Part shown: piece after piece, positions 1 to 64,000 of the stretch
How positions within the stretch are numbered: the first letter of the stretch is position 1
Layout of the letters: the number at the start of each line of letters is the position of its first letter
NCBI RefSeq assembly: GCF_002024165.1
Contig: NZ_MWQN01000001.1
Span: forward strand, 682,001 to 746,000
Length of the DNA: 64,000 nt
Reading direction: 5' to 3'
Source: Embleya scabrispora
Lineage (GTDB): Bacteria > Actinomycetota > Actinomycetes > Streptomycetales > Streptomycetaceae
The notes under the pieces: generated by a model
The model's database searches: none
What the model was told of the DNA's origin: nothing
The model's input: only the letters and a program-made list of their open reading frames with translations
Position numbers and translations under genes: made by a program

Positions 1-132
1 AAGACCCACGTCAGCCGCATCCTCGACAAACTGGACCTCCGCGACCGGGCCCAGGCCGTCGTCTTCGCCTACGAGAGCGGCCTGATCGCCCCGGGCGGCA
101 CGGGCCTGTCCCGCCCGCCGCAGCCGGGGTAG
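1..132 (+). CDS. C-terminal end of a NarL/FixJ-type DNA-binding response regulator (partial)
   Basis: The open frame enters from the left edge and stops with TAG at 130-132. The visible 43 residues begin KTHVSRILDKLDLRDRAQAV, which is the second half of a LuxR/NarL helix-turn-helix: the recognition helix 'VKTHVSRIL' followed by 'KLxLRDRAQAVVFAYESGL'. This family normally forms the output domain of two-component response regulators and binds promoter DNA. The receiver domain and the partner kinase lie outside the window, so the target is unknown. A short Pro/Gly-rich tail follows the domain. Confidence 0.85.
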   Translation, partial: KTHVSRILDKLDLRDRAQAVVFAYESGLIAPGGTGLSRPPQPG

Positions 133-184
133 CCGCCCGTCCCACTCCCGGCCCGGACGGGGACGGCGACCCGAGGCGCCGCGT

Positions 185-221
185 GTCGACCCCGGGCGCC
201 GTTCGCTCGCCCGGGGTCGAC
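185..221. terminator. Bidirectional hairpin terminator between response regulator and sigma gene
   Basis: Perfect 14-bp inverted repeat (GTCGACCCCGGGCG at 185-198 and its complement at 208-221) with a 9-nt loop, placed between two genes that converge. There is no T-tract, as is usual for high-G+C actinomycete terminators. Confidence 0.7.
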
Positions 222-241
222 CCCGCCTCCGGCTCCGGCAC

Positions 242-1132
242 CTACTCCGACCGCGGCTCCAGGTCCCGAAGCTCCGGGCGCTCCAGTCGCTGCGGGTCGG
301 CGAGGATGTTGATCTCGACGATCCTGTCGCCCACGATGGTGAAGTCCATGACCCCCATCGGCCGGCCGTTCGGCGCGGTGAACAACCCCGGGGAGCCGTT
401 GACCAGCACCGGCCGCGCGTACTGCGCCATCCGGGCGAAGGAGAGCGCCTGGGCGACCACCGCACGGGCGCCGCGCACGAGTTGCGACACCCCGAGCGCG
501 CCGTCCCCGGTGTCGGCGCGCAGCAGTACGTCGGGGTCGAGCAGATCCAGCAGGGCTTGGAAGTCGCCGCCGCGCGACGCCGCGAGGAACGCGTCCACCA
601 CCCGGCGCTGGCGCGGCAGATCGGGCTTGGGCGCCGTGCCCTGAACCCGACGGCGGGCCCGGCTGGCGAGCTGGCGCGTCGCGGCGGTGGACTTGTCCAC
701 GATCGGGGCGATGTCGTCGAACGGCATCGCGAACATGTCGTGCAGCACGAACGCGAGCCGCTCGGCCGGCGGCAACGTGTCCAGGACCACGAGCATGGCC
801 AACCCGACCGAGTCGGCCAGCACGGCCGACTCCTCGGGGTCGGCGCCGTCCACATCGGTCACGATCGGGTCCGGGACGTGCGTGTCCCACTCGTCCTCGC
901 GCCGGGACTTGCGCGAGCGCAACATGTCGAGGCACACCCGGCCGACCACCGTGGTCAGCCAACCCGCAAGGTTCTCCACGCCGGAGATGTCGGAACGATC
1001 CAGCCGCAGCCACGCCTCCTGCACGGCGTCCTCGGCCTCGCTGAGCGAACCGAGCATGCGATAGGCCACCGCCCGCAGATGCGCCCGGTTCTCCTCGAAC
1101 CGCTCGGTCACCAATCCCTGCTCCGGAATCAT
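242..1132 (-). CDS. ECF RNA polymerase sigma factor with C-terminal SnoaL-like domain (SigJ/ECF41-like)
   Basis: A 296-residue ECF sigma factor that would direct RNA polymerase to a small regulon. Region 2 (AYRMLGSLSEAEDAVQEAW, about residues 20-45) and region 4 (LPPAERLAFVLHDMFAMPF, about 125-170) are clear. A SnoaL/NTF2-like domain of about 110 residues follows, ending in 'GVMDFTIVGDRIVEINI'. In ECF41-like families this C-terminal domain modulates activity in place of a classical anti-sigma factor, and none is encoded next door. The ATG at 1132 is chosen because GGGAG sits 7 nt upstream; an in-frame ATG at 1162 has a weaker site. The exact ECF subgroup is uncertain. Confidence 0.88.
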   Translation of the reverse strand: MIPEQGLVTERFEENRAHLRAVAYRMLGSLSEAEDAVQEAWLRLDRSDISGVENLAGWLTTVVGRVCLDMLRSRKSRREDEWDTHVPDPIVTDVDGADPEESAVLADSVGLAMLVVLDTLPPAERLAFVLHDMFAMPFDDIAPIVDKSTAATRQLASRARRRVQGTAPKPDLPRQRRVVDAFLAASRGGDFQALLDLLDPDVLLRADTGDGALGVSQLVRGARAVVAQALSFARMAQYARPVLVNGSPGLFTAPNGRPMGVMDFTIVGDRIVEINILADPQRLERPELRDLEPRSE

Positions 1133-1442
1133 CCGCTTTCTCCCGTCCGGTTCCACCGCCATCACGATCACCGATTTCCAGACGATATGACACCAGCCCC
1201 CACGTCCCGAACAGCCCTCCCAACTCCCCGCGAATGCCTCGTCGGCCCCGCCTCCGAGCCGGGCGCGCCGATGCGCGGACGACGGTACGCCCGCCGCCGG
1301 AGGCCGGTCCGCGCAAACGGGACCACGAAGAACACCAGACCACGAAGAACACGGGACCACGAGAGAACGGGACCACGGGGACTACAGAGCCACGAGGGCC
1401 GTCCGGGCCGGGTGCCGCACCCGAAGGCCGAATCCGCCCGCT
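1133..1442. other. Intergenic region upstream of the sigma gene
   Basis: About 310 bp without a convincing gene. It should hold the sigma-factor promoter reading leftward. The only obvious structure is the imperfect direct repeat at 1319-1380, listed separately. Confidence 0.5.
1319..1380. repeat. Four imperfect direct repeats of GGGACCACGA(A/G)GAAC
   Basis: Successive units GGGACCACGAAGAAC, AGACCACGAAGAAC, GGGACCACGAGAGAAC and GGGACCACGGGGAC are spaced 15-18 bp apart. They lie 190-250 bp upstream of the sigma-factor start, in noncoding DNA. They could be iterated regulator-binding sites or simple slippage products. Confidence 0.6.
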
Positions 1443-1691
1443 TCAGCCGATCCACACCAGGTTGATCACGCTCACCATCACCCGGTTCTCCTGCACGATG
1501 TACGTCGCGAACCCGTGCGTGGCGAACGCCGCCTCCAGGGTGTCGCGCAGCCCGCCGCTCATCCGCGCCCCCACGGTCCACGGGTCGTGCCGCAGCCGCC
1601 GCTCCAACTCCACCCAGGCCCGCCGCGCGGCGGCCGGGAGCGTACGCCGGATCGCCTCCGCCTCGACGTGGTACTCCACGCCGTAGCTCAC
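1443..1691 (-). CDS. Small RelE/ParE-like protein
   Basis: An 82-residue protein starting with GTG at 1691 (VSYGVEYHVEAEAIRRTLP). The pattern of a short strand, an 'aaaeaiRrtLP' helix pair and 'LRHDPW' followed by a closing beta-sheet (ATYIVQENRVMVSVINLVWIG) resembles the RelE/ParE toxin fold as seen in many solitary actinomycete ORFs. No antitoxin gene is visible on either side, so a working toxin-antitoxin pair is not supported. Longer in-frame starts exist upstream but encode low-complexity arginine-rich sequence. Confidence 0.6.
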   Translation of the reverse strand: MSYGVEYHVEAEAIRRTLPAAARRAWVELERRLRHDPWTVGARMSGGLRDTLEAAFATHGFATYIVQENRVMVSVINLVWIG

Positions 1692-1880
1692 CCCCGCACC
1701 CGCAACCACCGGCCGCCGGGGTGGATCGCGCGGCCGACGGCACCCGGATCTGCGGAAACGCTCATACACCCAAGCGTCGCACCACCCACACGGTCGCCCA
1801 CCCGAGACCGGGAATCCCGTGCGGGACGCCTCCGCGCCGCCGCGAAAAATGGATGTCGCGCACCCACCCCGCACGCCTAG

Positions 1881-1896
1881 GCTTCGAACGCGAAGC
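1881..1896. promoter_or_regulatory. Small hairpin just upstream of the first Y-like RNA
   Basis: GCTTCG-AACG-CGAAGC, a perfect 6-bp inverted repeat ending 6 nt before the basal stem of the first structured RNA. It overlaps a possible -10 (TAGGCT, 1878-1883). It may belong to the RNA 5' end or be a regulatory site. Confidence 0.35.
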
Positions 1897-1902
1897 AACG
1901 CA

Positions 1903-1987
1903 CCTCCCGGTGCGCAGACGAGCGGCTACTTCCTCTCCAGAAGTGGGACCTGGTCCCACCGCCGCGCGTCATCTCGATCTCGGGAGG
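1903..1987 (+). ncRNA. Y-like RNA 1 (Ro-type stem, no tRNA-like module)
   Basis: The region folds as a closed unit. The basal stem is CCTCCCG (1903-1909) with CGGGAGG (1981-1987). An internal loop follows, GTGCGCA on the 5' side and ATCTCGATCT on the 3' side. The second stem is GACG/CGTC plus GCGGC/GCCGC (1917-1926 with 1961-1970). At the top are two hairpins, ACTTC-7 nt-GAAGT (1928-1944) and TGGGA-5 nt-TCCCA (1944-1958). The internal loop and flanking CCCG/CGGG pairs recur almost unchanged in the next RNA. Bacterial Y RNAs bind the Ro homologue Rsr by such a stem and are often encoded beside rsr, which starts 186 nt downstream. True 5' and 3' ends are not visible. Confidence 0.72.
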
Positions 1988-1989
1988 AT

Positions 1990-2141
1990 CAACGTCGGGG
2001 TGCCCGGTGCGCAGACCGGGAATTCTTCCTTCGAATGGGGTGGTCCCGGGTTCGAATCCCGGTCGCCGGTCAGCCGGTGGTAGCTCAGCGGTAGAGCACC
2101 TTGAAAGCCCGGTCGCCTCGATCTCGGGCACCTCGACGTTG
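1990..2141 (+). ncRNA. Y RNA (YrlA-like) with circularly permuted tRNA-like module
   Basis: The basal stem is 17 bp: CAACGTCGGGGTGCCCG (1990-2006) with 2125-2141, one G-U pair. The shared internal loop comes next (GTGCGCA / GCCTCGATCT), then GACCGGG/CCCGGTC (2014-2020 with 2108-2114) and a small hairpin (2022-2036). Then come tRNA parts in permuted order: T-arm CCGGG-TTCGAAT-CCCGG (2046-2062); acceptor stem TCGCCGG (2063-2069) closed by a TCAG loop onto CCGGTGG (2074-2080); TA; and D-arm GCTC-AGCGGTA-GAGC (2083-2097). The loop bases that join D and T loops in tRNA (GG of the D loop, TTC of the T loop) are kept. This is the architecture described for bacterial YrlA RNAs, which tether effectors to Rsr. 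rsr begins 32 nt downstream. Confidence 0.85.
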
Positions 2142-2172
2142 TCGCCTCCCCCACATTCCACGGGGGATCACC

Positions 2173-3810
2173 ATGTCTCGATTCAACCTGCCCCGAGTCC
2201 GCTCGGCCGCCGTCTCGCCGGTGCGCGGCACGGGCTCGAAGACCGTCACCCACGAGGGCGGCACCGGTTACACCCGCGACGCGCGCAGTGAGTTGTTCCT
2301 GCTCGCGGTGGCGAACTTCGTCGGCACCGACACGTTCTACGAGAGCGGCGGCACCCGCGACGACCGGTTCACCCAGCTCGTCCACGAACTGGCGGTGTAC
2401 GACGGCGAATGGCTGCTCGGCCTGCTCACCTGGCTGCGCCGGGACGCGAACATGCGCACCGCCGCCATCGTCGGCGCCGCCGAAATGACGCGCGCCCGGC
2501 TGGAGTTCGGGCTGCCGGGCCTGTCCCGCCGGGCGGTGGACGCGGTGTTGCGCCGCGCCGACGAGCCCGGCGAGCTGCTGGGTTATTGGACCTCGCGGTA
2601 CGGCCGGGCCATTCCCAAGCCGATCAAGCGCGGCATCGAGGACGCCGTGCGCCGGCTGTACACCTCGCACGCGCTGCTCAAGTACGACACCGCGAGCAAG
2701 GGCTACCGCTTCGCCGACGTGCTCAACCTGACCCACCCGCGTCCGGCGGCCGACAAGCCGTGGCAGGGCGCGCTGTTCGGCTACGCGCTCGACCGCCGGC
2801 ACCACCCCGACACGGCGACCCCGCCGGCGTCGGATCCGGTGCTCACCGCGCGCGCCGAGCTGATGGCCGTGCCCGCCGCCGAGCGCGCGGCGCTGCTGCG
2901 CACGCCCGACGCGGCCGAGCGGCTGCGCGCCGCCGGCATCACCTGGGAGGCGCTGGCGGGTTGGCTGCGGGGGCCGATGGACGCGGCCGCGTGGTCGGCG
3001 GTGATTCCGTCGATGGGCTACATGGCGCTGCTGCGCAACCTGCGCAACTTCGACGAGGCCGGTGTCGACGACGTCCTCGCCGCGCAGGTCGCGGCTCGGC
3101 TGGCGGACCCCGAAGAGGTCGCGCGTTCGCGGCAGTTGCCGTTCCGGTTCCTGTCCGCGCATCGCGCCGCGCCGTCGCTGCGCTGGGCGTACGCGCTGGA
3201 GCAGGCGCTCGGTCACGCGCTGGCGAACGTCCCGAAGCTGCCCGGGCAGACGCTGATCCTGGTGGACACCAGTTCCAGCATGGAGTCGGGCTTCTCCCGG
3301 GACGGCACGCTGATGCGCTGGGACGCGGCGGCCCTGTTCGGCATCGCGCTCGGTCAGCGCTGCGGGTACGCCGACGTGGTGTCCTTCTCGAGCACCCGGC
3401 GGTATTGGGAGGACAAGCCCGGCGCACACACGAAGACCTATCCGATGCGTCGCGGCGAGTCGTTGCTGCGCTCGCTGGAGCGTTGGAAGCAGGACGGCTA
3501 CTTCCTGGGCGGCGGCACCGACACCGCCCTGGCGCTGCGTCGGGAGTATCGGGCGCACGACCGGGTGCTGATCGTCACCGACGAGCAGGCCGGGCCCGAC
3601 ACCCGCGAGGTGACCGAGTCCATCCCGGAGAACATTCCGCTGTACACCTGGAATCTGGCCGGCTACCAGGCCGGGCACACCCCGTCGGGCAGCCGCAACC
3701 GGCATACCTTCGGCGGCCTGACCGACGCCGCGTTCACGATGATCCCGCTCCTGGAGGCGGGCCGGGACGCACGGTGGCCGTGGGAGGCGACGGCCGGCAC
3801 CGCGGCCTGA
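2173..3810 (+). CDS. rsr: Ro60 homologue Rsr (TROVE domain plus von Willebrand A domain)
   Basis: A 545-residue RNA-binding ring protein of the Ro60/TROVE family. The N-terminal three-fifths is the helical-repeat TROVE region, including 'LFLLAVANFVGTDTFYE', 'ELAVYDGEWLLGLLTWLRRD' and 'GRAIPKPIKRGIEDAVR'. The C-terminal vWA domain has the metal site DTSSS at residues 365-369. Such proteins bind Y RNAs and the ends of misfolded RNAs and can gate RNA to nucleases such as PNPase. The ATG at 2173 follows GGGGG by 6 nt. Two Y-like RNAs lie directly upstream on the same strand, which strongly supports the assignment. Length is typical for the bacterial family. Confidence 0.95.
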   Translation: MSRFNLPRVRSAAVSPVRGTGSKTVTHEGGTGYTRDARSELFLLAVANFVGTDTFYESGGTRDDRFTQLVHELAVYDGEWLLGLLTWLRRDANMRTAAIVGAAEMTRARLEFGLPGLSRRAVDAVLRRADEPGELLGYWTSRYGRAIPKPIKRGIEDAVRRLYTSHALLKYDTASKGYRFADVLNLTHPRPAADKPWQGALFGYALDRRHHPDTATPPASDPVLTARAELMAVPAAERAALLRTPDAAERLRAAGITWEALAGWLRGPMDAAAWSAVIPSMGYMALLRNLRNFDEAGVDDVLAAQVAARLADPEEVARSRQLPFRFLSAHRAAPSLRWAYALEQALGHALANVPKLPGQTLILVDTSSSMESGFSRDGTLMRWDAAALFGIALGQRCGYADVVSFSSTRRYWEDKPGAHTKTYPMRRGESLLRSLERWKQDGYFLGGGTDTALALRREYRAHDRVLIVTDEQAGPDTREVTESIPENIPLYTWNLAGYQAGHTPSGSRNRHTFGGLTDAAFTMIPLLEAGRDARWPWEATAGTAA

Positions 3811-3918
3811 GTGGTGCCGGGCGCCGCACGACGCGTCGCCCGGCACGACCCGATCCGGTACCGTCCGAATCGATCCCCGAAACGTCCGCGCGCCCGCCCC
3901 CGGGCGCGCGGCGTGCGT

Positions 3919-4392
3919 TCACGCGCGCAACTGCTCGCACGCCCGGCGCAGTTGCTCCAGCTCCCGACGCGGGAAGGGGCGTTTCCAGTCCGCGAACCAC
4001 CCGTCCTCGCCACGATCGGCGTCCACCCGGTCGAAGCCGCGCAGCACGCAGCGGGCCAGCGCCTCGATCGGGTGCCGCGCCTCCCACAGCACCGAGCCCG
4101 GCCGCGAGCGCCGCGACGTGTCCGGGTACTGGACGATCCGGATCTCGACCGCGTCGCCGTCCGGACTCAGGTGCCACACACAGCCGTTCGGCTCGGCCTC
4201 GAACCTCACCTTGTGGTCGCCCGATTCGCCGAGTGCGAGCCGGGTCACCGCGCCGATCAACTCCTCGGGCGCGGGGGTGACGTACGAGACGAGCATCTGC
4301 GCCTCCGCATCCGCGTCCGCGATGACGCAGTCGGCCCAACCGGCACCCGACAGGGTCCACGTGAACGACAGCGATGCCTTCATTCCGGACAT
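3919..4392 (-). CDS. Conserved hypothetical protein
   Basis: A 157-residue soluble protein (MSGMKASLSFTWTLSGAGW...) of an actinomycete family without known function. Visible features are a beta-rich N-terminal half, 'GCVWHLSPDGDAVEIRIVQY' in the middle, and a C-terminal helical part with 'GWFADWKRPFPRRELEQLRR'. Its start overlaps the end of the zinc-ribbon gene upstream by 13 nt, so the two are probably translated together. A second in-frame ATG lies at 4383. The pair converges on rsr. No function is proposed. Confidence 0.7.
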   Translation of the reverse strand: MSGMKASLSFTWTLSGAGWADCVIADADAEAQMLVSYVTPAPEELIGAVTRLALGESGDHKVRFEAEPNGCVWHLSPDGDAVEIRIVQYPDTSRRSRPGSVLWEARHPIEALARCVLRGFDRVDADRGEDGWFADWKRPFPRRELEQLRRACEQLRA

Positions 4393-4946
4393 GTTGCCGG
4401 CCACCGCGGGATCGGCGCACGAATCGCCCGTATCCGCCCCGCGCCATCGGTCTCGCCGCGGATCCGTACGTCGAGCACCGCCGCCGCGCCCACCCGCGCG
4501 TCCCGCACCGCTTCGGCCCGCGCCGCCGCGTAGTACAGCCCGGACGCCGCGTCGCCGGGCCCACCCGGCCCCACCGCGGCCGGCCCGGCGGCCAACGGGC
4601 CCGGATCGCGCGGGACCCGGTACCGAACCGTCCACACCACCGCGGCCCCCGGCCCGATCGGCGCGCCCGGCTCCGGCTCGGTGACCGCGACCCGCTCCGT
4701 GTCGAACACCCGGATCCGGAAGCGCTCGGCCCACCGGCCCCGATTGCGCACCAATAGTCGTGCCTCGACCACCTCCCCGGGCCGAGCCGCCACTCGCGCG
4801 CGCTCGAACCCGACCTGCACGGCGACCCCCGGATCGCCCACCCGCTGGCCGGCCAGGTCGGCTCCGCACAGCGGCCCTTCGCAATAACCGTGACGCTCGT
4901 CCGGAACCTCGGTCCCGCACAGTCGGCAGTGCCCCGTTGCACTCAT
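4380..4946 (-). CDS. Zinc-ribbon protein of unknown function
   Basis: A 188-residue protein. The first 27 residues hold CRLC and CEGPLC, giving four cysteines (7, 10, 22, 27) that fit a zinc ribbon. The remainder reads as a beta-sandwich-like segment ('VEARLLVRNRGRWAERFRI', 'AAVVWTVRYRVPRDPG') similar in layout to domains that carry extracellular or scaffold beta-sheets. GGGGG lies 5 nt before the ATG at 4946. It overlaps the following 157-residue gene. No signal peptide or membrane segment is visible. Function unknown. Confidence 0.7.
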   Translation of the reverse strand: MSATGHCRLCGTEVPDERHGYCEGPLCGADLAGQRVGDPGVAVQVGFERARVAARPGEVVEARLLVRNRGRWAERFRIRVFDTERVAVTEPEPGAPIGPGAAVVWTVRYRVPRDPGPLAAGPAAVGPGGPGDAASGLYYAAARAEAVRDARVGAAAVLDVRIRGETDGAGRIRAIRAPIPRWPATCPE

Positions 4947-5203
4947 CGCTGCCCCCGAAAAGTCGATCCCCCCGTCCGCAGAGACGGCCGACCGACCATC
5001 CCCGTTCCGTGTCCACCCCCGGATAAGGGAAGGCCCTCGTTCCCTCACCCGTTCCCGCACGGTTCCGGGCCCGTTCCCCGCCGGTTCCCTTCCCGCCCGC
5101 CGGGCCCTTCCCGCTCGCCCTTCCCCGCTTCCTCTCCCTTCCACCTGATCGCAACCTGCACTAACGTGCCGCCACGCCCGCCCCGCACGACAACGGAGTC
5201 CCC

Positions 5204-6121
5204 ATGGCAACCCCCCTCAGCGGCGCCAAGATCGTCGTCACCGGCGTCACCGGCCAGGTCGCCGAACCCGTCGCCAAGATCCTCGCGCGCGACAACGAGG
5301 TCTACGGCGCCGCCCGTTTCCAGGACGACGAGGCCCGAGCGCGCCTGGAGGCCGCGGGCGTCACCTGCGTACGGATCGACCTGGCCGCCGGCGACGTCGC
5401 CGCCCTGCCCGCCGACGCCGACTACGTGGTCAACTTCGCGGTGGCCAAGAACGGTGACTGGAATCTGGACCTGGACGCGAACGCCGGCGGCGTACTGTCG
5501 CTGATGGAGCATCACCGGGCGGCCCGCGCCTTCCTGCACTGCTCGTCCACCGCCGTCTACCAGCCCGCCGGCCACAAGGAGTTGGCCGAGCACGCGGCGC
5601 TCGGCGACAACCACCGGGTCTGGTCGTTCCTGGAGACGTACAGCATCTGCAAGATCGCCGCCGAAGGGGCCGCGCGCTGGGGCGCGCGCCGATTCGCGCT
5701 GCCGACCACGATCGCGCGCCTGTCCGTGCCGTACGGGGACAACGGCGGCTGGCCCGGCATCCACCTGGAGATGATGCTCGGCGGCGTGCCGATCGACGTG
5801 CACTCGAACACGCCCAGCATCTACCACCCGATCCACGTCGACGACATCGCCGGCACCCTGCCCGCGCTGTTCGCGGCGGCCAAGCCCGAGGTCACCACCG
5901 TCAACTGGGGCGGCAGCGATCCGGTGAGCATCGAGGAATGGTGCGGCTATCTCGCCGAACTCACCGGCGTGAAACCCGAGTTCAATGCCACGAGCGAGAC
6001 GATCGACTCGGTCACCCTCGACCTGACCGCGATGCACACGATCACCGGCCGCACCACCGTGCACTGGAAGGACGGGATGCGCCGAATGGTCGAGGCACTG
6101 CACCCGGAACTGCTCGCGTAG
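5204..6121 (+). CDS. NAD(P)-dependent epimerase/dehydratase (extended SDR)
   Basis: A 305-residue Rossmann-fold enzyme of the extended short-chain dehydrogenase group. The nucleotide-binding glycine motif is VTGVTGQVA (about residues 13-21). The catalytic pair is YSICK (Tyr and Lys four residues apart, about 148-152), with Ser in 'HCSSTAVYQ'. Such enzymes oxidise, epimerise or dehydrate sugar nucleotides or related carbonyl compounds; the substrate cannot be read from sequence. GGAG lies 5 nt before the ATG. It stands alone between divergent and convergent neighbours. Confidence 0.85.
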   Translation: MATPLSGAKIVVTGVTGQVAEPVAKILARDNEVYGAARFQDDEARARLEAAGVTCVRIDLAAGDVAALPADADYVVNFAVAKNGDWNLDLDANAGGVLSLMEHHRAARAFLHCSSTAVYQPAGHKELAEHAALGDNHRVWSFLETYSICKIAAEGAARWGARRFALPTTIARLSVPYGDNGGWPGIHLEMMLGGVPIDVHSNTPSIYHPIHVDDIAGTLPALFAAAKPEVTTVNWGGSDPVSIEEWCGYLAELTGVKPEFNATSETIDSVTLDLTAMHTITGRTTVHWKDGMRRMVEALHPELLA

Positions 6122-6148
6122 CGCCCGGCGGTTCCCGCCGCCGAGGGT

Positions 6149-6934
6149 TCACACGAGGATCGGATGCTCGCTGACGGGCCCGAGTACCCGAAAGCCCGAC
6201 TTCCGGTACACGGGCTCGCCTTCCGCCGACGCCTGGAGCACCACGACCGAGTGTCCCTCCGCTACCGCCGTGTCGAGCGCGGCCCGGGTCAGCGCCGCGC
6301 CGTAGCCGCGCCGGCGCTCGGCGGCCACGGTCGCGATGTTGTACACACCCGCGACGCCGGCGTGTAGGAACACCTCGGCGGTGGCCACCGGACGGTCGTC
6401 CACGTAGCCCACCAGGTAGCGCGCGGCGGAGACAAGGGCCGCGTCGGCGGTCAGTTCGGCGAAGCGCACCACGTCCGGGACGGCCGGCGTCCACAACGAC
6501 GCGAGCACCGCCGCATGGTCCAGCAACCCCGTACGCGTGCGCACCGCTTCGATCCGCAGCCCCGCCGGCCGCTCCGCCGCGCCGGGCTCGCTCGGAGACG
6601 GTTCCGCCCACATCGCCACCTCGCGCTCGCCGACCGGCAGCCCGTACGCGGGCAACCGCTCGGCCAGGTCCACCGGCCGCGACCCCTGGGTGACCCACCA
6701 CGAGAACGGCCGCCCGGTCGCGGCGACCCGGCGGACCGTACGTTCGACCACCGCCCCCACCGTCTCGGCGCTCGCGCGCGTGCCCGCGACGATGTTGTAC
6801 GTGTCGTGCCCCAGGCCACTGTCCGCGACGACCACCTCGTCGTCCTCGAACACGCGCATCCCCGGGGTCACCCGGTGCAGGTGGCACGCGTGCTCGGCGA
6901 GATTGCGGTCCATGGCTTCGATGTGCGCGCGCAT
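6149..6934 (-). CDS. GNAT-family N-acetyltransferase
   Basis: A 261-residue protein whose C-terminal third has the acetyl-CoA-binding signature of GNAT enzymes: '[20 protein letters not shown]' (R-R-G-Y-G-A pyrophosphate loop), followed by the '[19 protein letters not shown]' strand-helix typical of motif B. The N-terminal half is divergent and may set substrate choice. The acceptor substrate is unknown. It faces the epimerase gene tail to tail with only 27 bp between them. Confidence 0.85.
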
Positions 6935-7093
6935 GCGAGCATTCTCGCCGCTGTCACGCGCGAGGTGATCCGATGCCCGCTATTCATCCGCGGTCGGTTC
7001 ACATTGTCCGCTGCACAGGAGACCATGGAGTGCAACTGCCTCATGGCGGCTGCCCGATGGCAACCGCCCTACAGGCAGGTAGGGAGGAGCACC

Positions 7094-7315
7094 ATGGACG
7101 GACTCGTCGTACTCGCCGTGTCCGCGTGTCTGCTCGGCCTGACCGTGCTCCTGGTGGTGCGCTCGCTCGGCCGACGCGACATCGGCACCGCACCCCCGGA
7201 TCTGCTGCGCGAGAACGCACTCGCCGACCTCGAAGAGGCCGAGTGGACACCGAGGGACGAACAACCCCGGCGGACCGACACCGCCGGCGCTCCGGACCCG
7301 CGCACCTGCCGGTGA
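7094..7315 (+). CDS. Small single-pass membrane protein
   Basis: A 73-residue protein with one hydrophobic segment (VVLAVSACLLGLTVLLVV, residues 4-21) and a charged, acidic C-terminal tail (LADLEEAEWTPRDEQ). AGGGAGGAG ends 4 nt before the ATG at 7094, a strong ribosome site. An in-frame ATG at 7025 with its own AGGAG would add 23 residues (MECNC...), so a longer form is possible. No family is recognised. Confidence 0.6.
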   Translation: MDGLVVLAVSACLLGLTVLLVVRSLGRRDIGTAPPDLLRENALADLEEAEWTPRDEQPRRTDTAGAPDPRTCR

Positions 7316-7340
7316 TCGCGGGCCCCGGCGCCACGACCCG

Positions 7341-8603
7341 CTACGGCATCTCCGGTGTCTCCGGTACCTCCGGACCCGGAGGTGTCTCGGGTGGGGTCTT
7401 CGCCCGCCCGGTCGGGGCGTTCGGCGGCGGCTCCGCGTCGGCGGCCACCACCTGGGCGCGGGCCCGGTCGATCCGCCGATGCCAGCGCGCCACCCCGGGA
7501 TCGTGCTCCGGATCGACGGACCGGGACAGCGCCACCCCGTAGCCCAGTTGCGCGCGCTGGAGCCGACTGCGCGCCCGGGCCGCCTTGCGCCCGTGCTCGC
7601 GCCGGGCCGCCTCCACCGCGTCCTTCCGGGTCCTGTTCGACGCGAGCGCGGCCAACTCGCGCAGCGGCAGCAGTTCCGGCTCGTTACCCACCGCGCGGGC
7701 GAACCGCCGGAACTCCTGCCGGGCCGCGAGCCGGTAGACGTAGCTCGCGACGGCCAGCACGACCAGTCCGTTGAGCACGATCTGCACGATGGTCAGATAC
7801 CAGTCGGTGCGCCGCAACACGATCTCCGCCAGCGGCGAGTTGTTCACGAAGTGCAGGCTCCAGGCGACCACGTACAGCGCGATCGCGGCGGCCAGTCGCA
7901 CCGGCAGCGGCCGACGCACGCCGACCAGCACGTACGCCACGCCCGCGCCGGTCATCGCGGTGAACGCCGCGTGGCTCCACAACCCGTTGACGACGGCCCG
8001 GACGAAGAAGCTGGCCACGACGCCGCCGGTCCAGATCTCGCCGGACTGGATCGCCGCGTTCAGCCCGTACAGGATGTTCTCCACGACCTGGAAGCCCAGG
8101 CCGACCAGCGCGCCGATCACGAAGCCGTCGAGCACGCTCTCGAAGACCCGGCGATTGATCAGGATGAGCGTCACCACGCCGAGCAGTTTCAGCGTCTCCT
8201 CGACGATCGGCGCGGAGATCGAGGCGCCCCAGTCGGTGGAGAACTCCGGATCGAGCTTGGCCAGATAGCTGAGCAGGTTGTCGTTGGCCACCAGGGCGAA
8301 CCCGGTCGCCACCAGGCCGCCCCACAACACCGCCGCCACGCAGAACGACAGCGGCTCGCGCTCGAACAGGTCGAGGTGGGTGATCACCGCGAGCGCCGGG
8401 ATCAGCCACAGCGTGTTGATTCCCACGCTCAATACCAGCGCACCCGACGGAGCCGCCGAGGACAGCCGGACGAAGTTGGGCACCACACTCGCCGCGCCGA
8501 GCGCGAGCACGATCGGGTAGAGCCAGAACGCCGCCCGCGCGGGCCGCACGATGCCGCCCGCGTCCCGGCGACCGCGACGATCGGTCAGCGGAGCCACACT
8601 CAC
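7341..8603 (-). CDS. PrsW-family intramembrane metalloprotease
   Basis: A 420-residue polytopic protein with about eight hydrophobic segments over residues 20-290. The family motifs are present: 'APIVEETLKLLGV' (EExxK-type glutamates), 'GLGFQVVENILYG' and 'NGLWSHAAFTAM' (His). PrsW-type proteases cleave membrane proteins such as anti-sigma factors. The last 130 residues form a charged cytosolic tail. Its GTG start (8603) overlaps the stop of the upstream anchored protein as GTGA, so the two are translationally coupled and that partner is a plausible substrate or cofactor. No anti-sigma gene is adjacent. Confidence 0.85.
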   Translation of the reverse strand: MSVAPLTDRRGRRDAGGIVRPARAAFWLYPIVLALGAASVVPNFVRLSSAAPSGALVLSVGINTLWLIPALAVITHLDLFEREPLSFCVAAVLWGGLVATGFALVANDNLLSYLAKLDPEFSTDWGASISAPIVEETLKLLGVVTLILINRRVFESVLDGFVIGALVGLGFQVVENILYGLNAAIQSGEIWTGGVVASFFVRAVVNGLWSHAAFTAMTGAGVAYVLVGVRRPLPVRLAAAIALYVVAWSLHFVNNSPLAEIVLRRTDWYLTIVQIVLNGLVVLAVASYVYRLAARQEFRRFARAVGNEPELLPLRELAALASNRTRKDAVEAARREHGRKAARARSRLQRAQLGYGVALSRSVDPEHDPGVARWHRRIDRARAQVVAADAEPPPNAPTGRAKTPPETPPGPEVPETPEMP

Positions 8604-9253
8604 GACGCGACCACCTCCACCGAGTCGAGCATGGTCACCACGTCGTCGGCGATCGCGGCGGTCAGCGGTGCGGTGTGCCGGGCGGTGAGCGACACAGCCA
8701 GCCCCTGGCCGCCGGCGACCAGGACGGTCAGCGTGCCGGCCGCGGTGTGTCCGGTGATCGGCGCGACCACGCCGGTGAGGCCGCGCGCGGTGGTCACCGC
8801 GGCGGGGTCGCCGCCGACCCGCCCGCGACCGGTCGCCGCGTAACGGCGCGCCGCCGCCCGGAACGCGCCCGCCGCCGAGGACTGCCGGCCCAGCGGGGTC
8901 AGCCGATACGTGGTCGCCCCCTTGACCAGCACGCTGACCAGATCGGCCTGGGACGCGCCCCGGTCGACCTGCCAGCCGAGCGCGGGCTGGTACCGGAACG
9001 TGCCCAGCGTGATCACCTGCCCGGCCCGCACCGGCGCGGCGCCGACCACGGAGCGGTTGAGCAGGTAGGGGACCGCGATCAGGATCACCATCACGACGGC
9101 GACGACAAGCGTCCCCCGCAGCCCGTGCGGCCCCCGCGTCAGGCGCGACCACAACCCGGAATCCGGTTTCGCGGAGTTCGACGAGTTCGCGGAGTCGGAC
9201 GAGTCGGACGAGTTGGACGAGGGGGGTCGCGGGACCGGTGCTGTGACGGACAA
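8600..9253 (-). CDS. Membrane-anchored protein coupled to PrsW
   Basis: A 217-residue protein with a Ser/Asp/Asn-rich cytosolic N-terminus (SSNSSDSSDSANSSNSAK), one transmembrane helix (LVVAVVMVILIAVPYLL, about residues 49-65) and an exterior domain rich in beta and Ala/Thr. Start: a TTG at 9253, preceded by ACAGGAG with 6 nt spacing; no better start is present. It shares a GTGA overlap with the PrsW gene. The exterior domain ('TAAIADDVVTMLDSVEV') matches nothing I can name. Confidence 0.7.
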   Translation of the reverse strand: MSVTAPVPRPPSSNSSDSSDSANSSNSAKPDSGLWSRLTRGPHGLRGTLVVAVVMVILIAVPYLLNRSVVGAAPVRAGQVITLGTFRYQPALGWQVDRGASQADLVSVLVKGATTYRLTPLGRQSSAAGAFRAAARRYAATGRGRVGGDPAAVTTARGLTGVVAPITGHTAAGTLTVLVAGGQGLAVSLTARHTAPLTAAIADDVVTMLDSVEVVAS

Positions 9254-9495
9254 GCGCGGCTCCTGTCGGTGGGAAACCTGCGGGGGCAGGGTCTGCGCCG
9301 GTACCCGCGCGAGTTCGGAAAGTCACTCCGCCATCGGCCGAACGAGTGATCCGGTCACGGTGAAATTACGAAAACGTTGTTTACGTCCCGCCGATTGATG
9401 GACGGCTGTTACAGAGCAGCCCGATCACCGTTTCGCCGCCCGGTTAAGGTCGTTTTTGTCAACAGCACCCCCTGACGTCTGCCGGAGCTCTTCCC
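9254..9495. promoter_or_regulatory. Divergent promoter region, locally AT-rich
   Basis: 242 bp between the leftward anchored-protein gene and the rightward esterase gene. An unusually AT-rich island at 9360-9386 (GAAATTACGAAAACGTTG, then TTTACG) contains the palindromic core AACGTT and is the likely site of promoters and an operator. No specific -10/-35 pair is assigned. Confidence 0.4.
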
Positions 9496-10524
9496 TTGAA
9501 CCCCCTTTCCGCACGCCGTCCTCGCGCGACGGCGCTGCTCGGCGCCGTACTGCTCGCGGTGACCGCGGTCGCGTGCGGCTCCTCGTCCGGCGACTCCACG
9601 GTCGACCACGCCAAGAGCACGGCCACGCCCCGGCAGTCCGGCGGGCAGTCCTCCGGCGCGCCCGCGAAGCCCCCCGCCCCCGGCAAGGTCGTCATGCCGG
9701 CCGGGCCCACGACGAACTTCACCACGGCGACGACCACGCCGGTCGGGCCGATCATGATGACGAGCTACACCGGCCCCAAGTCGGGCGTCACCGGCAAGGT
9801 GTGGGTGTGGCTGCCGCCGGAGTACAACGACCCGGCCTTCGCCAAGCACGGCTTCCCGGTCCTGACGCTCTACGCGGGCGGACAGAGCAACGGCTACAAC
9901 ACCTGGACCGACAACCAGCTGCCGATCCAACAGATGGCGGTAACCGCGACGAAGGCGGGCAAGACCCACCCCTTCATCATGGTGATGCCGGTGCAGAACC
10001 TGGAAAAGGACGAGAAGCGCAGCCTGGAGTGCAGCGACATCCCGGGGCAGCCGAAGATGGGCACGTGGATGTCGCAGGACATCCCCGACCTGGTCAAGGC
10101 CAACTTCCGCACCCTGCGCGACCCGGCGGGCTGGGGTCTGATGGGCGCCTCCACGGGCGCGTTCTGCAGTGTGAAGCTCGCGCTCCGCCATCCTGAGCAG
10201 TTCAAGGTCGCGGTGCCGATCGACGGCTACTTCAACCCCGACAGCCCGCTGTGGAAGGGCCACGAGGCGGAGCGGCTGGCCAACAGTCCCGATCACATGA
10301 TCGCGGAAGGCAAGGCGAACATCGACGTGCTCGCGACCGCGGGGGGTGGGGACGCGGCCGAGGTACGCCTGGTCAAGGCCTTCGTCGCCAAGGCGGCGCC
10401 GCCCGTTCGCATCGAGTACTACGAGCAGCCCGCCGGCAGGCATCTCACTTCGCACTTCAAGAAGATGATTCCCGACCTGCTCGGCTGGCTCGGCCGGCAC
10501 ATGTCCCCACCCACCGCCGACTGA
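9496..10524 (+). CDS. Esterase-fold (alpha/beta hydrolase) lipoprotein
   Basis: 342 residues from a TTG at 9496, with GGAG 8 nt upstream. The N-terminal signal ends in the lipobox AVAC, predicting a lipid-anchored extracellular protein. A Pro/Ser/Thr-rich linker leads to an esterase-D/antigen-85-like domain (Pfam 'putative esterase'): 'GKVWVWLPPEYNDPAFAKHG', nucleophile GASTG, and a late His in 'AGRHLTSHF'. Antigen-85-like relatives transfer acyl chains and others hydrolyse esters; the substrate here is unknown. A paralogue follows 40 nt downstream, suggesting one operon. Confidence 0.82.
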   Translation: MNPLSARRPRATALLGAVLLAVTAVACGSSSGDSTVDHAKSTATPRQSGGQSSGAPAKPPAPGKVVMPAGPTTNFTTATTTPVGPIMMTSYTGPKSGVTGKVWVWLPPEYNDPAFAKHGFPVLTLYAGGQSNGYNTWTDNQLPIQQMAVTATKAGKTHPFIMVMPVQNLEKDEKRSLECSDIPGQPKMGTWMSQDIPDLVKANFRTLRDPAGWGLMGASTGAFCSVKLALRHPEQFKVAVPIDGYFNPDSPLWKGHEAERLANSPDHMIAEGKANIDVLATAGGGDAAEVRLVKAFVAKAAPPVRIEYYEQPAGRHLTSHFKKMIPDLLGWLGRHMSPPTAD

Positions 10525-10564
10525 CCGTGTCCGGATCGTCGCTGAATCACCCTGGAAGACGACA

Positions 10565-11659
10565 GTGAGTCTGACCGGTACCCCCTTCTACATAACGACC
10601 ATCGTGCTGGCGATAGCGGCCGTGGTGCTGGCGCTGTTCGCGTGGAACCACATCCCCGGTCCCAAGCCGGTCAAGGTCATCGCTCGGCTGTTCATGCTGG
10701 TCACCTGCCAGTTCACGGCCATCCTGATGGTCTTCGTCATGGTCAACAACGCGAACAGCCTCTACGACACGTGGGACGACTTCCTCGGCACGGGCGGCAG
10801 CCACGTGGTCGAGGCCCGCGAGCCCGCCCCGCCGCCGGCGCCCGAGCAGAAGCTGCTCACCAAGTTCGATCCGGCCGGTGACGGCAAGATGGGCGAGGGC
10901 GTCCAGGAGACCACCCTCAAGGGCCCGCAGTCGGGGGTCGAGGCCGAGGTCTACGTGTGGCTGCCGCCGCAGTACAAGGACCCGGCGTTCGCGGACAAGA
11001 AGTTCCCGGTCGTGGAACTGCTGCCCGGCTACCCGGGTTCGGCCAAGGCCTGGTTCGGCACACTGGACGTCAACAAGCAGCTCAAGGGCATGATGGCCAA
11101 GGGCGAGGTGGCCCCGTTCATCCTGGTCTCGCCGCGCACCAAACTGCTCGCGGGCCAAGAGGACACCGGCTGCGCGGACGTCCCGGGCAAGGCCAACGCC
11201 GACACCTGGATCTCGGGCGACGTGCGGCGCATGGTGATCGACAACTTCCGCGCCGAGTCCGACCCCAAGCACTGGGCGATCGCGGGCTACTCGGCCGGCG
11301 CCCACTGCGCCACCCGGATGGCCCTCCTCCACCCGGACCGCTACGGCGCCGGAGTCAGCCTGTCCGGCTACAACGACCCCAAGGGCGAGTCCGACTCGGT
11401 AACGTCGAAAGACCCGGCCCTACGCGTCTCCTCCAACCCTTTGACCATCCTCAAAAACGCCCAACAACCCCCGAAGGTCGCCCTCTACATGGCCGGCGAA
11501 AAGGGCGACGGCCTAGGCGACGCCCAAGCCCTCAAGGCGATCGCCAAGCCCCCCACAGCCATCACAGTCGCCGAAATCTCCGGCGGCGGCCACGGCACCG
11601 ACGTCTGGCGCCGAATGGTCCCCGACGTCTTCCGCTGGCTCACCAAAACCCTGGTCTGA
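10565..11659 (+). CDS. Membrane-anchored esterase-fold protein, paralogue of the preceding gene
   Basis: 364 residues from a GTG at 10565. Two hydrophobic helices at the N-terminus (about residues 7-26 and 37-60) replace the lipobox of its neighbour. The exterior esterase domain matches the neighbour closely ('VYVWLPPQYKDPAFADKKFP' against the equivalent strand). The nucleophile motif is GYSAG and the terminal His lies in 'SGGGHGTDVW'. The tandem arrangement with different anchors points to duplication and division of labour at the cell surface. The substrate is unknown. Confidence 0.82.
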   Translation: MSLTGTPFYITTIVLAIAAVVLALFAWNHIPGPKPVKVIARLFMLVTCQFTAILMVFVMVNNANSLYDTWDDFLGTGGSHVVEAREPAPPPAPEQKLLTKFDPAGDGKMGEGVQETTLKGPQSGVEAEVYVWLPPQYKDPAFADKKFPVVELLPGYPGSAKAWFGTLDVNKQLKGMMAKGEVAPFILVSPRTKLLAGQEDTGCADVPGKANADTWISGDVRRMVIDNFRAESDPKHWAIAGYSAGAHCATRMALLHPDRYGAGVSLSGYNDPKGESDSVTSKDPALRVSSNPLTILKNAQQPPKVALYMAGEKGDGLGDAQALKAIAKPPTAITVAEISGGGHGTDVWRRMVPDVFRWLTKTLV

Positions 11660-11676
11660 CCAACCCCGTAGAATCA

Positions 11677-12012
11677 GCCCGGCCGGCGCTTGAGGCCACC
11701 CAGCCCGGCCGGCGCTTGAGGCCACCCAGCCCGGCCGGCGCTTGAGGCCACCCAGCCCGGCCGGCGCTTGAGGCCACCCAGCCCGGCCGGCGCTTGAGGC
11801 CACCCAGCCCGGCCGGCGCTTGAGGCCACCCAGCCCGGCCGGCGCTTGAGGCCACCCAGCCCGGCCGGCGCTTGAGGCCACCCAGCCCGGCCGGCGCTTG
11901 AGGCCACCCAGCCCGGCCGGCGCTTGAGGCCACCCAGCCCGGCCGGCGCTTGAGGCCACCCAGCCCGGCCGGCGCTTGAGGCCACCCAGCCCGGCCGGCG
12001 CATGAGGCCAAG
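11677..12012. repeat. Tandem array of a 26-bp repeat, 13 units
   Basis: Unit GCCCGGCCGGCGCTTGAGGC followed by CACCCA, repeated without spacers from 11677. Twelve units are identical as read; the thirteenth (from 11989) diverges (CTT to CAT, and altered end). The array fills the gap between the convergent esterase and PaaX genes and abuts the PaaX stop. Each unit holds the palindrome GCCGGC. Because 26 is not a multiple of 3, the frames rotate, giving spurious long open frames on the minus strand. Confidence 0.97.
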
Positions 12013-12014
12013 CG

Positions 12015-12824
12015 TCATACCTCGCGTACGTGGACCCCCGCCCCCTCCGCCAGGAGCGAGTGCAGGGCCAGAAACACCTTCCGCGCCTCCACCGCGTTCC
12101 AGTCCGCCGGCAACAACTCCGCCGGCAACCCCGGGTCGAGATACGGCAACCGCCGCCACTGGGTGAGCATCGGCACATAGGCCCGAAACGCCTCCCCCGG
12201 CGAAATCACCGCCCGCCCCCCAAGCTCCGCCGCAACCGGCCCATACGCATCCGTGAACAGCGCGTACTGCTCCTCGATCGCCTCGAAGTCCCACCACTCC
12301 CCCACGGCCTCGCCAAGCCGCACCGCGCTGGCCGCATCCCCCGTGAACAGGTGTACGTAGTCCGCCAGTTCGACCCGCTCCAGCGTCCGCCGAGCGTCCT
12401 CCAACAAGCGCGCCGGCGCGATCCACACCCCCGGCGACACATTGCCGAACCCCAGCCACGTCAACCGCGACCGCAACTGGTGCCGATGCGCCCGCTCCGA
12501 CTCCGGCACCGAGAAGATCGCCAGCACCCACCCGTCCGAGAGCCGCGCCGGCTCCAGATTGCCGAAGATCCGCCGATCCCCCTCGTCGAAGATCGACTCC
12601 ATCTCCGCACTCAGCCGATAGCCGGTCCCCTCCCGCCGCTCCTGGATGAGCGTGCCGCGCTTCTTCAGCCGCGAGATCGCCGACCGCACCGCCGGTGCGT
12701 CCACGCCGAGTTCGCCCATCAGCACGATCAGGTCGGCGATCGAGATCCACCCGCCGAGCCCGCGCACGAACGCGCCGTACACGGTGTTGATCAGGGAGCT
12801 GGGCCGGGCCGAGGTCTCCGCCAT
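12015..12824 (-). CDS. PaaX-family transcriptional repressor
   Basis: A 269-residue regulator. An N-terminal winged helix (LIVLMGELGVDAPAVRSAIS, about residues 31-52, then 'RLKKRGTLIQ') is followed by the PaaX central domain ('RRIFGNLEPARLSDGWVLAI', 'LRSRLTWLGFGNVSPGVWIA'). PaaX proteins repress phenylacetate or related aromatic-acid genes and release DNA on binding an acyl-CoA. It lies 37 nt downstream of an aryl-CoA ligase on the same strand, so it probably controls that operon in response to its thioester product. The 26-bp repeat array begins right after its stop. Confidence 0.9.
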   Translation of the reverse strand: MAETSARPSSLINTVYGAFVRGLGGWISIADLIVLMGELGVDAPAVRSAISRLKKRGTLIQERREGTGYRLSAEMESIFDEGDRRIFGNLEPARLSDGWVLAIFSVPESERAHRHQLRSRLTWLGFGNVSPGVWIAPARLLEDARRTLERVELADYVHLFTGDAASAVRLGEAVGEWWDFEAIEEQYALFTDAYGPVAAELGGRAVISPGEAFRAYVPMLTQWRRLPYLDPGLPAELLPADWNAVEARKVFLALHSLLAEGAGVHVREV

Positions 12825-12861
12825 GGTCGCCTTCCTCGCGGAGTCTGGTTCGGCGGTGATC

Positions 12862-14514
12862 CTATCCGGGCGCGGGCCCCGCCCCGGCGACCGGCGTAAC
12901 CTCGGCCGCGCGCCGCCGCAGCTCCCCGCGCCGCAGCTTGCCGGTGTTCGTACGCGGCAACTCGTCCACGAACTCGATCAGACGCGGGTACTTGTACGGC
13001 GCCATCGTCTGCTTCACGAACCCCTGCAACGCCCGCGCCGTCGCCTCGTCCGGACTCACCCCCGGGCGCAGCACCACATACGCCTTGACCACCAGCCCCC
13101 GCCGCACATCCGGCGCCCCGACCACCCCGCACTCCACGACGTCCGGATGCGCGGCGAGCACCGCCTCGACCTCGGGACCGGCGATGTTGTACCCGGAGGA
13201 GACGATCATGTCGTCACTCCGCGCCTGGTACCAGAAATAACCATCCCCATCCCGTACATACGTATCACCGGTGATGTTCCACCCGTCACACACATAGTCG
13301 GCCTGCCGAGCGTCATCGAGATAGCGACACCCCGTCGGCCCCTTCACCGCCAGCCGTCCCGGCGTCCCGTCCGGCACCGGCGAGCCGTCCGGCCCGAGCA
13401 CCGCGGCCCGAAAACCCGGTACCGGCAGCCCGGTCGCCCCCGGCCGGATCGTGTCGTCGGCCGCCGAGACGAACACGTGCAGCAGTTCGGTGGCGCCGAT
13501 CCCGTCGATGATCCGCGTCCCGATCGCGTCGTGGTACGCCTGCCAGACCCCGACCGGCAACGCCTCCCCCGCCGACACGCACCGCCGCACGCCCGCCAGC
13601 AGATCGACGAGCCCGGCGTCGAGGATGGCCCGATATGCGGTGGGCGCGGTGAACAGTACGGTGACGCGCCGCTCGGCCACCACGACCGCCAACTCCTCCG
13701 GCGTCGCCCGCTCCAGGAGCAGCGTGGCCGCGCCCGCCCGCAGCGGGAACACCACCAGCCCGCCGAGCCCGAAGGTGAAGCCCAGCGGCGGCGTCCCGGT
13801 GAACAGGTCGGTCCGCTCGGGCCGCAGCACATACGCGGAGAACGTGTCGGCGATCGCCAATACGTCGCGATGGAAGTGCATCGTCGCCTTGGGCCGTCCG
13901 GTCGTCCCGGACGTGAAGGCGATCAGCGCCACGTCGTCGCACGCGGTGTCGACCGCCTCGAACACGGTGCTCTTCGCGGCGCAGCGCGCGGCCAGCGTGC
14001 CCTCGCCCGCCCCGCCGTAGTCGACCACGCGCAGGCCGGGGGTGTCGGCGGTCTCCAGTTCGGCGGTGAAGCGGTGGTCGCACAGGGCGACGACGGGTCG
14101 GGCGATCCGGTGGATGGTGCCGAGTTCGTGCGCGCGCAGCAGCGGCATGGTGGTCACCACGACCGCGCCGGCCTTCAACGCACCGAACCAACTCGCGACC
14201 AGCCAGGGGTTGTTGGGGCCGCGCAGGAGGATTCGATGGCCGGGCAGCACGCCCAGGTCCTCGGTCAGCACGTGCGCGATCTGGTTCGCGCGGGTGAGCA
14301 GGTCGCCGTACGTCCAGGTCTCCGTCCCGGTGACCAGGCACCGCCGCTCGGCCCCGTGTTGCGCGATGGTGTCGTCGAGCAGGGCCACGGCGCAGTTGAG
14401 CCGGTCGGGGTAGCGCACCTCCGGCACATCGAAGACCAGTTCGGGCCACTGCTCGACGGGCGGAAGCCGGTCCCGGCAGAACGTGTCGACATGCGCGGAG
14501 GGACGGAGCTGCAT
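12862..14514 (-). CDS. Aryl/acyl-CoA ligase (benzoate- or 2-aminobenzoate-CoA ligase-like)
   Basis: A 550-residue adenylate-forming enzyme (ANL superfamily) that would activate a carboxylic acid to its CoA thioester with ATP. Motifs: AFTSGTTGRPKA (phosphate loop, about residue 200), 'IDGIGATELLHVF', 'WYQARSDDMIVSSGYNI' and the catalytic lysine in 'LPRTNTGKLRR'. Overall layout matches benzoate/anthranilate-CoA ligases. The neighbours support aromatic-acid use: a PaaX repressor downstream and a PaaI thioesterase upstream. GAGGTG sits 5 nt before the ATG at 14514. The exact acid is inferred, not shown. Confidence 0.85.
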   Translation of the reverse strand: MQLRPSAHVDTFCRDRLPPVEQWPELVFDVPEVRYPDRLNCAVALLDDTIAQHGAERRCLVTGTETWTYGDLLTRANQIAHVLTEDLGVLPGHRILLRGPNNPWLVASWFGALKAGAVVVTTMPLLRAHELGTIHRIARPVVALCDHRFTAELETADTPGLRVVDYGGAGEGTLAARCAAKSTVFEAVDTACDDVALIAFTSGTTGRPKATMHFHRDVLAIADTFSAYVLRPERTDLFTGTPPLGFTFGLGGLVVFPLRAGAATLLLERATPEELAVVVAERRVTVLFTAPTAYRAILDAGLVDLLAGVRRCVSAGEALPVGVWQAYHDAIGTRIIDGIGATELLHVFVSAADDTIRPGATGLPVPGFRAAVLGPDGSPVPDGTPGRLAVKGPTGCRYLDDARQADYVCDGWNITGDTYVRDGDGYFWYQARSDDMIVSSGYNIAGPEVEAVLAAHPDVVECGVVGAPDVRRGLVVKAYVVLRPGVSPDEATARALQGFVKQTMAPYKYPRLIEFVDELPRTNTGKLRRGELRRRAAEVTPVAGAGPAPG

Positions 14515-14532
14515 GAGGGCACCTCATCCTGT

Positions 14533-14548
14533 TGTCATCGTGACGACA
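14533..14548. promoter_or_regulatory. Inverted repeat upstream of the CoA-ligase, possible PaaX operator
   Basis: TGTCATCGTGACGACA reads as TGTCNTC-GT-GANGACA, a near-perfect dyad located 19 nt upstream of the ligase start. Its position suits a repressor site, but the link to the PaaX protein is inference. Confidence 0.35.
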
Positions 14549-14668
14549 GTCAACGGTACGCGACACCAGCACGGCAGGACATCCCCGCGGCGCACCCACC
14601 CTCCACACCGCTCAGCCGACTCTGCCCGCCGCCGCACCCCCCCGATGGTCCGACCATCGGCCCCGCCC

Positions 14669-15124
14669 TCAAGCCGACGACCCCCCGTTCACCACGAGCA
14701 CCGTGCCGCGGCCGATCGCACAGACCGTCTCGGTGCCATCCTCCGCGCACATGATCAGGGTGCAGTCGCACACCGCCTGCCGCCGCCCGGCGTGCACGAC
14801 GTGCGCCTCGGCCCGCAACATCACCCCCTGCGCCGGCCGCAGGTACTGGACCTGGACACTGCCCGTCAGCACCGCCGCGCCCAGCGTGCTGCCCGCGGCG
14901 AACGTGATCGTGTTGTCCGCCGCGTACGCGAGCACGCCGCCGTGCACATACCCGTTCTGCTGCCGGAGTTCGTCCCGCACGTCGACCTCGAGGACGGCCC
15001 GTCCGGCGCCGAACGCGGTGATCCGGGCACCGACGAGCCGGCTGAACGGCTGGGCCGCGAGCACGGCTTCGGCGAAGTCGAGCCCGAGGGAGCCGGCCGG
15101 CGGGCCGTCGGGGGTGTCGGTCAT
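14669..15124 (-). CDS. PaaI-family hotdog thioesterase
   Basis: A 151-residue single hotdog-fold protein that would hydrolyse acyl- or aryl-CoA thioesters. The family core is present: 'QNGYVHGGVLAYAADNTITF' (HGG with the Asp/Asn catalytic region at about residues 60-70) and 'GSVQVQYLRPAQGVMLRAEA'. It is on the same strand and 154 bp upstream of the aryl-CoA ligase. In phenylacetate-type pathways PaaI rescues CoA from dead-end thioesters, which fits this context. GGTGG precedes the ATG at 15124. Confidence 0.88.
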   Translation of the reverse strand: MTDTPDGPPAGSLGLDFAEAVLAAQPFSRLVGARITAFGAGRAVLEVDVRDELRQQNGYVHGGVLAYAADNTITFAAGSTLGAAVLTGSVQVQYLRPAQGVMLRAEAHVVHAGRRQAVCDCTLIMCAEDGTETVCAIGRGTVLVVNGGSSA

Positions 15125-15294
15125 GGCGCTACCACCGTTCGTTCGGGAACCGGATGCCCAACCATCGATACCAGAGTCGGCCCGCCCGCCCACCGGATGC
15201 GCTTCGTCACACGGCACCACGATGGCGAAGTTGGACAGCTTCCCTTACCGTAGGCCCCCGTTTCGGCTCGGCCCACAACAAGGAGAGCGACATC

Positions 15295-16386
15295 ATGGCG
15301 CGGGAAAAGCTGGGTGTGGCGATCGTCGGGACCGGATTCGGGTGCATCACCCACCTGCCGGCGTTCCGGGACGCCGGCTTCGAGGTACGCGCCCTCGTCG
15401 GCCGGGACCCCGCCCGCACCACCGAACGCGCCGAACGCTTCGACGTCCCGCACGCGTACACCGACCTCGACGCGGCGCTCGCCCTCGACGGCGTGGACGC
15501 GGTGAGCGTGGCCACTCCCCCGCACACCCACGCCGAGATCGTGCTCGCCGCGATCGCGGCCGGCAAGCACGTGGTCTGCGAGAAGCCGTTCGCGAGCGAC
15601 GCGACCGAGGCGGCCCGGATGCTGGCAGCCGCCGAACAGGCGGGCGTGGTGCACCTGTTGGGCACCGAGTTCCGCTGGCAGTCGTCCCAGGCGCTGCTCG
15701 CCCGGCTGATCGCCGCCGGCGCGATCGGCGAACCCCGGCTTGCCACCTGGCTGTTGCACATTCCGGTACTGACCGGGCCGGCCGCCGAGGTGCCCGCGTG
15801 GTGGGGCCGGGCCGAGGACGGCGGCGGCTGGCTCGGCGCGCACGCCTCGCACTGGATCGACCAGATCCGGCACACGCTGGGCGAGTTCGAGGGCGTCAGC
15901 GCCGGCCTGCCGCTGGTCGCGGATCGGCCGGGGCAGAGTGCGGAGGACACGTTCAATGTGCGCTTTCGCACGGTGACCGGGGTGGAGGGATCACTGCAGA
16001 GTTCGGCCGGCGTCTACGGTCCGCCGCTGATGACCACGCGCGTGGCGGGCACGCACGGCACGGCCTGGGTCGAGTTCGACGACGTGTGGCTCGGCGACGC
16101 CGGCGGCGACCGCCGGGTGGACATCCCCGAGGACCTGGCCAACCCGGACCCGATCGCGCCCCCGTCCGACCTGATGCACACCGCGTACGACCTGCTGCAC
16201 TCGATGGGCATCGACCGCGCGCCCTACGCCCGTCTGGCCGGCACCTTCGCCGCGCTGATCGCCGGCGACCCGATCCCCGACCACCCGCGGCCCGCCGACT
16301 TCGCCGACGGCGTGGCCGGCCAACGTGTCCTCGACGCGATCCGCGCCTCCGCCGCGACGGGCGGCGCATGGGTGACCTGCGGCTGA
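15295..16386 (+). CDS. Gfo/Idh/MocA-family oxidoreductase
   Basis: A 363-residue NAD(P)-dependent dehydrogenase. The N-terminal Rossmann motif is VAIVGTGFGC; the family lysine lies in CEKPFASD (about residue 97). The C-terminal alpha/beta domain includes 'GGGWLGAHASHWIDQIRHTL' with the catalytic-type His. Members oxidise or reduce sugars, inositols and related polyols; the substrate is not evident. AAGGAG lies 9 nt before the ATG at 15295. It is transcribed away from the PaaI gene. Confidence 0.88.
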   Translation: MAREKLGVAIVGTGFGCITHLPAFRDAGFEVRALVGRDPARTTERAERFDVPHAYTDLDAALALDGVDAVSVATPPHTHAEIVLAAIAAGKHVVCEKPFASDATEAARMLAAAEQAGVVHLLGTEFRWQSSQALLARLIAAGAIGEPRLATWLLHIPVLTGPAAEVPAWWGRAEDGGGWLGAHASHWIDQIRHTLGEFEGVSAGLPLVADRPGQSAEDTFNVRFRTVTGVEGSLQSSAGVYGPPLMTTRVAGTHGTAWVEFDDVWLGDAGGDRRVDIPEDLANPDPIAPPSDLMHTAYDLLHSMGIDRAPYARLAGTFAALIAGDPIPDHPRPADFADGVAGQRVLDAIRASAATGGAWVTCG

Positions 16387-16399
16387 GTACGCCCGCGGC

Positions 16400-17434
16400 T
16401 CAACGCCCCCGGGTGCGCGAGTTCAACGAAGTCGTTTCGCTCGGCCGGAGCGGGTGGTCGAACCGATCGAGCAGCAGCGCGAGATACTCCTCCAGCCGGG
16501 CCGCCAACAGGTCGGACGTCAGATCCGCCCGGCCCGCCTCCCGCCACGGCACCGCCACCTTCTCCGCATCCGGGGCGAACGCGAGCGCGTCGAGCAGCCG
16601 CCAGTACAGGTGGTCCGCCGGATCGTCGGCGAGCCGACCGCCGGCCGCGAGGTAGGCGGCGGGGAAGGACATCCCGACGGCGGGCCCGTGCAGCAGGGCC
16701 AGTGCGGTCGCGCAGTGCGCCACGTCCAGATCGGCCGGCCCCCACGAGGTCTCGACCCAGTCGACCACGCCGGAGATCCGCACGTCGGCGCCGTGCCCGA
16801 CGAACAGCACATTGCCCGGATGGAAGTCGCGGTGCAGGAAACACCCCCGGAACGCGGGCGGTTCCCGGCGGATCGACTCCACCGCCCGACGCCAGACCTC
16901 GGCCCGGCCGGTCGCGGCCGGCACACCCACCCGCTCCGGCGCAGTCCAGGCCTGATAGTCCCGGGGCCGGCTGTCCTCGGTGACCGGCACCGCGTGGATG
17001 GCCACCAACTGCCGGGCGAGCAGGCCCATCCGCACCGCCGCGCCCTCCTCGCCCAGCCGAATCCCGCCCGGGAGCAGCGACATCAGCAGGGACGGATGGT
17101 CGCAGTAGACGCCACCCGCATCCACCGCCAGGCAGCGCGCCACCGGGACGTCGATCCCGGCATCGGTGTCGGCGAGCAGTGCGAGCATCGCCGCCTCCCG
17201 AGCCAACAGTCGCTCGGCGTGCCGGAGAAAGAACGGTTTCACGAACGACCTCAGTACCAGGGCCCGTTCCCCATCGTCCCCGACCACCCGCAGCCGCCGC
17301 ATCACCGACGTCCACCCACCGACCAACCGCTCGGCCGCCACGACCCGCTCGCCCGCCGGTAACGCTCGCTCGACCCACGCCCGCGTGGCGCGCCACTCCG
17401 CCGCGTCGTCGCCGCCTTCACCATCGCCAATCAC
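16400..17434 (-). CDS. Aminoglycoside phosphotransferase-family kinase
   Basis: A 344-residue protein with the kinase-like APH fold. The catalytic loop is FLHRDFHPGNVLF (about residues 198-210), and the Mg-binding Asp lies in 'VVDWVETSWGPADLDVAH'. Such actinomycete proteins phosphorylate small molecules of many kinds; resistance to an aminoglycoside is not implied. The start is GTG at 17434, the only start before the conserved 'LVGGWTSVMRRLRV' segment. It converges on the oxidoreductase with 13 bp between the stops. Confidence 0.82.
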   Translation of the reverse strand: MIGDGEGGDDAAEWRATRAWVERALPAGERVVAAERLVGGWTSVMRRLRVVGDDGERALVLRSFVKPFFLRHAERLLAREAAMLALLADTDAGIDVPVARCLAVDAGGVYCDHPSLLMSLLPGGIRLGEEGAAVRMGLLARQLVAIHAVPVTEDSRPRDYQAWTAPERVGVPAATGRAEVWRRAVESIRREPPAFRGCFLHRDFHPGNVLFVGHGADVRISGVVDWVETSWGPADLDVAHCATALALLHGPAVGMSFPAAYLAAGGRLADDPADHLYWRLLDALAFAPDAEKVAVPWREAGRADLTSDLLAARLEEYLALLLDRFDHPLRPSETTSLNSRTRGR

Positions 17435-17523
17435 CCCGGGAGCCTAGCGCCGTGGTCGCGAGCCGGTCCTCCGACCGGAACAGCCGCTCCGACCGGAACA
17501 GCCGCGCCGCTCGGGCCCTGGGT

Positions 17524-19644
17524 TCACTCCTCCAACGCCTCCGGGCGCAGATCCAACCGGCGCAACAACTGGGCGTTGAGGGCGACCACGACGGTGGACA
17601 GGCTCATCAGGATGGCGCCCACCTCCATCGGGAGCACGACACCCGCCCAGGCGAGCACGCCGGCGGCGAGCGGGACGGTGACGATGTTGTAGCCGGCCGC
17701 CCAGACCAGGTTCTGCCGCATCTTGCGATAGACGGCGGTGGACAATCGGCGTACGCCCAGCACCGCGCGGGGGTCGTCGGAGGCCAGCACCACGCCGGCC
17801 GACTGCACCGCGACGTCGGTGCCCGCGCCGATCGCGATGCCGACGTCGGCCCGGGCCAGCGCCGGGGCGTCGTTGACACCGTCGCCGACCATGGCCACCC
17901 GCAGGCCCCGGGACCGGAGTTCGGCCACCTTGGCATCCTTGTCACCCGGCAGCACCTCGGCGAAGACCTCGTCCACCGCAAGATCCCGACCCACCCGGGC
18001 GGCCACCTGGCGCGCGTCCCCGGTGAGCATCCCCACCCGGATCCCGGCGGCATGCAACTCCCGCACCGCGTCCCGGGATTCGGGCCTGATCTCGTCCTCG
18101 AGGGCCAGTACCCCGACGACCTCGTCGTCGGCCGACACATACAACACCGCCGCACCGCGCCCGACCCACTCGTCGGTGGTCGCCGCCACCTCGTCGGGCA
18201 CCCGGACGCCCGTCTCCCGCAGCAGTGCGGGCCCGCCGACCCGCACCCGGACACCGCCCACGTCCGCCTCGACCCCGCGCCCGGTCATCGACCGGAATCC
18301 GGTCGCGGAATCCGGCCGCCCGCGTTCCTCGGCGGCCCGTACGATCGCCCCGGCGAGCGGATGTTCGCTGTCCCGCTCGGCCGCGCCGGCGAGCAGCAGC
18401 ACCCACGATTCGTGCCATCCGGGCACCGCGACGACCCCGGCCACCGCCGGCGCGCCGCGGGTGAGGGTGCCGGTCTTGTCGAACAGGACCACGTCGACGT
18501 CGCGCATGCGTTCCAGCGCGATCCGATCCTTGATCAGGATGCCCTGCCGGGCCGAGAGTTCGGTGGAGATCGCGATCACCAGCGGGATGGCGAGGCCGAG
18601 CGCGTGCGGGCAGGCGATCACCAGGACGGTGACCGTTCGCTCGATCGCCGATCCGCCCTCGCCGAGCAACGACCAGACGAGCAGGGTCAGTACGGCCGCA
18701 CCCGCCGCGTAGTAGAACAGCAGCGCCGCCGCCCGATCGGCCAACGCCTGCGCGCGGGACCGGGATTGTTGCGCCTCGTCGACCAGCCGCCGGATTCCGG
18801 CCAGTTGGGTGCCCTCGCCGATCGCGGTCACGGTGACCCGTACCGCGCTGTCCGTCGCCACCGTGCCGGCGACCACGGTGTCCCGCTTTGCGCGCGACAC
18901 CGGCCGGGATTCGCCGGTGATCATCGACTCGTCGAACTCGGCGGCGCCTTCGGCGATCGTCCCGTCCGCCGGTACGCGCCCACCGGAACGCACGAGCACC
19001 GTGTCGCCGATCTCCAGTTCGGCCGCCGGGACCTGCTCGAACTCCCCGTCCGGGCCCACCCGTTCCGCTTCGTCGGGGAGCAGCGCGGCAAGCGCGTCCA
19101 GGGCTCCGGAGGCGGCGCCGAGGGCTCGCATCTCCAGCCAGTGGCCGAGCAGCATGATGTCGACCAGCAGAACCAGTTCCCACCAGAAGTCCAGGTCGTG
19201 CGAGGCGATCTCGACGGTGGAGGCCCAGGACGCGCCGAACGCGACGGTGATCGCCATCGCGATCAGGGTCATCATCCCCGGTCGCCGCGAGGCGAGTTCG
19301 TCCCGGGCGCCGGTGAGGAACGGCCATCCGCCGTAGCCGAACACGACGGTGCCGAGCAGCGGCGGAATCCAGGATGACCCGGTGAACGAGGGCTCGTGGT
19401 AACCGAGTACGTCCGCGAGCATCGGGCTCAACACAAGCACCGGGACCGACAGCAGCAGACTCAGCAGAAACTTCCGCCGAAACATCTCGGCATGACCCGC
19501 GTGGCCGTTATGACCGGCATGACCCGCGTGACCGGCGTGACCGGCGTGACCGGCGTGACCGGCGTGACCCGCGTGACCGGCGTGACCGGCGTGATCCTCT
19601 CCCCGGCCCGCATGCTCGCCCCGGTCGATCCGCCCGCGCTCCAT
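17524..19644 (-). CDS. Copper-transporting P1B-type ATPase (CopB-like, CPH type) with His-rich N-terminus
   Basis: A 706-residue metal-exporting P-type ATPase. The N-terminus holds eleven histidines in an (AGH)n tract instead of CxxC domains. The core motifs are TGES, CPH in the metal-binding helix (residues 345-347), phosphorylated Asp 389 in DKTGT, and 'MVGDGVNDAPALA'. CPH rather than CPC places it in the CopB-like group, which exports copper ions. Start ATG 19644, preceded by GAGGGAAGGGA. A CsoR-type operator lies 46 bp upstream, so copper induction is likely. The regulator gene is not in the window. Confidence 0.93.
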   Translation of the reverse strand: MERGRIDRGEHAGRGEDHAGHAGHAGHAGHAGHAGHAGHAGHAGHNGHAGHAEMFRRKFLLSLLLSVPVLVLSPMLADVLGYHEPSFTGSSWIPPLLGTVVFGYGGWPFLTGARDELASRRPGMMTLIAMAITVAFGASWASTVEIASHDLDFWWELVLLVDIMLLGHWLEMRALGAASGALDALAALLPDEAERVGPDGEFEQVPAAELEIGDTVLVRSGGRVPADGTIAEGAAEFDESMITGESRPVSRAKRDTVVAGTVATDSAVRVTVTAIGEGTQLAGIRRLVDEAQQSRSRAQALADRAAALLFYYAAGAAVLTLLVWSLLGEGGSAIERTVTVLVIACPHALGLAIPLVIAISTELSARQGILIKDRIALERMRDVDVVLFDKTGTLTRGAPAVAGVVAVPGWHESWVLLLAGAAERDSEHPLAGAIVRAAEERGRPDSATGFRSMTGRGVEADVGGVRVRVGGPALLRETGVRVPDEVAATTDEWVGRGAAVLYVSADDEVVGVLALEDEIRPESRDAVRELHAAGIRVGMLTGDARQVAARVGRDLAVDEVFAEVLPGDKDAKVAELRSRGLRVAMVGDGVNDAPALARADVGIAIGAGTDVAVQSAGVVLASDDPRAVLGVRRLSTAVYRKMRQNLVWAAGYNIVTVPLAAGVLAWAGVVLPMEVGAILMSLSTVVVALNAQLLRRLDLRPEALEE
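19491..19600 (-). repeat. 9-bp tandem repeats encoding the (AGH)n tract
   Basis: About ten copies of a 9-bp unit (GGCGTGACC on the plus strand) within the ATPase gene, translated as Ala-Gly-His. Copy number is likely to vary by slippage and would change the number of metal-binding histidines. Confidence 0.9.
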
Positions 19645-19689
19645 CGTGTTCCCTTCCCTCGACTCCTCGTCCGCCGCCCACTCGTCACA

Positions 19690-19708
19690 TATACCACCCA
19701 GGGGTATA
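19690..19708. promoter_or_regulatory. CsoR-like copper operator
   Basis: TATACCACCCAGGGGTATA: 6-bp arms TATACC/GGTATA around a C/G-rich centre, as in CsoR operators of actinomycetes. It lies 46-64 bp upstream of the CopB-like start, in the expected promoter position. Confidence 0.72.
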
Positions 19709-19819
19709 CATAACCCCGACCGACCCGCGCTGATTCCTTGTGATTCCGGCAGAACCGTCCGCATCTCGAGCCTGCGGCGGTATAACCAGAGACCAGCCCC
19801 TCTCCCCCGGGAGGCCAAA

Positions 19820-22585
19820 ATGGTGCGTCAACCCCGGTCCCGCAGCGTCGACTGGTTGTGGTGGGCGACCTCGTCGGGTGAACTGCAGCCCTTCCTGGAC
19901 CATCCGGACCACGATCAACAGGAGATAGCCCGGGAAAAGTCGGCGGTCGCCGTACAACTGGCCCGCCTCGGCGACCCGCTCGTCGACTGTCTGGCGGCAA
20001 TCGCCCCCGACGTCCTCGCCGACGCCCTGTGGCGGTTACCGAACCCCACCCGTACGGACACTCTGCGTGCCCTGCGGGTGCCGCCCGCTCGGCGCCCCAC
20101 CCCCGCGATCGCGGAGCACGCGCTCAAGCGGCTGCGCAAGCAGACCGCGAGCGTGCGCGGCTACACCGCGCAGGTGGTCACGCTGCCCGTGCTGCGGGTG
20201 TTGCTGCCCGCGACGCTCGACACCGACTCGGGCGCCCTGGACGGTGAGATCCTGGAGAGCCTGAAGACCTCGGGGTTCACCCCCGACCTGGTCCGGCTCA
20301 CCGCGCTCGCCGACTGGGGCTTCAGCTGCCAGGCCGCCGCGCTGCTGCGTCTCGCCCTCACCGAGGCCGATCTCGCGCTGCCCGGTTGGCCCGCCGACGT
20401 GATCACCGACATCGTGGCCGCCTGCCGCCGGTTCGAGGAGTTCTGCCGCAACCGCATGTGTGGCGGCGAGGAACCCCCGTCCCCGCTGCGCTCGCTCGAC
20501 GACGCGCTCGGCCGGGCCCGGGCGGCCGCAGACTCGATCACCGCCGCCGTCGCGGCCGGCCGGGCCCCGGAGGACGCCGACCTGACGATGCTCACGCACG
20601 TGGGCCCGGCGGTGACCGAGGCCCGCGAGGCGGTCGGCGCGCTGGTCGGCGCCGAGCCGGACACCCTGCCCGAGGACCGACCGGGCCTGGCCGCCGCGAT
20701 CACCGCGCACGAGGCCGCCGTACACGCCCGCGAACTCGCCGGGGTGGACCGCTTCCGACACCTGGCCGGCCCACCCGCGCACGAGCCGGCGATCGACGAA
20801 CTCCGCGAGCTGGCCGCCGACCTGAGCGAGCGTCACGAGAACTGGGAACCGGACGACCGACGCCGCGTGGGTGCCCTGGCCGACCTCGGCGCGCTGATCG
20901 ACGCGATCGCGGCGGACCGGGACGACGGCGTGGACGAGCTGGCCGAGACGGTCCGCCCCCATCTGCCCGACCCGACCATCGTCAACGCCGCGTTGCGCGG
21001 CCGGTTGTCCTGGCACCGGACATGGGACACCACCCCGAACGCCGAGCCCGAGACCGAAACCGAGACCCCACCGTCGGACGCTCCCGAGCTCCCCTCCGAA
21101 CCGCCCGGCGTCTCCGAAGCGCCGCCGAAAGCGCCGGCCGCCGAGACCGCGTCGACCGAAACGGAGGACATCCGGGAGGACCCGGTCGAGCGGGGCGAGA
21201 AGGCTCCGTCCGGCACCGACGCGGACGAGACGACGGCGCGGACCGAGGGAACCGAGCGGACCGGCCGGACCGAGGAACCCGAGCCGGCCGCGCAGACCGG
21301 GCGGACGGGCCGACCCGGGCGGGCCCCCCGGAACGACCCCGCAGACCCACTGCCCTCACCCGACCCCGAATCCGCCGCTCTGCTCGGCGAGTTGATCGCT
21401 CGCGGCGACTACGCCTCCGCGCACGCTCACGCGGCCGACGATCCGGAACGCCTGTCCGCGCTGCGCGCCCTCGCCCTCGCCGACGGCGCACGTTCGGACA
21501 CGGGCGCGCTCGCGATGTCGCTACGGGACGAACTCGACGAGATGGCGATGCGCTCGCCGGGCCACGACCGCGCGACCCAGCTGCTGACCGTGGCCGCCGC
21601 CGCCCGCGCCGCCGTGTTGTGTGGACACAGCACGTACGGCCTGCTCCAGGAGGCCGCCGCCGGCCTGAGCGACCTGCCCGCCGTGGCCGCCCTGGCCCGA
21701 CACATCGCCACCGGCTCCGCGCAGGGCCTGCTCGGCGGCTCGCGCAACCTCGGCGCGCTGGCCGCCCTGGCCGAGGCCGAGGAGGGCGCCGCGACCTGTG
21801 CCGCCGACGCCGCCGAGGCCCTGCTGCATCCGCGCCACCTGCGCTTCCCGCGCGCGACCTCGATCGCCCAGCTGTGGTGGCGTCCCGAGGACGGCCTGCT
21901 CGGCCGCATGTTGCGGCTCGCGGGCGGCAACGACCGGCGCGATCTGGAGGAGGTCGCCGAGACGTTGCGCCGGCTCACCAAGCATCACGAGTTGGAGAAC
22001 CGGCTGTCCGCGATCGACGAGGAGTTCCGCAACGGCAAGGGCCATCGCCTGGAGGGCCCGGCCCGTCGGCGACTGCTCGAATACGCGCGCGAGTCGCTGG
22101 GCACGATCGGTCGCTGGGTGGACGCGATGCGACGGGTGGTCGAGACCGAGGCGGAGGCCGAGTCCTGGATCGCCGGACCGCTCACCGACCTGCGCCACAC
22201 CCTGATCGCCGACCGCCCCGAGGCCGAACGCGAACTCGCCGACCTCGCCGCGCACACCGGCGACCCGGTCGTCGCCGGCGCCGCCCGAGCCGCCGCCGCC
22301 AGCCTGGCCGCGACCCTGGACCTCCTCGACGGGCGTCCGCTCACCGGCCCCGAACCCGCACCGGCATCGGTCCTGGGCACCCCTCCGGAGCCCACCCCGT
22401 CCACGGACCACTCCACCGAGCCGCCACCCGCATCCGCAGCCCTCGCCCGAACGACCCTCGACCCCCGGTCGGCCGAAACCCCGCCCACGGGACTGGCCGC
22501 GGCCCGAGTCCCACCCCGCCCCACGAACCCCCCACCGCCCAACCCAACCGCCGCGACCCGCCTACTCCCCCCGGACGCCCACTGA
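19820..22585 (+). CDS. Large protein of unknown function with acidic low-complexity middle
   Basis: 921 residues; GGGAGG precedes the ATG at 19820 by 6 nt. Residues 1-420 are rich in short amphipathic helices ('RGYTAQVVTLPVLRVLLPA'). Residues 425-560 are a disordered Glu/Thr/Pro stretch (ETETETPPSDAPELPSE). Residues 565-840 are again helical with repeat-like spacing ('LLGELIARGDYASAHAHAA'). The tail is Pro/Thr-rich. No signal peptide, membrane helix or enzyme motif is visible. The helical halves could be TPR- or HEAT-like scaffolds, but I do not recognise a family. It diverges from the copper ATPase, with its promoter in the same 175-bp gap. Confidence 0.75.
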   Translation: MVRQPRSRSVDWLWWATSSGELQPFLDHPDHDQQEIAREKSAVAVQLARLGDPLVDCLAAIAPDVLADALWRLPNPTRTDTLRALRVPPARRPTPAIAEHALKRLRKQTASVRGYTAQVVTLPVLRVLLPATLDTDSGALDGEILESLKTSGFTPDLVRLTALADWGFSCQAAALLRLALTEADLALPGWPADVITDIVAACRRFEEFCRNRMCGGEEPPSPLRSLDDALGRARAAADSITAAVAAGRAPEDADLTMLTHVGPAVTEAREAVGALVGAEPDTLPEDRPGLAAAITAHEAAVHARELAGVDRFRHLAGPPAHEPAIDELRELAADLSERHENWEPDDRRRVGALADLGALIDAIAADRDDGVDELAETVRPHLPDPTIVNAALRGRLSWHRTWDTTPNAEPETETETPPSDAPELPSEPPGVSEAPPKAPAAETASTETEDIREDPVERGEKAPSGTDADETTARTEGTERTGRTEEPEPAAQTGRTGRPGRAPRNDPADPLPSPDPESAALLGELIARGDYASAHAHAADDPERLSALRALALADGARSDTGALAMSLRDELDEMAMRSPGHDRATQLLTVAAAARAAVLCGHSTYGLLQEAAAGLSDLPAVAALARHIATGSAQGLLGGSRNLGALAALAEAEEGAATCAADAAEALLHPRHLRFPRATSIAQLWWRPEDGLLGRMLRLAGGNDRRDLEEVAETLRRLTKHHELENRLSAIDEEFRNGKGHRLEGPARRRLLEYARESLGTIGRWVDAMRRVVETEAEAESWIAGPLTDLRHTLIADRPEAERELADLAAHTGDPVVAGAARAAAASLAATLDLLDGRPLTGPEPAPASVLGTPPEPTPSTDHSTEPPPASAALARTTLDPRSAETPPTGLAAARVPPRPTNPPPPNPTAATRLLPPDAH

Positions 22586-22826
22586 CCCACGAAAACACCC
22601 GGGCCGACCACCACGCCAAGCAGCACCCGAACCCGAGCCCGCACCACGACGATCCCGAGCCCACACCAGACCGGCGCATCCCGGCCGGGCCCACGCCTAC
22701 ATCGGGCGCATCCACCCTGGGCCCGCACCACACCGGCACCACAGCGCGCATCGACACCATCGGCCCCAAGGGACCCACCCGCACTCGCGCACCGGTCCCG
22801 GCCTCCCGCGCCCGCCCGCCGGCGGC

Positions 22827-23255
22827 CTACGGGACCTCTTCCTCCGGGATGATGTGCATCGCCGCCTCCTCGGCCCCGGCCGCGCCGCCGTCGATGCCGA
22901 CATCGCGGGCGATCGCCTCCGACTCGGTGTCCTCGTGCACGCCCTCGTCCGCCGCGACCAGCCGGCCCGCCCTGGGATCGGGGCCGCCCTCCCACTCGTC
23001 CGAGACCGCGTCGTCGTCGGCGATGTCCGGCTCCTCCTCGGCCAACAGCTGGTCGAGCGATTCGCCGCGTCGGGACTCCTCCGGCGTATTGCCGTACCGC
23101 TCCGCCGCCGACCAGCGATCGGGCGGCACGATCCCGGTGTCGAGCGGGTCGTACGACAGGTCGTCGGTGGACAGCGTGTCCTCGGGACCGAGGACGCCGT
23201 CGTCGCCGGGAGTGTCCGGAGAATCCTCGTCCGGGTCCCACGTGTCGTCGCTCAT
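22827..23255 (-). CDS. DUF5709-family protein
   Basis: A 142-residue acidic protein beginning MSDDTWDPDEDSPDTPGDDG. It matches an actinomycete family seen in most streptomycetes (DUF5709): 'DTGIVPPDRWSAAERYGNTP', 'GESLDQLLAEEEPDIA', 'GRLVAADEGVHEDTESEAIA' and 'DVGIDGGAAGAEEAAMHII'. The strong negative charge and lack of hydrophobic core suggest a flexible, perhaps stress-related protein; function unknown. It is convergent with the 921-residue gene, with 241 bp of C-rich noncoding sequence between them. Confidence 0.85.
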   Translation of the reverse strand: MSDDTWDPDEDSPDTPGDDGVLGPEDTLSTDDLSYDPLDTGIVPPDRWSAAERYGNTPEESRRGESLDQLLAEEEPDIADDDAVSDEWEGGPDPRAGRLVAADEGVHEDTESEAIARDVGIDGGAAGAEEAAMHIIPEEEVP

Positions 23256-23389
23256 GGCCTGCCACCTTCCCTGATGTGCTCGTGCCCGCGTGCCCGGGAC
23301 ACAACCCTGTCCCCGGCGACCCGAGTGACGGTGCCCAGCGACCGCCGGTTCATTCGGGGCTGCTCCGCGACGTCCCCACCTGGCAGCAT

Positions 23390-23995
23390 GTGCCCGTGCC
23401 GACGAGCCGAGTACGTATCGCCGCCGCCCTGGGCGGCCTGCTCCTGTCCGCGACCGGCTGCGACACCGGCGGCGGGGGCGGATCCGCCGCCGAATCCGGC
23501 CCCGGGGCCACGAAGCGCGCCCGCGTCCCGGAGCCCACGCAGGTCGCCGAGCACCGGCCCGATCCGCCGGTGACCGTCGACTGCGCCGGCCGGATCGCCA
23601 CCCAGGCCGCGCCGCCCGTCGGCTACACCGTGCTTCTGGGCGACGTCGCCCTGGAGACCGACCGCCGATTGCAGACGAGCCGGACGACCGGGGCCGAGTC
23701 GGCCCACCCCCTGTTCGCCAAATCCGGCCTGGTCGTGCGCGGCGGCACGGTGGTCGACCTGGAGGTGGTGCCGACCCCCGGCCACGGCGCGGCGATCGGC
23801 TGGGGCAATCGCGACACTACCGCCGGCGCGATCCGCGTCCCCGACTGCACCGAGGGCACAACCGGCACCGGCGAGCCGGCCTGGGTCGCCTTCGCCGGCG
23901 GTTTCCACGTCGACCGCCCCGGCTGCGTCACGCTGATCGTGCGCTCGCGCGGCCTCCGTACCAGGGCCCACATCCCGGTCGGCGCCGACTGCTGA
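23390..23995 (+). CDS. Secreted lipoprotein of unknown function
   Basis: 201 residues from GTG 23390 (GTG 23396 also possible). The signal sequence 'RIAAALGGLLLSATGC' ends in a lipobox cysteine. A Gly-rich linker leads to a mature beta-rich domain with two further cysteine pairs ('VTVDCAGRI', 'RVPDCTEGT', 'DRPGCVTLI', 'GADC'). It is probably anchored on the outer face of the membrane. No family is recognised. No clear ribosome site is seen, so the start is the weak point. Confidence 0.7.
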   Translation: MPVPTSRVRIAAALGGLLLSATGCDTGGGGGSAAESGPGATKRARVPEPTQVAEHRPDPPVTVDCAGRIATQAAPPVGYTVLLGDVALETDRRLQTSRTTGAESAHPLFAKSGLVVRGGTVVDLEVVPTPGHGAAIGWGNRDTTAGAIRVPDCTEGTTGTGEPAWVAFAGGFHVDRPGCVTLIVRSRGLRTRAHIPVGADC

Positions 23996-24092
23996 GCCGA
24001 CCCCCTCCGCCCGACCGGTTGGAGACCGGTCACGAATCCATGGCTCGCGGCCCACCCGAGCGCTCGTTCCAACGAAGTAGGCGGCTTCACCC

Positions 24093-24116
24093 GTCTCATG
24101 CCTGAGACTGATTTTT
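24093..24116 (+). terminator. Rho-independent terminator after the lipoprotein gene
   Basis: GTCTCA-TGCC-TGAGAC followed by TGATTTTT: a 6-bp hairpin with a T-run, rare in this G+C-rich sequence, about 100 bp downstream of the lipoprotein stop. Confidence 0.5.
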
Positions 24117-24216
24117 CCTGACGGATTTGGACGATCTTTGACCGCCGGCGCAGGGTGGTCCAGGGGGCCAGGGACGGAAGGCCCGGTCCTGCACGGCCGG
24201 GGAGGGAGCGAACACG

Positions 24217-24495
24217 ATGCACGAGGCAGCGAACGGGATGCACGAGGCGCAGACGCGCGAGACGAATCGCGACGATTGGCGGACCCTGCACACCGGGACC
24301 CGGGAGTCGGCGGCCCGAGCGCTGCGCACCGACCTGCTGCACGCGGGCATCACCGAGGCCGACCTGTCCCGGCGGGTGACCGAGGCCTGGGCGGGCTCCG
24401 TGGTGACCGTCGCGAGCACCGGCCGGCAGTTCCGCGTCACGCGCACCGTCGCCGCCGCGCCGACCGTCTCGCTGAGCGACCGCGGAGCGAGCTGA
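24217..24495 (+). CDS. Small conserved hypothetical protein
   Basis: A 92-residue soluble protein with a GGAGGGAG ribosome site before the ATG at 24217. The N-terminus contains a short duplication (MHEAANG then MHEAQTR) that also provides a second in-frame ATG at 24238. The body 'RALRTDLLHAGITEADLSRR' looks like a helix pair; the end is beta-rich ('SVVTVASTGRQFRVTRTVAA'). Unknown function; same strand as the following nitroreductase gene. Confidence 0.6.
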   Translation: MHEAANGMHEAQTRETNRDDWRTLHTGTRESAARALRTDLLHAGITEADLSRRVTEAWAGSVVTVASTGRQFRVTRTVAAAPTVSLSDRGAS

Positions 24496-24605
24496 CATCG
24501 CGCCGAGCGCGCGAGGCCACCCAACCCGAGACGGCCCCGGCCGACCCGAGACGATCCGAGGCGGGACCTTCCACCGCACCCCCCTGTCGTGCTGTGCTGT
24601 GCGCC

Positions 24606-25268
24606 ATGGTCGATGAACCCACATACCCCACGGTTCCGCACCGGCACCGAGGCGTCCCCGCTCACGAGGCGGAAGCCCGCAGCCGTGCCTTCCACGACGT
24701 GATGGCCGAGCGTCGAACCGTCCGCGACTTCTCGTCCCAACCGATCCCGGACAACGTGGTCGAATGGGCGATCCGTACCGCCGGCACCGCGCCCAGCGGC
24801 GCGAACGTCCAGCCCTGGCGCTTCGTCGTGCTCACCGATCCCGAGCGCAAGCGGCGGCTGCGTGAGGCCGCCGAGCAGGAGGAGCGCGAGTTCTACGCCC
24901 ATCGCGCCTCCGAGGAGTGGCTGGCGGCGCTCGCCCCCATCGGCACCGACTGGCACAAGCCGTTCCTGGAGGACGCGCCGGCGGTGATCGTGGTGTTCGA
25001 GGTGCACAAGGGACCCGACTCGCCGCGACCGTACTACACGAAGGAGTCGGTCGGCATCGCCGTCGGTCTGCTGCTCGCCTCGCTGCACCAGGCCGGGCTG
25101 GCCACGCTGACCCATACGCCGAGCCCGATGCGCTTCCTCAACGAGGTGTGCGACCGCCCGCCGGAGGAGCGCGCCGCGGTGGTCATCCCGGTCGGCTACC
25201 CGGCCGAGGACGCCCGCGTCCCCGACATCCACCGCAAGCCGTTGGAGCAGGTCCTGGTCCGCCTCTGA
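24606..25268 (+). CDS. Nitroreductase-family FMN flavoprotein, iodotyrosine deiodinase-like
   Basis: A 220-residue flavoprotein. FMN-binding 'ERRTVRDFSSQPIPDNVVEW' and 'AGTAPSGANVQPWRFVVLTD' are typical of nitroreductases. The following 'EEREFYAHRASEEWLAAL' and 'GTDWHKPFLEDAPAVIVVF' match the iodotyrosine-deiodinase branch, whose active-site lid carries the Glu/Tyr/Lys set. Bacterial members reductively dehalogenate halotyrosines or reduce other aromatics. The true substrate is inferred only from family. Start ATG 24606. Confidence 0.88.
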   Translation: MVDEPTYPTVPHRHRGVPAHEAEARSRAFHDVMAERRTVRDFSSQPIPDNVVEWAIRTAGTAPSGANVQPWRFVVLTDPERKRRLREAAEQEEREFYAHRASEEWLAALAPIGTDWHKPFLEDAPAVIVVFEVHKGPDSPRPYYTKESVGIAVGLLLASLHQAGLATLTHTPSPMRFLNEVCDRPPEERAAVVIPVGYPAEDARVPDIHRKPLEQVLVRL

Positions 25269-25402
25269 CCGCCGGCGCGGTCCGGTCCGAACCGTCCTCC
25301 GAAGCCCTCGGCGCGACCCGAACACCTGCGCCGAGGGCCGCCCCTCTGCGATCCTGAACCGGCACGTTCGGGTCCCGGTCAGCCTACGAACGGGGGGCGT
25401 TG

Positions 25403-25930
25403 ATGAGTGTCGTCGCGGGGAAGATCATCGACGAGTCGATCGTCGTGGCCGCCGACTCCCAGGTGACCTGGGGCCAGGCCAAGACCGAGGGCACCAAGCT
25501 GTACAAGATCGGCGAGAACCTGATCTTCGGCGGTGCCGGACTGCTGCGCGACATCAATCTGATGCGCCTGTTCCTGGACACGCACACCCCGGCGTCCGCC
25601 GAGGAGCGCGACGTCCTGGAGTTCTACGCCGAGTTCGTCGAGTGGGGCAAGCGCAAGCTGTCCAGTTTCGAGCCCAAGTCGGAGTTCATGTTCGCCTTCG
25701 ACGGCAAGCTGTTCGAGACGGGCGGCGACTTCGACGTCTTCTACTACGATTACGGCGCGATCGGCTCGGGGTGGGAGTACGCCCGGGCCGCACTGCACCT
25801 GGGCCACACCCCTACGCAGGCCGTCGCCGTCGCGTGCGACCTGACCATCTTCTGCATGCCGCCGGTGACGGAGTTCCGCATACCACGCCATCCGCAACAA
25901 TCCGCCGGCCGGGAGCACGAGGTCATCTGA
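25403..25930 (+). CDS. Stand-alone proteasome-like Ntn hydrolase
   Basis: A 175-residue protein of the proteasome beta/HslV fold: an N-terminal strand pair 'SVVAGKIIDESIVVAADSQV', then 'TKLYKIGENLIFGGAGLLRD' and late 'GSGWEYARAALHLGHTPTQA', all standard positions in this fold. If Met1 is removed, Ser2 would be the N-terminal nucleophile where HslV and proteasomes have Thr1. No ATPase, ClpX-like or Pup gene adjoins it, so it is not part of a visible degradation complex. The run of G at 25391-25397 serves as ribosome site; a TTG directly precedes the ATG. Confidence 0.78.
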   Translation: MSVVAGKIIDESIVVAADSQVTWGQAKTEGTKLYKIGENLIFGGAGLLRDINLMRLFLDTHTPASAEERDVLEFYAEFVEWGKRKLSSFEPKSEFMFAFDGKLFETGGDFDVFYYDYGAIGSGWEYARAALHLGHTPTQAVAVACDLTIFCMPPVTEFRIPRHPQQSAGREHEVI

Positions 25931-26005
25931 GCACGATCTTCCATGGGGTCCGCCGCAATCCGGAGCTAACCCTGTGTTTACGTGGACTCTCGTAAGCTCT
26001 TGTCC

Positions 26006-26236
26006 ATGTCCGAACAGCCCATCCCGGCGGACCTGATCGAACTGCAGCGCGCCCGTGACGCCGCCTACGAGGCGATCGCCCGATCCGCGGGGCAGGTGTC
26101 CGAACACGAGCTCGCCCGCCTGTGGGCCGCGGCCCACGACGCGGTCGCGGCCCTGCACGCCCATCCGGCGATGATCACCAATGCCGACCGCACCCACCTG
26201 ATGACCCGCCTGCGCCGCGCCGCCCAGGCCGCCTGA
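26006..26236 (+). CDS. Small conserved hypothetical protein
   Basis: A 76-residue, mostly helical protein (PADLIELQRARDAAYEAIA; LARLWAAAHDAVAALHAHPA). No motif, signal or membrane segment. It lies alone between the Ntn hydrolase and the metK terminator and has a relatively AT-rich 75-bp promoter region. A GTG at 25982 would give an 84-residue form. Confidence 0.6.
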   Translation: MSEQPIPADLIELQRARDAAYEAIARSAGQVSEHELARLWAAAHDAVAALHAHPAMITNADRTHLMTRLRRAAQAA

Positions 26237-26457
26237 CCCACCGGCGACCGGCGGCATCGACCTGCCACCGACCGCCCTGTGCTGCCTGGCCCCTGCCTGC
26301 TCGCTCACGTGGGTCGTGTGGCCCGCGCTCCCCGGGGCCGATGTTCCGCCAGGCGCTCGTGTTCCCCGCCGGCCGCGGCACGGTCCCGACGCCGGCCGAC
26401 AGCCCTGGGCACGCGTCGCGGACACGACCGCAGCAGGCGGAACCCCGACCGCGCAAA

Positions 26458-26511
26458 CGCCGCCGGCCGCGACGCCGACCCCCGAAAGGGTCGGTGTCGC
26501 GGCCGGCGGCG
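26458..26511. terminator. Strong hairpin terminator downstream of metK
   Basis: 24-bp stem with one G-U pair (26458-26481 with 26488-26511) and a 6-nt CCGAAA loop. It starts 19 nt beyond the metK stop on the minus strand and could also stop transcription coming from the left. Confidence 0.85.
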
Positions 26512-26529
26512 TGCGAGCGGAGCGCGGGC

Positions 26530-27723
26530 TCAGAGGCCCGCGGCGGCCTTGAGCGCGTCCACGCGGTCGGTCCGCTCCCAGGTGAAGTCCGGGAGGTCGC
26601 GGCCGAAGTGGCCGTAGGCCGCGGTCTGGGCGTAGATCGGGCGGAGCAGGTCCAGGTCGCGGATGATCGCGGCCGGGCGCAGGTCGAACACCGTGCCCAC
26701 GGCGGCCTGGATGGTCTCCACCGGCACCGCCTCGGTGCCGAAGGTCTCCACGAACAGGCCGACCGGTGCGGCCTTGCCGATCGCGTACGCGACCTGCACC
26801 TCGCAGCGGCGCGCCAGGCCGGCGGCCACCACGTTCTTGGCCACCCAGCGCATCGCGTACGCGGCGGAGCGGTCCACCTTGGACGGGTCCTTGCCGGAGA
26901 ACGCGCCGCCACCGTGGCGGGCCATGCCGCCGTAGGTGTCGATGATGATCTTGCGGCCGGTCAGCCCCGCGTCACCCATCGGGCCGCCGATCTCGAACCG
27001 GCCCGTCGGGTTGACCAGGAGCCGGTAGTCCTTGGTCTCGATGCCCAGGTCGGTCAGCTCCGGCTCGACCACGTATTCGCGGATGTCCGGCGCCAGGAGC
27101 GAGTCCAGGTCGATGTCGGCCGCGTGCTGCGAGGAGACCACGACCGTGTCCAGGCGGATCGGACGGTCGCCGTCGTACTCGATGGTGACCTGGGTCTTGC
27201 CGTCGGGACGCAGGTAGGGGATGGTCCCGTTCTTCCGCACCTCGGCCAGGCGCTTGGCCAGCCGGTGGGCGAGTGTGATCGGCAGCGGCATCAACTCGGG
27301 CGTGTCGTCGCACGCGTAGCCGAACATCAGGCCCTGGTCGCCCGCACCCTGGCGGTCCAGCTCGTCCTCGTCGCCGTCGACCCGGTTCTCGTAGGCCGTG
27401 TCGACGCCCTGGGCGATGTCGGCCGACTGCGCGCCGATGGACACCGAAACACCACAGGAGGCGCCGTCGAAGCCCTTCTTCGAGCTGTCGTAGCCGATCT
27501 CCAGAACGCGCTCGCGCACGATCGTGGGGATGTCGGCGTAGCCCTGGGTCGTGACCTCTCCGGCCACATGCACCTGACCGGTGGTGATCAGCGTCTCGAC
27601 GGCGACCCGGCTCTTGGGGTCTTCCTTGAGGAGAGCGTCCAGGATGGAATCGCTGATCTGGTCGGCGATCTTGTCCGGGTGACCTTCGGTCACGGACTCA
27701 GAGGTGAACAGGCGGCGGGACAC
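26530..27723 (-). CDS. metK: S-adenosylmethionine synthase
   Basis: A 397-residue enzyme making S-adenosylmethionine from ATP and methionine in the cytosol. Signatures: '[20 protein letters not shown]' near the N-terminus, [11 protein letters not shown] (about 125-135) and [19 protein letters not shown] (about 270-288). The GTG at 27723 is preferred because it immediately precedes the conserved [13 protein letters not shown] and has AGGGAG upstream; upstream sequence in frame is low-complexity. It is last in the leftward core series coaBC-metK. The next gene in the S. coelicolor order, priA, is absent here, so synteny ends at this point. Confidence 0.97.
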
Positions 27724-27861
27724 ATCGCTCCCTGGGGTTGCAGCGGCTGCTGGCTCTGACAAGTGGGCCCGACCATCCCGACAAGTCCGCACCGGAACGG
27801 CACGGACGGGAAGGAACGGACGGGTCCACCGAAATGCTGGAGCCGAGTTTATCCCCCCGAC

Positions 27862-27879
27862 CCCCGCAAACGGGCGGGG
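27862..27879. terminator. Hairpin between coaBC and metK
   Basis: CCCCGC-AAACGG-GCGGGG, a 6-bp G/C stem 80-97 nt beyond the coaBC stop. There is no T-run. It may attenuate rather than end transcription into metK. Confidence 0.4.
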
Positions 27880-27958
27880 TGCCCCCCGAGAAGATGGGCG
27901 TGGCGTTGCTCACTTTGTGTCAAATTGCAGCCATCAAGCGTAGGGATCGACCGACGAA

Positions 27959-29167
27959 CTAGCCGAAACGGGACACGACGAGATCCCAGACGACCTCCGC
28001 CAAGTCCTCCTTCGGGCCATGCGGAACGGGCGTCTCGGTGCCGTCGGCGGCCAGGATCACCGCCTCGTTGACATCCGTACCGAAGGTCAACTCCTCGCCC
28101 ACCCGGTTGACCACGAGCAGGTCGCAACCCTTGCGCGCGAGCTTGGCGCGCCCGTTGGCGAGTACGTCGTCGGTCTCCGCGGCGAAGCCGACCACCACCT
28201 GGCCGGCCCGGGCCCGGTCCCCGGAGATCTCGGCGAGGATGTCGGGATTCTTCGCCAGCGCGATCGGCTCCGGCTCCGCGTCGGTCTTCTTGATCTTGCC
28301 GCCCACCCGGTTCGCCGGGCGGAAGTCGGCGACGGCCGCGGCCATCACCACGCAGTCGGCGTCCTCGGCGGCCTTGGTCACGGCCTCGCGCAGATCCACG
28401 GCGGTGCCCACGTGCACCACGTCGGCGCCCGCCGGGTCCGGCAGGCCGGTGTTGGCCTCGATCAGGGTCACCCGCGCGCCGCGGGCGATCGCGGTGCGGG
28501 CCAGCGCGTACCCCTGCTTGCCGGACGAGCGGTTGCCGAGGAAGCGGACCGGGTCCAGCGGCTCGCGGGTGCCGCCGGCGCTGACCACCACGTGCCGCCC
28601 GACCAGGTCGGGCGCGGTGACGCCGCGGGCCACGGCGCGCCGGACCACCTGGAAGATCTGCTCCGGGTCGGGCAGTCGGCCCTTGCCGGTGTCCTTGCCG
28701 GTCAACCGGCCCACCGCGGGCTCGATCACGATCGCCCCGCGCCGGCGCAGCGTCGCCACGTTGTCGACGGTGGCCGGGTGCTCCCACATCTCGGTGTGCA
28801 TCGCGGGCGCGAACACCACCGGACATCGCGCGGTGAGCAGCGTGTTGGTGAGCAGGTCGTCGGCCAGCCCGTGGGCGGCCTTGGCGAGCAGGTCGGCGGT
28901 GGCGGGCGCGACCACGACGACGTCGGCGCTCTGGCCGATCCGTACGTGTGGGACCTCGTGCACCGCGTCCCAGACCCCGGTGGCCACCGGCTGCCCGGAC
29001 AGCGCCGACCAGGTGGCCGCACCGACGAAGTGCAGCGCGGACTCGGTCGGCACGACCCGGACCTCGTGGCCCGACTCGGTCAACCGGCGCAGGAGTTCGC
29101 ACGCCTTGTACGCGGCGATGCCGCCGGCGACGCCGAGGACGACGCGGGGTCGGGGTCCGCTACTCAT
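27959..29167 (-). CDS. coaBC: Bifunctional phosphopantothenoylcysteine decarboxylase / phosphopantothenate-cysteine ligase
   Basis: 402 residues catalysing two steps of coenzyme A synthesis. The N-terminal flavin (CoaC) half has 'GVAGGIAAYKACELLRRL', 'ADVVVVAPATADLLAKAAHG' and APAMHTEMW, the actinobacterial form of the PxMNxxMW motif. The C-terminal CoaB half has 'SAGGTREPLDPVRFLGNRSS' and 'GGKIKKTDAE', with the conserved lysine. In S. coelicolor it directly follows rpoZ; here a 4.8-kb insertion separates them. Confidence 0.96.
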   Translation of the reverse strand: MSSGPRPRVVLGVAGGIAAYKACELLRRLTESGHEVRVVPTESALHFVGAATWSALSGQPVATGVWDAVHEVPHVRIGQSADVVVVAPATADLLAKAAHGLADDLLTNTLLTARCPVVFAPAMHTEMWEHPATVDNVATLRRRGAIVIEPAVGRLTGKDTGKGRLPDPEQIFQVVRRAVARGVTAPDLVGRHVVVSAGGTREPLDPVRFLGNRSSGKQGYALARTAIARGARVTLIEANTGLPDPAGADVVHVGTAVDLREAVTKAAEDADCVVMAAAVADFRPANRVGGKIKKTDAEPEPIALAKNPDILAEISGDRARAGQVVVGFAAETDDVLANGRAKLARKGCDLLVVNRVGEELTFGTDVNEAVILAADGTETPVPHGPKEDLAEVVWDLVVSRFG

Positions 29168-29373
29168 CGCTGCTCCTGCTCCTCCGACGCGGCCGGTCCG
29201 GGTGCGACCGGCACGGCGAGCCTACGTCACGGCCCGGGACGGCCCGATCTCGCCTCGCGCGGACCGGTGTTGCGGCCGGAGTACCGGGCGGGATCCGAGT
29301 ACGAGTACGGATGTTCCGCGAGGAATCCGCTGCCAGCATCGGTGGTCACGAGCCCACCGGGGAGACGACGTCG

Positions 29374-32300
29374 ATGCTGAACGAACAGGTCCTGGACGAT
29401 CCGACACGGTGTCCCGGCTGCGCGGTGCGCCTGGACGAGCCGCGCACCGAGCGCTGCCGGCAGTGCGCGATCCTGCTCACCGGACCGGCCGCCGATCAGC
29501 TGTGGCAGATCAGCGTGTCGGCCGCACGACTGCTGCGCCAACGCGAGGGCCTGCTGATGCGGATGCGCGCGGAGACGTGGCGGGCGCCGCGCACGTCGGC
29601 GCCGCGGTCGACACCGGCGGGCGCGCCGGCGGCCGTCGCGCCGACCCCGGTGCTCCCGGCCCCGCGCACTCCGGCGCCCACTCCGGTGCCCGCGTCGCCC
29701 ACCGCCACACCGGCGCCCGCTCCGACACCCTTCGGCCGGGTCCGGGAGAGTGCCGAGGTCGGGCGTCGGCGGGTCGCCCGGATCGTGCTGGGCTCCGGGG
29801 TGCTGCTCGTGGTGCTGGCCGCGCTGGTGTTCGTGGCGGTCACCTGGAACCACACCGGGACCGCGGGGCGCGCGCTGGTGATGGCGCTGGCACTGGTCCT
29901 GGCCGCCGCCGGCACCGGGGTCGCCGAGCAGCGCGAACTGCCCGCCACCGCCGAGGCGATGGCCGCGCTGACGGTGGCGATGGGACTGCTCGACGGGTAC
30001 GCGGCGTGGACCGCCGACCTCGCGGGTCTGCGCGGCGGGGACGCGCTGCTCGTGTCGGCCGGCACCCTGCTCGCGGTCGGCGGCGCGGCGGCGCTCGGCT
30101 CGCTGGTCGCGCCGCTGCGGGCCTTGCGGATCTCCGCCGCGCTGCTGTTGCAGGGGCCGCTGCCACTGGTGATCGCCTGGTTCGGGGTGGGGCGCGGATC
30201 GCTGCTGCCGCTCGCGATCGGGCTCGGGGCGCAGGCCGCGGTCGATGTCGCGCTGCTGCGCCGAACCTTCTCCGACGCCGCGCGCGGGTTGCGGATCGTG
30301 GCCGAGGTGGGGGTGCTGTGCTACTGGCTGGCCGCCGTCGGGCTGACCTTGGCCGAGGGCCCGGGCGGGGCGTCGGCGGGCACGATGTCGGCACTGGCCG
30401 CGCTCGCCGGCGGGATCGCGTACACGCTGCGCGAGGCGCCGGTGGTGCGACACCTGGCGTCGGGGAGCGCGATGGTGGGCGCGCTCGCGGCGGCCGGGTT
30501 GTTGCTCGCGTCGCTGCCGGGACGGGACGACTCGGGCAAGTCGGACACCCCCGTCGCGTGGGTCGGCGTGGTGCTCCTCGGGGCGGTCCTGGTCGCGATG
30601 GCGCCGCTGTTCGCGGTGCCGCGCGAGTTCCGGGCCGGGCCGCTCGCGGTGCTCGTGCCGCTCACCGTGGCGCCGGCGTTCTGGGTGGCCGCGGCACCGC
30701 TGGTGGCCCTGTTCGGCCCGCTGTCGTGGCTCGGCCGGCCCTGGACGCTGTACCCGGTCGACGCGCACGCCCGGGACGCGCTCCTGTCCGGCACCGCCGG
30801 CTGGAGCTTCGGCGCGGCGCCGCTCGCGCTGCTACCCCTGGCGGCGCTGACCGCGTTCGCCGCGACGGCCCTCCTGCGCGGCCGGCCCGGTCCGACCACG
30901 ACCCGGGCGATCGGCGCGACCGCCGTCGGGGCGCTGTCGGTGGTGGTGCCGCCGGCGCTGGACCTGCCGCTGTGGGCGGCGCTCGGCTGGCACGTGGCGA
31001 CCGCGATCGGGTGGGCCTGCGCGGGGCGGGTCCGGCCGTGGTTGCCGTTGCTCGCGCTGGGCCACGGCGGGCTCGCCCTCGTGTGGGCGACGGCCTACTG
31101 GCAGACGTCCATCGTGGTCTGGGCCGTGGGCGCTACGGGCCTCACGCTGCTTGCCGTCCTGTCACCGGGACGCCCCGCGGTCGAGCCGAACGCGGCGCCG
31201 GCGCCGGGGGATGCCACGCCGACGAGAGAGGCGAACAACTCGGATGAACCATCCCAAGAAGGCGTGTTCTCCGACAAAGAACCACGAGAGGATCCATACG
31301 TCGCACCCGCCGGCACCCGCCCCTCCCCTGGCTTCGGCCCCGGGCCCGACCCCGCCCTCGTCCCGCGCGTGCCCATGCGCCTGCTCGTTCGTCCGCTCGC
31401 GGCCGGGTCGGCGCTCGCCCTCGCCCTCTCCGACGTGGCGATGGCGACCGGGCACACCGGTGCCCGGACCACGCCGACCGCTCTCGCCCCCGCCGTGCTC
31501 GGCGCCCTGGTCACACTGATCGCGGTGGCGCTGCGGCCGACCGCGCGCACCACCAGGGCGCTGACCCTGGTCGGCGGCGTCGGCTGGACCATCGGCGGCT
31601 TGGTGGCGGCCCGCGCCCCGGGCCCGTTGGCCGTCGTGCTCGCCGCGGGCCTGGCGGTGTGCCTGGTCGGCGCGCTCCGCGACCGGCCGGCGCCGCGAAT
31701 CGCCTGGGCCGCGGTCGCCGCGCTGTGCTGGGTCGGCGCGAGCGCGGCCGGCGCGGCCGCCTTCGGCGCGGATCGACCCGTCGTCGCACTCGCCGCCGTA
31801 TCCGCCGCCGCCCTGCTGTTCCCGCTCGCCGCCACGCTCGGCGGCCCTCTCGCCTGCCCGTCCCCGATCGTGCTCGCCGTCGAGGCCGCGGCGGGCCCGT
31901 CCCTGCTCGTCGCGCTCGCGACCGGCGCGCCGACCTCGCCCGTCGCGTTGGCGGTCGCGACGGCGGCGGCCCTGTGCGGCGCGCGGTTCGGCCACCCGGC
32001 GCCGCGGCCGGTGTGGCCGCCCGCCGCCGTCGTGCTGTGCACCGCGACGGTGCCGGCCGCGCTGTACCGGCTCGACGCGTCGAACGGCGCGACCGTCCTG
32101 GCCGCGGCCGGCACGGCGATGCTCCTGTACCTCGCCGGCGCCCGGCTCCCCCGCCTCGGCCCGGCCGTGCCGATCGCCGCCGCCGCGGCCGTGTGCGCCG
32201 CCGGCGCCGCGACCCTGTCCGTGGCCCCGGGGCGGATCTGGCTCGTCCTGGCCGGGGCCGGCCTCACCGCGCTCACCACCCCGGCCGGGCCGCTGCGCCC

Positions 32301-32808
32301 GCCGGCCCGGATCGCCGCGGTGCCGCTGCTGTTCGTCGCCTACTGGGTCCGGCTCGCCCTGTTCGACGTGCCCCACCCGGAGGCGTACACCGTGCCGCTG
32401 GGACTGGCCCTGCTGATCGAGGGGCTGCGCCGGCGGCGGGCCGATCCCGACACCACCTCGTGGGCGGCCTACGGCGCTCCGCTGGCCGTGTTGCTGCTGC
32501 CGTCGTTGCCGCTCGCGGTGGCGCAGGGCGAGCCGGTCCGACCGAGCCTGCTCGGGATCGCCGCGATCGGCACGCTCCTGGTCGGCGCCCGATTCCGACT
32601 CCGGGCGCCGCTGTTCCTGGGCGCGGCGGTGCTCGCGGTCATCGGCCCGGTGCACCTGGTGCCGCATCTGGCGCCGGTGTACGACGCGGTGCCGCGCTGG
32701 GCGATCCTCGGGACGGCGGGGCTGCTGCTGATCGTGGTCGGGGCGGGCTACGAGCGCCGGGTCCGCGACCTGAAGCGGCTGCGCCGCGCGGTGGGCCGGC
32801 TCCGCTGA
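29374..32808 (+). CDS. Giant multi-spanning membrane protein (SCO7613 C-terminal domain-type)
   Basis: A 1144-residue protein. The N-terminus has a four-cysteine zinc ribbon (CPGC...CRQC), then a helical segment, a Pro/Ala/Thr linker and about 30 very hydrophobic Ala/Leu/Val helices. A hydrophilic, lower-G+C spacer (about residues 600-665, 'REANNSDEPSQEGVFSDKEP') splits the membrane part in two. This matches actinomycete proteins labelled SCO7613 C-terminal domain; their role is unknown. GGGGAG lies 9 nt before the ATG. It is transcribed against the core genes and is one of two genes interrupting rpoZ-coaBC. Confidence 0.85.
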   Translation: MLNEQVLDDPTRCPGCAVRLDEPRTERCRQCAILLTGPAADQLWQISVSAARLLRQREGLLMRMRAETWRAPRTSAPRSTPAGAPAAVAPTPVLPAPRTPAPTPVPASPTATPAPAPTPFGRVRESAEVGRRRVARIVLGSGVLLVVLAALVFVAVTWNHTGTAGRALVMALALVLAAAGTGVAEQRELPATAEAMAALTVAMGLLDGYAAWTADLAGLRGGDALLVSAGTLLAVGGAAALGSLVAPLRALRISAALLLQGPLPLVIAWFGVGRGSLLPLAIGLGAQAAVDVALLRRTFSDAARGLRIVAEVGVLCYWLAAVGLTLAEGPGGASAGTMSALAALAGGIAYTLREAPVVRHLASGSAMVGALAAAGLLLASLPGRDDSGKSDTPVAWVGVVLLGAVLVAMAPLFAVPREFRAGPLAVLVPLTVAPAFWVAAAPLVALFGPLSWLGRPWTLYPVDAHARDALLSGTAGWSFGAAPLALLPLAALTAFAATALLRGRPGPTTTRAIGATAVGALSVVVPPALDLPLWAALGWHVATAIGWACAGRVRPWLPLLALGHGGLALVWATAYWQTSIVVWAVGATGLTLLAVLSPGRPAVEPNAAPAPGDATPTREANNSDEPSQEGVFSDKEPREDPYVAPAGTRPSPGFGPGPDPALVPRVPMRLLVRPLAAGSALALALSDVAMATGHTGARTTPTALAPAVLGALVTLIAVALRPTARTTRALTLVGGVGWTIGGLVAARAPGPLAVVLAAGLAVCLVGALRDRPAPRIAWAAVAALCWVGASAAGAAAFGADRPVVALAAVSAAALLFPLAATLGGPLACPSPIVLAVEAAAGPSLLVALATGAPTSPVALAVATAAALCGARFGHPAPRPVWPPAAVVLCTATVPAALYRLDASNGATVLAAAGTAMLLYLAGARLPRLGPAVPIAAAAAVCAAGAATLSVAPGRIWLVLAGAGLTALTTPAGPLRPPARIAAVPLLFVAYWVRLALFDVPHPEAYTVPLGLALLIEGLRRRRADPDTTSWAAYGAPLAVLLLPSLPLAVAQGEPVRPSLLGIAAIGTLLVGARFRLRAPLFLGAAVLAVIGPVHLVPHLAPVYDAVPRWAILGTAGLLLIVVGAGYERRVRDLKRLRRAVGRLR

Positions 32809-32826
32809 CCCGGGCTCCGGCCCGGC

Positions 32827-33885
32827 TCAGGTCCGGGCGCGCAGTTCGTCCAGGACCTCCGCCACACACGCCGGGTCCGCCCGGTACGGCAGATAGAAGC
32901 CCAGTCGATCGGCGATTCCGTAGGCGCGCGAGGCCAGTTCGGCCGCGACGTCCTTGGGGTCGCCGATCGCCACCACCCGGCTCAGCAGCGTGTCGTCGAC
33001 CGCGTGCGGGATGTCCGACCAGCGGCCGGCCCGGATCAGCGCGTGCAGTTCGACCTGGAGCGCCCCGTATCCCTCGACGTCGAGCACCGGCCGATAGGCG
33101 GGCGTGGAGGCGTAGAACGCGACCATCGCCCGCGCGCCCTTGATCGCGGCGCGCATCTCCTCCTCGGTGCGCCCGGCGGCGACGATCACGTCGAGCATCA
33201 CGGAGAACCCCTCACGGGTGCGCTGCGACAACACCAGGCCGTCGTTCACCGCGTCGGTGAGCGGGCCGCGCACGAACAGGTCGGTGTTGAGCGGGTGCAC
33301 GAGCAGCCCGTCGGCGTGCTCGGCGACCGTGGTGATCATCCGCCGACCCACCCCGCCCGCGAGCAGCGGCGGCAGCCCGTACGGGTTCGGGCCGGGGCGC
33401 AGCGTCGGCGGCATCAGGGTCAGGTCGAAGAACTCGCCGTGGAAGTCCAGCGGCGTCTCCCGCTGCCAGCAGGTGAGCACCGCCCGCACCGCGCGCAGCG
33501 TCTCGGCCATCCGGGCCGCCGGGCGCGACCACTTGGCGCCGTAGCGGCGTTCGATGTGTGCCTTGATCTGGGTGCCCAGGCCGAGCCGGAAGCGGCCGTG
33601 CGAGGCCAGGTGCAGGTCGTACGCGGTGTGCGCGAGGTGGGTCGGACTGCGCGGGAAGGCCACCGCGATGTTGGTCATGATGTCCACGCCCGCCGCGGCG
33701 GCGGGCACCAGCGGCAGGAAGACGTCGTTGGGGCCCTCGAAGGTGAAGACTCCGTCGAAGCCGGCCTCGCGCAACTCCCGGGCCCGGTCGCCGGCGCGGG
33801 CCAACGGCGCGTCCAGGAGGGTGTCCACCGCCAGTCGGCGCGGGTTCGGTTGCGGCGTCGGCGTGTCGCCCTCGATCCGGTCCAC
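32827..33885 (-). CDS. LLM-class F420-dependent oxidoreductase
   Basis: A 352-residue luciferase-like (beta/alpha)8-barrel enzyme. It has 'RELREAGFDGVFTFEGPND', 'MTNIAVAFPRSPTHLAHTAY', 'SHGRFRLGLGTQIKAHIERR' and 'PPLLAGGVGRRMITTVAEHA', all typical of the F420-dependent LLM branch (TIGR03617-like). Such enzymes use reduced or oxidised F420 on diverse substrates; this one's is unknown. GTG start at 33885 after GGGGGAG. It sits between the giant membrane protein and the rpoZ terminator. Confidence 0.87.
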   Translation of the reverse strand: MDRIEGDTPTPQPNPRRLAVDTLLDAPLARAGDRARELREAGFDGVFTFEGPNDVFLPLVPAAAAGVDIMTNIAVAFPRSPTHLAHTAYDLHLASHGRFRLGLGTQIKAHIERRYGAKWSRPAARMAETLRAVRAVLTCWQRETPLDFHGEFFDLTLMPPTLRPGPNPYGLPPLLAGGVGRRMITTVAEHADGLLVHPLNTDLFVRGPLTDAVNDGLVLSQRTREGFSVMLDVIVAAGRTEEEMRAAIKGARAMVAFYASTPAYRPVLDVEGYGALQVELHALIRAGRWSDIPHAVDDTLLSRVVAIGDPKDVAAELASRAYGIADRLGFYLPYRADPACVAEVLDELRART

Positions 33886-33932
33886 TGTGCTCCCCCACCC
33901 TCCGGCTCACCCGCGTGTGCGGGCCGGGATAC

Positions 33933-33968
33933 GCCGAGGGCCCGACGGTTTCCCGTCGAGCCCTCGGC
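33933..33968 (-). terminator. Terminator downstream of rpoZ
   Basis: GCCGAGGGC (33933-33941) pairs with GCCCTCGGC (33960-33968) and an inner CGACGG/CCGTCG extends the stem. It lies 20 nt past the rpoZ stop and separates the core operon from the inserted oxidoreductase. Confidence 0.7.
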
Positions 33969-33987
33969 AATGCGTCGTGTGACGCGC

Positions 33988-34251
33988 TCAGCCCTCGATG
34001 GGCTCGGCGGTCAGCATGCCCGAGTTGATCTCGCGAAGCGCGATCGACAGCGGCTTCTCGTGCACGTGCGTGTCGACAAGCGGACCCACGTATTCCAGCA
34101 GGCCCTCGCCGAGCTGCGAGTAGTAGGCGTTGATCTGCCGAGCACGCTTCGCCGCGTAGATGACGAGGCTGTACTTGGAGTCGGTCGCCTCCAGAAGCTC
34201 GTCGATGGGCGGGTTGATGATGCCCTCGGGTGCGGTGGAAGAAGCTGACAA
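33988..34251 (-). CDS. rpoZ: RNA polymerase omega subunit
   Basis: An 87-residue omega subunit that helps assemble RNA polymerase. The sequence '[20 protein letters not shown]' and '[20 protein letters not shown]' is almost identical to streptomycete RpoZ, as is '[20 protein letters not shown]'. Start is TTG at 34251 with GAAGGG upstream. It lies 91 bp downstream of gmk, the usual actinomycete order. Confidence 0.97.
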
Positions 34252-34342
34252 GGCAGGGGCCCTTCGAAAAGCTGTGAAAGCTGTGGGTGAAAGTCGGGCT
34301 GCCTGGTGCCGTCTGGCGACTACTGCCGGGCAGCCCGAACGA

Positions 34343-34945
34343 TCAAGATACGTTCATCAAGGCTAGCAGTTCGCGTACGACGTCTTCGACGGACGTGTTG
34401 ACCAGCGTCATGTCGAATTCGGATTCCGCGGCCAGCTCGACCTTCGCGGCGGCCAGGCGCCGCTCGATGACCTCGGGGGATTCGGTCCCCCGGCCCACCA
34501 GACGGCGGACCAGTTCGTCCCACGAGGGCGGGGCGAGGAACACCAGGCGTGCCTCGGGCATCGCCTGCCGCACCTGCCGGGCGCCCTGCAGGTCGATTTC
34601 CAGCAGGGTCGGAACATCGGCGTCAAGCCGTTCGAGCACGGGCTGTCGCGGGGTTCCATAACGGTTCCCGGCGAATTCGGCCCATTCGAGCAATTCATCC
34701 GAGGCGACCAGTTTGTCGAACTGATCGCCGTCGGTGAAGTGGTACTCCACACCGTCGGTTTCCCCGGGACGGGGTCTACGTGTGGTCGCGGACACAGACA
34801 GCCAAACCTCGGGGTGACGGCGGCGCAGGTCGGCGACCACCGTGCTCTTGCCGACCCCGGAGGGGCCGGAGAGCACGATGAGTCGACGGGTGCCGTGCAC
34901 GGTACGGGGATCGTTGCCGGCGCCCGCGTCAGGACGCGGAGCCAC
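34343..34945 (-). CDS. gmk: Guanylate kinase
   Basis: A 200-residue enzyme converting GMP to GDP with ATP. P-loop [13 protein letters not shown]-binding '[20 protein letters not shown]' and '[19 protein letters not shown]', then '[19 protein letters not shown]'. Its GTG start lies inside the end of mihF (17-nt overlap), implying coupled translation. Length is typical for actinobacteria. Confidence 0.97.
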
Positions 34946-35252
34946 CGAATTCCCGTTCGAGTGCTGCGATCTGGTTCGTGCCGAGACCGCGGACGCGCCG
35001 GGTCTCGGAAATGTTCAGCTTCTCCATGAGTTGCTTGGCGCGCACCTTGCCGACGCCGGGGAGGGATTCCAGGAGGGCGGAGACCTTCATCTTGCCCACG
35101 ACCGGATTGTCCTTGCCCTCCTTGATGACGTCGCTGAGCGAAGCACCGGAGTTCTTGAGCCGGTTCTTCACCTCGGCGCGCTCCCGCCGAGCCGCAGCGG
35201 CTTTGGCGAGCGCATCCGCGCGTTCTTCGGGGGTCAGGGGTGGGAGAGCCAC
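34929..35252 (-). CDS. mihF: Actinobacterial integration host factor
   Basis: A 107-residue nucleoid-associated protein, the sIHF/mIHF family that is unrelated in fold to enterobacterial IHF. Seen: '[20 protein letters not shown]', '[20 protein letters not shown]' and the DNA-binding helix-two-turn-helix '[20 protein letters not shown]' followed by '[18 protein letters not shown]'. It binds and compacts DNA and affects development and recombination. GTG start at 35252. A good promoter lies about 70 bp upstream. Confidence 0.96.
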
Positions 35253-35322
35253 GCCGTGTCACCTCGGACTTCGTTGCGATCCTCAAGGCCGCCCGGCTCG
35301 GACGGCCACCAACAAACAGTGG

Positions 35323-35351
35323 AACCTAGCTGGTCAGAGCGTCCGCGGCAA
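35323..35351 (-). promoter_or_regulatory. Probable mihF-gmk-rpoZ promoter
   Basis: On the minus strand TTGCCG (-35) and TAGGTT (-10) are separated by exactly 17 bp, giving a predicted leader of about 65 nt to the mihF GTG. Confidence 0.5.
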
Positions 35352-35766
35352 CGCGCGACACTCCACCGGGCCGGCTCACGAGGGAGCCTAGTCGGCGAAT
35401 CGGTCTGCGTCGCCCGAATCGATGGGAAAAGCCCGGCTACCTGCACCAAAACCCGAACCTGACGGAGCGTCGGACGATTTCGAGGCGGCCGGGAGGCACA
35501 TCCGCACCCCCGCACCCCCTCCCGACGCTCTTGCGCGGCGCGGCACGCGCGGCGGCGTCGGTGCCAGCGCTCTTCGCGGCGGCGCGCGTGGGCTCGGTGT
35601 GCCGCGGCCGTCCGGAGTGGCCCTCGGGGCGCCCGGGGGCCGGGTTCGGCCCCCGGGCCCGAAGGGGCGGGCGGGGTCCACACGGCCGTTTCAGTGGCAT
35701 CCGTGGGCCATCCCACGTTCGTGCCGCGTCCACCGGGCTCCGGTAGTGAGCGGCGAGCGCGACAAC

Positions 35767-35788
35767 CGGGACGAACATGGTCGTCCCG
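35767..35788 (-). terminator. Hairpin after pyrF
   Basis: CGGGACGA-ACATGG-TCGTCCCG, an 8-bp stem starting 9 nt beyond the pyrF stop; likely the end of the pyr transcript. Confidence 0.55.
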
Positions 35789-35796
35789 CCGTCCCG

Positions 35797-36492
35797 CTAC
35801 CGCGCGGCCAGCCCCGCCGCGATGGTGCGCGCCGCCTCGGCGACGTCCGCCGCGCCGGTGATCGGCCGGCCGATCACCAGCAGGTCCGCGCCGTCCGCCA
35901 ACGCCTGCTCCGGCGTGGCCACCCGACTCTGGTCGCCGAGCGCCGCCCCGGCCGGCCGTACGCCCGGGGTGATCAGCACGATGCCGGCCCCCACCTCGGC
36001 CCGCACCGCCGCCACCTCACGCGGCGAGCACACGATCGCCCGGGCCCCCGCCGCGACCGCGAGCCCCGCCAGCCGCCGGGCCGCCTCGATCGAGGGACCG
36101 GCCAGCCCGACCGCGACCAGGTCGGCCTCGGCCATCGAGGTCAACACGGTCACCGCGACGATGTTCACCTCGGGCGCCGCGTCCGCCGCGGCCCGGATCA
36201 TCGCCGTCCCGCCGCTCGCGTGCACCGTCAGGTACGTCGGCGCCAGCCGGGCCACCGAACGCACCGCGCCCGCCACCGTGTTCGGGATGTCGTGCAGCTT
36301 CAGGTCCAGGAACACGTCCCGGCCGCCGCTGGCCTCCCGGGCGCCCGAGACCGCGTCCGCGCCGTCTCGCAGGAAGACCTCGAGGCCGACCTTGACCGTG
36401 CTCACGTACGGGCCCGCGGCCTTGGCCCACGCGAGCGCGCGGTCCAGGTCCGGGGCGTCCAGGGCCACCGCCACGGGTGCGAGGTTGCTCAT
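35797..36492 (-). CDS. pyrF: Orotidine 5'-phosphate decarboxylase (short, type-1 subfamily)
   Basis: A 231-residue enzyme for the last step of UMP synthesis. The catalytic motif is DLKLHDIPNTV (about residues 65-75), of the ~230-residue type found in B. subtilis and proteobacteria. S. coelicolor PyrF is the ~280-residue type with a DAKRGDI motif, so this is a different subfamily at the same locus. Phosphate loop: 'ITPGVRPAG' and 'VIGRPITGAADV'. It is 111 bp downstream of pyrD. Start ATG 36492 with GAGGAGAG upstream. Confidence 0.95.
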   Translation of the reverse strand: MSNLAPVAVALDAPDLDRALAWAKAAGPYVSTVKVGLEVFLRDGADAVSGAREASGGRDVFLDLKLHDIPNTVAGAVRSVARLAPTYLTVHASGGTAMIRAAADAAPEVNIVAVTVLTSMAEADLVAVGLAGPSIEAARRLAGLAVAAGARAIVCSPREVAAVRAEVGAGIVLITPGVRPAGAALGDQSRVATPEQALADGADLLVIGRPITGAADVAEAARTIAAGLAAR

Positions 36493-36603
36493 CGGAATCC
36501 CACTCTCCTCGAGATCGAAAATTCGTCCGCCCACGAGCCCGGACACGGCGATGCCGGCACGAACCCCGTCCGTACCGGCATCGCCCCCACTCACGTCGCG
36601 CGC

Positions 36604-37653
36604 TCAGCGGTGCGCGTACCCGATCGCCGCCTCCAGCGATCCGAAACCGCGGGCGATCAACGCCGCCCGCAACTCGTCCAGAATCCGCACCGGCGAGGAC
36701 GGATCGTTGAAGATCACCGTGCCCACCGACACGGCCGCCGCGCCGGCCAGGATGAATTCCAGCGCGTCCAGCCCGGTCCGGATGCCGCCCATGCCCACGA
36801 TCGGCACCTGCGCCATCTGCCCGTCCAGCATGGCCGCGTGCACCTGGTAGACGCAGCGCACCGCGACCGGCCGCACCGCCGGGCCGGAGAGCCCGCCGGT
36901 GATGCCCGCGAGCACCGGCTTCATCGTGTCCGGGTCGATCGCCATGCCGAGCAGCGTGTTGATCATCGACAGGCCGTCGGCGCCCGCCTCGACGCACGCC
37001 CGCGCGATGTCCACGATCGACGTCACGTCCGGCGAGAGCTTGGCCAGGACCGGCACCTGCGGATCCGCCACGTCACGGACGGCCCGGATCACGTCGTAGG
37101 ACGTGGCCGGGTTGCAGGCGAACACCTGGCCGCGGTTGGCCACGTTCGGACACGAGATGTTGGCTTCGATGCCGACCACGCCGGGCGCGCCCTTGAGCCG
37201 CTCGGCCAGCGCCACGAAGTCGTCCACGTGCCCGCCCGCGATGGACACGATCGTGCGCCCGCCGCGCGCCGCCAACCAGGGCAGGTCGCGCTCGACGAAG
37301 GCGTCGATCCCGGGGCCCTGGAGGCCGATCGAGTTGAGCATCCCGGACGGCGTCTCGGCCATCCGCGGGGTGGCCCGACCCGAACGCGGGTACGGCATGA
37401 TCGTCTTGGTGACCACCGCGCCGATCGCGGCCGGCTCGAAGAACTTGGCCAACTCCTTGCCGTATCCGGCGCAGCCCGAGGCCGTGGTCACCGGGTTCGG
37501 CAGCAGCGTGGAGCCGATCCGGGTGGCCAGGTCGATCCCGCCGCCCGGCAGCATGATCGTGGACGGCGGCGCGTCGTCGAAGTCGCCCGCGTCCTCGTTG
37601 TCGGCGAAATTGTCGGCGAAGTTGTCGGCGAAACCGCCGTAGCCGTCGGTCAT
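36604..37653 (-). CDS. pyrD: Dihydroorotate dehydrogenase, class 1B catalytic subunit
   Basis: A 349-residue FMN enzyme oxidising dihydroorotate to orotate. Class 1B features: 'NPVTTASGCAGYGKELAKFF', 'NSIGLQGPGIDAFVERDLPW', and the catalytic cysteine in 'GIEANISCPNVANRG'. It works with the PyrK iron-sulfur/FAD subunit encoded just upstream (TGATG, 1-nt overlap). The first 30 residues are an unusual acidic extension with tandem NFAD units. No membrane-binding helix of quinone-linked class-2 enzymes is present. Confidence 0.95.
   Translation of the reverse strand: MTDGYGGFADNFADNFADNEDAGDFDDAPPSTIMLPGGGIDLATRIGSTLLPNPVTTASGCAGYGKELAKFFEPAAIGAVVTKTIMPYPRSGRATPRMAETPSGMLNSIGLQGPGIDAFVERDLPWLAARGGRTIVSIAGGHVDDFVALAERLKGAPGVVGIEANISCPNVANRGQVFACNPATSYDVIRAVRDVADPQVPVLAKLSPDVTSIVDIARACVEAGADGLSMINTLLGMAIDPDTMKPVLAGITGGLSGPAVRPVAVRCVYQVHAAMLDGQMAQVPIVGMGGIRTGLDALEFILAGAAAVSVGTVIFNDPSSPVRILDELRAALIARGFGSLEAAIGYAHR
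37602..37637 (-). repeat. 12-bp tandem repeats at the pyrD 5' end
   Basis: Three near-identical copies of TTGTCGGCGAAA-type units (plus strand) encode Asn-Phe-Ala-Asp three times near the PyrD N-terminus. Confidence 0.85.
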
Positions 37654-38504
37654 CAGTGCGCTCCCATCGCCGCTGCGCCCTCGATGTCCGCCGGAATCGT
37701 ACCGGCGTCGTCCCAGCGCACCTTGGTGCCGTCGAAGCACGGGCCGTCCACACACGAGCGGACGAACCGGCTGACGCCGTCGTCGCCGACCACCGGGAGC
37801 ACGCACGTCATGCATACCCCGACGCCGCACGCCATCGATTCCTCGACCGCGGTGAACACCCGCGCGTCGTGCGCGCTCGCCACCTCCGTGACCGCGCGCA
37901 GCATGCCCATCGGCCCGCACGCGTAGACGACGTCGGCCTCCACGGCGGTCAGCACCTCGGGCAGCGGCCCGGTGACGAAGCCGCGCACACCCTCCGAGCC
38001 GTCGTCGGTGGTGACCACCACGTCCTCGGTGATCGCCTGCGCCTGGTCCACGCCGTACAGCCGCTCCGCGGTCGCCGCGCCGAGCACGAAGGCGACCGAG
38101 CCGCCGTCGGCGACGATCCGCTCGGCGAGCGCGAACATCGGCGCGCTGCCGTAGCCGCCGGCCACCATCACCGCGCTGACCGGCTCGCCCGGCAGCGGGA
38201 ACGGCGTGCCCAGCGGCGCGACCACGTTCACGCTGTCGCCCACCCGCAGCCGGGCCAATTCGCGGGTGCCGCGCCCGGCCTCGGCGAAGACCACGTCGAT
38301 GGTCTCGGCGGCCGGGTCGGCGCGGTGGATGGAGAACGCGCGACGCAGCAGCATCGCCGAGTCCACGCCGCCGATCGCCACGGCGACGAAGTGACCGGGT
38401 TCGACGCGGGCGGCGATCCCGGGGGCGCGCAGCACCAGGCGGTGGTACGCGCCCGCGGGTTCGCGGCCGACGATCTCCGCCTGCACCTGCAGGGGAAGTG
38501 CCAT
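37653..38504 (-). CDS. pyrK: Dihydroorotate dehydrogenase electron-transfer subunit
   Basis: A 283-residue FAD/[2Fe-2S] protein passing electrons from PyrD to NAD+. FAD-binding 'LLRRAFSIHRADP' (RxFS), NAD-binding 'VMVAGGYGSAPMFALAERI', and C-terminal cluster cysteines in 'SMACGVGVCMTCVLP' and 'RFVRSCVDGPCFDG'. Start ATG 38504, 8 nt after the carB stop. Its presence shows the operon uses NAD-linked dihydroorotate oxidation, as in B. subtilis. Confidence 0.94.
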   Translation of the reverse strand: MALPLQVQAEIVGREPAGAYHRLVLRAPGIAARVEPGHFVAVAIGGVDSAMLLRRAFSIHRADPAAETIDVVFAEAGRGTRELARLRVGDSVNVVAPLGTPFPLPGEPVSAVMVAGGYGSAPMFALAERIVADGGSVAFVLGAATAERLYGVDQAQAITEDVVVTTDDGSEGVRGFVTGPLPEVLTAVEADVVYACGPMGMLRAVTEVASAHDARVFTAVEESMACGVGVCMTCVLPVVGDDGVSRFVRSCVDGPCFDGTKVRWDDAGTIPADIEGAAAMGAH

Positions 38505-38512
38505 CGGTGTCG

Positions 38513-41816
<3,304 letters not shown>

Positions 41817-41824
<8 letters not shown>

Positions 41825-42959
41825 TCTTGGTCTCCATCAGCGTGACGAAACGGTCGAACAGGTAGGCGGAGTCGTGCGGTCCGGCCGCCGCCTCCGGGTG
41901 GTACTGCACGCTGAACGCGGGCCGGTCGAGCAGCCGCAGGCCCTCGACCACGTCGTCGTTGAGGCACACGTGGCTGACCTCGGCGCGCCCGTAGGGGGTG
42001 TCCGAGACCGTGTCCAGCGGCGCGTCCACGGCGAAGCCGTGGTTGTGCGCGGTGACCTCGACCTTGCCGGTCGTGCGGTCCTGCACGGGCTGGTTGATGC
42101 CGCGGTGGCCGTACTTGAGCTTGTACGTGCCGAAGCCGAGCGCGCGGCCGAGCAGCTGGTTGCCGAAGCAGATCCCGAAGAACGGGGTGCCCTGGTCCAG
42201 GACGCCGCGCAGCAGCTCGATCTGCGAGGTCGCGGTGGCCGGGTCGCCGGGGCCGTTGGAGAAGAACACGCCGTCGGGGGCGACGGCGTTGACGTCCGCC
42301 AGGGTCGCGGTCGCGGGCAGCACGTGCACCTCGATGCCGCGCTCGGCCATCCGGTGCGGGGTCATGCCCTTGATGCCCAGGTCGAGCGCGGCGACGGTGA
42401 AGCGCTTGGTGCCGATCGCGGGGACCACGTAGGCGGTGTCGGTGCTGACCTGTTCGGCGAGGTCGGCGCCGGCCATCTCGGGGCTGGTGCGCACCCGCTC
42501 CAGCAGCGCGGCCTCGTCGGCCCGCGCGGCGTCGCCGGAGAAGATGCCGACGCGCATCGCGCCGCGCTCGCGCAGGTGGCGAGTCAGCGCGCGGGTGTCG
42601 ACGCCGCTGATCCCGACCACGCCGTAGCGCGTCAGTTCGTCGTCGAGCGAGCGGCGCGAGCGGTGGTTGGAGGGCACCCGGGCGGGGTCGCGGACGACGT
42701 AGCCGGAGACCCAGATGCGGGACGATTCGGGGTCTTCGTCGTTGACGCCGGTGTTGCCGACGTGCGGGGCGGTCATCACCACGACCTGGCGGTGGTACGA
42801 GGGGTCGGTCAGGGTCTCCTGGTAGCCCGACATGCCGGTGGAGAACACCGCCTCGCCGAACGTCTCCCCCACCGCGCCGTAGGCGCTGCCGCGGAATGTG
42901 CGTCCGTCCTCGAGGACGAGCACCGCAGGCGTCGTGGCCCGTCCGGTCATTGCGGTCAC
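41817..42959 (-). CDS. carA: Carbamoyl-phosphate synthase small subunit (glutaminase)
   Basis: 380 residues. It hydrolyses glutamine and feeds ammonia to CarB. N-terminal domain: '[20 protein letters not shown]' and '[20 protein letters not shown]'. Class-I amidotransferase triad: Cys in '[16 protein letters not shown]', and His-x-Glu in '[16 protein letters not shown]'. The GTG at 42959 is preferred over ATG 42950 because AAGGA is 8 nt before it and it forms a GTGA overlap with the upstream membrane-protein gene. Confidence 0.97.
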
Positions 42960-43579
42960 GTGACCGATCCTTCCTGGTGGTTCATTACAGCCGTGCCGGC
43001 GGTCGCCGGCGGATCCCCGGCGATCAGCCGGGTGATGGTCTCGATCCACGCGTCGTGGTCGTCGGGGTGGTCGCCGCGAAAGCCCGAGTCGAGCGTGGTG
43101 TCGCCGTGCGTCCAGGTGATCACCAGCAGGCCGCCCTCGGGCAGCACCTTCCCGGCGATGCCCTTCTCGTGCCGCACACCGGTGAGCGCGGCGGCGGGGA
43201 CGAAGAAGTCCGTCGCGGCGGGTCGCTCGACCACCAGGCCGTCGGCGCGCAGGGTCAGCTCGACCGGGCTGCGGGTGCCCAGGCCGTGCGCGACCACCCG
43301 GTCCAGCCAGTCGCCGGCCGTGGTGCTGCCGAAGTAGCGGCCGACCAGCGGCGGCAGCAGCGGCGCCGAGCCCGACTCGGGCGCGGTGTGCAGCTCGGGC
43401 AGCGCGGCCTGGCGTTGACCGCGCTTCTTCCAGGCGCGCCACATCAGCAGGTAGATGCCGAGCACGAAGACGAGGCAGATGCCGATCCAGAGGATGCGAC
43501 CGCCCCAGTCCGTCACCTCCGCCGACTTGCGGTCGGCGGCGAGCAGCAGCATTTCGTGGTGGGCGTTGCCGGATGTCAC
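42956..43579 (-). CDS. Single-pass membrane protein with PH-like domain, conserved in actinomycete pyr operons
   Basis: 207 residues. One transmembrane helix ([17 protein letters not shown], about residues 31-47) is followed by a cytosolic basic stretch and a PH/bPH-like beta domain ('[20 protein letters not shown]', '[19 protein letters not shown]'). A gene of this kind sits between pyrC and carA in streptomycetes (SCO1485 position) but has no assigned role. It overlaps both neighbours by 4 nt (GTGA), so it is translated with the pyrimidine enzymes. Membrane tethering of the pathway is speculation. Confidence 0.85.
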
Positions 43580-44862
43580 GCGAGCTTCCCGTCGATCACC
43601 GTGGGTTCGCCGCGCAGGAACGTGGCGACCACCCTGCCGGGCAGGACCAGACCGGCGTAGGGGGTGTTACGGCTGCGCGAGGCGAGTTCGGACGGTTCGA
43701 CCGTACGCCGTGCGCCCGGGTCGACCAGCACCAGGTTGGCTGGTTCGCCGACGGCGATCGGGCGGCCGTGTCCGTCGAGCCGGCCGATGTCGGCGGGGCG
43801 GGTGGACATGCGGTCGGCCACGCCGGCCCAGTCGAGCAGGCCGGTGTCGACCATGGTCTCCTGCACGATCGACAGGGCCGTCTCCAGGCCGAGCATGCCC
43901 ATCGCGGCGACCGCCCACTCGCAGTCCTTGTCCTCGCTGGGGTGCGGGGCGTGGTCGGTGGCGACCGCGTCGATCGTGCCGTCGGCGAGTGCCTCGCGCA
44001 GCGCGGTGACGTCGGCGGCGGTGCGCAGCGGCGGGTTGACCTTGTAGACCGGGTCGTAGCTGCGCACGAGTTCGTCGGTGAGCAGCAGGTGGTGGGGGGT
44101 GACCTCGGCGGTGACGTTCCAGCCCTTGGACTTGGCCCAGCGCAGGATCTCCACGGAGCCGGCGGTGGAGACGTGGCACACGTGCAGGCGCGAGCCGACG
44201 TGCGCGGTGAGCAGCACGTCGCGGGCGATGATCGACTCCTCGGCGACCGCCGGCCAGCCGCGCAGGCCCAGTTCGCCGGAGACGGTGCCCTCGTTCATCT
44301 GGGCGCCCTCGGTCAGCCGGGGCTCCTGCGCGTGCTGGGCGACCACGCCGTCGAACGCCTTCACGTACTCCAGGGCGCGGCGCATGATGACCGCGTCGTC
44401 GACGCACTTGCCGTCGTCGGAGAACACCCGTACGCGGGCGGCGGAGTCGGCCATCGCGCCGAGTTCGGCCAGGCGCTTGCCTTCGAGGCCGACGGTGACC
44501 GCGCCGACCGGGTGCACGTCGCAGCGACCGGACTCCTGGCCGAGCCGCCAGACCTGCTCGACGGTGCCGGCGGTGTCGGCGACGGGGTCGGTGTTGGCCA
44601 TCGCGTGCACGGCGGTGAAGCCGCCGAGGGCCGCGGCGTTCGCGCCGGTGGCCACCGTCTCGGCGTCCTCGCGGCCGGGCTCGCGCAGGTGGGTGTGCAG
44701 GTCGACCAGGCCCGGCAGGAGGATCTGCCCGGCGGCGTCGACGACGGTGGCGTCCTCGGCGGTGAGGCCGGCGCCGATCCCGGCGATCAGGCCGTCGCGG
44801 ATGAGCACGTCCTGCGCGTCGCCGCCGAGGACCTTGGCGTCCTTGATCAGGTACGTGCTCAC
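43576..44862 (-). CDS. pyrC: Dihydroorotase
   Basis: A 428-residue zinc amidohydrolase closing carbamoyl aspartate to dihydroorotate. Metal ligands: '[19 protein letters not shown]' (HxH near residue 60), later His in '[15 protein letters not shown]', and the catalytic Asp in '[19 protein letters not shown]'. GTG start at 44862 overlaps the pyrB stop as GTGA. Class I dihydroorotase length and motifs. Confidence 0.97.
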
Positions 44863-45839
44863 TTGGCGATCTCCTCGGTGCCGGTGGTGCTCGGGGCGCT
44901 CAGGGCCGGCTCGTTGCCGCCCAGGAGCAGGTACAGGACCGCCATGCGCACGCTGACGCCGTTGGTGACCTGTTCGACGATGGTCGAGCGGGTCGAGTCG
45001 GCGACCTCGGCGGCGATCTCCATGCCGCGGTTCATCGGGCCGGGGTGCATCACGATGGCGTGCTCGGGGAGCATCGCCATGCGGCGCAGGTCCAGGCCGT
45101 AGCGGCGGGAGTATTCGCGCTCGGTGGGGAAGAACGCGGCGTTCATCCGCTCGCGCTGCACGCGCAGCATCATCACCGCGTCGGACTTGGGCAGCGGCGC
45201 GTCCAGGTCGTAGGACACCGTGCAGGGCCAGGTCTCCACGCCGATCGGGAGCAGCGTGGGCGGCGCGACGAGGGTGACCTCGGCGCCGAGGGTGGCGAGC
45301 AGGAGCACGTTGGAGCGGGCCACGCGGCTGTGCAGGACGTCGCCCACGAGGGTGATTCGGCGGCCTTCGAGGTCGCCCCGGCCGCCGGCGAGCCTGCGGC
45401 GCATGGTGAACGCGTCGAGCAGGGCCTGGGTGGGGTGCTCGTGGGTGCCGTCGCCGGCGTTGACCACCGAGCCGCGCAGCCAGCCGGAGCCGGCCAGGCG
45501 GTGCGGCGCGCCGGAGGCGTGGTGGCGGATGACGACCGCGTCGGCGCCCATCGCCTGCAGGGTCAGCGCGGTGTCCTTGAGCGATTCGCCCTTGGAGACC
45601 GAGGAGCCCTTGGCGGAGAAGTTGATCACGTCGGCGGACAGCCGTTTGGCGGCGGCCTCGAAGGAGATCCGGGTGCGGGTGGAGTCCTCGAAGAACAGGT
45701 TGACCACGGTGCGGCCGCGCAGCGTCGGCAGCTTCTTGATCGGCCGCTCGGCGATGTGCGCGAGTTCTTCGGCGGTGTCGAGGATCAGGATGGCGTCGTC
45801 GCGGGTGAGGTCCGCGGCCGAGATCAGGTGGCGCTTCAC
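44859..45839 (-). CDS. pyrB: Aspartate carbamoyltransferase catalytic subunit
   Basis: 326 residues; joins carbamoyl phosphate and aspartate. Signatures: '[20 protein letters not shown]' (carbamoyl-phosphate site STRTR), '[20 protein letters not shown]', '[20 protein letters not shown]' and the aspartate loop region '[17 protein letters not shown]'. GTG start at 45839, 3 nt after the pyrR stop. No PyrI regulatory subunit gene is present, as usual in actinobacteria. Confidence 0.97.
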
Positions 45840-45842
45840 TGG

Positions 45843-46520
<678 letters not shown>

Positions 46521-46670
46521 AGGACGCCGGGGTACGTCCCTCACAGTATCAGCCGACATCATCAGTCTTTCGGCCGCCCGGATCGACGGATCGAGCCCGG
46601 GCATATGCCGTGGAAGCTCGCGTAAAGGTGCCTCTCACCTGCACGAATCCGGCTTTGTAGGCCGTTCGGC

Positions 46671-46700
46671 TTGACGGACGCAAATTACTCTGCGTAACCT
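46671..46700 (+). promoter_or_regulatory. bldD promoter
   Basis: TTGACG (46671-46676) and TAACCT (46695-46700) with 18-bp spacing, reading toward bldD. The BldD box overlaps its spacer and -10. Confidence 0.65.
46684..46698. promoter_or_regulatory. BldD box (autoregulatory operator)
   Basis: ATTACTCTGCGTAAC matches the published BldD consensus nTnACnC(A/T)GnGTnAn at every fixed position. It overlaps the bldD -10 element, consistent with the known autorepression of bldD. Confidence 0.88.
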
Positions 46701-46864
46701 CACAATGAGTCACCAACGGGCCGAACGCGACAGTCGCGACGTGCCGAACCTCGCAGCTTCGGGGAGAGTTCGAGGTACAGAAAGCCGGCCCGGAGGTAGC
46801 CACCCCATCGGTTCGGCCAACCACCGGTGGACCTTCACGGTCAGTCACCTGTTTTGGGAGCGAG

Positions 46865-47368
46865 ATGTCCAGCGACTACGCCAAGCAGCTCGGGGCGAAG
46901 CTCCGCGCGATCCGGACCCAGCAGGGCCTGTCCCTGCACGGCGTCGAGGAGAAGTCCCAGGGCCGCTGGAAGGCCGTCGTCGTCGGTTCGTACGAACGCG
47001 GCGACCGTGCGGTAACCGTGCAGCGCCTGGCCGAGCTCGCCGACTTCTACGGCGTCCCGGTGCAGGAGCTGCTGCCCGGCGGCACTCCGAACGGCGCCGC
47101 CGAGCCGCCGCCGCGCCTGGTGCTCGACCTGGAGCGGCTGCAGACGGTCCCGTCGGACCAGGCCGGCCCGCTCCAGCGCTACGCGGCCACCATCCAGAGC
47201 CAGCGCGGCGACTACAACGGCAAGGTGTTGTCGATCCGCCAGGACGACCTGCGCACCCTGGCCGTGATCTACGACCAGTCGCCGAGCGTGCTGACCGAGC
47301 AGCTGATCGGGTGGGGCGTGCTCAACCCGGAGGCGCGTCGGGCCGTGGAGCACCAGACCAACGCGTGA
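46865..47368 (+). CDS. bldD: Developmental master regulator BldD
   Basis: A 167-residue DNA-binding repressor that holds filamentous actinomycetes in vegetative growth when dimerised by tetrameric c-di-GMP. Residues 1-75 are the helix-turn-helix domain (AKQLGAKLRAIRTQQGLSLH; VGSYERGDRAVTVQRLAELA). The C-terminal domain holds both c-di-GMP motifs: RGD, then eight residues later RQDD (RGDYNGKVLSIRQDD). GGGAG lies 4 nt before the ATG. It diverges from pyrR and ends at a strong bidirectional terminator. Confidence 0.98.
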   Translation: MSSDYAKQLGAKLRAIRTQQGLSLHGVEEKSQGRWKAVVVGSYERGDRAVTVQRLAELADFYGVPVQELLPGGTPNGAAEPPPRLVLDLERLQTVPSDQAGPLQRYAATIQSQRGDYNGKVLSIRQDDLRTLAVIYDQSPSVLTEQLIGWGVLNPEARRAVEHQTNA

Positions 47369-47422
47369 CGACGTGACGGCGGAGTCCGACTCCGCCGGAG
47401 GCACGACACCGCGGGAACCTCG

Positions 47423-47456
47423 AAGGGTCCCGGAGCCGGTCGGCTCCGGGACCCTT
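47423..47456. terminator. Bidirectional terminator between bldD and lacI-type gene
   Basis: Perfect 15-bp stem AAGGGTCCCGGAGCC/GGCTCCGGGACCCTT with a GGTC loop. It ends in A/T pairs on both sides, giving a short T-run in either direction, and sits between convergent genes. Confidence 0.92.
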
Positions 47457-47479
47457 CACCTTATGTACGCGCGGCGGCC

Positions 47480-48496
47480 TCAGCCGGATTCGCGGACCAC
47501 CACCCGCGGGTGCACGACCATCCGCCCGCCGGGACGGTAGTCGCGGCCCCGGATCAGCGTGGTGATCGCGTCCGAGGCGCCGGAGCCCATCGTCCGGGTG
47601 TGCATCGAGACGCTGGTCAGCCGCGGCCAGACCAGGTCGCAGAACGGCAGGTCGTCGGCGCCGACCACGGCCATGTCGTCGGGCACCGACCAGCCGCACT
47701 CGCGCAGCGCGGAGATGATCATCAGGGCGAAGTCGTCGTTGCCGGCGAAGACCGCGGTGGGCGGTTCGCTCTCGCGCTGCCATCGGCGCACGATCGCCAG
47801 CACGTCCTCGCGCACGTAGCCCACGTCCACCCGGCGCAGCGACACGCCCGCGTCCTCGGCGGCGGCCTGGGCGCCCGCCCAGCGCTCCTCGCCGAGGAAG
47901 GCCAACGGTCCGGACGGGACCAGGCAGGCCAGCCTGCGGTGGCCGCGGTCGATGAGGTGGCGGACCGCGACGCGGCCGGTGTCGCGGTTGTCGAAGATCG
48001 CGGTGGGCACGTCCGGGTGCTCCTCGCGCCCCCACGCGAAGATCGCCCGCACCCCCGCCCGCTTGAGCACGTCGACCGCGCCTCCGGTGAGCCGATTCGA
48101 TTCCGCCATCACCGCGAGCGGGCGCAGCGCGGCCCACTGGCGGGCCGCGTCCGCGCCGCGCGAGGTGCGGTCGGCGTGGATGAGCAGGCTCAACTCGTGC
48201 CGGTTGAGCGCCTCCGTGAGTTCGTCGATGAACGCCTCGAGGAGTTGCCCCATGGGTTGCAGCGGCAGTGGGAAGAGGACCACGTCGCTGTTGCCCGAGC
48301 GCAGCGAACGGGCGGGCGCGCTGGGCGCGTAGCCCAGTTCGCGCACCGCGAGCATGACCCGCTCCCGGGTCTGCGCGCTGACCCGGACCCCGGGCGGCGA
48401 GTTGAGCACGTAGCTCACGGTGGACCTGGAGACGCCGGCGAGTCGGGCGACGTCCGAACTGGTGGGGGGTTTGGCCCCCGCCTCCGGCACGCTCAT
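47480..48496 (-). CDS. LacI-family transcriptional regulator
   Basis: 338 residues. The N-terminal helix-turn-helix and hinge 'SSDVARLAGVSRSTVSYVLN' is classical LacI; the rest is the periplasmic-binding-protein-like sensor ('AVFAGNDDFALMIISALREC', 'MAVVGADDLPFCDLVWPRLT'). It diverges from a sugar-type MFS permease across a 409-bp region crowded with dyads, so it most likely represses that permease until a sugar binds. Start ATG 48496 with AGGGGGT upstream. Confidence 0.93.
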   Translation of the reverse strand: MSVPEAGAKPPTSSDVARLAGVSRSTVSYVLNSPPGVRVSAQTRERVMLAVRELGYAPSAPARSLRSGNSDVVLFPLPLQPMGQLLEAFIDELTEALNRHELSLLIHADRTSRGADAARQWAALRPLAVMAESNRLTGGAVDVLKRAGVRAIFAWGREEHPDVPTAIFDNRDTGRVAVRHLIDRGHRRLACLVPSGPLAFLGEERWAGAQAAAEDAGVSLRRVDVGYVREDVLAIVRRWQRESEPPTAVFAGNDDFALMIISALRECGWSVPDDMAVVGADDLPFCDLVWPRLTSVSMHTRTMGSGASDAITTLIRGRDYRPGGRMVVHPRVVVRESG

Positions 48497-48905
48497 CCGC
48501 GACCCCCTGGGCGGCAAGTGACCGACTTCGTGCTCGTCATCTCGACGACACCCCCTACCGCACCCGCGCGCGGGGCCGGCCCGCGCGCAACCGATGACCA
48601 CCGGATCACGGGGACGCGCGATCCGTTACCGCTTGGTTAGCCGGCACAACCTTGGCCGTAATCGCTCGAATGCGCTACCGACGCGTGTCGGTCGTTACAA
48701 GATCACTCGCAGTGACGATTCGCTGCGCAGTGCACTGCGTTCAAAGCTTGAACGATCAAATCGTTATCTAGTCGGGCTGATTTCATGTTGTGGACCCATT
48801 CCCCTGCTTATTCGTGTCACCTAGGCTCCGATCCCAACACCACGTCAAACGATTCGGGACCTCCGTGCAGGGAGGGTTTCGAGTCCCCTCCATCGGACGG
48901 TCCAC
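48497..48905. promoter_or_regulatory. Divergent lacI/MFS control region with clustered dyads
   Basis: 409 bp, less G+C-rich than the surroundings. Four inverted repeats lie within 63 bp: TCACT-CGC-AGTGA (48703-48715), the perfect palindrome CGCAGTGCACTGCG (48726-48739), CGTTCAA-AGC-TTGAACG (48738-48754) and AACGAT-CAA-ATCGTT (48751-48765). One or more are probably LacI-family operators. Confidence 0.6.
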
Positions 48906-50258
48906 ATGAGTTCGACCACCACAGAGGAGCCCGGCTCCTCGTCGCCGGCACCGGTGTCCGTCGCGGACCCCGAGAACACCGGGTACAAGGTCGCTCCGCT
49001 CTACGCGACGTTGCCCCTCGCCAACATCGCGCTCTACATGCTGTGGCTGGGCGTGGGGGTGTACCTGCTCCCGATCCAGGTCATCCACATCAAGGGCGTG
49101 CCCGACCAGGAAGCGCTGAAGTGGCCGATCTTCTGGGGCGCGCTGTTCGCCACGATCGGCAATCCGCTGTTCGGCAAGCTCTCCGACATCACCCGCTCGC
49201 GGTTCGGCCGGCGCTCGCCCTTCATCCTGTTCTGCGCACTCGTCGGCGCCGCCGCGCTGTGCTTCCAGGCCAACGCGAACTCGATCGCGGCGGTGGGGCT
49301 GACCTGGGGCCTCATCCAGTTCATCATGAACGGCTACCAGGCCGCGGTGACTGCGGTCATGCCCGACCGGGTGCCGGCGAGCAAGTACGGCCGGTTCTCC
49401 GCGATGATCGGCCTCGGCATCCCCGTGGGCACGATCGTGGCCTCACTGCTGCTGGCCGGCGTCGACCTGAGCATGATCGGGATCGACGCGCGGATCGGCG
49501 GCTTCGACGGCCGCTTCGCCGACCCGTCCGACGGCGGGGCCAAGGGCTTCTACCTGATCGCCGCGATCCTGGTGGCCGCCGCGCTGATCTTCGTGGTCGT
49601 CAGCCCCGACCGCTCCACCAGGGACCTGCCGCGCGAGCCGTTCGCGTTCGTCGCCTTCGTCAAGGGCTTCTGGGTCTCGCCGCGCGAGCACGCCGACTTC
49701 TTCATCGCCCTGCTCTCGCGCCTGGGCGTGATGCTCGGCTACATGGTGGTGCTGCAGTTCAACTTCTTCATCCTGCTGATGTACGTGAAGATCCCGCAGG
49801 CCGAGGTGGTGTCCAAGCTGGGCACCCTCACCGTGATCAACGCGGTGGTGACCATCGTCGCGGCCGTGGTGATCGGCCCGATCGTGGACCGCGTCGGCCG
49901 GGTCAAGCCGTTCGTGATCGCCTCCGGCGCCGGCGCGGCGCTGTCCCTGGTCATCCCGATGATCTGGGCCACCGAGGACGGCATGATCGCCTTCCAGATC
50001 GCCAACGGCCTGTTCTTCGGCATGTACATGGCCGTCGACATGGCCCTGATCACCCAGGTCCTCCCCCGCCCCCAGGACGTCGGCAAGGACATGGGCCTGA
50101 TCAACATAGCCAACGCCGGCCCCCAAATCGCCGCCCCGTTCCTGGCCCCTTTCCTGGTCGACGACCTGGACCTGGGCTACAAGGGCCTCTTCGCCTTCGC
50201 CGCCGCCATCTCCCTCCTGGGAGCCCTGCTGGCCCTACTGGTCAAGCGCGTGCGGTAG
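48906..50258 (+). CDS. MFS sugar-type permease (GPH/SLC45-like)
   Basis: A 450-residue, roughly 12-helix transporter. After a disordered N-terminus come 'LANIALYMLWLGVGVYLLPI' and the MFS signature 'GNPLFGKLSDITRSRFGRRS' (loop 2-3, GxxSDxxxxRxGRR), as in sucrose/melibiose-type carriers. 'QAAVTAVMPDRVPASKYGRF' is also typical of that branch. With the divergent LacI regulator it probably imports a disaccharide or glycoside, but no hydrolase is adjacent. Confidence 0.85.
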   Translation: MSSTTTEEPGSSSPAPVSVADPENTGYKVAPLYATLPLANIALYMLWLGVGVYLLPIQVIHIKGVPDQEALKWPIFWGALFATIGNPLFGKLSDITRSRFGRRSPFILFCALVGAAALCFQANANSIAAVGLTWGLIQFIMNGYQAAVTAVMPDRVPASKYGRFSAMIGLGIPVGTIVASLLLAGVDLSMIGIDARIGGFDGRFADPSDGGAKGFYLIAAILVAAALIFVVVSPDRSTRDLPREPFAFVAFVKGFWVSPREHADFFIALLSRLGVMLGYMVVLQFNFFILLMYVKIPQAEVVSKLGTLTVINAVVTIVAAVVIGPIVDRVGRVKPFVIASGAGAALSLVIPMIWATEDGMIAFQIANGLFFGMYMAVDMALITQVLPRPQDVGKDMGLINIANAGPQIAAPFLAPFLVDDLDLGYKGLFAFAAAISLLGALLALLVKRVR

Positions 50259-50269
50259 CGGCAGGGGCC

Positions 50270-50775
50270 ATGCGGGGGCCGGATCGGGACTGCGCGTCAC
50301 ACCGGGGTTGGGTCGGGCTGCGGCGTCGCACCGGGGTTGGGTCGGGCTGCGGCGTCGCACCGGGGTTGGGTCGGGACCGCAGCATCGCACCCGACCCAAG
50401 GTGGGACCGGAGCATCACGCCCGACCCAACGCGGGACCGCAGCGTCACGCCCGACCCAAAGCGGGACCGCAGCGTCACACCCGACCCAAAGCGGGACCGC
50501 AGCGTCACACCCGACCCAACGCGGAACCGCAGCATCACACCGGGCCCGAATCGGAACCGCAGCATCACACCCGACCCAACGCGGAACCGCAGCATCACAC
50601 CGGGCCCGAATCGGAACCGCAGCGTCACACCGGGCCCGAATCGGAACCGCAGCGTCACACCGGGCCCGAATCGGAACCGCAGCATCACACCGACCCAACG
50701 CGGAACCGCAGCATCACACCCGACCCAACGCGGAACCGCAGCATCACACCGGGCCCGAATCGGAACCGCAGCGTT
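50270..50775. repeat. Inverted pair of ~30-bp tandem repeat arrays
   Basis: Three ~29-bp units containing GGGGTTGGGTCGGGCTGCGGC (50315-50375) are followed by about thirteen 30-bp units containing CCCGACCCAA or CGGGCCCGAAT plus CGGAACCGCAGC. GTTGGGTCGGG in the first set is the reverse complement of CCCGACCCAAC in the second, so the array switches orientation near 50375. Two unit types alternate in the second part. Thirty being a multiple of three, all frames stay open and give 10-residue peptide repeats that are not credible proteins. Confidence 0.92.
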
Positions 50776-51326
50776 GCTTCTTATTAGGCGCTTCGCGCCG
50801 GCTCGCGAGGCACCGCTTTTCTGCTCCCCCGCTTCGCTCCTCCGCAGAAAAGCGGCACCCCGCTCGCGGCTGTGCGCCCCTCCGCTTCGCTCCGGGTCGC
50901 CCAGCCTAAAAAACAAGCGGCGGCTCCGCCGCTCTCCGCGCTTCGCGCGTCGATCACCACCTCGGCCAGGGTCGTGGGCGCTGACGCGCCGACGGGATGC
51001 ACCAACGACTCGGGTCACCGGGGAAAGCCCGTGTCGCGAGGGTGGCCAAATCGCGAATGGCCCAGGTCGCGCCGGGAGCCGGGCTCTCCCGATCGCCACG
51101 CCCGTGGCGCGTCAGCGCCCACGACCCAGGCCGCCCACGCGATCGACGCGCGAAGCGCGGAGAGCGGCGGAGCCGCGATTTTTTGGGTCGGATGGCCCGG
51201 AGCGAAGCGGAGGGACAGCCGGCCCCGAGCGAGGGGCCGCTTTTCTGCGGAGGAGCGAAGCGGGGGAGCAGAAAAGCGGTGCCTCGCGAGCCGGCGCGAA
51301 GCGCCCAACAAGAAGCAACGCTGCGG
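50766..51326. repeat. Large imperfect inverted repeat (two ~220-bp arms)
   Basis: Left arm 50766-50990 and right arm 51106-51326 are near-complementary from the outer CCGCAGCGTTGCTTCTT to the inner GTGGGCGCTGACGCGCC, with a 115-bp centre. Within each arm are smaller dyads such as GCGCTTCGCGC, CCGCTTTTCTGC...GCAGAAAAGCGG and GCGGCGGAGCCGC. Transcribed on either strand it would form a very long hairpin. The arms encode similar short open frames on opposite strands, which is only a consequence of the symmetry. Confidence 0.9.
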
Positions 51327-51360
51327 ACACGACTCTGGTGTCCCGCGTTGCTCGCGTCGC

Positions 51361-51620
51361 GATTCCGGCTACCCCACGGCCCACTTCACGACCGCGCCCC
51401 CCATCACGCTCACCTCAGCGACTCCGGCCACCCCCCAGCCCGCCTCACGACCGCGTCCCCTCATCCCGCCCACCTCGCGAACCCGGCCACCCCCCAGCCC
51501 ACTTCACGACTCCGCCCCCCAACTCACTCACCTCGTGACTCCGGCCACCCCCCAGCCCGCCTCACGACCGCGCCCCCCGTCACGCCCACCTCGCGACTCC
51601 AGCCACCCCAAGACCCACCC
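51361..51620. repeat. C-rich tandem repeats of about 58-60 bp
   Basis: About four units of the form CGACTCCGGCCACCCCCCAG, CCCGCCTCACGACCGCG, CCCCCCGTCACGCCCACCT. Copies become less exact to the right and fade into a C-tract-rich sequence up to about 51890. The complementary strand has many G-runs. Confidence 0.8.
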
Positions 51621-51931
51621 CACGACCCCGGCGCCGCACTCCACGCACCCTGCGCCCCCAACGCCCGCGCGCGCCCCACTCACCCCGCCCCCGGCTACCC
51701 ACCCCCCGCGCCCCGCAACTCAGGCGCCCCACCCCACCCACCCCACCACCCCGACCAAATCACCGCGCAACTCCGGCCCCCCCAACCGCCTCACCCACAA
51801 CTCCCGCGCCCCACGCCCCGGCGCACCCGCCCTCCGCCCTCCGCCCTCCGCTCCCGTAACCCACCCACCCGCCCTCCACCCCCGTGAGCCGGCGGCAGGC
51901 ACGGTGGCCAGGTGTCCGCCCTTGCCCGCGG

Positions 51932-52591
51932 TCAGTCCCGGCGTAGTTCGCCCGCTGTCCAGCGGTCGGCGAGGAGTGTGGCCATGTCGTCCCACGCGGC
52001 CTCGACGATTCGGGACAGGCCGGCGGTGTCCATGACCTCGTCCTCGGTCCATTCGTCCATCGCCACCCGCATGACCGAGTGGTACAGGGTCACCAACAGC
52101 GCCGGGCGCCGGTCGAGTTCCGGGGTCAGGCCCTCGCGGCGGGCGATCTCCGCCGCCATTCGCCGCTCCAGCTCGATCGCGTTGCGCAGCGAGGCGGCCA
52201 GCAGTACCGGGGTGCCTTCGATCAGTCGGCGCATCCGCAGGAACTCGTGGCCCGCGCCGTCGGCCGGCTCGTCGCCGAACTCCGACAACACCTCGGTACC
52301 CGCGCGGCGCAGCGCGGTCAGCGGCGCCTCGTCGGCCGGTCGGGTGGCCAGTGCGGACAGGAACAGTTGCTCGAACTCCATGGCCCGGGCCAGCGCCACC
52401 TCCTCCTTGCCCGCGAAGTAGCGGAAGAAGGTGCGCCGGGAGACCTCCACGGCGGCGACGATCTCGTCGATGGTCGTGGCGTCGTATCCCTTGCGCAGGA
52501 ACAGCTCCTGCGCGGCGTCCACCAGGGCCTCTCGCGTGCGTTCCTTCTTGCGCTCGCGCAAACCCGTCGCGGCGCCGGCCGTGTCCCGCAC
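51932..52591 (-). CDS. TetR-family transcriptional regulator
   Basis: 219 residues from GTG 52591 (AGGAAG 7 nt upstream). The helix-turn-helix is 'TTIDEIVAAVEVSRRTFFRY' at about residues 40-59, followed by FAGKEE and the ligand domain. It diverges from a 14-TM drug-type exporter, the common arrangement in which the regulator represses the pump until a toxic ligand binds. Confidence 0.92.
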   Translation of the reverse strand: MRDTAGAATGLRERKKERTREALVDAAQELFLRKGYDATTIDEIVAAVEVSRRTFFRYFAGKEEVALARAMEFEQLFLSALATRPADEAPLTALRRAGTEVLSEFGDEPADGAGHEFLRMRRLIEGTPVLLAASLRNAIELERRMAAEIARREGLTPELDRRPALLVTLYHSVMRVAMDEWTEDEVMDTAGLSRIVEAAWDDMATLLADRWTAGELRRD

Positions 52592-52665
52592 GTTGCGTCT
52601 TCCTCTCCTTGGTCCTGCACAGTATGGCACTTGTCACTGCGTGCAACTTGAGTGATTTGGCTACT

Positions 52666-52680
52666 TGGCACACGGTGCCA
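52666..52680. promoter_or_regulatory. Candidate TetR operator
   Basis: TGGCAC-ACG-GTGCCA, a perfect 6-bp inverted repeat in the 141-bp gap between the divergent regulator and exporter. A weaker second dyad, TATCG...CGATA (52681-52700), adjoins it. Confidence 0.55.
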
Positions 52681-52732
52681 TATCGTTCGATGGTTCGATA
52701 CGACGCTGAACACGGATGGATGTAGGGGACGC

Positions 52733-54364
52733 ATGAGCCAGACTTCGACGGCGGCGACACCGGACGCACCCCCTCCGGATCCCGCCACTCCCCCCGCCCG
52801 CAAGGGCATGCAGGGTCATCCCTGGCTCACCCTCCTCGCGGTCGCGTTCGGCGTGATGATGGTGGCCCTCGACGGGACCGTCGTCGGCATCGCCAACCCG
52901 GCCATCTCCAAGGACCTCGACGCCTCGCTCGCCGACCTGCAATGGGTCACCAACGGCTATCTGCTCGCGCTCGCGGTGTGCCTGATCCCGGCGGGCAAGC
53001 TCGGCGACCGCTACGGGCACAAGACGATCTTCCTGATCGGCGCGGCCGGCTTCGCCGCCACGTCGCTGCTCATCGCGTTCTCCCAGTCGGTCTCGATGCT
53101 GATCGCGTTCCGGGTGCTCCAGGGCGTGTTCGGCGCGCTGCTCCAGCCCACCGCGCTCGGTCTGCTGCGCAACAGCTTCCCCGGCAACAAGCTGAACATG
53201 GCGATCGGCATCTGGGGCGCGGCGATCTCCACCGCCACCGCCGCCGGTCCGATCGTCGGCGGTCTGCTCGTCGAACACGTCAGCTGGCAGTCGGTGTTCT
53301 ACATCAACGTGCCGATCGGCGTACTGACGCTGGTGGTCGGCATCTGGGCGCTGGCCAACAGCCGGGTGGCCGGTGCGAGCAACCGGATCGACTACCTCGG
53401 CGTGGTGCTGTTGTCGGTGGCGATGTTCTGCCTGGTGTGGGGCGTGATCAAGAGCGGCGAGAAGGGCTGGGGCAGCGCCTACACGCTCGGCTTCATGGCC
53501 GCCGCGGCGATCCTGCTCGCGGTCTTCGCGCTGTGGCAGACCCGGGCGGCCGAACCGCTGATGCCGATGGGGATGTTCCGCAACCGGTCGTTCTCGATCG
53601 GCATCGTGCTGATGATCTTCATGGCGTTCGCGATGTTCGGCGCGATGTTCTTCATCACCTTCTACCTCCAGGGCGTCAACGGGCTCAGCCCGACCGAGAC
53701 CGGCGTACGGATGTTGCCGATGTCGGTGGTGATGATGATCGGCTCGCCGATCGGCGGCCTCGCGATCACCAAGCTGGGCCCGCGTATTCCGATCATCGCC
53801 GGCCTGGCGCTGTCCGCGACCGCGATGGCGCTGCTGGCCCGGCTGGGCGAGGACGCGAGCTTCGGCGCGACCATGCTGCCGTTCGTGCTGCTCGGATTCG
53901 GGCTCAGCCCGATCATGGTGGGCGCCACCGACATCATCGTCGGCAACGCCTCGCTCGAACTCTCCGGCGTGGCCTCCGGGATCCAGCAGGCCGCGATGCA
54001 GGTCGGCGGCGCGCTCGGCACCGCCGTGCTCGGTGCGGTGGTGGCGGCCAAGGTCTCCTCGGTACTGCCGGACCGGTGGCCCGCGGCGGCCGGCGACTAC
54101 GCCTCGATGCCGCACGGGCAGCGCGAGGGGATCGAGGGCTCGGTCGCGCAGGGGTTCCCGCCGCTGCGACCGGACCTGCTGGGCGGCAGGCAGTTGGACG
54201 GCCCGGCGACGGAGGCGGTCCGACACGCCTCGGCCACCACGTTCCTGGACGGCATGCAACTGGCCTTCACCATCGCCGCGATCACGATGGCGGTCGGCAT
54301 CGTCCTGGCCCTGTTCGTCCGCCAGGGCGAAAAGCGCGAGGGCGCGGTCGCCGTACACGTGTAA
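52733..54364 (+). CDS. Drug exporter of the MFS DHA2 family (EmrB/QacA-like)
   Basis: A 543-residue, 14-helix proton-coupled exporter. Motif C-type and DHA2 signatures: 'MMVALDGTVVGIANPAISKD' (helix 1 Asp), 'DLQWVTNGYLLALAVCLIPA', 'GKLGDRYGHKTIFLIG' and 'GPIVGGLLVEHVSWQSVFYI'. It probably removes hydrophobic toxic compounds. Start ATG 52733 with AGGGGA upstream. Control by the divergent TetR is likely. Confidence 0.92.
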   Translation: MSQTSTAATPDAPPPDPATPPARKGMQGHPWLTLLAVAFGVMMVALDGTVVGIANPAISKDLDASLADLQWVTNGYLLALAVCLIPAGKLGDRYGHKTIFLIGAAGFAATSLLIAFSQSVSMLIAFRVLQGVFGALLQPTALGLLRNSFPGNKLNMAIGIWGAAISTATAAGPIVGGLLVEHVSWQSVFYINVPIGVLTLVVGIWALANSRVAGASNRIDYLGVVLLSVAMFCLVWGVIKSGEKGWGSAYTLGFMAAAAILLAVFALWQTRAAEPLMPMGMFRNRSFSIGIVLMIFMAFAMFGAMFFITFYLQGVNGLSPTETGVRMLPMSVVMMIGSPIGGLAITKLGPRIPIIAGLALSATAMALLARLGEDASFGATMLPFVLLGFGLSPIMVGATDIIVGNASLELSGVASGIQQAAMQVGGALGTAVLGAVVAAKVSSVLPDRWPAAAGDYASMPHGQREGIEGSVAQGFPPLRPDLLGGRQLDGPATEAVRHASATTFLDGMQLAFTIAAITMAVGIVLALFVRQGEKREGAVAVHV

Positions 54365-54571
54365 CGGGCGGTCGCCGCGCCTTCCGGGCCGGGCCGCCCG
54401 CGCGGCGTCCGCGCACCGCCGGTCGGGCATGGCATGCCGTGGCGATCGGCATGGCCTGCCCCGTCCCACCGGCCCGTTGCGGCATGATCCATGGGTAATG
54501 GTCATTCGACCTGCGCGCCGTTCCCGACCTCGGTCGGGGGCGGCGTCGTGGGTTTCCCCGGCAAATTAGAC

Positions 54572-54585
54572 AGGTATTCTTACCT
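54572..54585. promoter_or_regulatory. Dyad overlapping the marR-type promoter
   Basis: AGGTA-TTCT-TACCT ends 1 nt before the GTG start of the MarR gene and includes a possible -10 (TATTCT, 54575-54580), so it is well placed for autorepression. Confidence 0.5.
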
Positions 54586-54586
54586 C

Positions 54587-55087
54587 GTGCAGCAAGACAC
54601 CTCCTCCGGGCCCGAACTGGTGACATTGCTGGTCACCGCCGTGCGCGGGATCAGCCAACTGTTCTCCGACCGCATGACGGCCGCCGGTTTCGACGAGATC
54701 CGGCCCACGCACGGCTTCGCGCTGACCCTGATCGGCGAGGACGGCACCACCGCCACCGAGCTCGGTCGCCGACTCGGCATGACCAAGCAGTCGGCCGGCG
54801 AAGTGGTCTCACACCTGGCCCGGCACGGCTACGTCGACCGCAAACCCGACCCCGCCGACCGCCGCGCCCGTCGGATCACCCTCACCGAACGCGGCCGCGA
54901 GTGCCTGCGGGTGATCTGGGCCGAGCTGTCCTGGATCCAGGGCGCCTGGACCAAGGCGGTCGGCGACGACGGGGTCGAGGTACTCAAGGACGGTCTACGC
55001 GCGGGCATGCGCCAACTCGGCGCCTCCGGCGAACTCCCCGACAACCTCAGCCAGGCGTGGTGGTGGCGCGACGCCCGCAGCCTGTAG
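54587..55087 (+). CDS. MarR-family transcriptional regulator
   Basis: A 166-residue winged-helix regulator: 'IRPTHGFALTLIGEDGTTAT', 'ELGRRLGMTKQSAGEVVSHL' (recognition helix), and the wing 'GYVDRKPDPADRRARRITLT'. The GTG at 54587 is chosen because upstream in-frame residues are not family-like. A -10-like TATTCT only 6 nt before it suggests a leaderless message. The target is unknown; the DHA2 exporter lies 222 bp upstream on the same strand. Confidence 0.87.
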   Translation: MQQDTSSGPELVTLLVTAVRGISQLFSDRMTAAGFDEIRPTHGFALTLIGEDGTTATELGRRLGMTKQSAGEVVSHLARHGYVDRKPDPADRRARRITLTERGRECLRVIWAELSWIQGAWTKAVGDDGVEVLKDGLRAGMRQLGASGELPDNLSQAWWWRDARSL

Positions 55088-55109
55088 GCCGCGGCGCCCC
55101 CACCCCTGC

Positions 55110-55780
55110 GCCGGGCCGGGGTGGGTGTCGGTGACCTGGGCCGGTTCCACCGGCTGCGCGTACTCCCCGACGAACTCCCGCACCCTCGCCGGCATTTCGC
55201 CCCGCTGCCGGTCGGTCCCCCCATCGCACTCGCGTAGCCGAACGCGGCGATCCGCTCCACGCCCGCGTCATGGGCCACGACTCGCGGCGCCGGAAGAGGG
55301 TCCGCTCCGCGCGCTCGAACCAGGGGCTGCGGGCGACCGCCGGGCGGTCATCGCGCAGGCCGCCGAACGGGCACTCGGCCACCTCGTACAGCCGGTCCAC
55401 CAGCGCGTTCCCCTGATCCCGCGCGTTCCACGGCAGCGCCGGCACCCCGGCCGGCCGCAACACCCGCGCGATCTCGCGCAGCGCCGGCTCCGGCTCCGGC
55501 TCGAACCGGTGGCACGCCCGGGTCACGGTGACCACGTCGACCGTGCCCTCCGGCAGCGGTATCGACTCCGCCGTGCCGACCGGCACCCCTTCGACCATCC
55601 GGGCGAACGTCTCACGCACCGCGCCGACGGCTCCATCGCCGCGACCCGCGCCCCGCGCTCGGCCGGCCGGCGGGTCGATGTGCCGGTGCCGGCGGCCGGA
55701 TCGAGCACCGAGGTGCCCGGCCCGATCCCCGCCCCGGCGTACAGGTGATCCGTCGCCTCGTTCGCATGGGACGGTCGCAC
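55110..55780 (-). pseudogene. Frameshifted class I SAM-dependent methyltransferase
   Basis: Pieces of one methyltransferase appear in order but in different frames. First comes 'EATDHLYAGAGIGPGTSVLD' with the SAM loop DPAAGTGT (55780 to about 55625). Then 'VRETFARMVEGVPVGTAESI' through 'SPWFERAERTLFRRRES' (about 55625-55280). Then 'MAHDAGVERIAAFGYASAMG' (about 55278-55215), and finally 'MPARVREFVGEYAQPVEPAQ' (from about 55195). At least three frame changes are needed, and the N-terminal ~40 residues are reduced. The gene is probably dead. Confidence 0.8.
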
Positions 55781-55810
55781 CCCGGCCCCGCGCGGCCGAC
55801 AAGGGCGCTG

Positions 55811-56158
55811 TCAGGGCCGGCCGACCAGCACCGCCGCCGCCAGCACGCACGCCGCCGACACCGTCAGCAACGTCGCGCGGATCGCCCGGTCGCCGACCGC
55901 CGCCGTGCCGCCCCGAACCGCGTGGTCGACCTGTCGGTGCCGCAGCAACCCCACCACGTATACCCCGAAGCCGGCCGCCATCACCACGAACCCCGGCAGC
56001 ATGAACCACCAGCGCCCCGGTACGTGGCCGGCCCGTACCAGCAGCGCCCCGTTGGCGACGAACGCCAGCGACGTGCGCGACCACGCCATCCGAGTGCGCT
56101 CCGGCTGCAGCCCCGGATCCAGGGGCGCGCCCGGCAGCGCGACGGGGCGGCGGCCCAT
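55811..56158 (-). CDS. DUF202 membrane protein
   Basis: A 115-residue protein with three hydrophobic helices. The family signature is 'LDPGLQPERTRMAWSRTSLA' (ERTxxAWxRTxL) before the first helix. DUF202/YidH-like proteins are small inner-membrane proteins of unknown role. Its ATG overlaps the stop of the similar upstream gene (TGATG). Confidence 0.82.
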   Translation of the reverse strand: MGRRPVALPGAPLDPGLQPERTRMAWSRTSLAFVANGALLVRAGHVPGRWWFMLPGFVVMAAGFGVYVVGLLRHRQVDHAVRGGTAAVGDRAIRATLLTVSAACVLAAAVLVGRP

Positions 56159-56532
56159 CAGGACACGAGCATGAGCACGACGCTCACCACGATCACGATT
56201 CCCAGACCCGCCGACACCACCAGCGGCAGCGCGGAGAACGGCAGCGCCCGGCCCAGCCGCATCGCCCGCTCGACCTGGTACCAGCGCCGGTACGCGGTGG
56301 CCGACAGGGTCAGCGCCAAACCGACCAGGGCCAGCCCGAGCATCAGGCGCTGCGCCCGCGAAGCCAGGTCCGGCACCAGTTGCACCACCGCCACCCCGCC
56401 CGCGAGCAGGGAGAGCGCGGTGCGGATCCAGGCCAGGAACGTGCGTTCGTTGGCGAGGGTGAACCGATAGTCGGGCTCGTCGCCGATTTCCCGCAGCCGG
56501 GAGCCCTTCCGATCGGATTTCATGATCTTCAT
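56158..56532 (-). CDS. DUF202 (YidH-like) membrane protein
   Basis: About 124 residues. 'DYRFTLANERTFLAWIRTAL' is the DUF202 core, then three membrane helices ('SLLAGGVAVVQLVPDL', 'LMLGLALVGLALTLSATAY', 'LPLVVSAGLGIVIVVSVVL'). It pairs with the following DUF202 gene, a common two-gene arrangement that may form a heteromer. The start is uncertain: ATG 56532, ATG 56523 and GTG 56541 are all in frame without a strong ribosome site. Confidence 0.82.
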   Translation of the reverse strand: MKIMKSDRKGSRLREIGDEPDYRFTLANERTFLAWIRTALSLLAGGVAVVQLVPDLASRAQRLMLGLALVGLALTLSATAYRRWYQVERAMRLGRALPFSALPLVVSAGLGIVIVVSVVLMLVS

Positions 56533-56581
56533 TATCGGCACAGGACCCCGACCGCCTCATCCGGGCCGGCGCGAACGCAGC

Positions 56582-56612
56582 GAGCCGCCCACCCGGGCGG
56601 GGTGGGCGGCTC
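56582..56612 (-). terminator. Terminator after nusB
   Basis: 13-bp perfect stem GAGCCGCCCACCC/GGGTGGGCGGCTC with a GGGCG loop, starting 20 nt past the nusB stop and separating it from the accessory DUF202 genes. Confidence 0.8.
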
Positions 56613-56632
56613 GACGGGTCCGGCGGCGGACG

Positions 56633-57061
56633 CTAGCGCAGCAGCGTCGGCTTGAGATCCTTTATCCGGGCCAGCAGGCCGTTGACGAAGGCCGGCGACT
56701 CGTCCGTGGAGTATTCCTTGGCGAGTTCGACCGCCTCGTCGATGGCCACGACGTCGGGGACGTCGCTCTCCCAGAGCAGTTCGTAGATACCCAGGCGCAG
56801 GACGTTGCGGTCCACGCCGGGCATCCGGTCCAGCGTCCACCCCACGGCGTAGGTGCCGATCAGGTCGTCGATGCGCTTGCGGTGCTCCTGGACGCCCTCG
56901 ACCAGGCGCATCGTGTACTCGGCGACCTGCGGCTCCGCCTTGTCGGCCCGGAAGCGGCCGACCCAGTCCGCGAGGATGGTCACCGGATCGACACCGCGCT
57001 GGTCGGCCTCGAACAGGATCTGCAGCGCGCGCTTCCGGGTCTTGCTGCGGGCACCGGCCAC
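56633..57061 (-). CDS. nusB: Transcription antitermination factor NusB
   Basis: 142 residues; with NusE it binds boxA RNA during rRNA antitermination. Helical signature 'GARSKTRKRALQILFEADQR' and 'DRMPGVDRNVLRLGIYELLW', then 'VAIDEAVELAKEYSTDESPA' and 'FVNGLLARI'. GTG start shares one base with the efp stop. In S. coelicolor bldD is the next core gene; here about 9 kb of accessory DNA intervenes. Confidence 0.97.
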   Translation of the reverse strand: MAGARSKTRKRALQILFEADQRGVDPVTILADWVGRFRADKAEPQVAEYTMRLVEGVQEHRKRIDDLIGTYAVGWTLDRMPGVDRNVLRLGIYELLWESDVPDVVAIDEAVELAKEYSTDESPAFVNGLLARIKDLKPTLLR

Positions 57062-57627
57062 TAGCTGTTCACGCGGCCCAGGTAGTCACCGGAACGGGTG
57101 TCGACCTTGACCTTCTCGCCCGTGGTGATGAAGAGCGGAACCGCGATCTCGAAGCCGGTCTCCAGCTTCGCGGGCTTGGTGCCACCGGTGGAGCGGTCGC
57201 CCTGGACACCCGGCTCGGTGTACTCGATGAGCAGTTCGACCGACGCCGGCAGCTCGACGTAGAGCGCGGCGCCCTCGTAGATCGCGACGGTCGCGTCGAA
57301 GCCCTCGAGCAGGTAGTTGGCGGCGTCGCCGACGGTCTCGGGCGAGATCGGCAGCTGCTCGTAGGTGTCCGTGTCCATGAACACGAAGTCGGAGCCGTCC
57401 TTGTACGAGAACTGCATGCCGCGCTTGTCCACGGTGGCCGTCTCGACCTTCGTGCCGGCGTTGAAGGTCTTGTCCACGACCTTGCCGGAGAGGACATGCT
57501 TGAGCTTCGTACGAACGAACGCGCCGCCCTTGCCGGGCTTGACGTGCTGGAACTCGACGACGGACCAGAGCTGGCCGTTGTCGAGCTTGAGCACCATGCC
57601 GTTCTTCAGGTCGTTGGTCGTGGCCAC
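57061..57627 (-). CDS. efp: Translation elongation factor P
   Basis: 188 residues, three beta-barrel domains. EF-P rescues ribosomes stalled at proline runs. '[20 protein letters not shown]' opens domain I, and the loop [11 protein letters not shown] carries the lysine that is modified in some bacteria. The C-terminal signature is '[17 protein letters not shown]'. GTG start at 57627 with AGGAGA upstream. Confidence 0.98.
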
Positions 57628-57699
57628 GAGTGTGGTGTCTCCTGCGTGCTTCTGGGACCGGATTCTCGCTCGTCGGACGAGGCGGCGGGCGCCGGCCCG

Positions 57700-58827
57700 C
57701 TACAGGACGAGCAATTCCTTGGTCGTGATGGTGAGTAGCTCGGGGCCGCCGTCTTCGAGCGGACGAACCACCAGGGTGTCCTCGATGCGGACACCGCCGC
57801 GGCCCGGGAGATAGATCCCCGGTTCGACGGTGACCGGCATGCAAGCGTCCAGCTTACCGGTCGCCGTCGGACCCAGACGCGGGTCCTCGTGGATCTCCAG
57901 ACCGACACCGTGTCCGAGGCCGTGTCCGAAGAAATCGAGGAAGCCGGCCTGCGCGATCACATCGCGCGCGGCCTTGTCCACCGCGACCGCCTCGACCCCC
58001 GGCGCCAGCGCCTCCCGGCCCGCCTTCTGCGCGGCGAAGACCACACTGTAGATCTCCTGCTGCCAGGCCGAGGGCTCGGTGCCGATCACGAACGTGCGGG
58101 TCATGTCGCCGTGGTAGCCGCGGTAGCGCGCGCCGAAGTCGATCTTGAGGAAGTCGCCGTCCTCGACCCGGCGGTCCCCGGGATCGTGGTGCGGAATCGC
58201 CGAGTTCGGCCCGGTGGCCACCACCGTGGGGAAGGCCACCGCGTCGGCGCCGTGATCGGCCATCCGCCGCTCCAGCTCCATCGCGATGTGCCGCTCGGTC
58301 CGGCCGACCAGGATCGACTCGATCATCTCGCCCAGCGCCCGGTCGCCGATCTCACAGGCGATCCGCAGCGCGGCGATCTCCTCGGGATCCTTGATCCGCC
58401 GCAGGTCCTCGACCACACGACCCAGGTTGACCAGCTCCCCCGCGGCGCTCTCCTCGGCCAGCACCCGGCCCAGCTCGCGGTACAGCTCGACCGTGACGTG
58501 CTGCTCCTCGATGGCCAGGCGAACCGCGCCGGAGCGTGCCGCGCGGGTGGTCAGCGCCTGCGCGCAGGCCCGCTCGACCAGCAGTTCGACACCCGGCGAC
58601 TCCTCGGCGGCCTGGGCCGCGTAGCGGCTGTCGGTGCACAACACCGCGCCCGAACCGGTCCCCTCGCCCGGTGCGCCCGGCGTGTACACGAGCAGCGCGG
58701 CGTTGGAGCCGGTGAACCCGGTCAGGTATCGCACGTTGACGAGGTTGGTGATCAGGGCGACGTCGGCGCCGGCACCGGCCAGGCGGGAACGCAGTCGATC
58801 ACGGCGTCGATCATGGGCCTCGGGCAT
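57700..58827 (-). CDS. M24B Xaa-Pro aminopeptidase / prolidase-like peptidase
   Basis: 375 residues, pita-bread metallopeptidase cleaving peptides with proline at the second position. Metal ligands are all present: Asp in 'FLKIDFGARYRGYHGDMTRT' (two Asp), His in 'GHGLGHGVGLEIHEDP', Glu in 'PVTVEPGIYLPG' and Glu in 'GVRIEDTLVV'. It is 72 bp upstream of efp, as in other streptomycetes, and may be functionally linked to proline-rich protein turnover. Aminopeptidase P versus prolidase cannot be decided here. Confidence 0.92.
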   Translation of the reverse strand: MPEAHDRRRDRLRSRLAGAGADVALITNLVNVRYLTGFTGSNAALLVYTPGAPGEGTGSGAVLCTDSRYAAQAAEESPGVELLVERACAQALTTRAARSGAVRLAIEEQHVTVELYRELGRVLAEESAAGELVNLGRVVEDLRRIKDPEEIAALRIACEIGDRALGEMIESILVGRTERHIAMELERRMADHGADAVAFPTVVATGPNSAIPHHDPGDRRVEDGDFLKIDFGARYRGYHGDMTRTFVIGTEPSAWQQEIYSVVFAAQKAGREALAPGVEAVAVDKAARDVIAQAGFLDFFGHGLGHGVGLEIHEDPRLGPTATGKLDACMPVTVEPGIYLPGRGGVRIEDTLVVRPLEDGGPELLTITTKELLVL

Positions 58828-58995
58828 GGGAACAGCGTAGACCCGTGAGGTGTGGGTAGCCCGGTGTGACTCGACGGGACTGCATCCTTCGGGCTCGCGC
58901 CAGCGCGGATGCGCGTTCGGACCAGCGCAAACGCCCGAAGTCCGGACAGCGGCCCGGGCCCGGTTCTACCCTCTCCTGCGAGGGGGTGGGCTTCA

Positions 58996-60990
58996 GTGGA
59001 AATCAGTGGAAATGACGGAACTGCCACGTCTGTGGCGGACGAGCGGTTGATGGCCCGATTGCGCGCCGCAGCCGCGCGCTATGCGGGGGCCGAGGCGGAT
59101 CGGTCCACGATCGAGCGGCGACGCGCCGACGGTCGGCGATTCCCCGACGACGACCACCGGCTGCAACTACGCGCGGCCCGACTGGTGGAGCAGCACGAGG
59201 TGCCCGGGCAGGTGCTGCTGGCCACGTCGCCGGAGGAGAGCGGACCCGGGCTCGCCGAGCGCATCATCGGCGCCACCAACGATCTGCAGAGCCTGAACTT
59301 CCTCGCCCGCGGCATGCGCGCCGCCGCGTGCGTCGCGCGGATCTGGTACTCCGCGGGCGGACCCGTGCAACCGCAGGCGACCGGCTTCCTGGTCTCGCCG
59401 AGCCTGTTGCTGACCAACCATCACGTCTTTCCCGACGCGGCGACCGCTCGCGGCGCGTTCGCCGAGTTCGGTGCGGAGATGGGCATCGACAACGACCTGC
59501 CCGCGCACACCACCCGCTTCACGCCGGACCCGGACACGCTGTTCCTGACCGACGAGGATCTGGACTTCGCCCTGGTGGCGCTGCGTCCGGGCGGCGACGG
59601 GCGGCCGGCCGGGCAGGTCTTCGGGCATCTGTGGCTGCTCGCGGCCGAGGGCAAGCTGGTGCTCGGCGATCCGGTGAACGTGATCGGACACCCGGACGGG
59701 CGGCTGAAGGAGATCGCCATCCGGCAGAACCGCTTCACCCAGCGCTTCGACGACTTCATCCAGTACGAGACCGACACCGAGCCGGGCAATTCCGGTTCGC
59801 CGGTGTTCAACGACCAGTGGGAGGCGGTCGCGCTGCATCACAGCGGGGTGCCCGCGCACGACGCGTCCGGGGCCGTGCTGAACCTGCACGATCAGCCGTG
59901 GCGGCCCGAGCAGGGGCAGGCCGAGATCAAGTGGATCGCCAACGAGGGGGTGCGGATCAGTGTGATCCTGGCCCGCCTCGCGGCGCTGTCCACGGGCGAC
60001 GCGCAGCGGGCGCTGCTCGCCGAGTTGGGTCCCGGCTCGGGCCTGGGCACGGCGCCGGCGCTGCTGTCCACGGTGCCCGCTCCCCGGCCGCCGATCGAGG
60101 TCGCCGAGGCGGTCGCGGTCGCCGGGGCGAGCGGCCGGCCGGAGGCGTTCGGGGGCCGACTGCGTCTGGTGTTCGTCCACGGGCGCAGTCAGCAGGGGCG
60201 CGATCCGGACGAACTGCGGCGCGGCTGGGCGGCGGGGCTGAACAGCGGGCTGACCCTGGCCGGGCTGCCGACGATCGATCCGGCCGACGTGTGGTTCCCC
60301 TATTACGGCGACCGGCTCGTGCAGGTGATGGAGTCGGCGCTGCCGGGCGAGGCGCCGCTGTCCGCGTCGGCGCGGGAGTTGTACGACCGGCTGCTCGACG
60401 AGGCCGCACGGCGGGCGGGCATGCCCCCTCCGGAGGCGGCCGAGCCGGCGACCGAGAGCATCTGGGACCACGTGGTGCGCACCACGCGTGAGCCGCTGGG
60501 CTGGATCGCCGCGCACACCGGGGTGGACCGGCTGGTGATCAAGGCCGCGTTCAAGGACGTCGCGGCCTATCTGGATCAGGACGACTCGCGCACGGCCGTG
60601 CTCGACCAGGTGCTCGCCGGGATGCCCGCCGACGGTCCGGTGGTGCTGGTCGCGCACAGCCTGGGCACGGTGGTGGCGATGGATCTGCTGACCCGGCTGG
60701 GGCCGGCGGTGCCGGTGGCCGGGTTGGTCACCGTGGGCAGCCCGCTGGGGATGGACACCGTCTATTCGCGACTGCGGATCGGCGGGCCGCATCTGCCGCC
60801 GATCGCGGGGCCGTGGTTCAACGCGTGGTGCCCGACCGATCCGGTCGCGATCGGGTGTCCGCTGGCCGACGACTGGAGCGGCCTGGTCGCGGAGTGCGCG
60901 GTGGCCAATCCGCTCGATCGCGCGCACGACATCGGCGCGTATCTGGGGCATCCGGAGGTGGCGACGGCGATCGGGCGGTTGCTCGGGTGA
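58996..60990 (+). CDS. Trypsin-like serine protease fused to an alpha/beta-hydrolase domain
   Basis: 664 residues from GTG 58996 (ATG 59050 is an alternative). After a charged helical N-terminus comes a trypsin-fold domain with 'SPSLLLTNHHVFPD' (His143), 'DEDLDFALVALRPG' (Asp190) and 'TEPGNSGSPVF' (Ser266). From about residue 385 an alpha/beta-hydrolase follows: 'LRLVFVHGRSQQGRDPDEL' and nucleophile VAHSLG (Ser555), late Asp/His in 'PTDPVAIG' and 'AHDIGAYLG'. No signal peptide or membrane helix, so a cytosolic two-enzyme protein. It is transcribed against the shikimate/efp genes that flank it. The role is unknown; signalling or defence by protease-activated lipase is speculation. Confidence 0.82.
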   Translation: MEISGNDGTATSVADERLMARLRAAAARYAGAEADRSTIERRRADGRRFPDDDHRLQLRAARLVEQHEVPGQVLLATSPEESGPGLAERIIGATNDLQSLNFLARGMRAAACVARIWYSAGGPVQPQATGFLVSPSLLLTNHHVFPDAATARGAFAEFGAEMGIDNDLPAHTTRFTPDPDTLFLTDEDLDFALVALRPGGDGRPAGQVFGHLWLLAAEGKLVLGDPVNVIGHPDGRLKEIAIRQNRFTQRFDDFIQYETDTEPGNSGSPVFNDQWEAVALHHSGVPAHDASGAVLNLHDQPWRPEQGQAEIKWIANEGVRISVILARLAALSTGDAQRALLAELGPGSGLGTAPALLSTVPAPRPPIEVAEAVAVAGASGRPEAFGGRLRLVFVHGRSQQGRDPDELRRGWAAGLNSGLTLAGLPTIDPADVWFPYYGDRLVQVMESALPGEAPLSASARELYDRLLDEAARRAGMPPPEAAEPATESIWDHVVRTTREPLGWIAAHTGVDRLVIKAAFKDVAAYLDQDDSRTAVLDQVLAGMPADGPVVLVAHSLGTVVAMDLLTRLGPAVPVAGLVTVGSPLGMDTVYSRLRIGGPHLPPIAGPWFNAWCPTDPVAIGCPLADDWSGLVAECAVANPLDRAHDIGAYLGHPEVATAIGRLLG

Positions 60991-61016
60991 GGTCCTTCGA
61001 GCGGCGCGGCGGTCCG

Positions 61017-61052
61017 GCCCGGGGTGTCACCCACGTGGGTGACACCCCGGGC
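61017..61052. terminator. 36-bp perfect palindrome between convergent genes
   Basis: GCCCGGGGTGTCACCCAC followed by its exact complement, centred on CACGTG, between the stops of the protease fusion and aroQ. It serves as bidirectional terminator. Confidence 0.88.
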
Positions 61053-61063
61053 GGAAGCGAGGC

Positions 61064-63221
<2,158 letters not shown>

Positions 63222-63225
63222 GGCG

Positions 63226-64000
63226 CTACCGAATCTCCAGCGCGTCCAGGTAGCCGCGCACGTTGCGGGCGGTCTCGGCGACCGAGTCGCCGCCGAACTT
63301 CTCGGTGACCAGGTCGGCCAGCACGAGGGCCACCATCGCCTCGGCCACGATGCCCGACGCGGGCACCGCCGCCACGTCGGAGCGCTGGTGGTGGGCCTGG
63401 GCCGGCTCGCCGGTGCGCACGTCGAAGGTGGCCAGGGCGCGGGGCACGGTGGCGATCGGCTTCATCGCCGCACGCACGCGCAGCACCTCGCCGGTGGACA
63501 TGCCGCCCTCCACACCGCCGGAGCGGTGCGAGGTGCGGCGCGCGCCGTCGGCGGTGTTCACGATCTCGTCGTGCGCCTTCGAGCCGCGCACCCGGGCCAA
63601 CTCGAAGCCGTCGCCGAGTTCGACGCCCTTGATCGCCTGGATGCCCATCAGCGCGCCCGCGAGGCGCGAGTCGAGCCGGCGGTCCCAGTGCACGTGGCTG
63701 CCCAGGCCCGGGGGCAGTCCGTAGGCGAGCACCTCGACCACGCCGCCGAGCGTGTCGCCGGCCTTTTGCGCGTCGTCCACCTCGGTGACCATCGCGGCCG
63801 ACGCCTCGGGGTCGAAGCAGCGCACCGGGTCGGCGTCCAGGCGCGCGGTGTCGTCGGGGCCGGGGAACACGCCGGCGGGCGCCTTGGCCGCACCGAACTC
63901 GACCACGTGGCTGACGATCCGGATGCCGGCGACGCGCTCCAGGAACGCCTTGGCGACCGCGCCGAGCGCGACCCGGGCGGCGGTCTCGCGGGCGCTGGCC
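63226..64000 (-). CDS. aroC: Chorismate synthase (C-terminal part; start beyond the right edge)
   Basis: 258 residues are visible. The enzyme makes chorismate from EPSP using reduced FMN. Seen: '[20 protein letters not shown]', '[20 protein letters not shown]', '[20 protein letters not shown]' and the final signature '[20 protein letters not shown]'. It is first of the leftward aroC-aroK-aroB-aroQ run. The 5' third of the gene lies outside the window. Confidence 0.97.

Follow-up and report, generated by a model that had tools for sequence, protein, structure and literature searches.

The window, the whole 64,000-nucleotide stretch of the Embleya scabrispora genome analysed here, carries near its start a gene for the Ro60 orthologue Rsr, and between this gene and an upstream neighbour on the opposite strand lie two tandem hairpins that we read as Y RNAs, the second of which bears a tRNA-like head. 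The features of the locus are the following, with what supports them in brackets.

242-1360, minus strand: gene for a sigma-70 family factor (Pfam regions 2 and 4)
1878-1883, plus strand: -10-like TAGGCT ahead of the upstream Y hairpin, a putative promoter for array and rsr (TANNNT statistics)
1900-1990, plus strand: predicted headless Y RNA (fold, match to covariance model R3, repeats of the downstream Y RNA)
1903-1909/1981-1987, plus strand: outer stem of the headless Y RNA
1910-1916 and 1974-1980, plus strand: its loop motifs GUGCGCA and UCGAUCU
1917-1925/1962-1970, plus strand: its inner stem
1926-1932, plus strand: its CUACUUC
1990-2141, plus strand: predicted YrlA-type Y RNA with tRNA-like head (fold, Rfam YrlA match, covariation, R3 match)
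1990-2006, plus strand: 5' arm of its basal stem, partner of 2125-2141 (inverted-repeat reading)
2007-2013, plus strand: GUGCGCA internal-loop motif, likely part of an Rsr site (common to both hairpins)
2014-2020, plus strand: 5' arm of the inner 7-bp stem, partner of 2108-2114 (fold and inverted repeat)
2022-2028, plus strand: AUUCUUC, the headed RNA's version of the THCUUC motif, where H is A, C or U (fixed spacing from GUGCG)
2046-2062, plus strand: T-arm CCGGG-UUCGAAU-CCCGG, in DNA CCGGG TTCGAAT CCCGG (direct reading, covariation)
2063-2080, plus strand: acceptor stem in permuted order with UCAG (TCAG) tetraloop at 2070-2073 (direct reading, covariation)
2081-2097, plus strand: UA at 2081-2082 (tRNA positions 8-9) and D-arm GCUC-AGCGGUA-GAGC at 2083-2097 (direct reading, covariation)
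2118-2124, plus strand: UCGAUCU 3' internal-loop motif (direct reading, repeat and pattern search)
2125-2141, plus strand: 3' arm of the basal stem, partner of 1990-2006 (inverted-repeat reading)
2147-2167, plus strand: UCCCCC/GGGGGA hairpin over the rsr ribosome-binding site (z -1.26 in the window, suggestive only)
2173-3810, plus strand: rsr, Ro60 orthologue with TROVE domain, 545 aa (PF05731, phmmer, relatives)

The identity of the downstream gene as a Ro homologue, proposed in an earlier sequence-only reading of this DNA, is borne out: the protein matches Pfam PF05731 with 57.2 bits (cut-off 23, E 2.2e-15) in a match limited to residues 270-332, aligns with solved TROVE proteins by phmmer (E 7.6e-29), and is 96% identical to an Embleya hyalina protein. 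That reading also placed rsr downstream of the headed RNA, which is correct, at a distance of 32 nt, which is in fact 31 nt from 2141 to the ATG at 2173. It delimited the feature as 1990-2141, and this holds for the headed RNA, but the array is longer, as the second Y hairpin at 1900-1990 and the promoter-like site had been overlooked.

Structure of the headed RNA

Each part of the head described earlier, namely T-arm, TCAG-closed acceptor, TA and D-arm in permuted order, can be read directly in the sequence, and so can the long stem of 17 bp and 7 bp around an internal loop. The two arms of the basal stem, 17 nt each, are 94% complementary with a single odd pair that is a G.U, the inner 7 bp flank the internal loop (GUGCGCA and the GCCUCGAUCU region), and the acceptor stem (2063-2069/2074-2080) has 7 bp with two wobble pairs. 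The predicted minimum free energy is -84.5 kcal/mol (z -3.99), a stability equalled by 0 of 200 shuffles, and 5 of the 7 acceptor pairs form in the single-sequence fold. Measured by its stem ends the RNA is 152 nt long, and bacterial Y RNAs are given as about 90-150 nt in the available part of PMC8394870.

Conservation and covariation

Relatives were drawn from 37 loci encoding relatives of the window Rsr and from L001, the other rsr locus that this genome carries, and 23 headed RNAs from these sources, including that of the window, were aligned. RNAalifold recovered the T-arm, acceptor, D-arm and basal stem from this alignment without a prior structure, and 96.0% of the cells are paired, compared with 35-50% in slid controls. 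Relatives had been named at the outset as the place to look for compensatory changes, and each of the model's four helices has them, with 19 of 30 pairs changed on both sides; the basal stem (helix 1) is 95% paired and has 7 of 13 pairs doubly changed, and the acceptor (helix 3) has double changes in 7 of 8. The covariance model R3, built from 18 related RNAs with the window, E. hyalina, E. scabrispora and L001 sequences excluded, matches the headed window RNA over its whole length with 111.1 bits and an E-value of 1e-24, E-values of such models being rough. A weak additional match in the window lies at 50599-50670 on the minus strand (18.5 bits, E 0.01). Structure, conservation and linkage to rsr are what the analysis shows for the window RNAs.

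The headless RNA has the core of the headed RNA without the tRNA head, and shares with it 14 nt (CCCGGTGCGCAGAC) and the CTCGATCTCGG loop (repeats D1 and D2). R3, which was trained without Embleya sequences, matches it with 42.1 bits (E 2.5e-8), and its fold has a z of -2.43, with 3 of 200 shuffles as stable. Headless relatives are found in 16 other loci, and in the resulting alignment A2 (17 sequences) GCACCUCCCGGUGCG and GAUCUCGGGAGG are nearly invariant, so that this stem is held at the level of sequence, unlike the covarying basal stem of the headed RNA; GGUGCG is invariant in both alignments, A1 and A2. The conserved stem (window 1900-1914 and 1976-1987) includes an unpaired GCA. The headless RNA could instead form a GCACC-UCCC-GGUGC hairpin that exposes GGGAGG, and these columns too are nearly invariant in A2.

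In the window's own genome of 10.96 Mb, model R1 has five matches. Four are full-length and fall on the two rsr loci; the fifth is partial. The second rsr locus (L001 235-614, at about 6.311 Mb of contig C1) has three Y hairpins, two of which are tRNA-headed. Across 293 genomes of the order, among the matches listed, TROVE is present in 159 and a strong R1 match (E <= 1e-9) in 152, with both in 149, TROVE only in 10, R1 only in 3 and neither in 131; the search filters lose weak matches, which bears on the 10 of 159 TROVE genomes that have no strong R1 match. Among 150 listed strong R1 matches, 118 are followed on their own strand by a listed TROVE match no more than 4 kb downstream. The remaining 32 include 27 that have no TROVE on the same contig among the matches listed, and in seven of the 32 that were examined rsr adjoins in three (L087, L088, L090) and not in four (L084-L086, L092).

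Class assignment

The Rfam YrlA model (RF02553), which had been suggested as a check, gives a full-length match to the headed RNA with 34.8 bits and E 6e-6; the match is there, but the gathering cut-off of 69 bits is not reached, and for this reason the RNA is filed only in the wider YrlA-type class. A YrlA match at gathering level is likewise absent in 20 of the 39 actinomycete sources and in nine phage and plasmid stretches. The two ends of the RNA pair in a long stem, this stem carries a domain of T-arm, acceptor and D-arm, and rsr adjoins; together with the arm order, the TROVE linkage, the four-helix covariation and the sub-threshold Rfam match, these features uphold the earlier assignment, and we place the headed window RNA, by sequence and predicted structure, among the bacterial Y RNAs of YrlA type, as a new member of a class already known. 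Features of a canonical tRNA are absent in that the acceptor is closed by TCAG and the arms are permuted, and the Rfam tRNA model reaches 13.6 bits against a cut-off of 29. Weak Rfam matches to p27_CRE, plastid elements and a magnesium riboswitch were set aside, all being far under their cut-offs.

It had been expected that a tRNA finder would miss this RNA. The real structure does go unreported, yet the result is not a plain miss, as ARAGORN gives a spurious tRNA-Ser(cga) at 2004-2071. This prediction is what would favour a true tRNA-Ser gene at this place, or a decayed or rearranged pair of tRNA genes such as a tandem tRNA junction, and tandem tRNA-Asn pairs do resemble the permuted head, reaching 47-51 bits with R1 in six genomes; but these pairs cover model positions 32-128 alone, without the basal stem, whereas the window RNA covers the whole model, the acceptor of the headed RNA is tetraloop-closed and covaries among relatives, the genome has a tRNA-Ser(cga) gene elsewhere, and full-length conservation already contradicts a tRNA-gene reading, which leaves this explanation with a negligible probability. 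The ordinary tRNA-Ser was rejected, since the predicted gene fuses the basal stem with the T-arm, which is not how the structure as a whole is conserved. False predictions of this kind could mislead annotation. The tRNA-Asn matches in question (L078-L083) overlap tandem tRNA-Asn genes, and they suggest how neighbouring tRNA genes could yield a permuted head. Compared with the genome's tRNAs in permuted order, the window head fits a His/Met/Gly group best and no single tRNA.

Y RNA arrays before rsr

A pattern finder based on loop motifs and complementarity, in which the THCUUC motif is not among the criteria, finds 76 units in 38 upstream regions at a threshold of 8, compared with 0-2 per dinucleotide shuffle (n = 5) and 1 on the reverse strand. 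At a threshold of 9.5, THCUUC lies 16-18 nt after the start of GUGCG in 57 of 57 units, and the combined pattern occurs 20 times beyond 800 nt before rsr or on the opposite strand, in 604,480 strand-bases. Models R1 and R2 together identify one to five units in 38 of 39 sources (1, 2, 3, 4 and 5 units in 3, 18, 10, 6 and 1 sources), the one empty source being L067; 97 of the 98 units contain the THCUUC motif. These counts omit seven R1 matches, namely four in L041 and one in L065 that overlap tRNA genes or junctions and two in L066, as well as R2 matches that overlap R1 and those units of L039 and L045 that lie over 1300 nt away from rsr. At actinomycete rsr loci, headed and headless Y RNAs that share one core often stand in arrays.

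In 28 of 38 sources the 25 nt that precede the first unit contain a TANNNT sequence, compared with 1 of 38 for the adjoining segment further upstream and 1 of 60 for internal units; in the other 10 sources it was not found before the first unit. Its position before the first hairpin only suggests a single transcript for array and rsr, and the window RNAs are predicted to be transcribed. Equivalents of the hairpin over the ribosome-binding site have a mean z of -1.25, with 17 of 36 loci below -1; this hairpin, which is sometimes followed by a U run, points to a possible control of rsr translation. In Streptomyces netropsis (L051) a very strong hairpin, with a region z of -7.2, stands between the Y array and rsr.

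Headed Y RNAs away from rsr, in phages and on plasmids

Five further stretches were examined in addition to the four where rsr does not adjoin and the three where it does (one from G037, two from the rsr-poor G072, and one each from G161 and G240). Seven stretches of 4.5-9 kb (L084-L086 and L092-L095) each hold a headed Y RNA in full length (R1 63-112 bits, R3 69-120 bits), and Rsr has no match in them better than E 0.97. Judged by eye, TANNNT precedes the stem in 6 of these 7 rsr-free loci, and several have a strong inverted repeat after the stem. Three of the seven genomes have no intact rsr that we could find, G072 and G240 having fragments only and G161 none. In G072 (L091 1950-2620) a headless Y hairpin is still recognisable beside decayed rsr fragments. 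The heads of L084-L086 and of the proximal L040 RNA fit tRNA-Glu best when compared with the window genome's permuted tRNAs, with Cys close behind for L085; the D-arms of L094 and L095 look Ser- or Leu-like by eye, and the tRNA comparison did not single these out.

Y RNAs therefore need not be rsr leaders, and this bears on the proposal that the hairpins act mainly in cis, with Rsr binding its own leader, the 2147-2167 hairpin switching translation, and no free Y RNA being made. Such a leader would agree with the array's place immediately ahead of rsr, with a -10-like site at the first hairpin only, and with a hairpin across the ribosome-binding site at many loci. We nevertheless consider it improbable, for the relatives far from rsr, by eye, mostly have a -10-like site of their own and in several cases the downstream inverted repeat, the tRNA head is conserved with compensation that a leader switch has no need for, and the signal of the ribosome-site hairpin is weak, falling below -1 in fewer than half of the loci. 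The reading of the hairpins as Y RNAs remains the preferred one.

R1 also matches in four actinobacteriophages and in a Rhodococcus plasmid, all of which carry a gene of Ro-like or TROVE type. In the four phages, which infect Streptomyces, Gordonia and Arthrobacter, the R1 matches and TACTTC hairpins (by eye) stand beside the Ro-like gene as in the window, but the scores are lower than in the window and the 3' loop motif differs by eye. All four phage stretches hold tRNA genes, two in L152 and more in the others. At L041 33-2040, at L065 1840-2083 and in the phages (L151-L154), rsr and Y RNAs adjoin tRNA genes, often in runs, and this neighbourhood hints at phage exchange. By eye, a Rhizobium plasmid (L158 3050-3510) has four Y-like repeats between rsr and rtcB, with a variant of the core motif.

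Tandem permuted tRNA heads beside a DUF7873 gene

The fifth R1 match in the window's genome (C1:1245492-1245574, minus strand, partial) falls on a different permuted tRNA-like RNA. A tRNA-Phe gene was considered as its source and rejected, since the ARAGORN prediction (L073 1694-1785) does not overlap the match (1501-1583); prediction and match fall on two permuted-tRNA RNAs, so that ARAGORN mislabels part of this locus as tRNA-Phe. The locus lies at about 1.2455 Mb of C1, on the minus strand and 0.56 Mb away (L160 9484-10549), and has two features.

L160 9484-9777, minus strand: two tandem permuted tRNA heads (R3 35.3 and 29.1 bits)
L160 9803-10549, minus strand: DUF7873 gene, directly upstream of the RNAs (PF25283, E 5.6e-119)

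There is no rsr at this locus, inspection by eye shows no THCUUC core of the rsr type, and the Rfam YrlA model gives 38.7 bits, below the cut-off of 69. PF25283 is present in 139 of 293 genomes, and a 351-base query has matches in 34 of 60. In the 60 shared genomes protein and RNA occur together in 33, the protein only in one (G022), the RNA only in one (G001) and neither in 25; the G001 match is weak and falls on an rsr-linked Y RNA. Nine of the 33 genomes with both have no TROVE among the matches listed. The DUF7873 gene is directly upstream of the RNAs in 24 of 24 loci examined (22 distinct), and in 22 aligned sequences 97.6% of the cells of the two heads are paired, compared with 42-50% in slid controls, with 19 of 31 pairs doubly changed; in the second head this applies to each of the 7 acceptor pairs. 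In this alignment the first head has no T-arm and no acceptor in L179 and L180, a measure of further pair types is reached by 44 of 500 shuffles, and folded as single sequences the RNAs do not stand out (z -1.14 and -1.03).

Among phages, 72 records contain DUF7873 (Vibrio, Gordonia, Rhizobium, Klebsiella and others). In the three that were examined, Mimi, GodonK and NiceHouse, a pair of similar heads can be made out by eye after the gene, with R3 scores of 22-32 bits and, in two of the three, sub-threshold Rfam YrlA matches. The protein has no PDB relative by sequence and no PHROG or NCBIfam family, and a partial literature search found no mention of DUF7873 or PF25283. Gene and tandem RNAs are conserved together across the order and in the three phages examined, independent of rsr. 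Permuted heads may therefore not be partners of Rsr only, and the neighbourhood suggests that DUF7873 would bind the adjoining RNAs. Whether permuted tRNA heads form a general module of several RNA-protein machines, with DUF7873 as a new kind of tRNA-mimic-binding protein, is a question on which we are evenly divided. If so, these heads, which are also found on rsr-distant Y RNAs and in some cases are of Glu type, serve beyond Rsr.

Interpretation and comparison with known systems

The hairpins upstream of rsr are very probably two tandem bacterial Y RNAs, YrlA-type at 1990-2141 and headless at 1900-1990. A single promoter would probably give rise to both, within the leader of the rsr mRNA, from which they would then be processed; the seven headed Y RNAs away from rsr and the 10 of 38 sources that have no -10-like site speak against this. 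In the headed RNA the basal stem and the internal loop would hold Rsr, as the conservation of that loop suggests, and the head would be a circularly permuted partial tRNA in which the Y stem replaces the anticodon arm. Its closed acceptor should be incapable of aminoacylation, and by analogy with published systems enzymes that act on tRNA may recognise it. As in Deinococcus, the Y RNA may tether Rsr to PNPase and gate its substrates. The window adds to the class a structure-supported Y RNA pair from the Streptomycetaceae that is under the curated Rfam threshold and mislabelled as tRNA by ARAGORN; the larger value lies in the rsr-distant Y RNAs and the DUF7873 locus, which make the purpose of the tRNA mimic and its need for Ro/Rsr testable.

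The verdict of a known class rests on the features that the window RNAs share with published YrlA, RYPER and Salmonella Y RNAs; for Streptomyces Y RNA arrays, a partial literature search found no publication on the subject by title. Chen in 2014 reportedly described at least one Y RNA with a tRNA-like domain per species. The Y RNA of Deinococcus radiodurans lies upstream of rsr, as in the window. YrlA (RF02553), known from Salmonella and Mycobacterium smegmatis, has the same order of T-arm, closed acceptor and D-arm on a stem and also adjoins rsr, but it lies between rsr and rtcB, whereas the window RNA is upstream of rsr, and its Rfam consensus AUGC...GgaaCUAc is replaced in the window RNA by GUGCG...nUHCUUC. 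The rsr-yrlBA-rtcBA locus of Salmonella, as presented in the accessible part of PMC7790460, resembles the window in having two tandem Y RNAs next to rsr, of which YrlA has the tRNA-like domain, and differs in that they are downstream of the gene. In YrlA-type RNAs the basal stem binds Rsr, and DusA and TruB modify the tRNA-like domain, according to the available portion of PMC8394870, and in the accessible text of PMC4726728 Rsr, Y RNA and PNPase make up RYPER. The lower stem of the Deinococcus radiodurans Y RNA binds Rsr in the available text of the same source, and a lower stem is present in the window RNA too, the two being set side by side by description.
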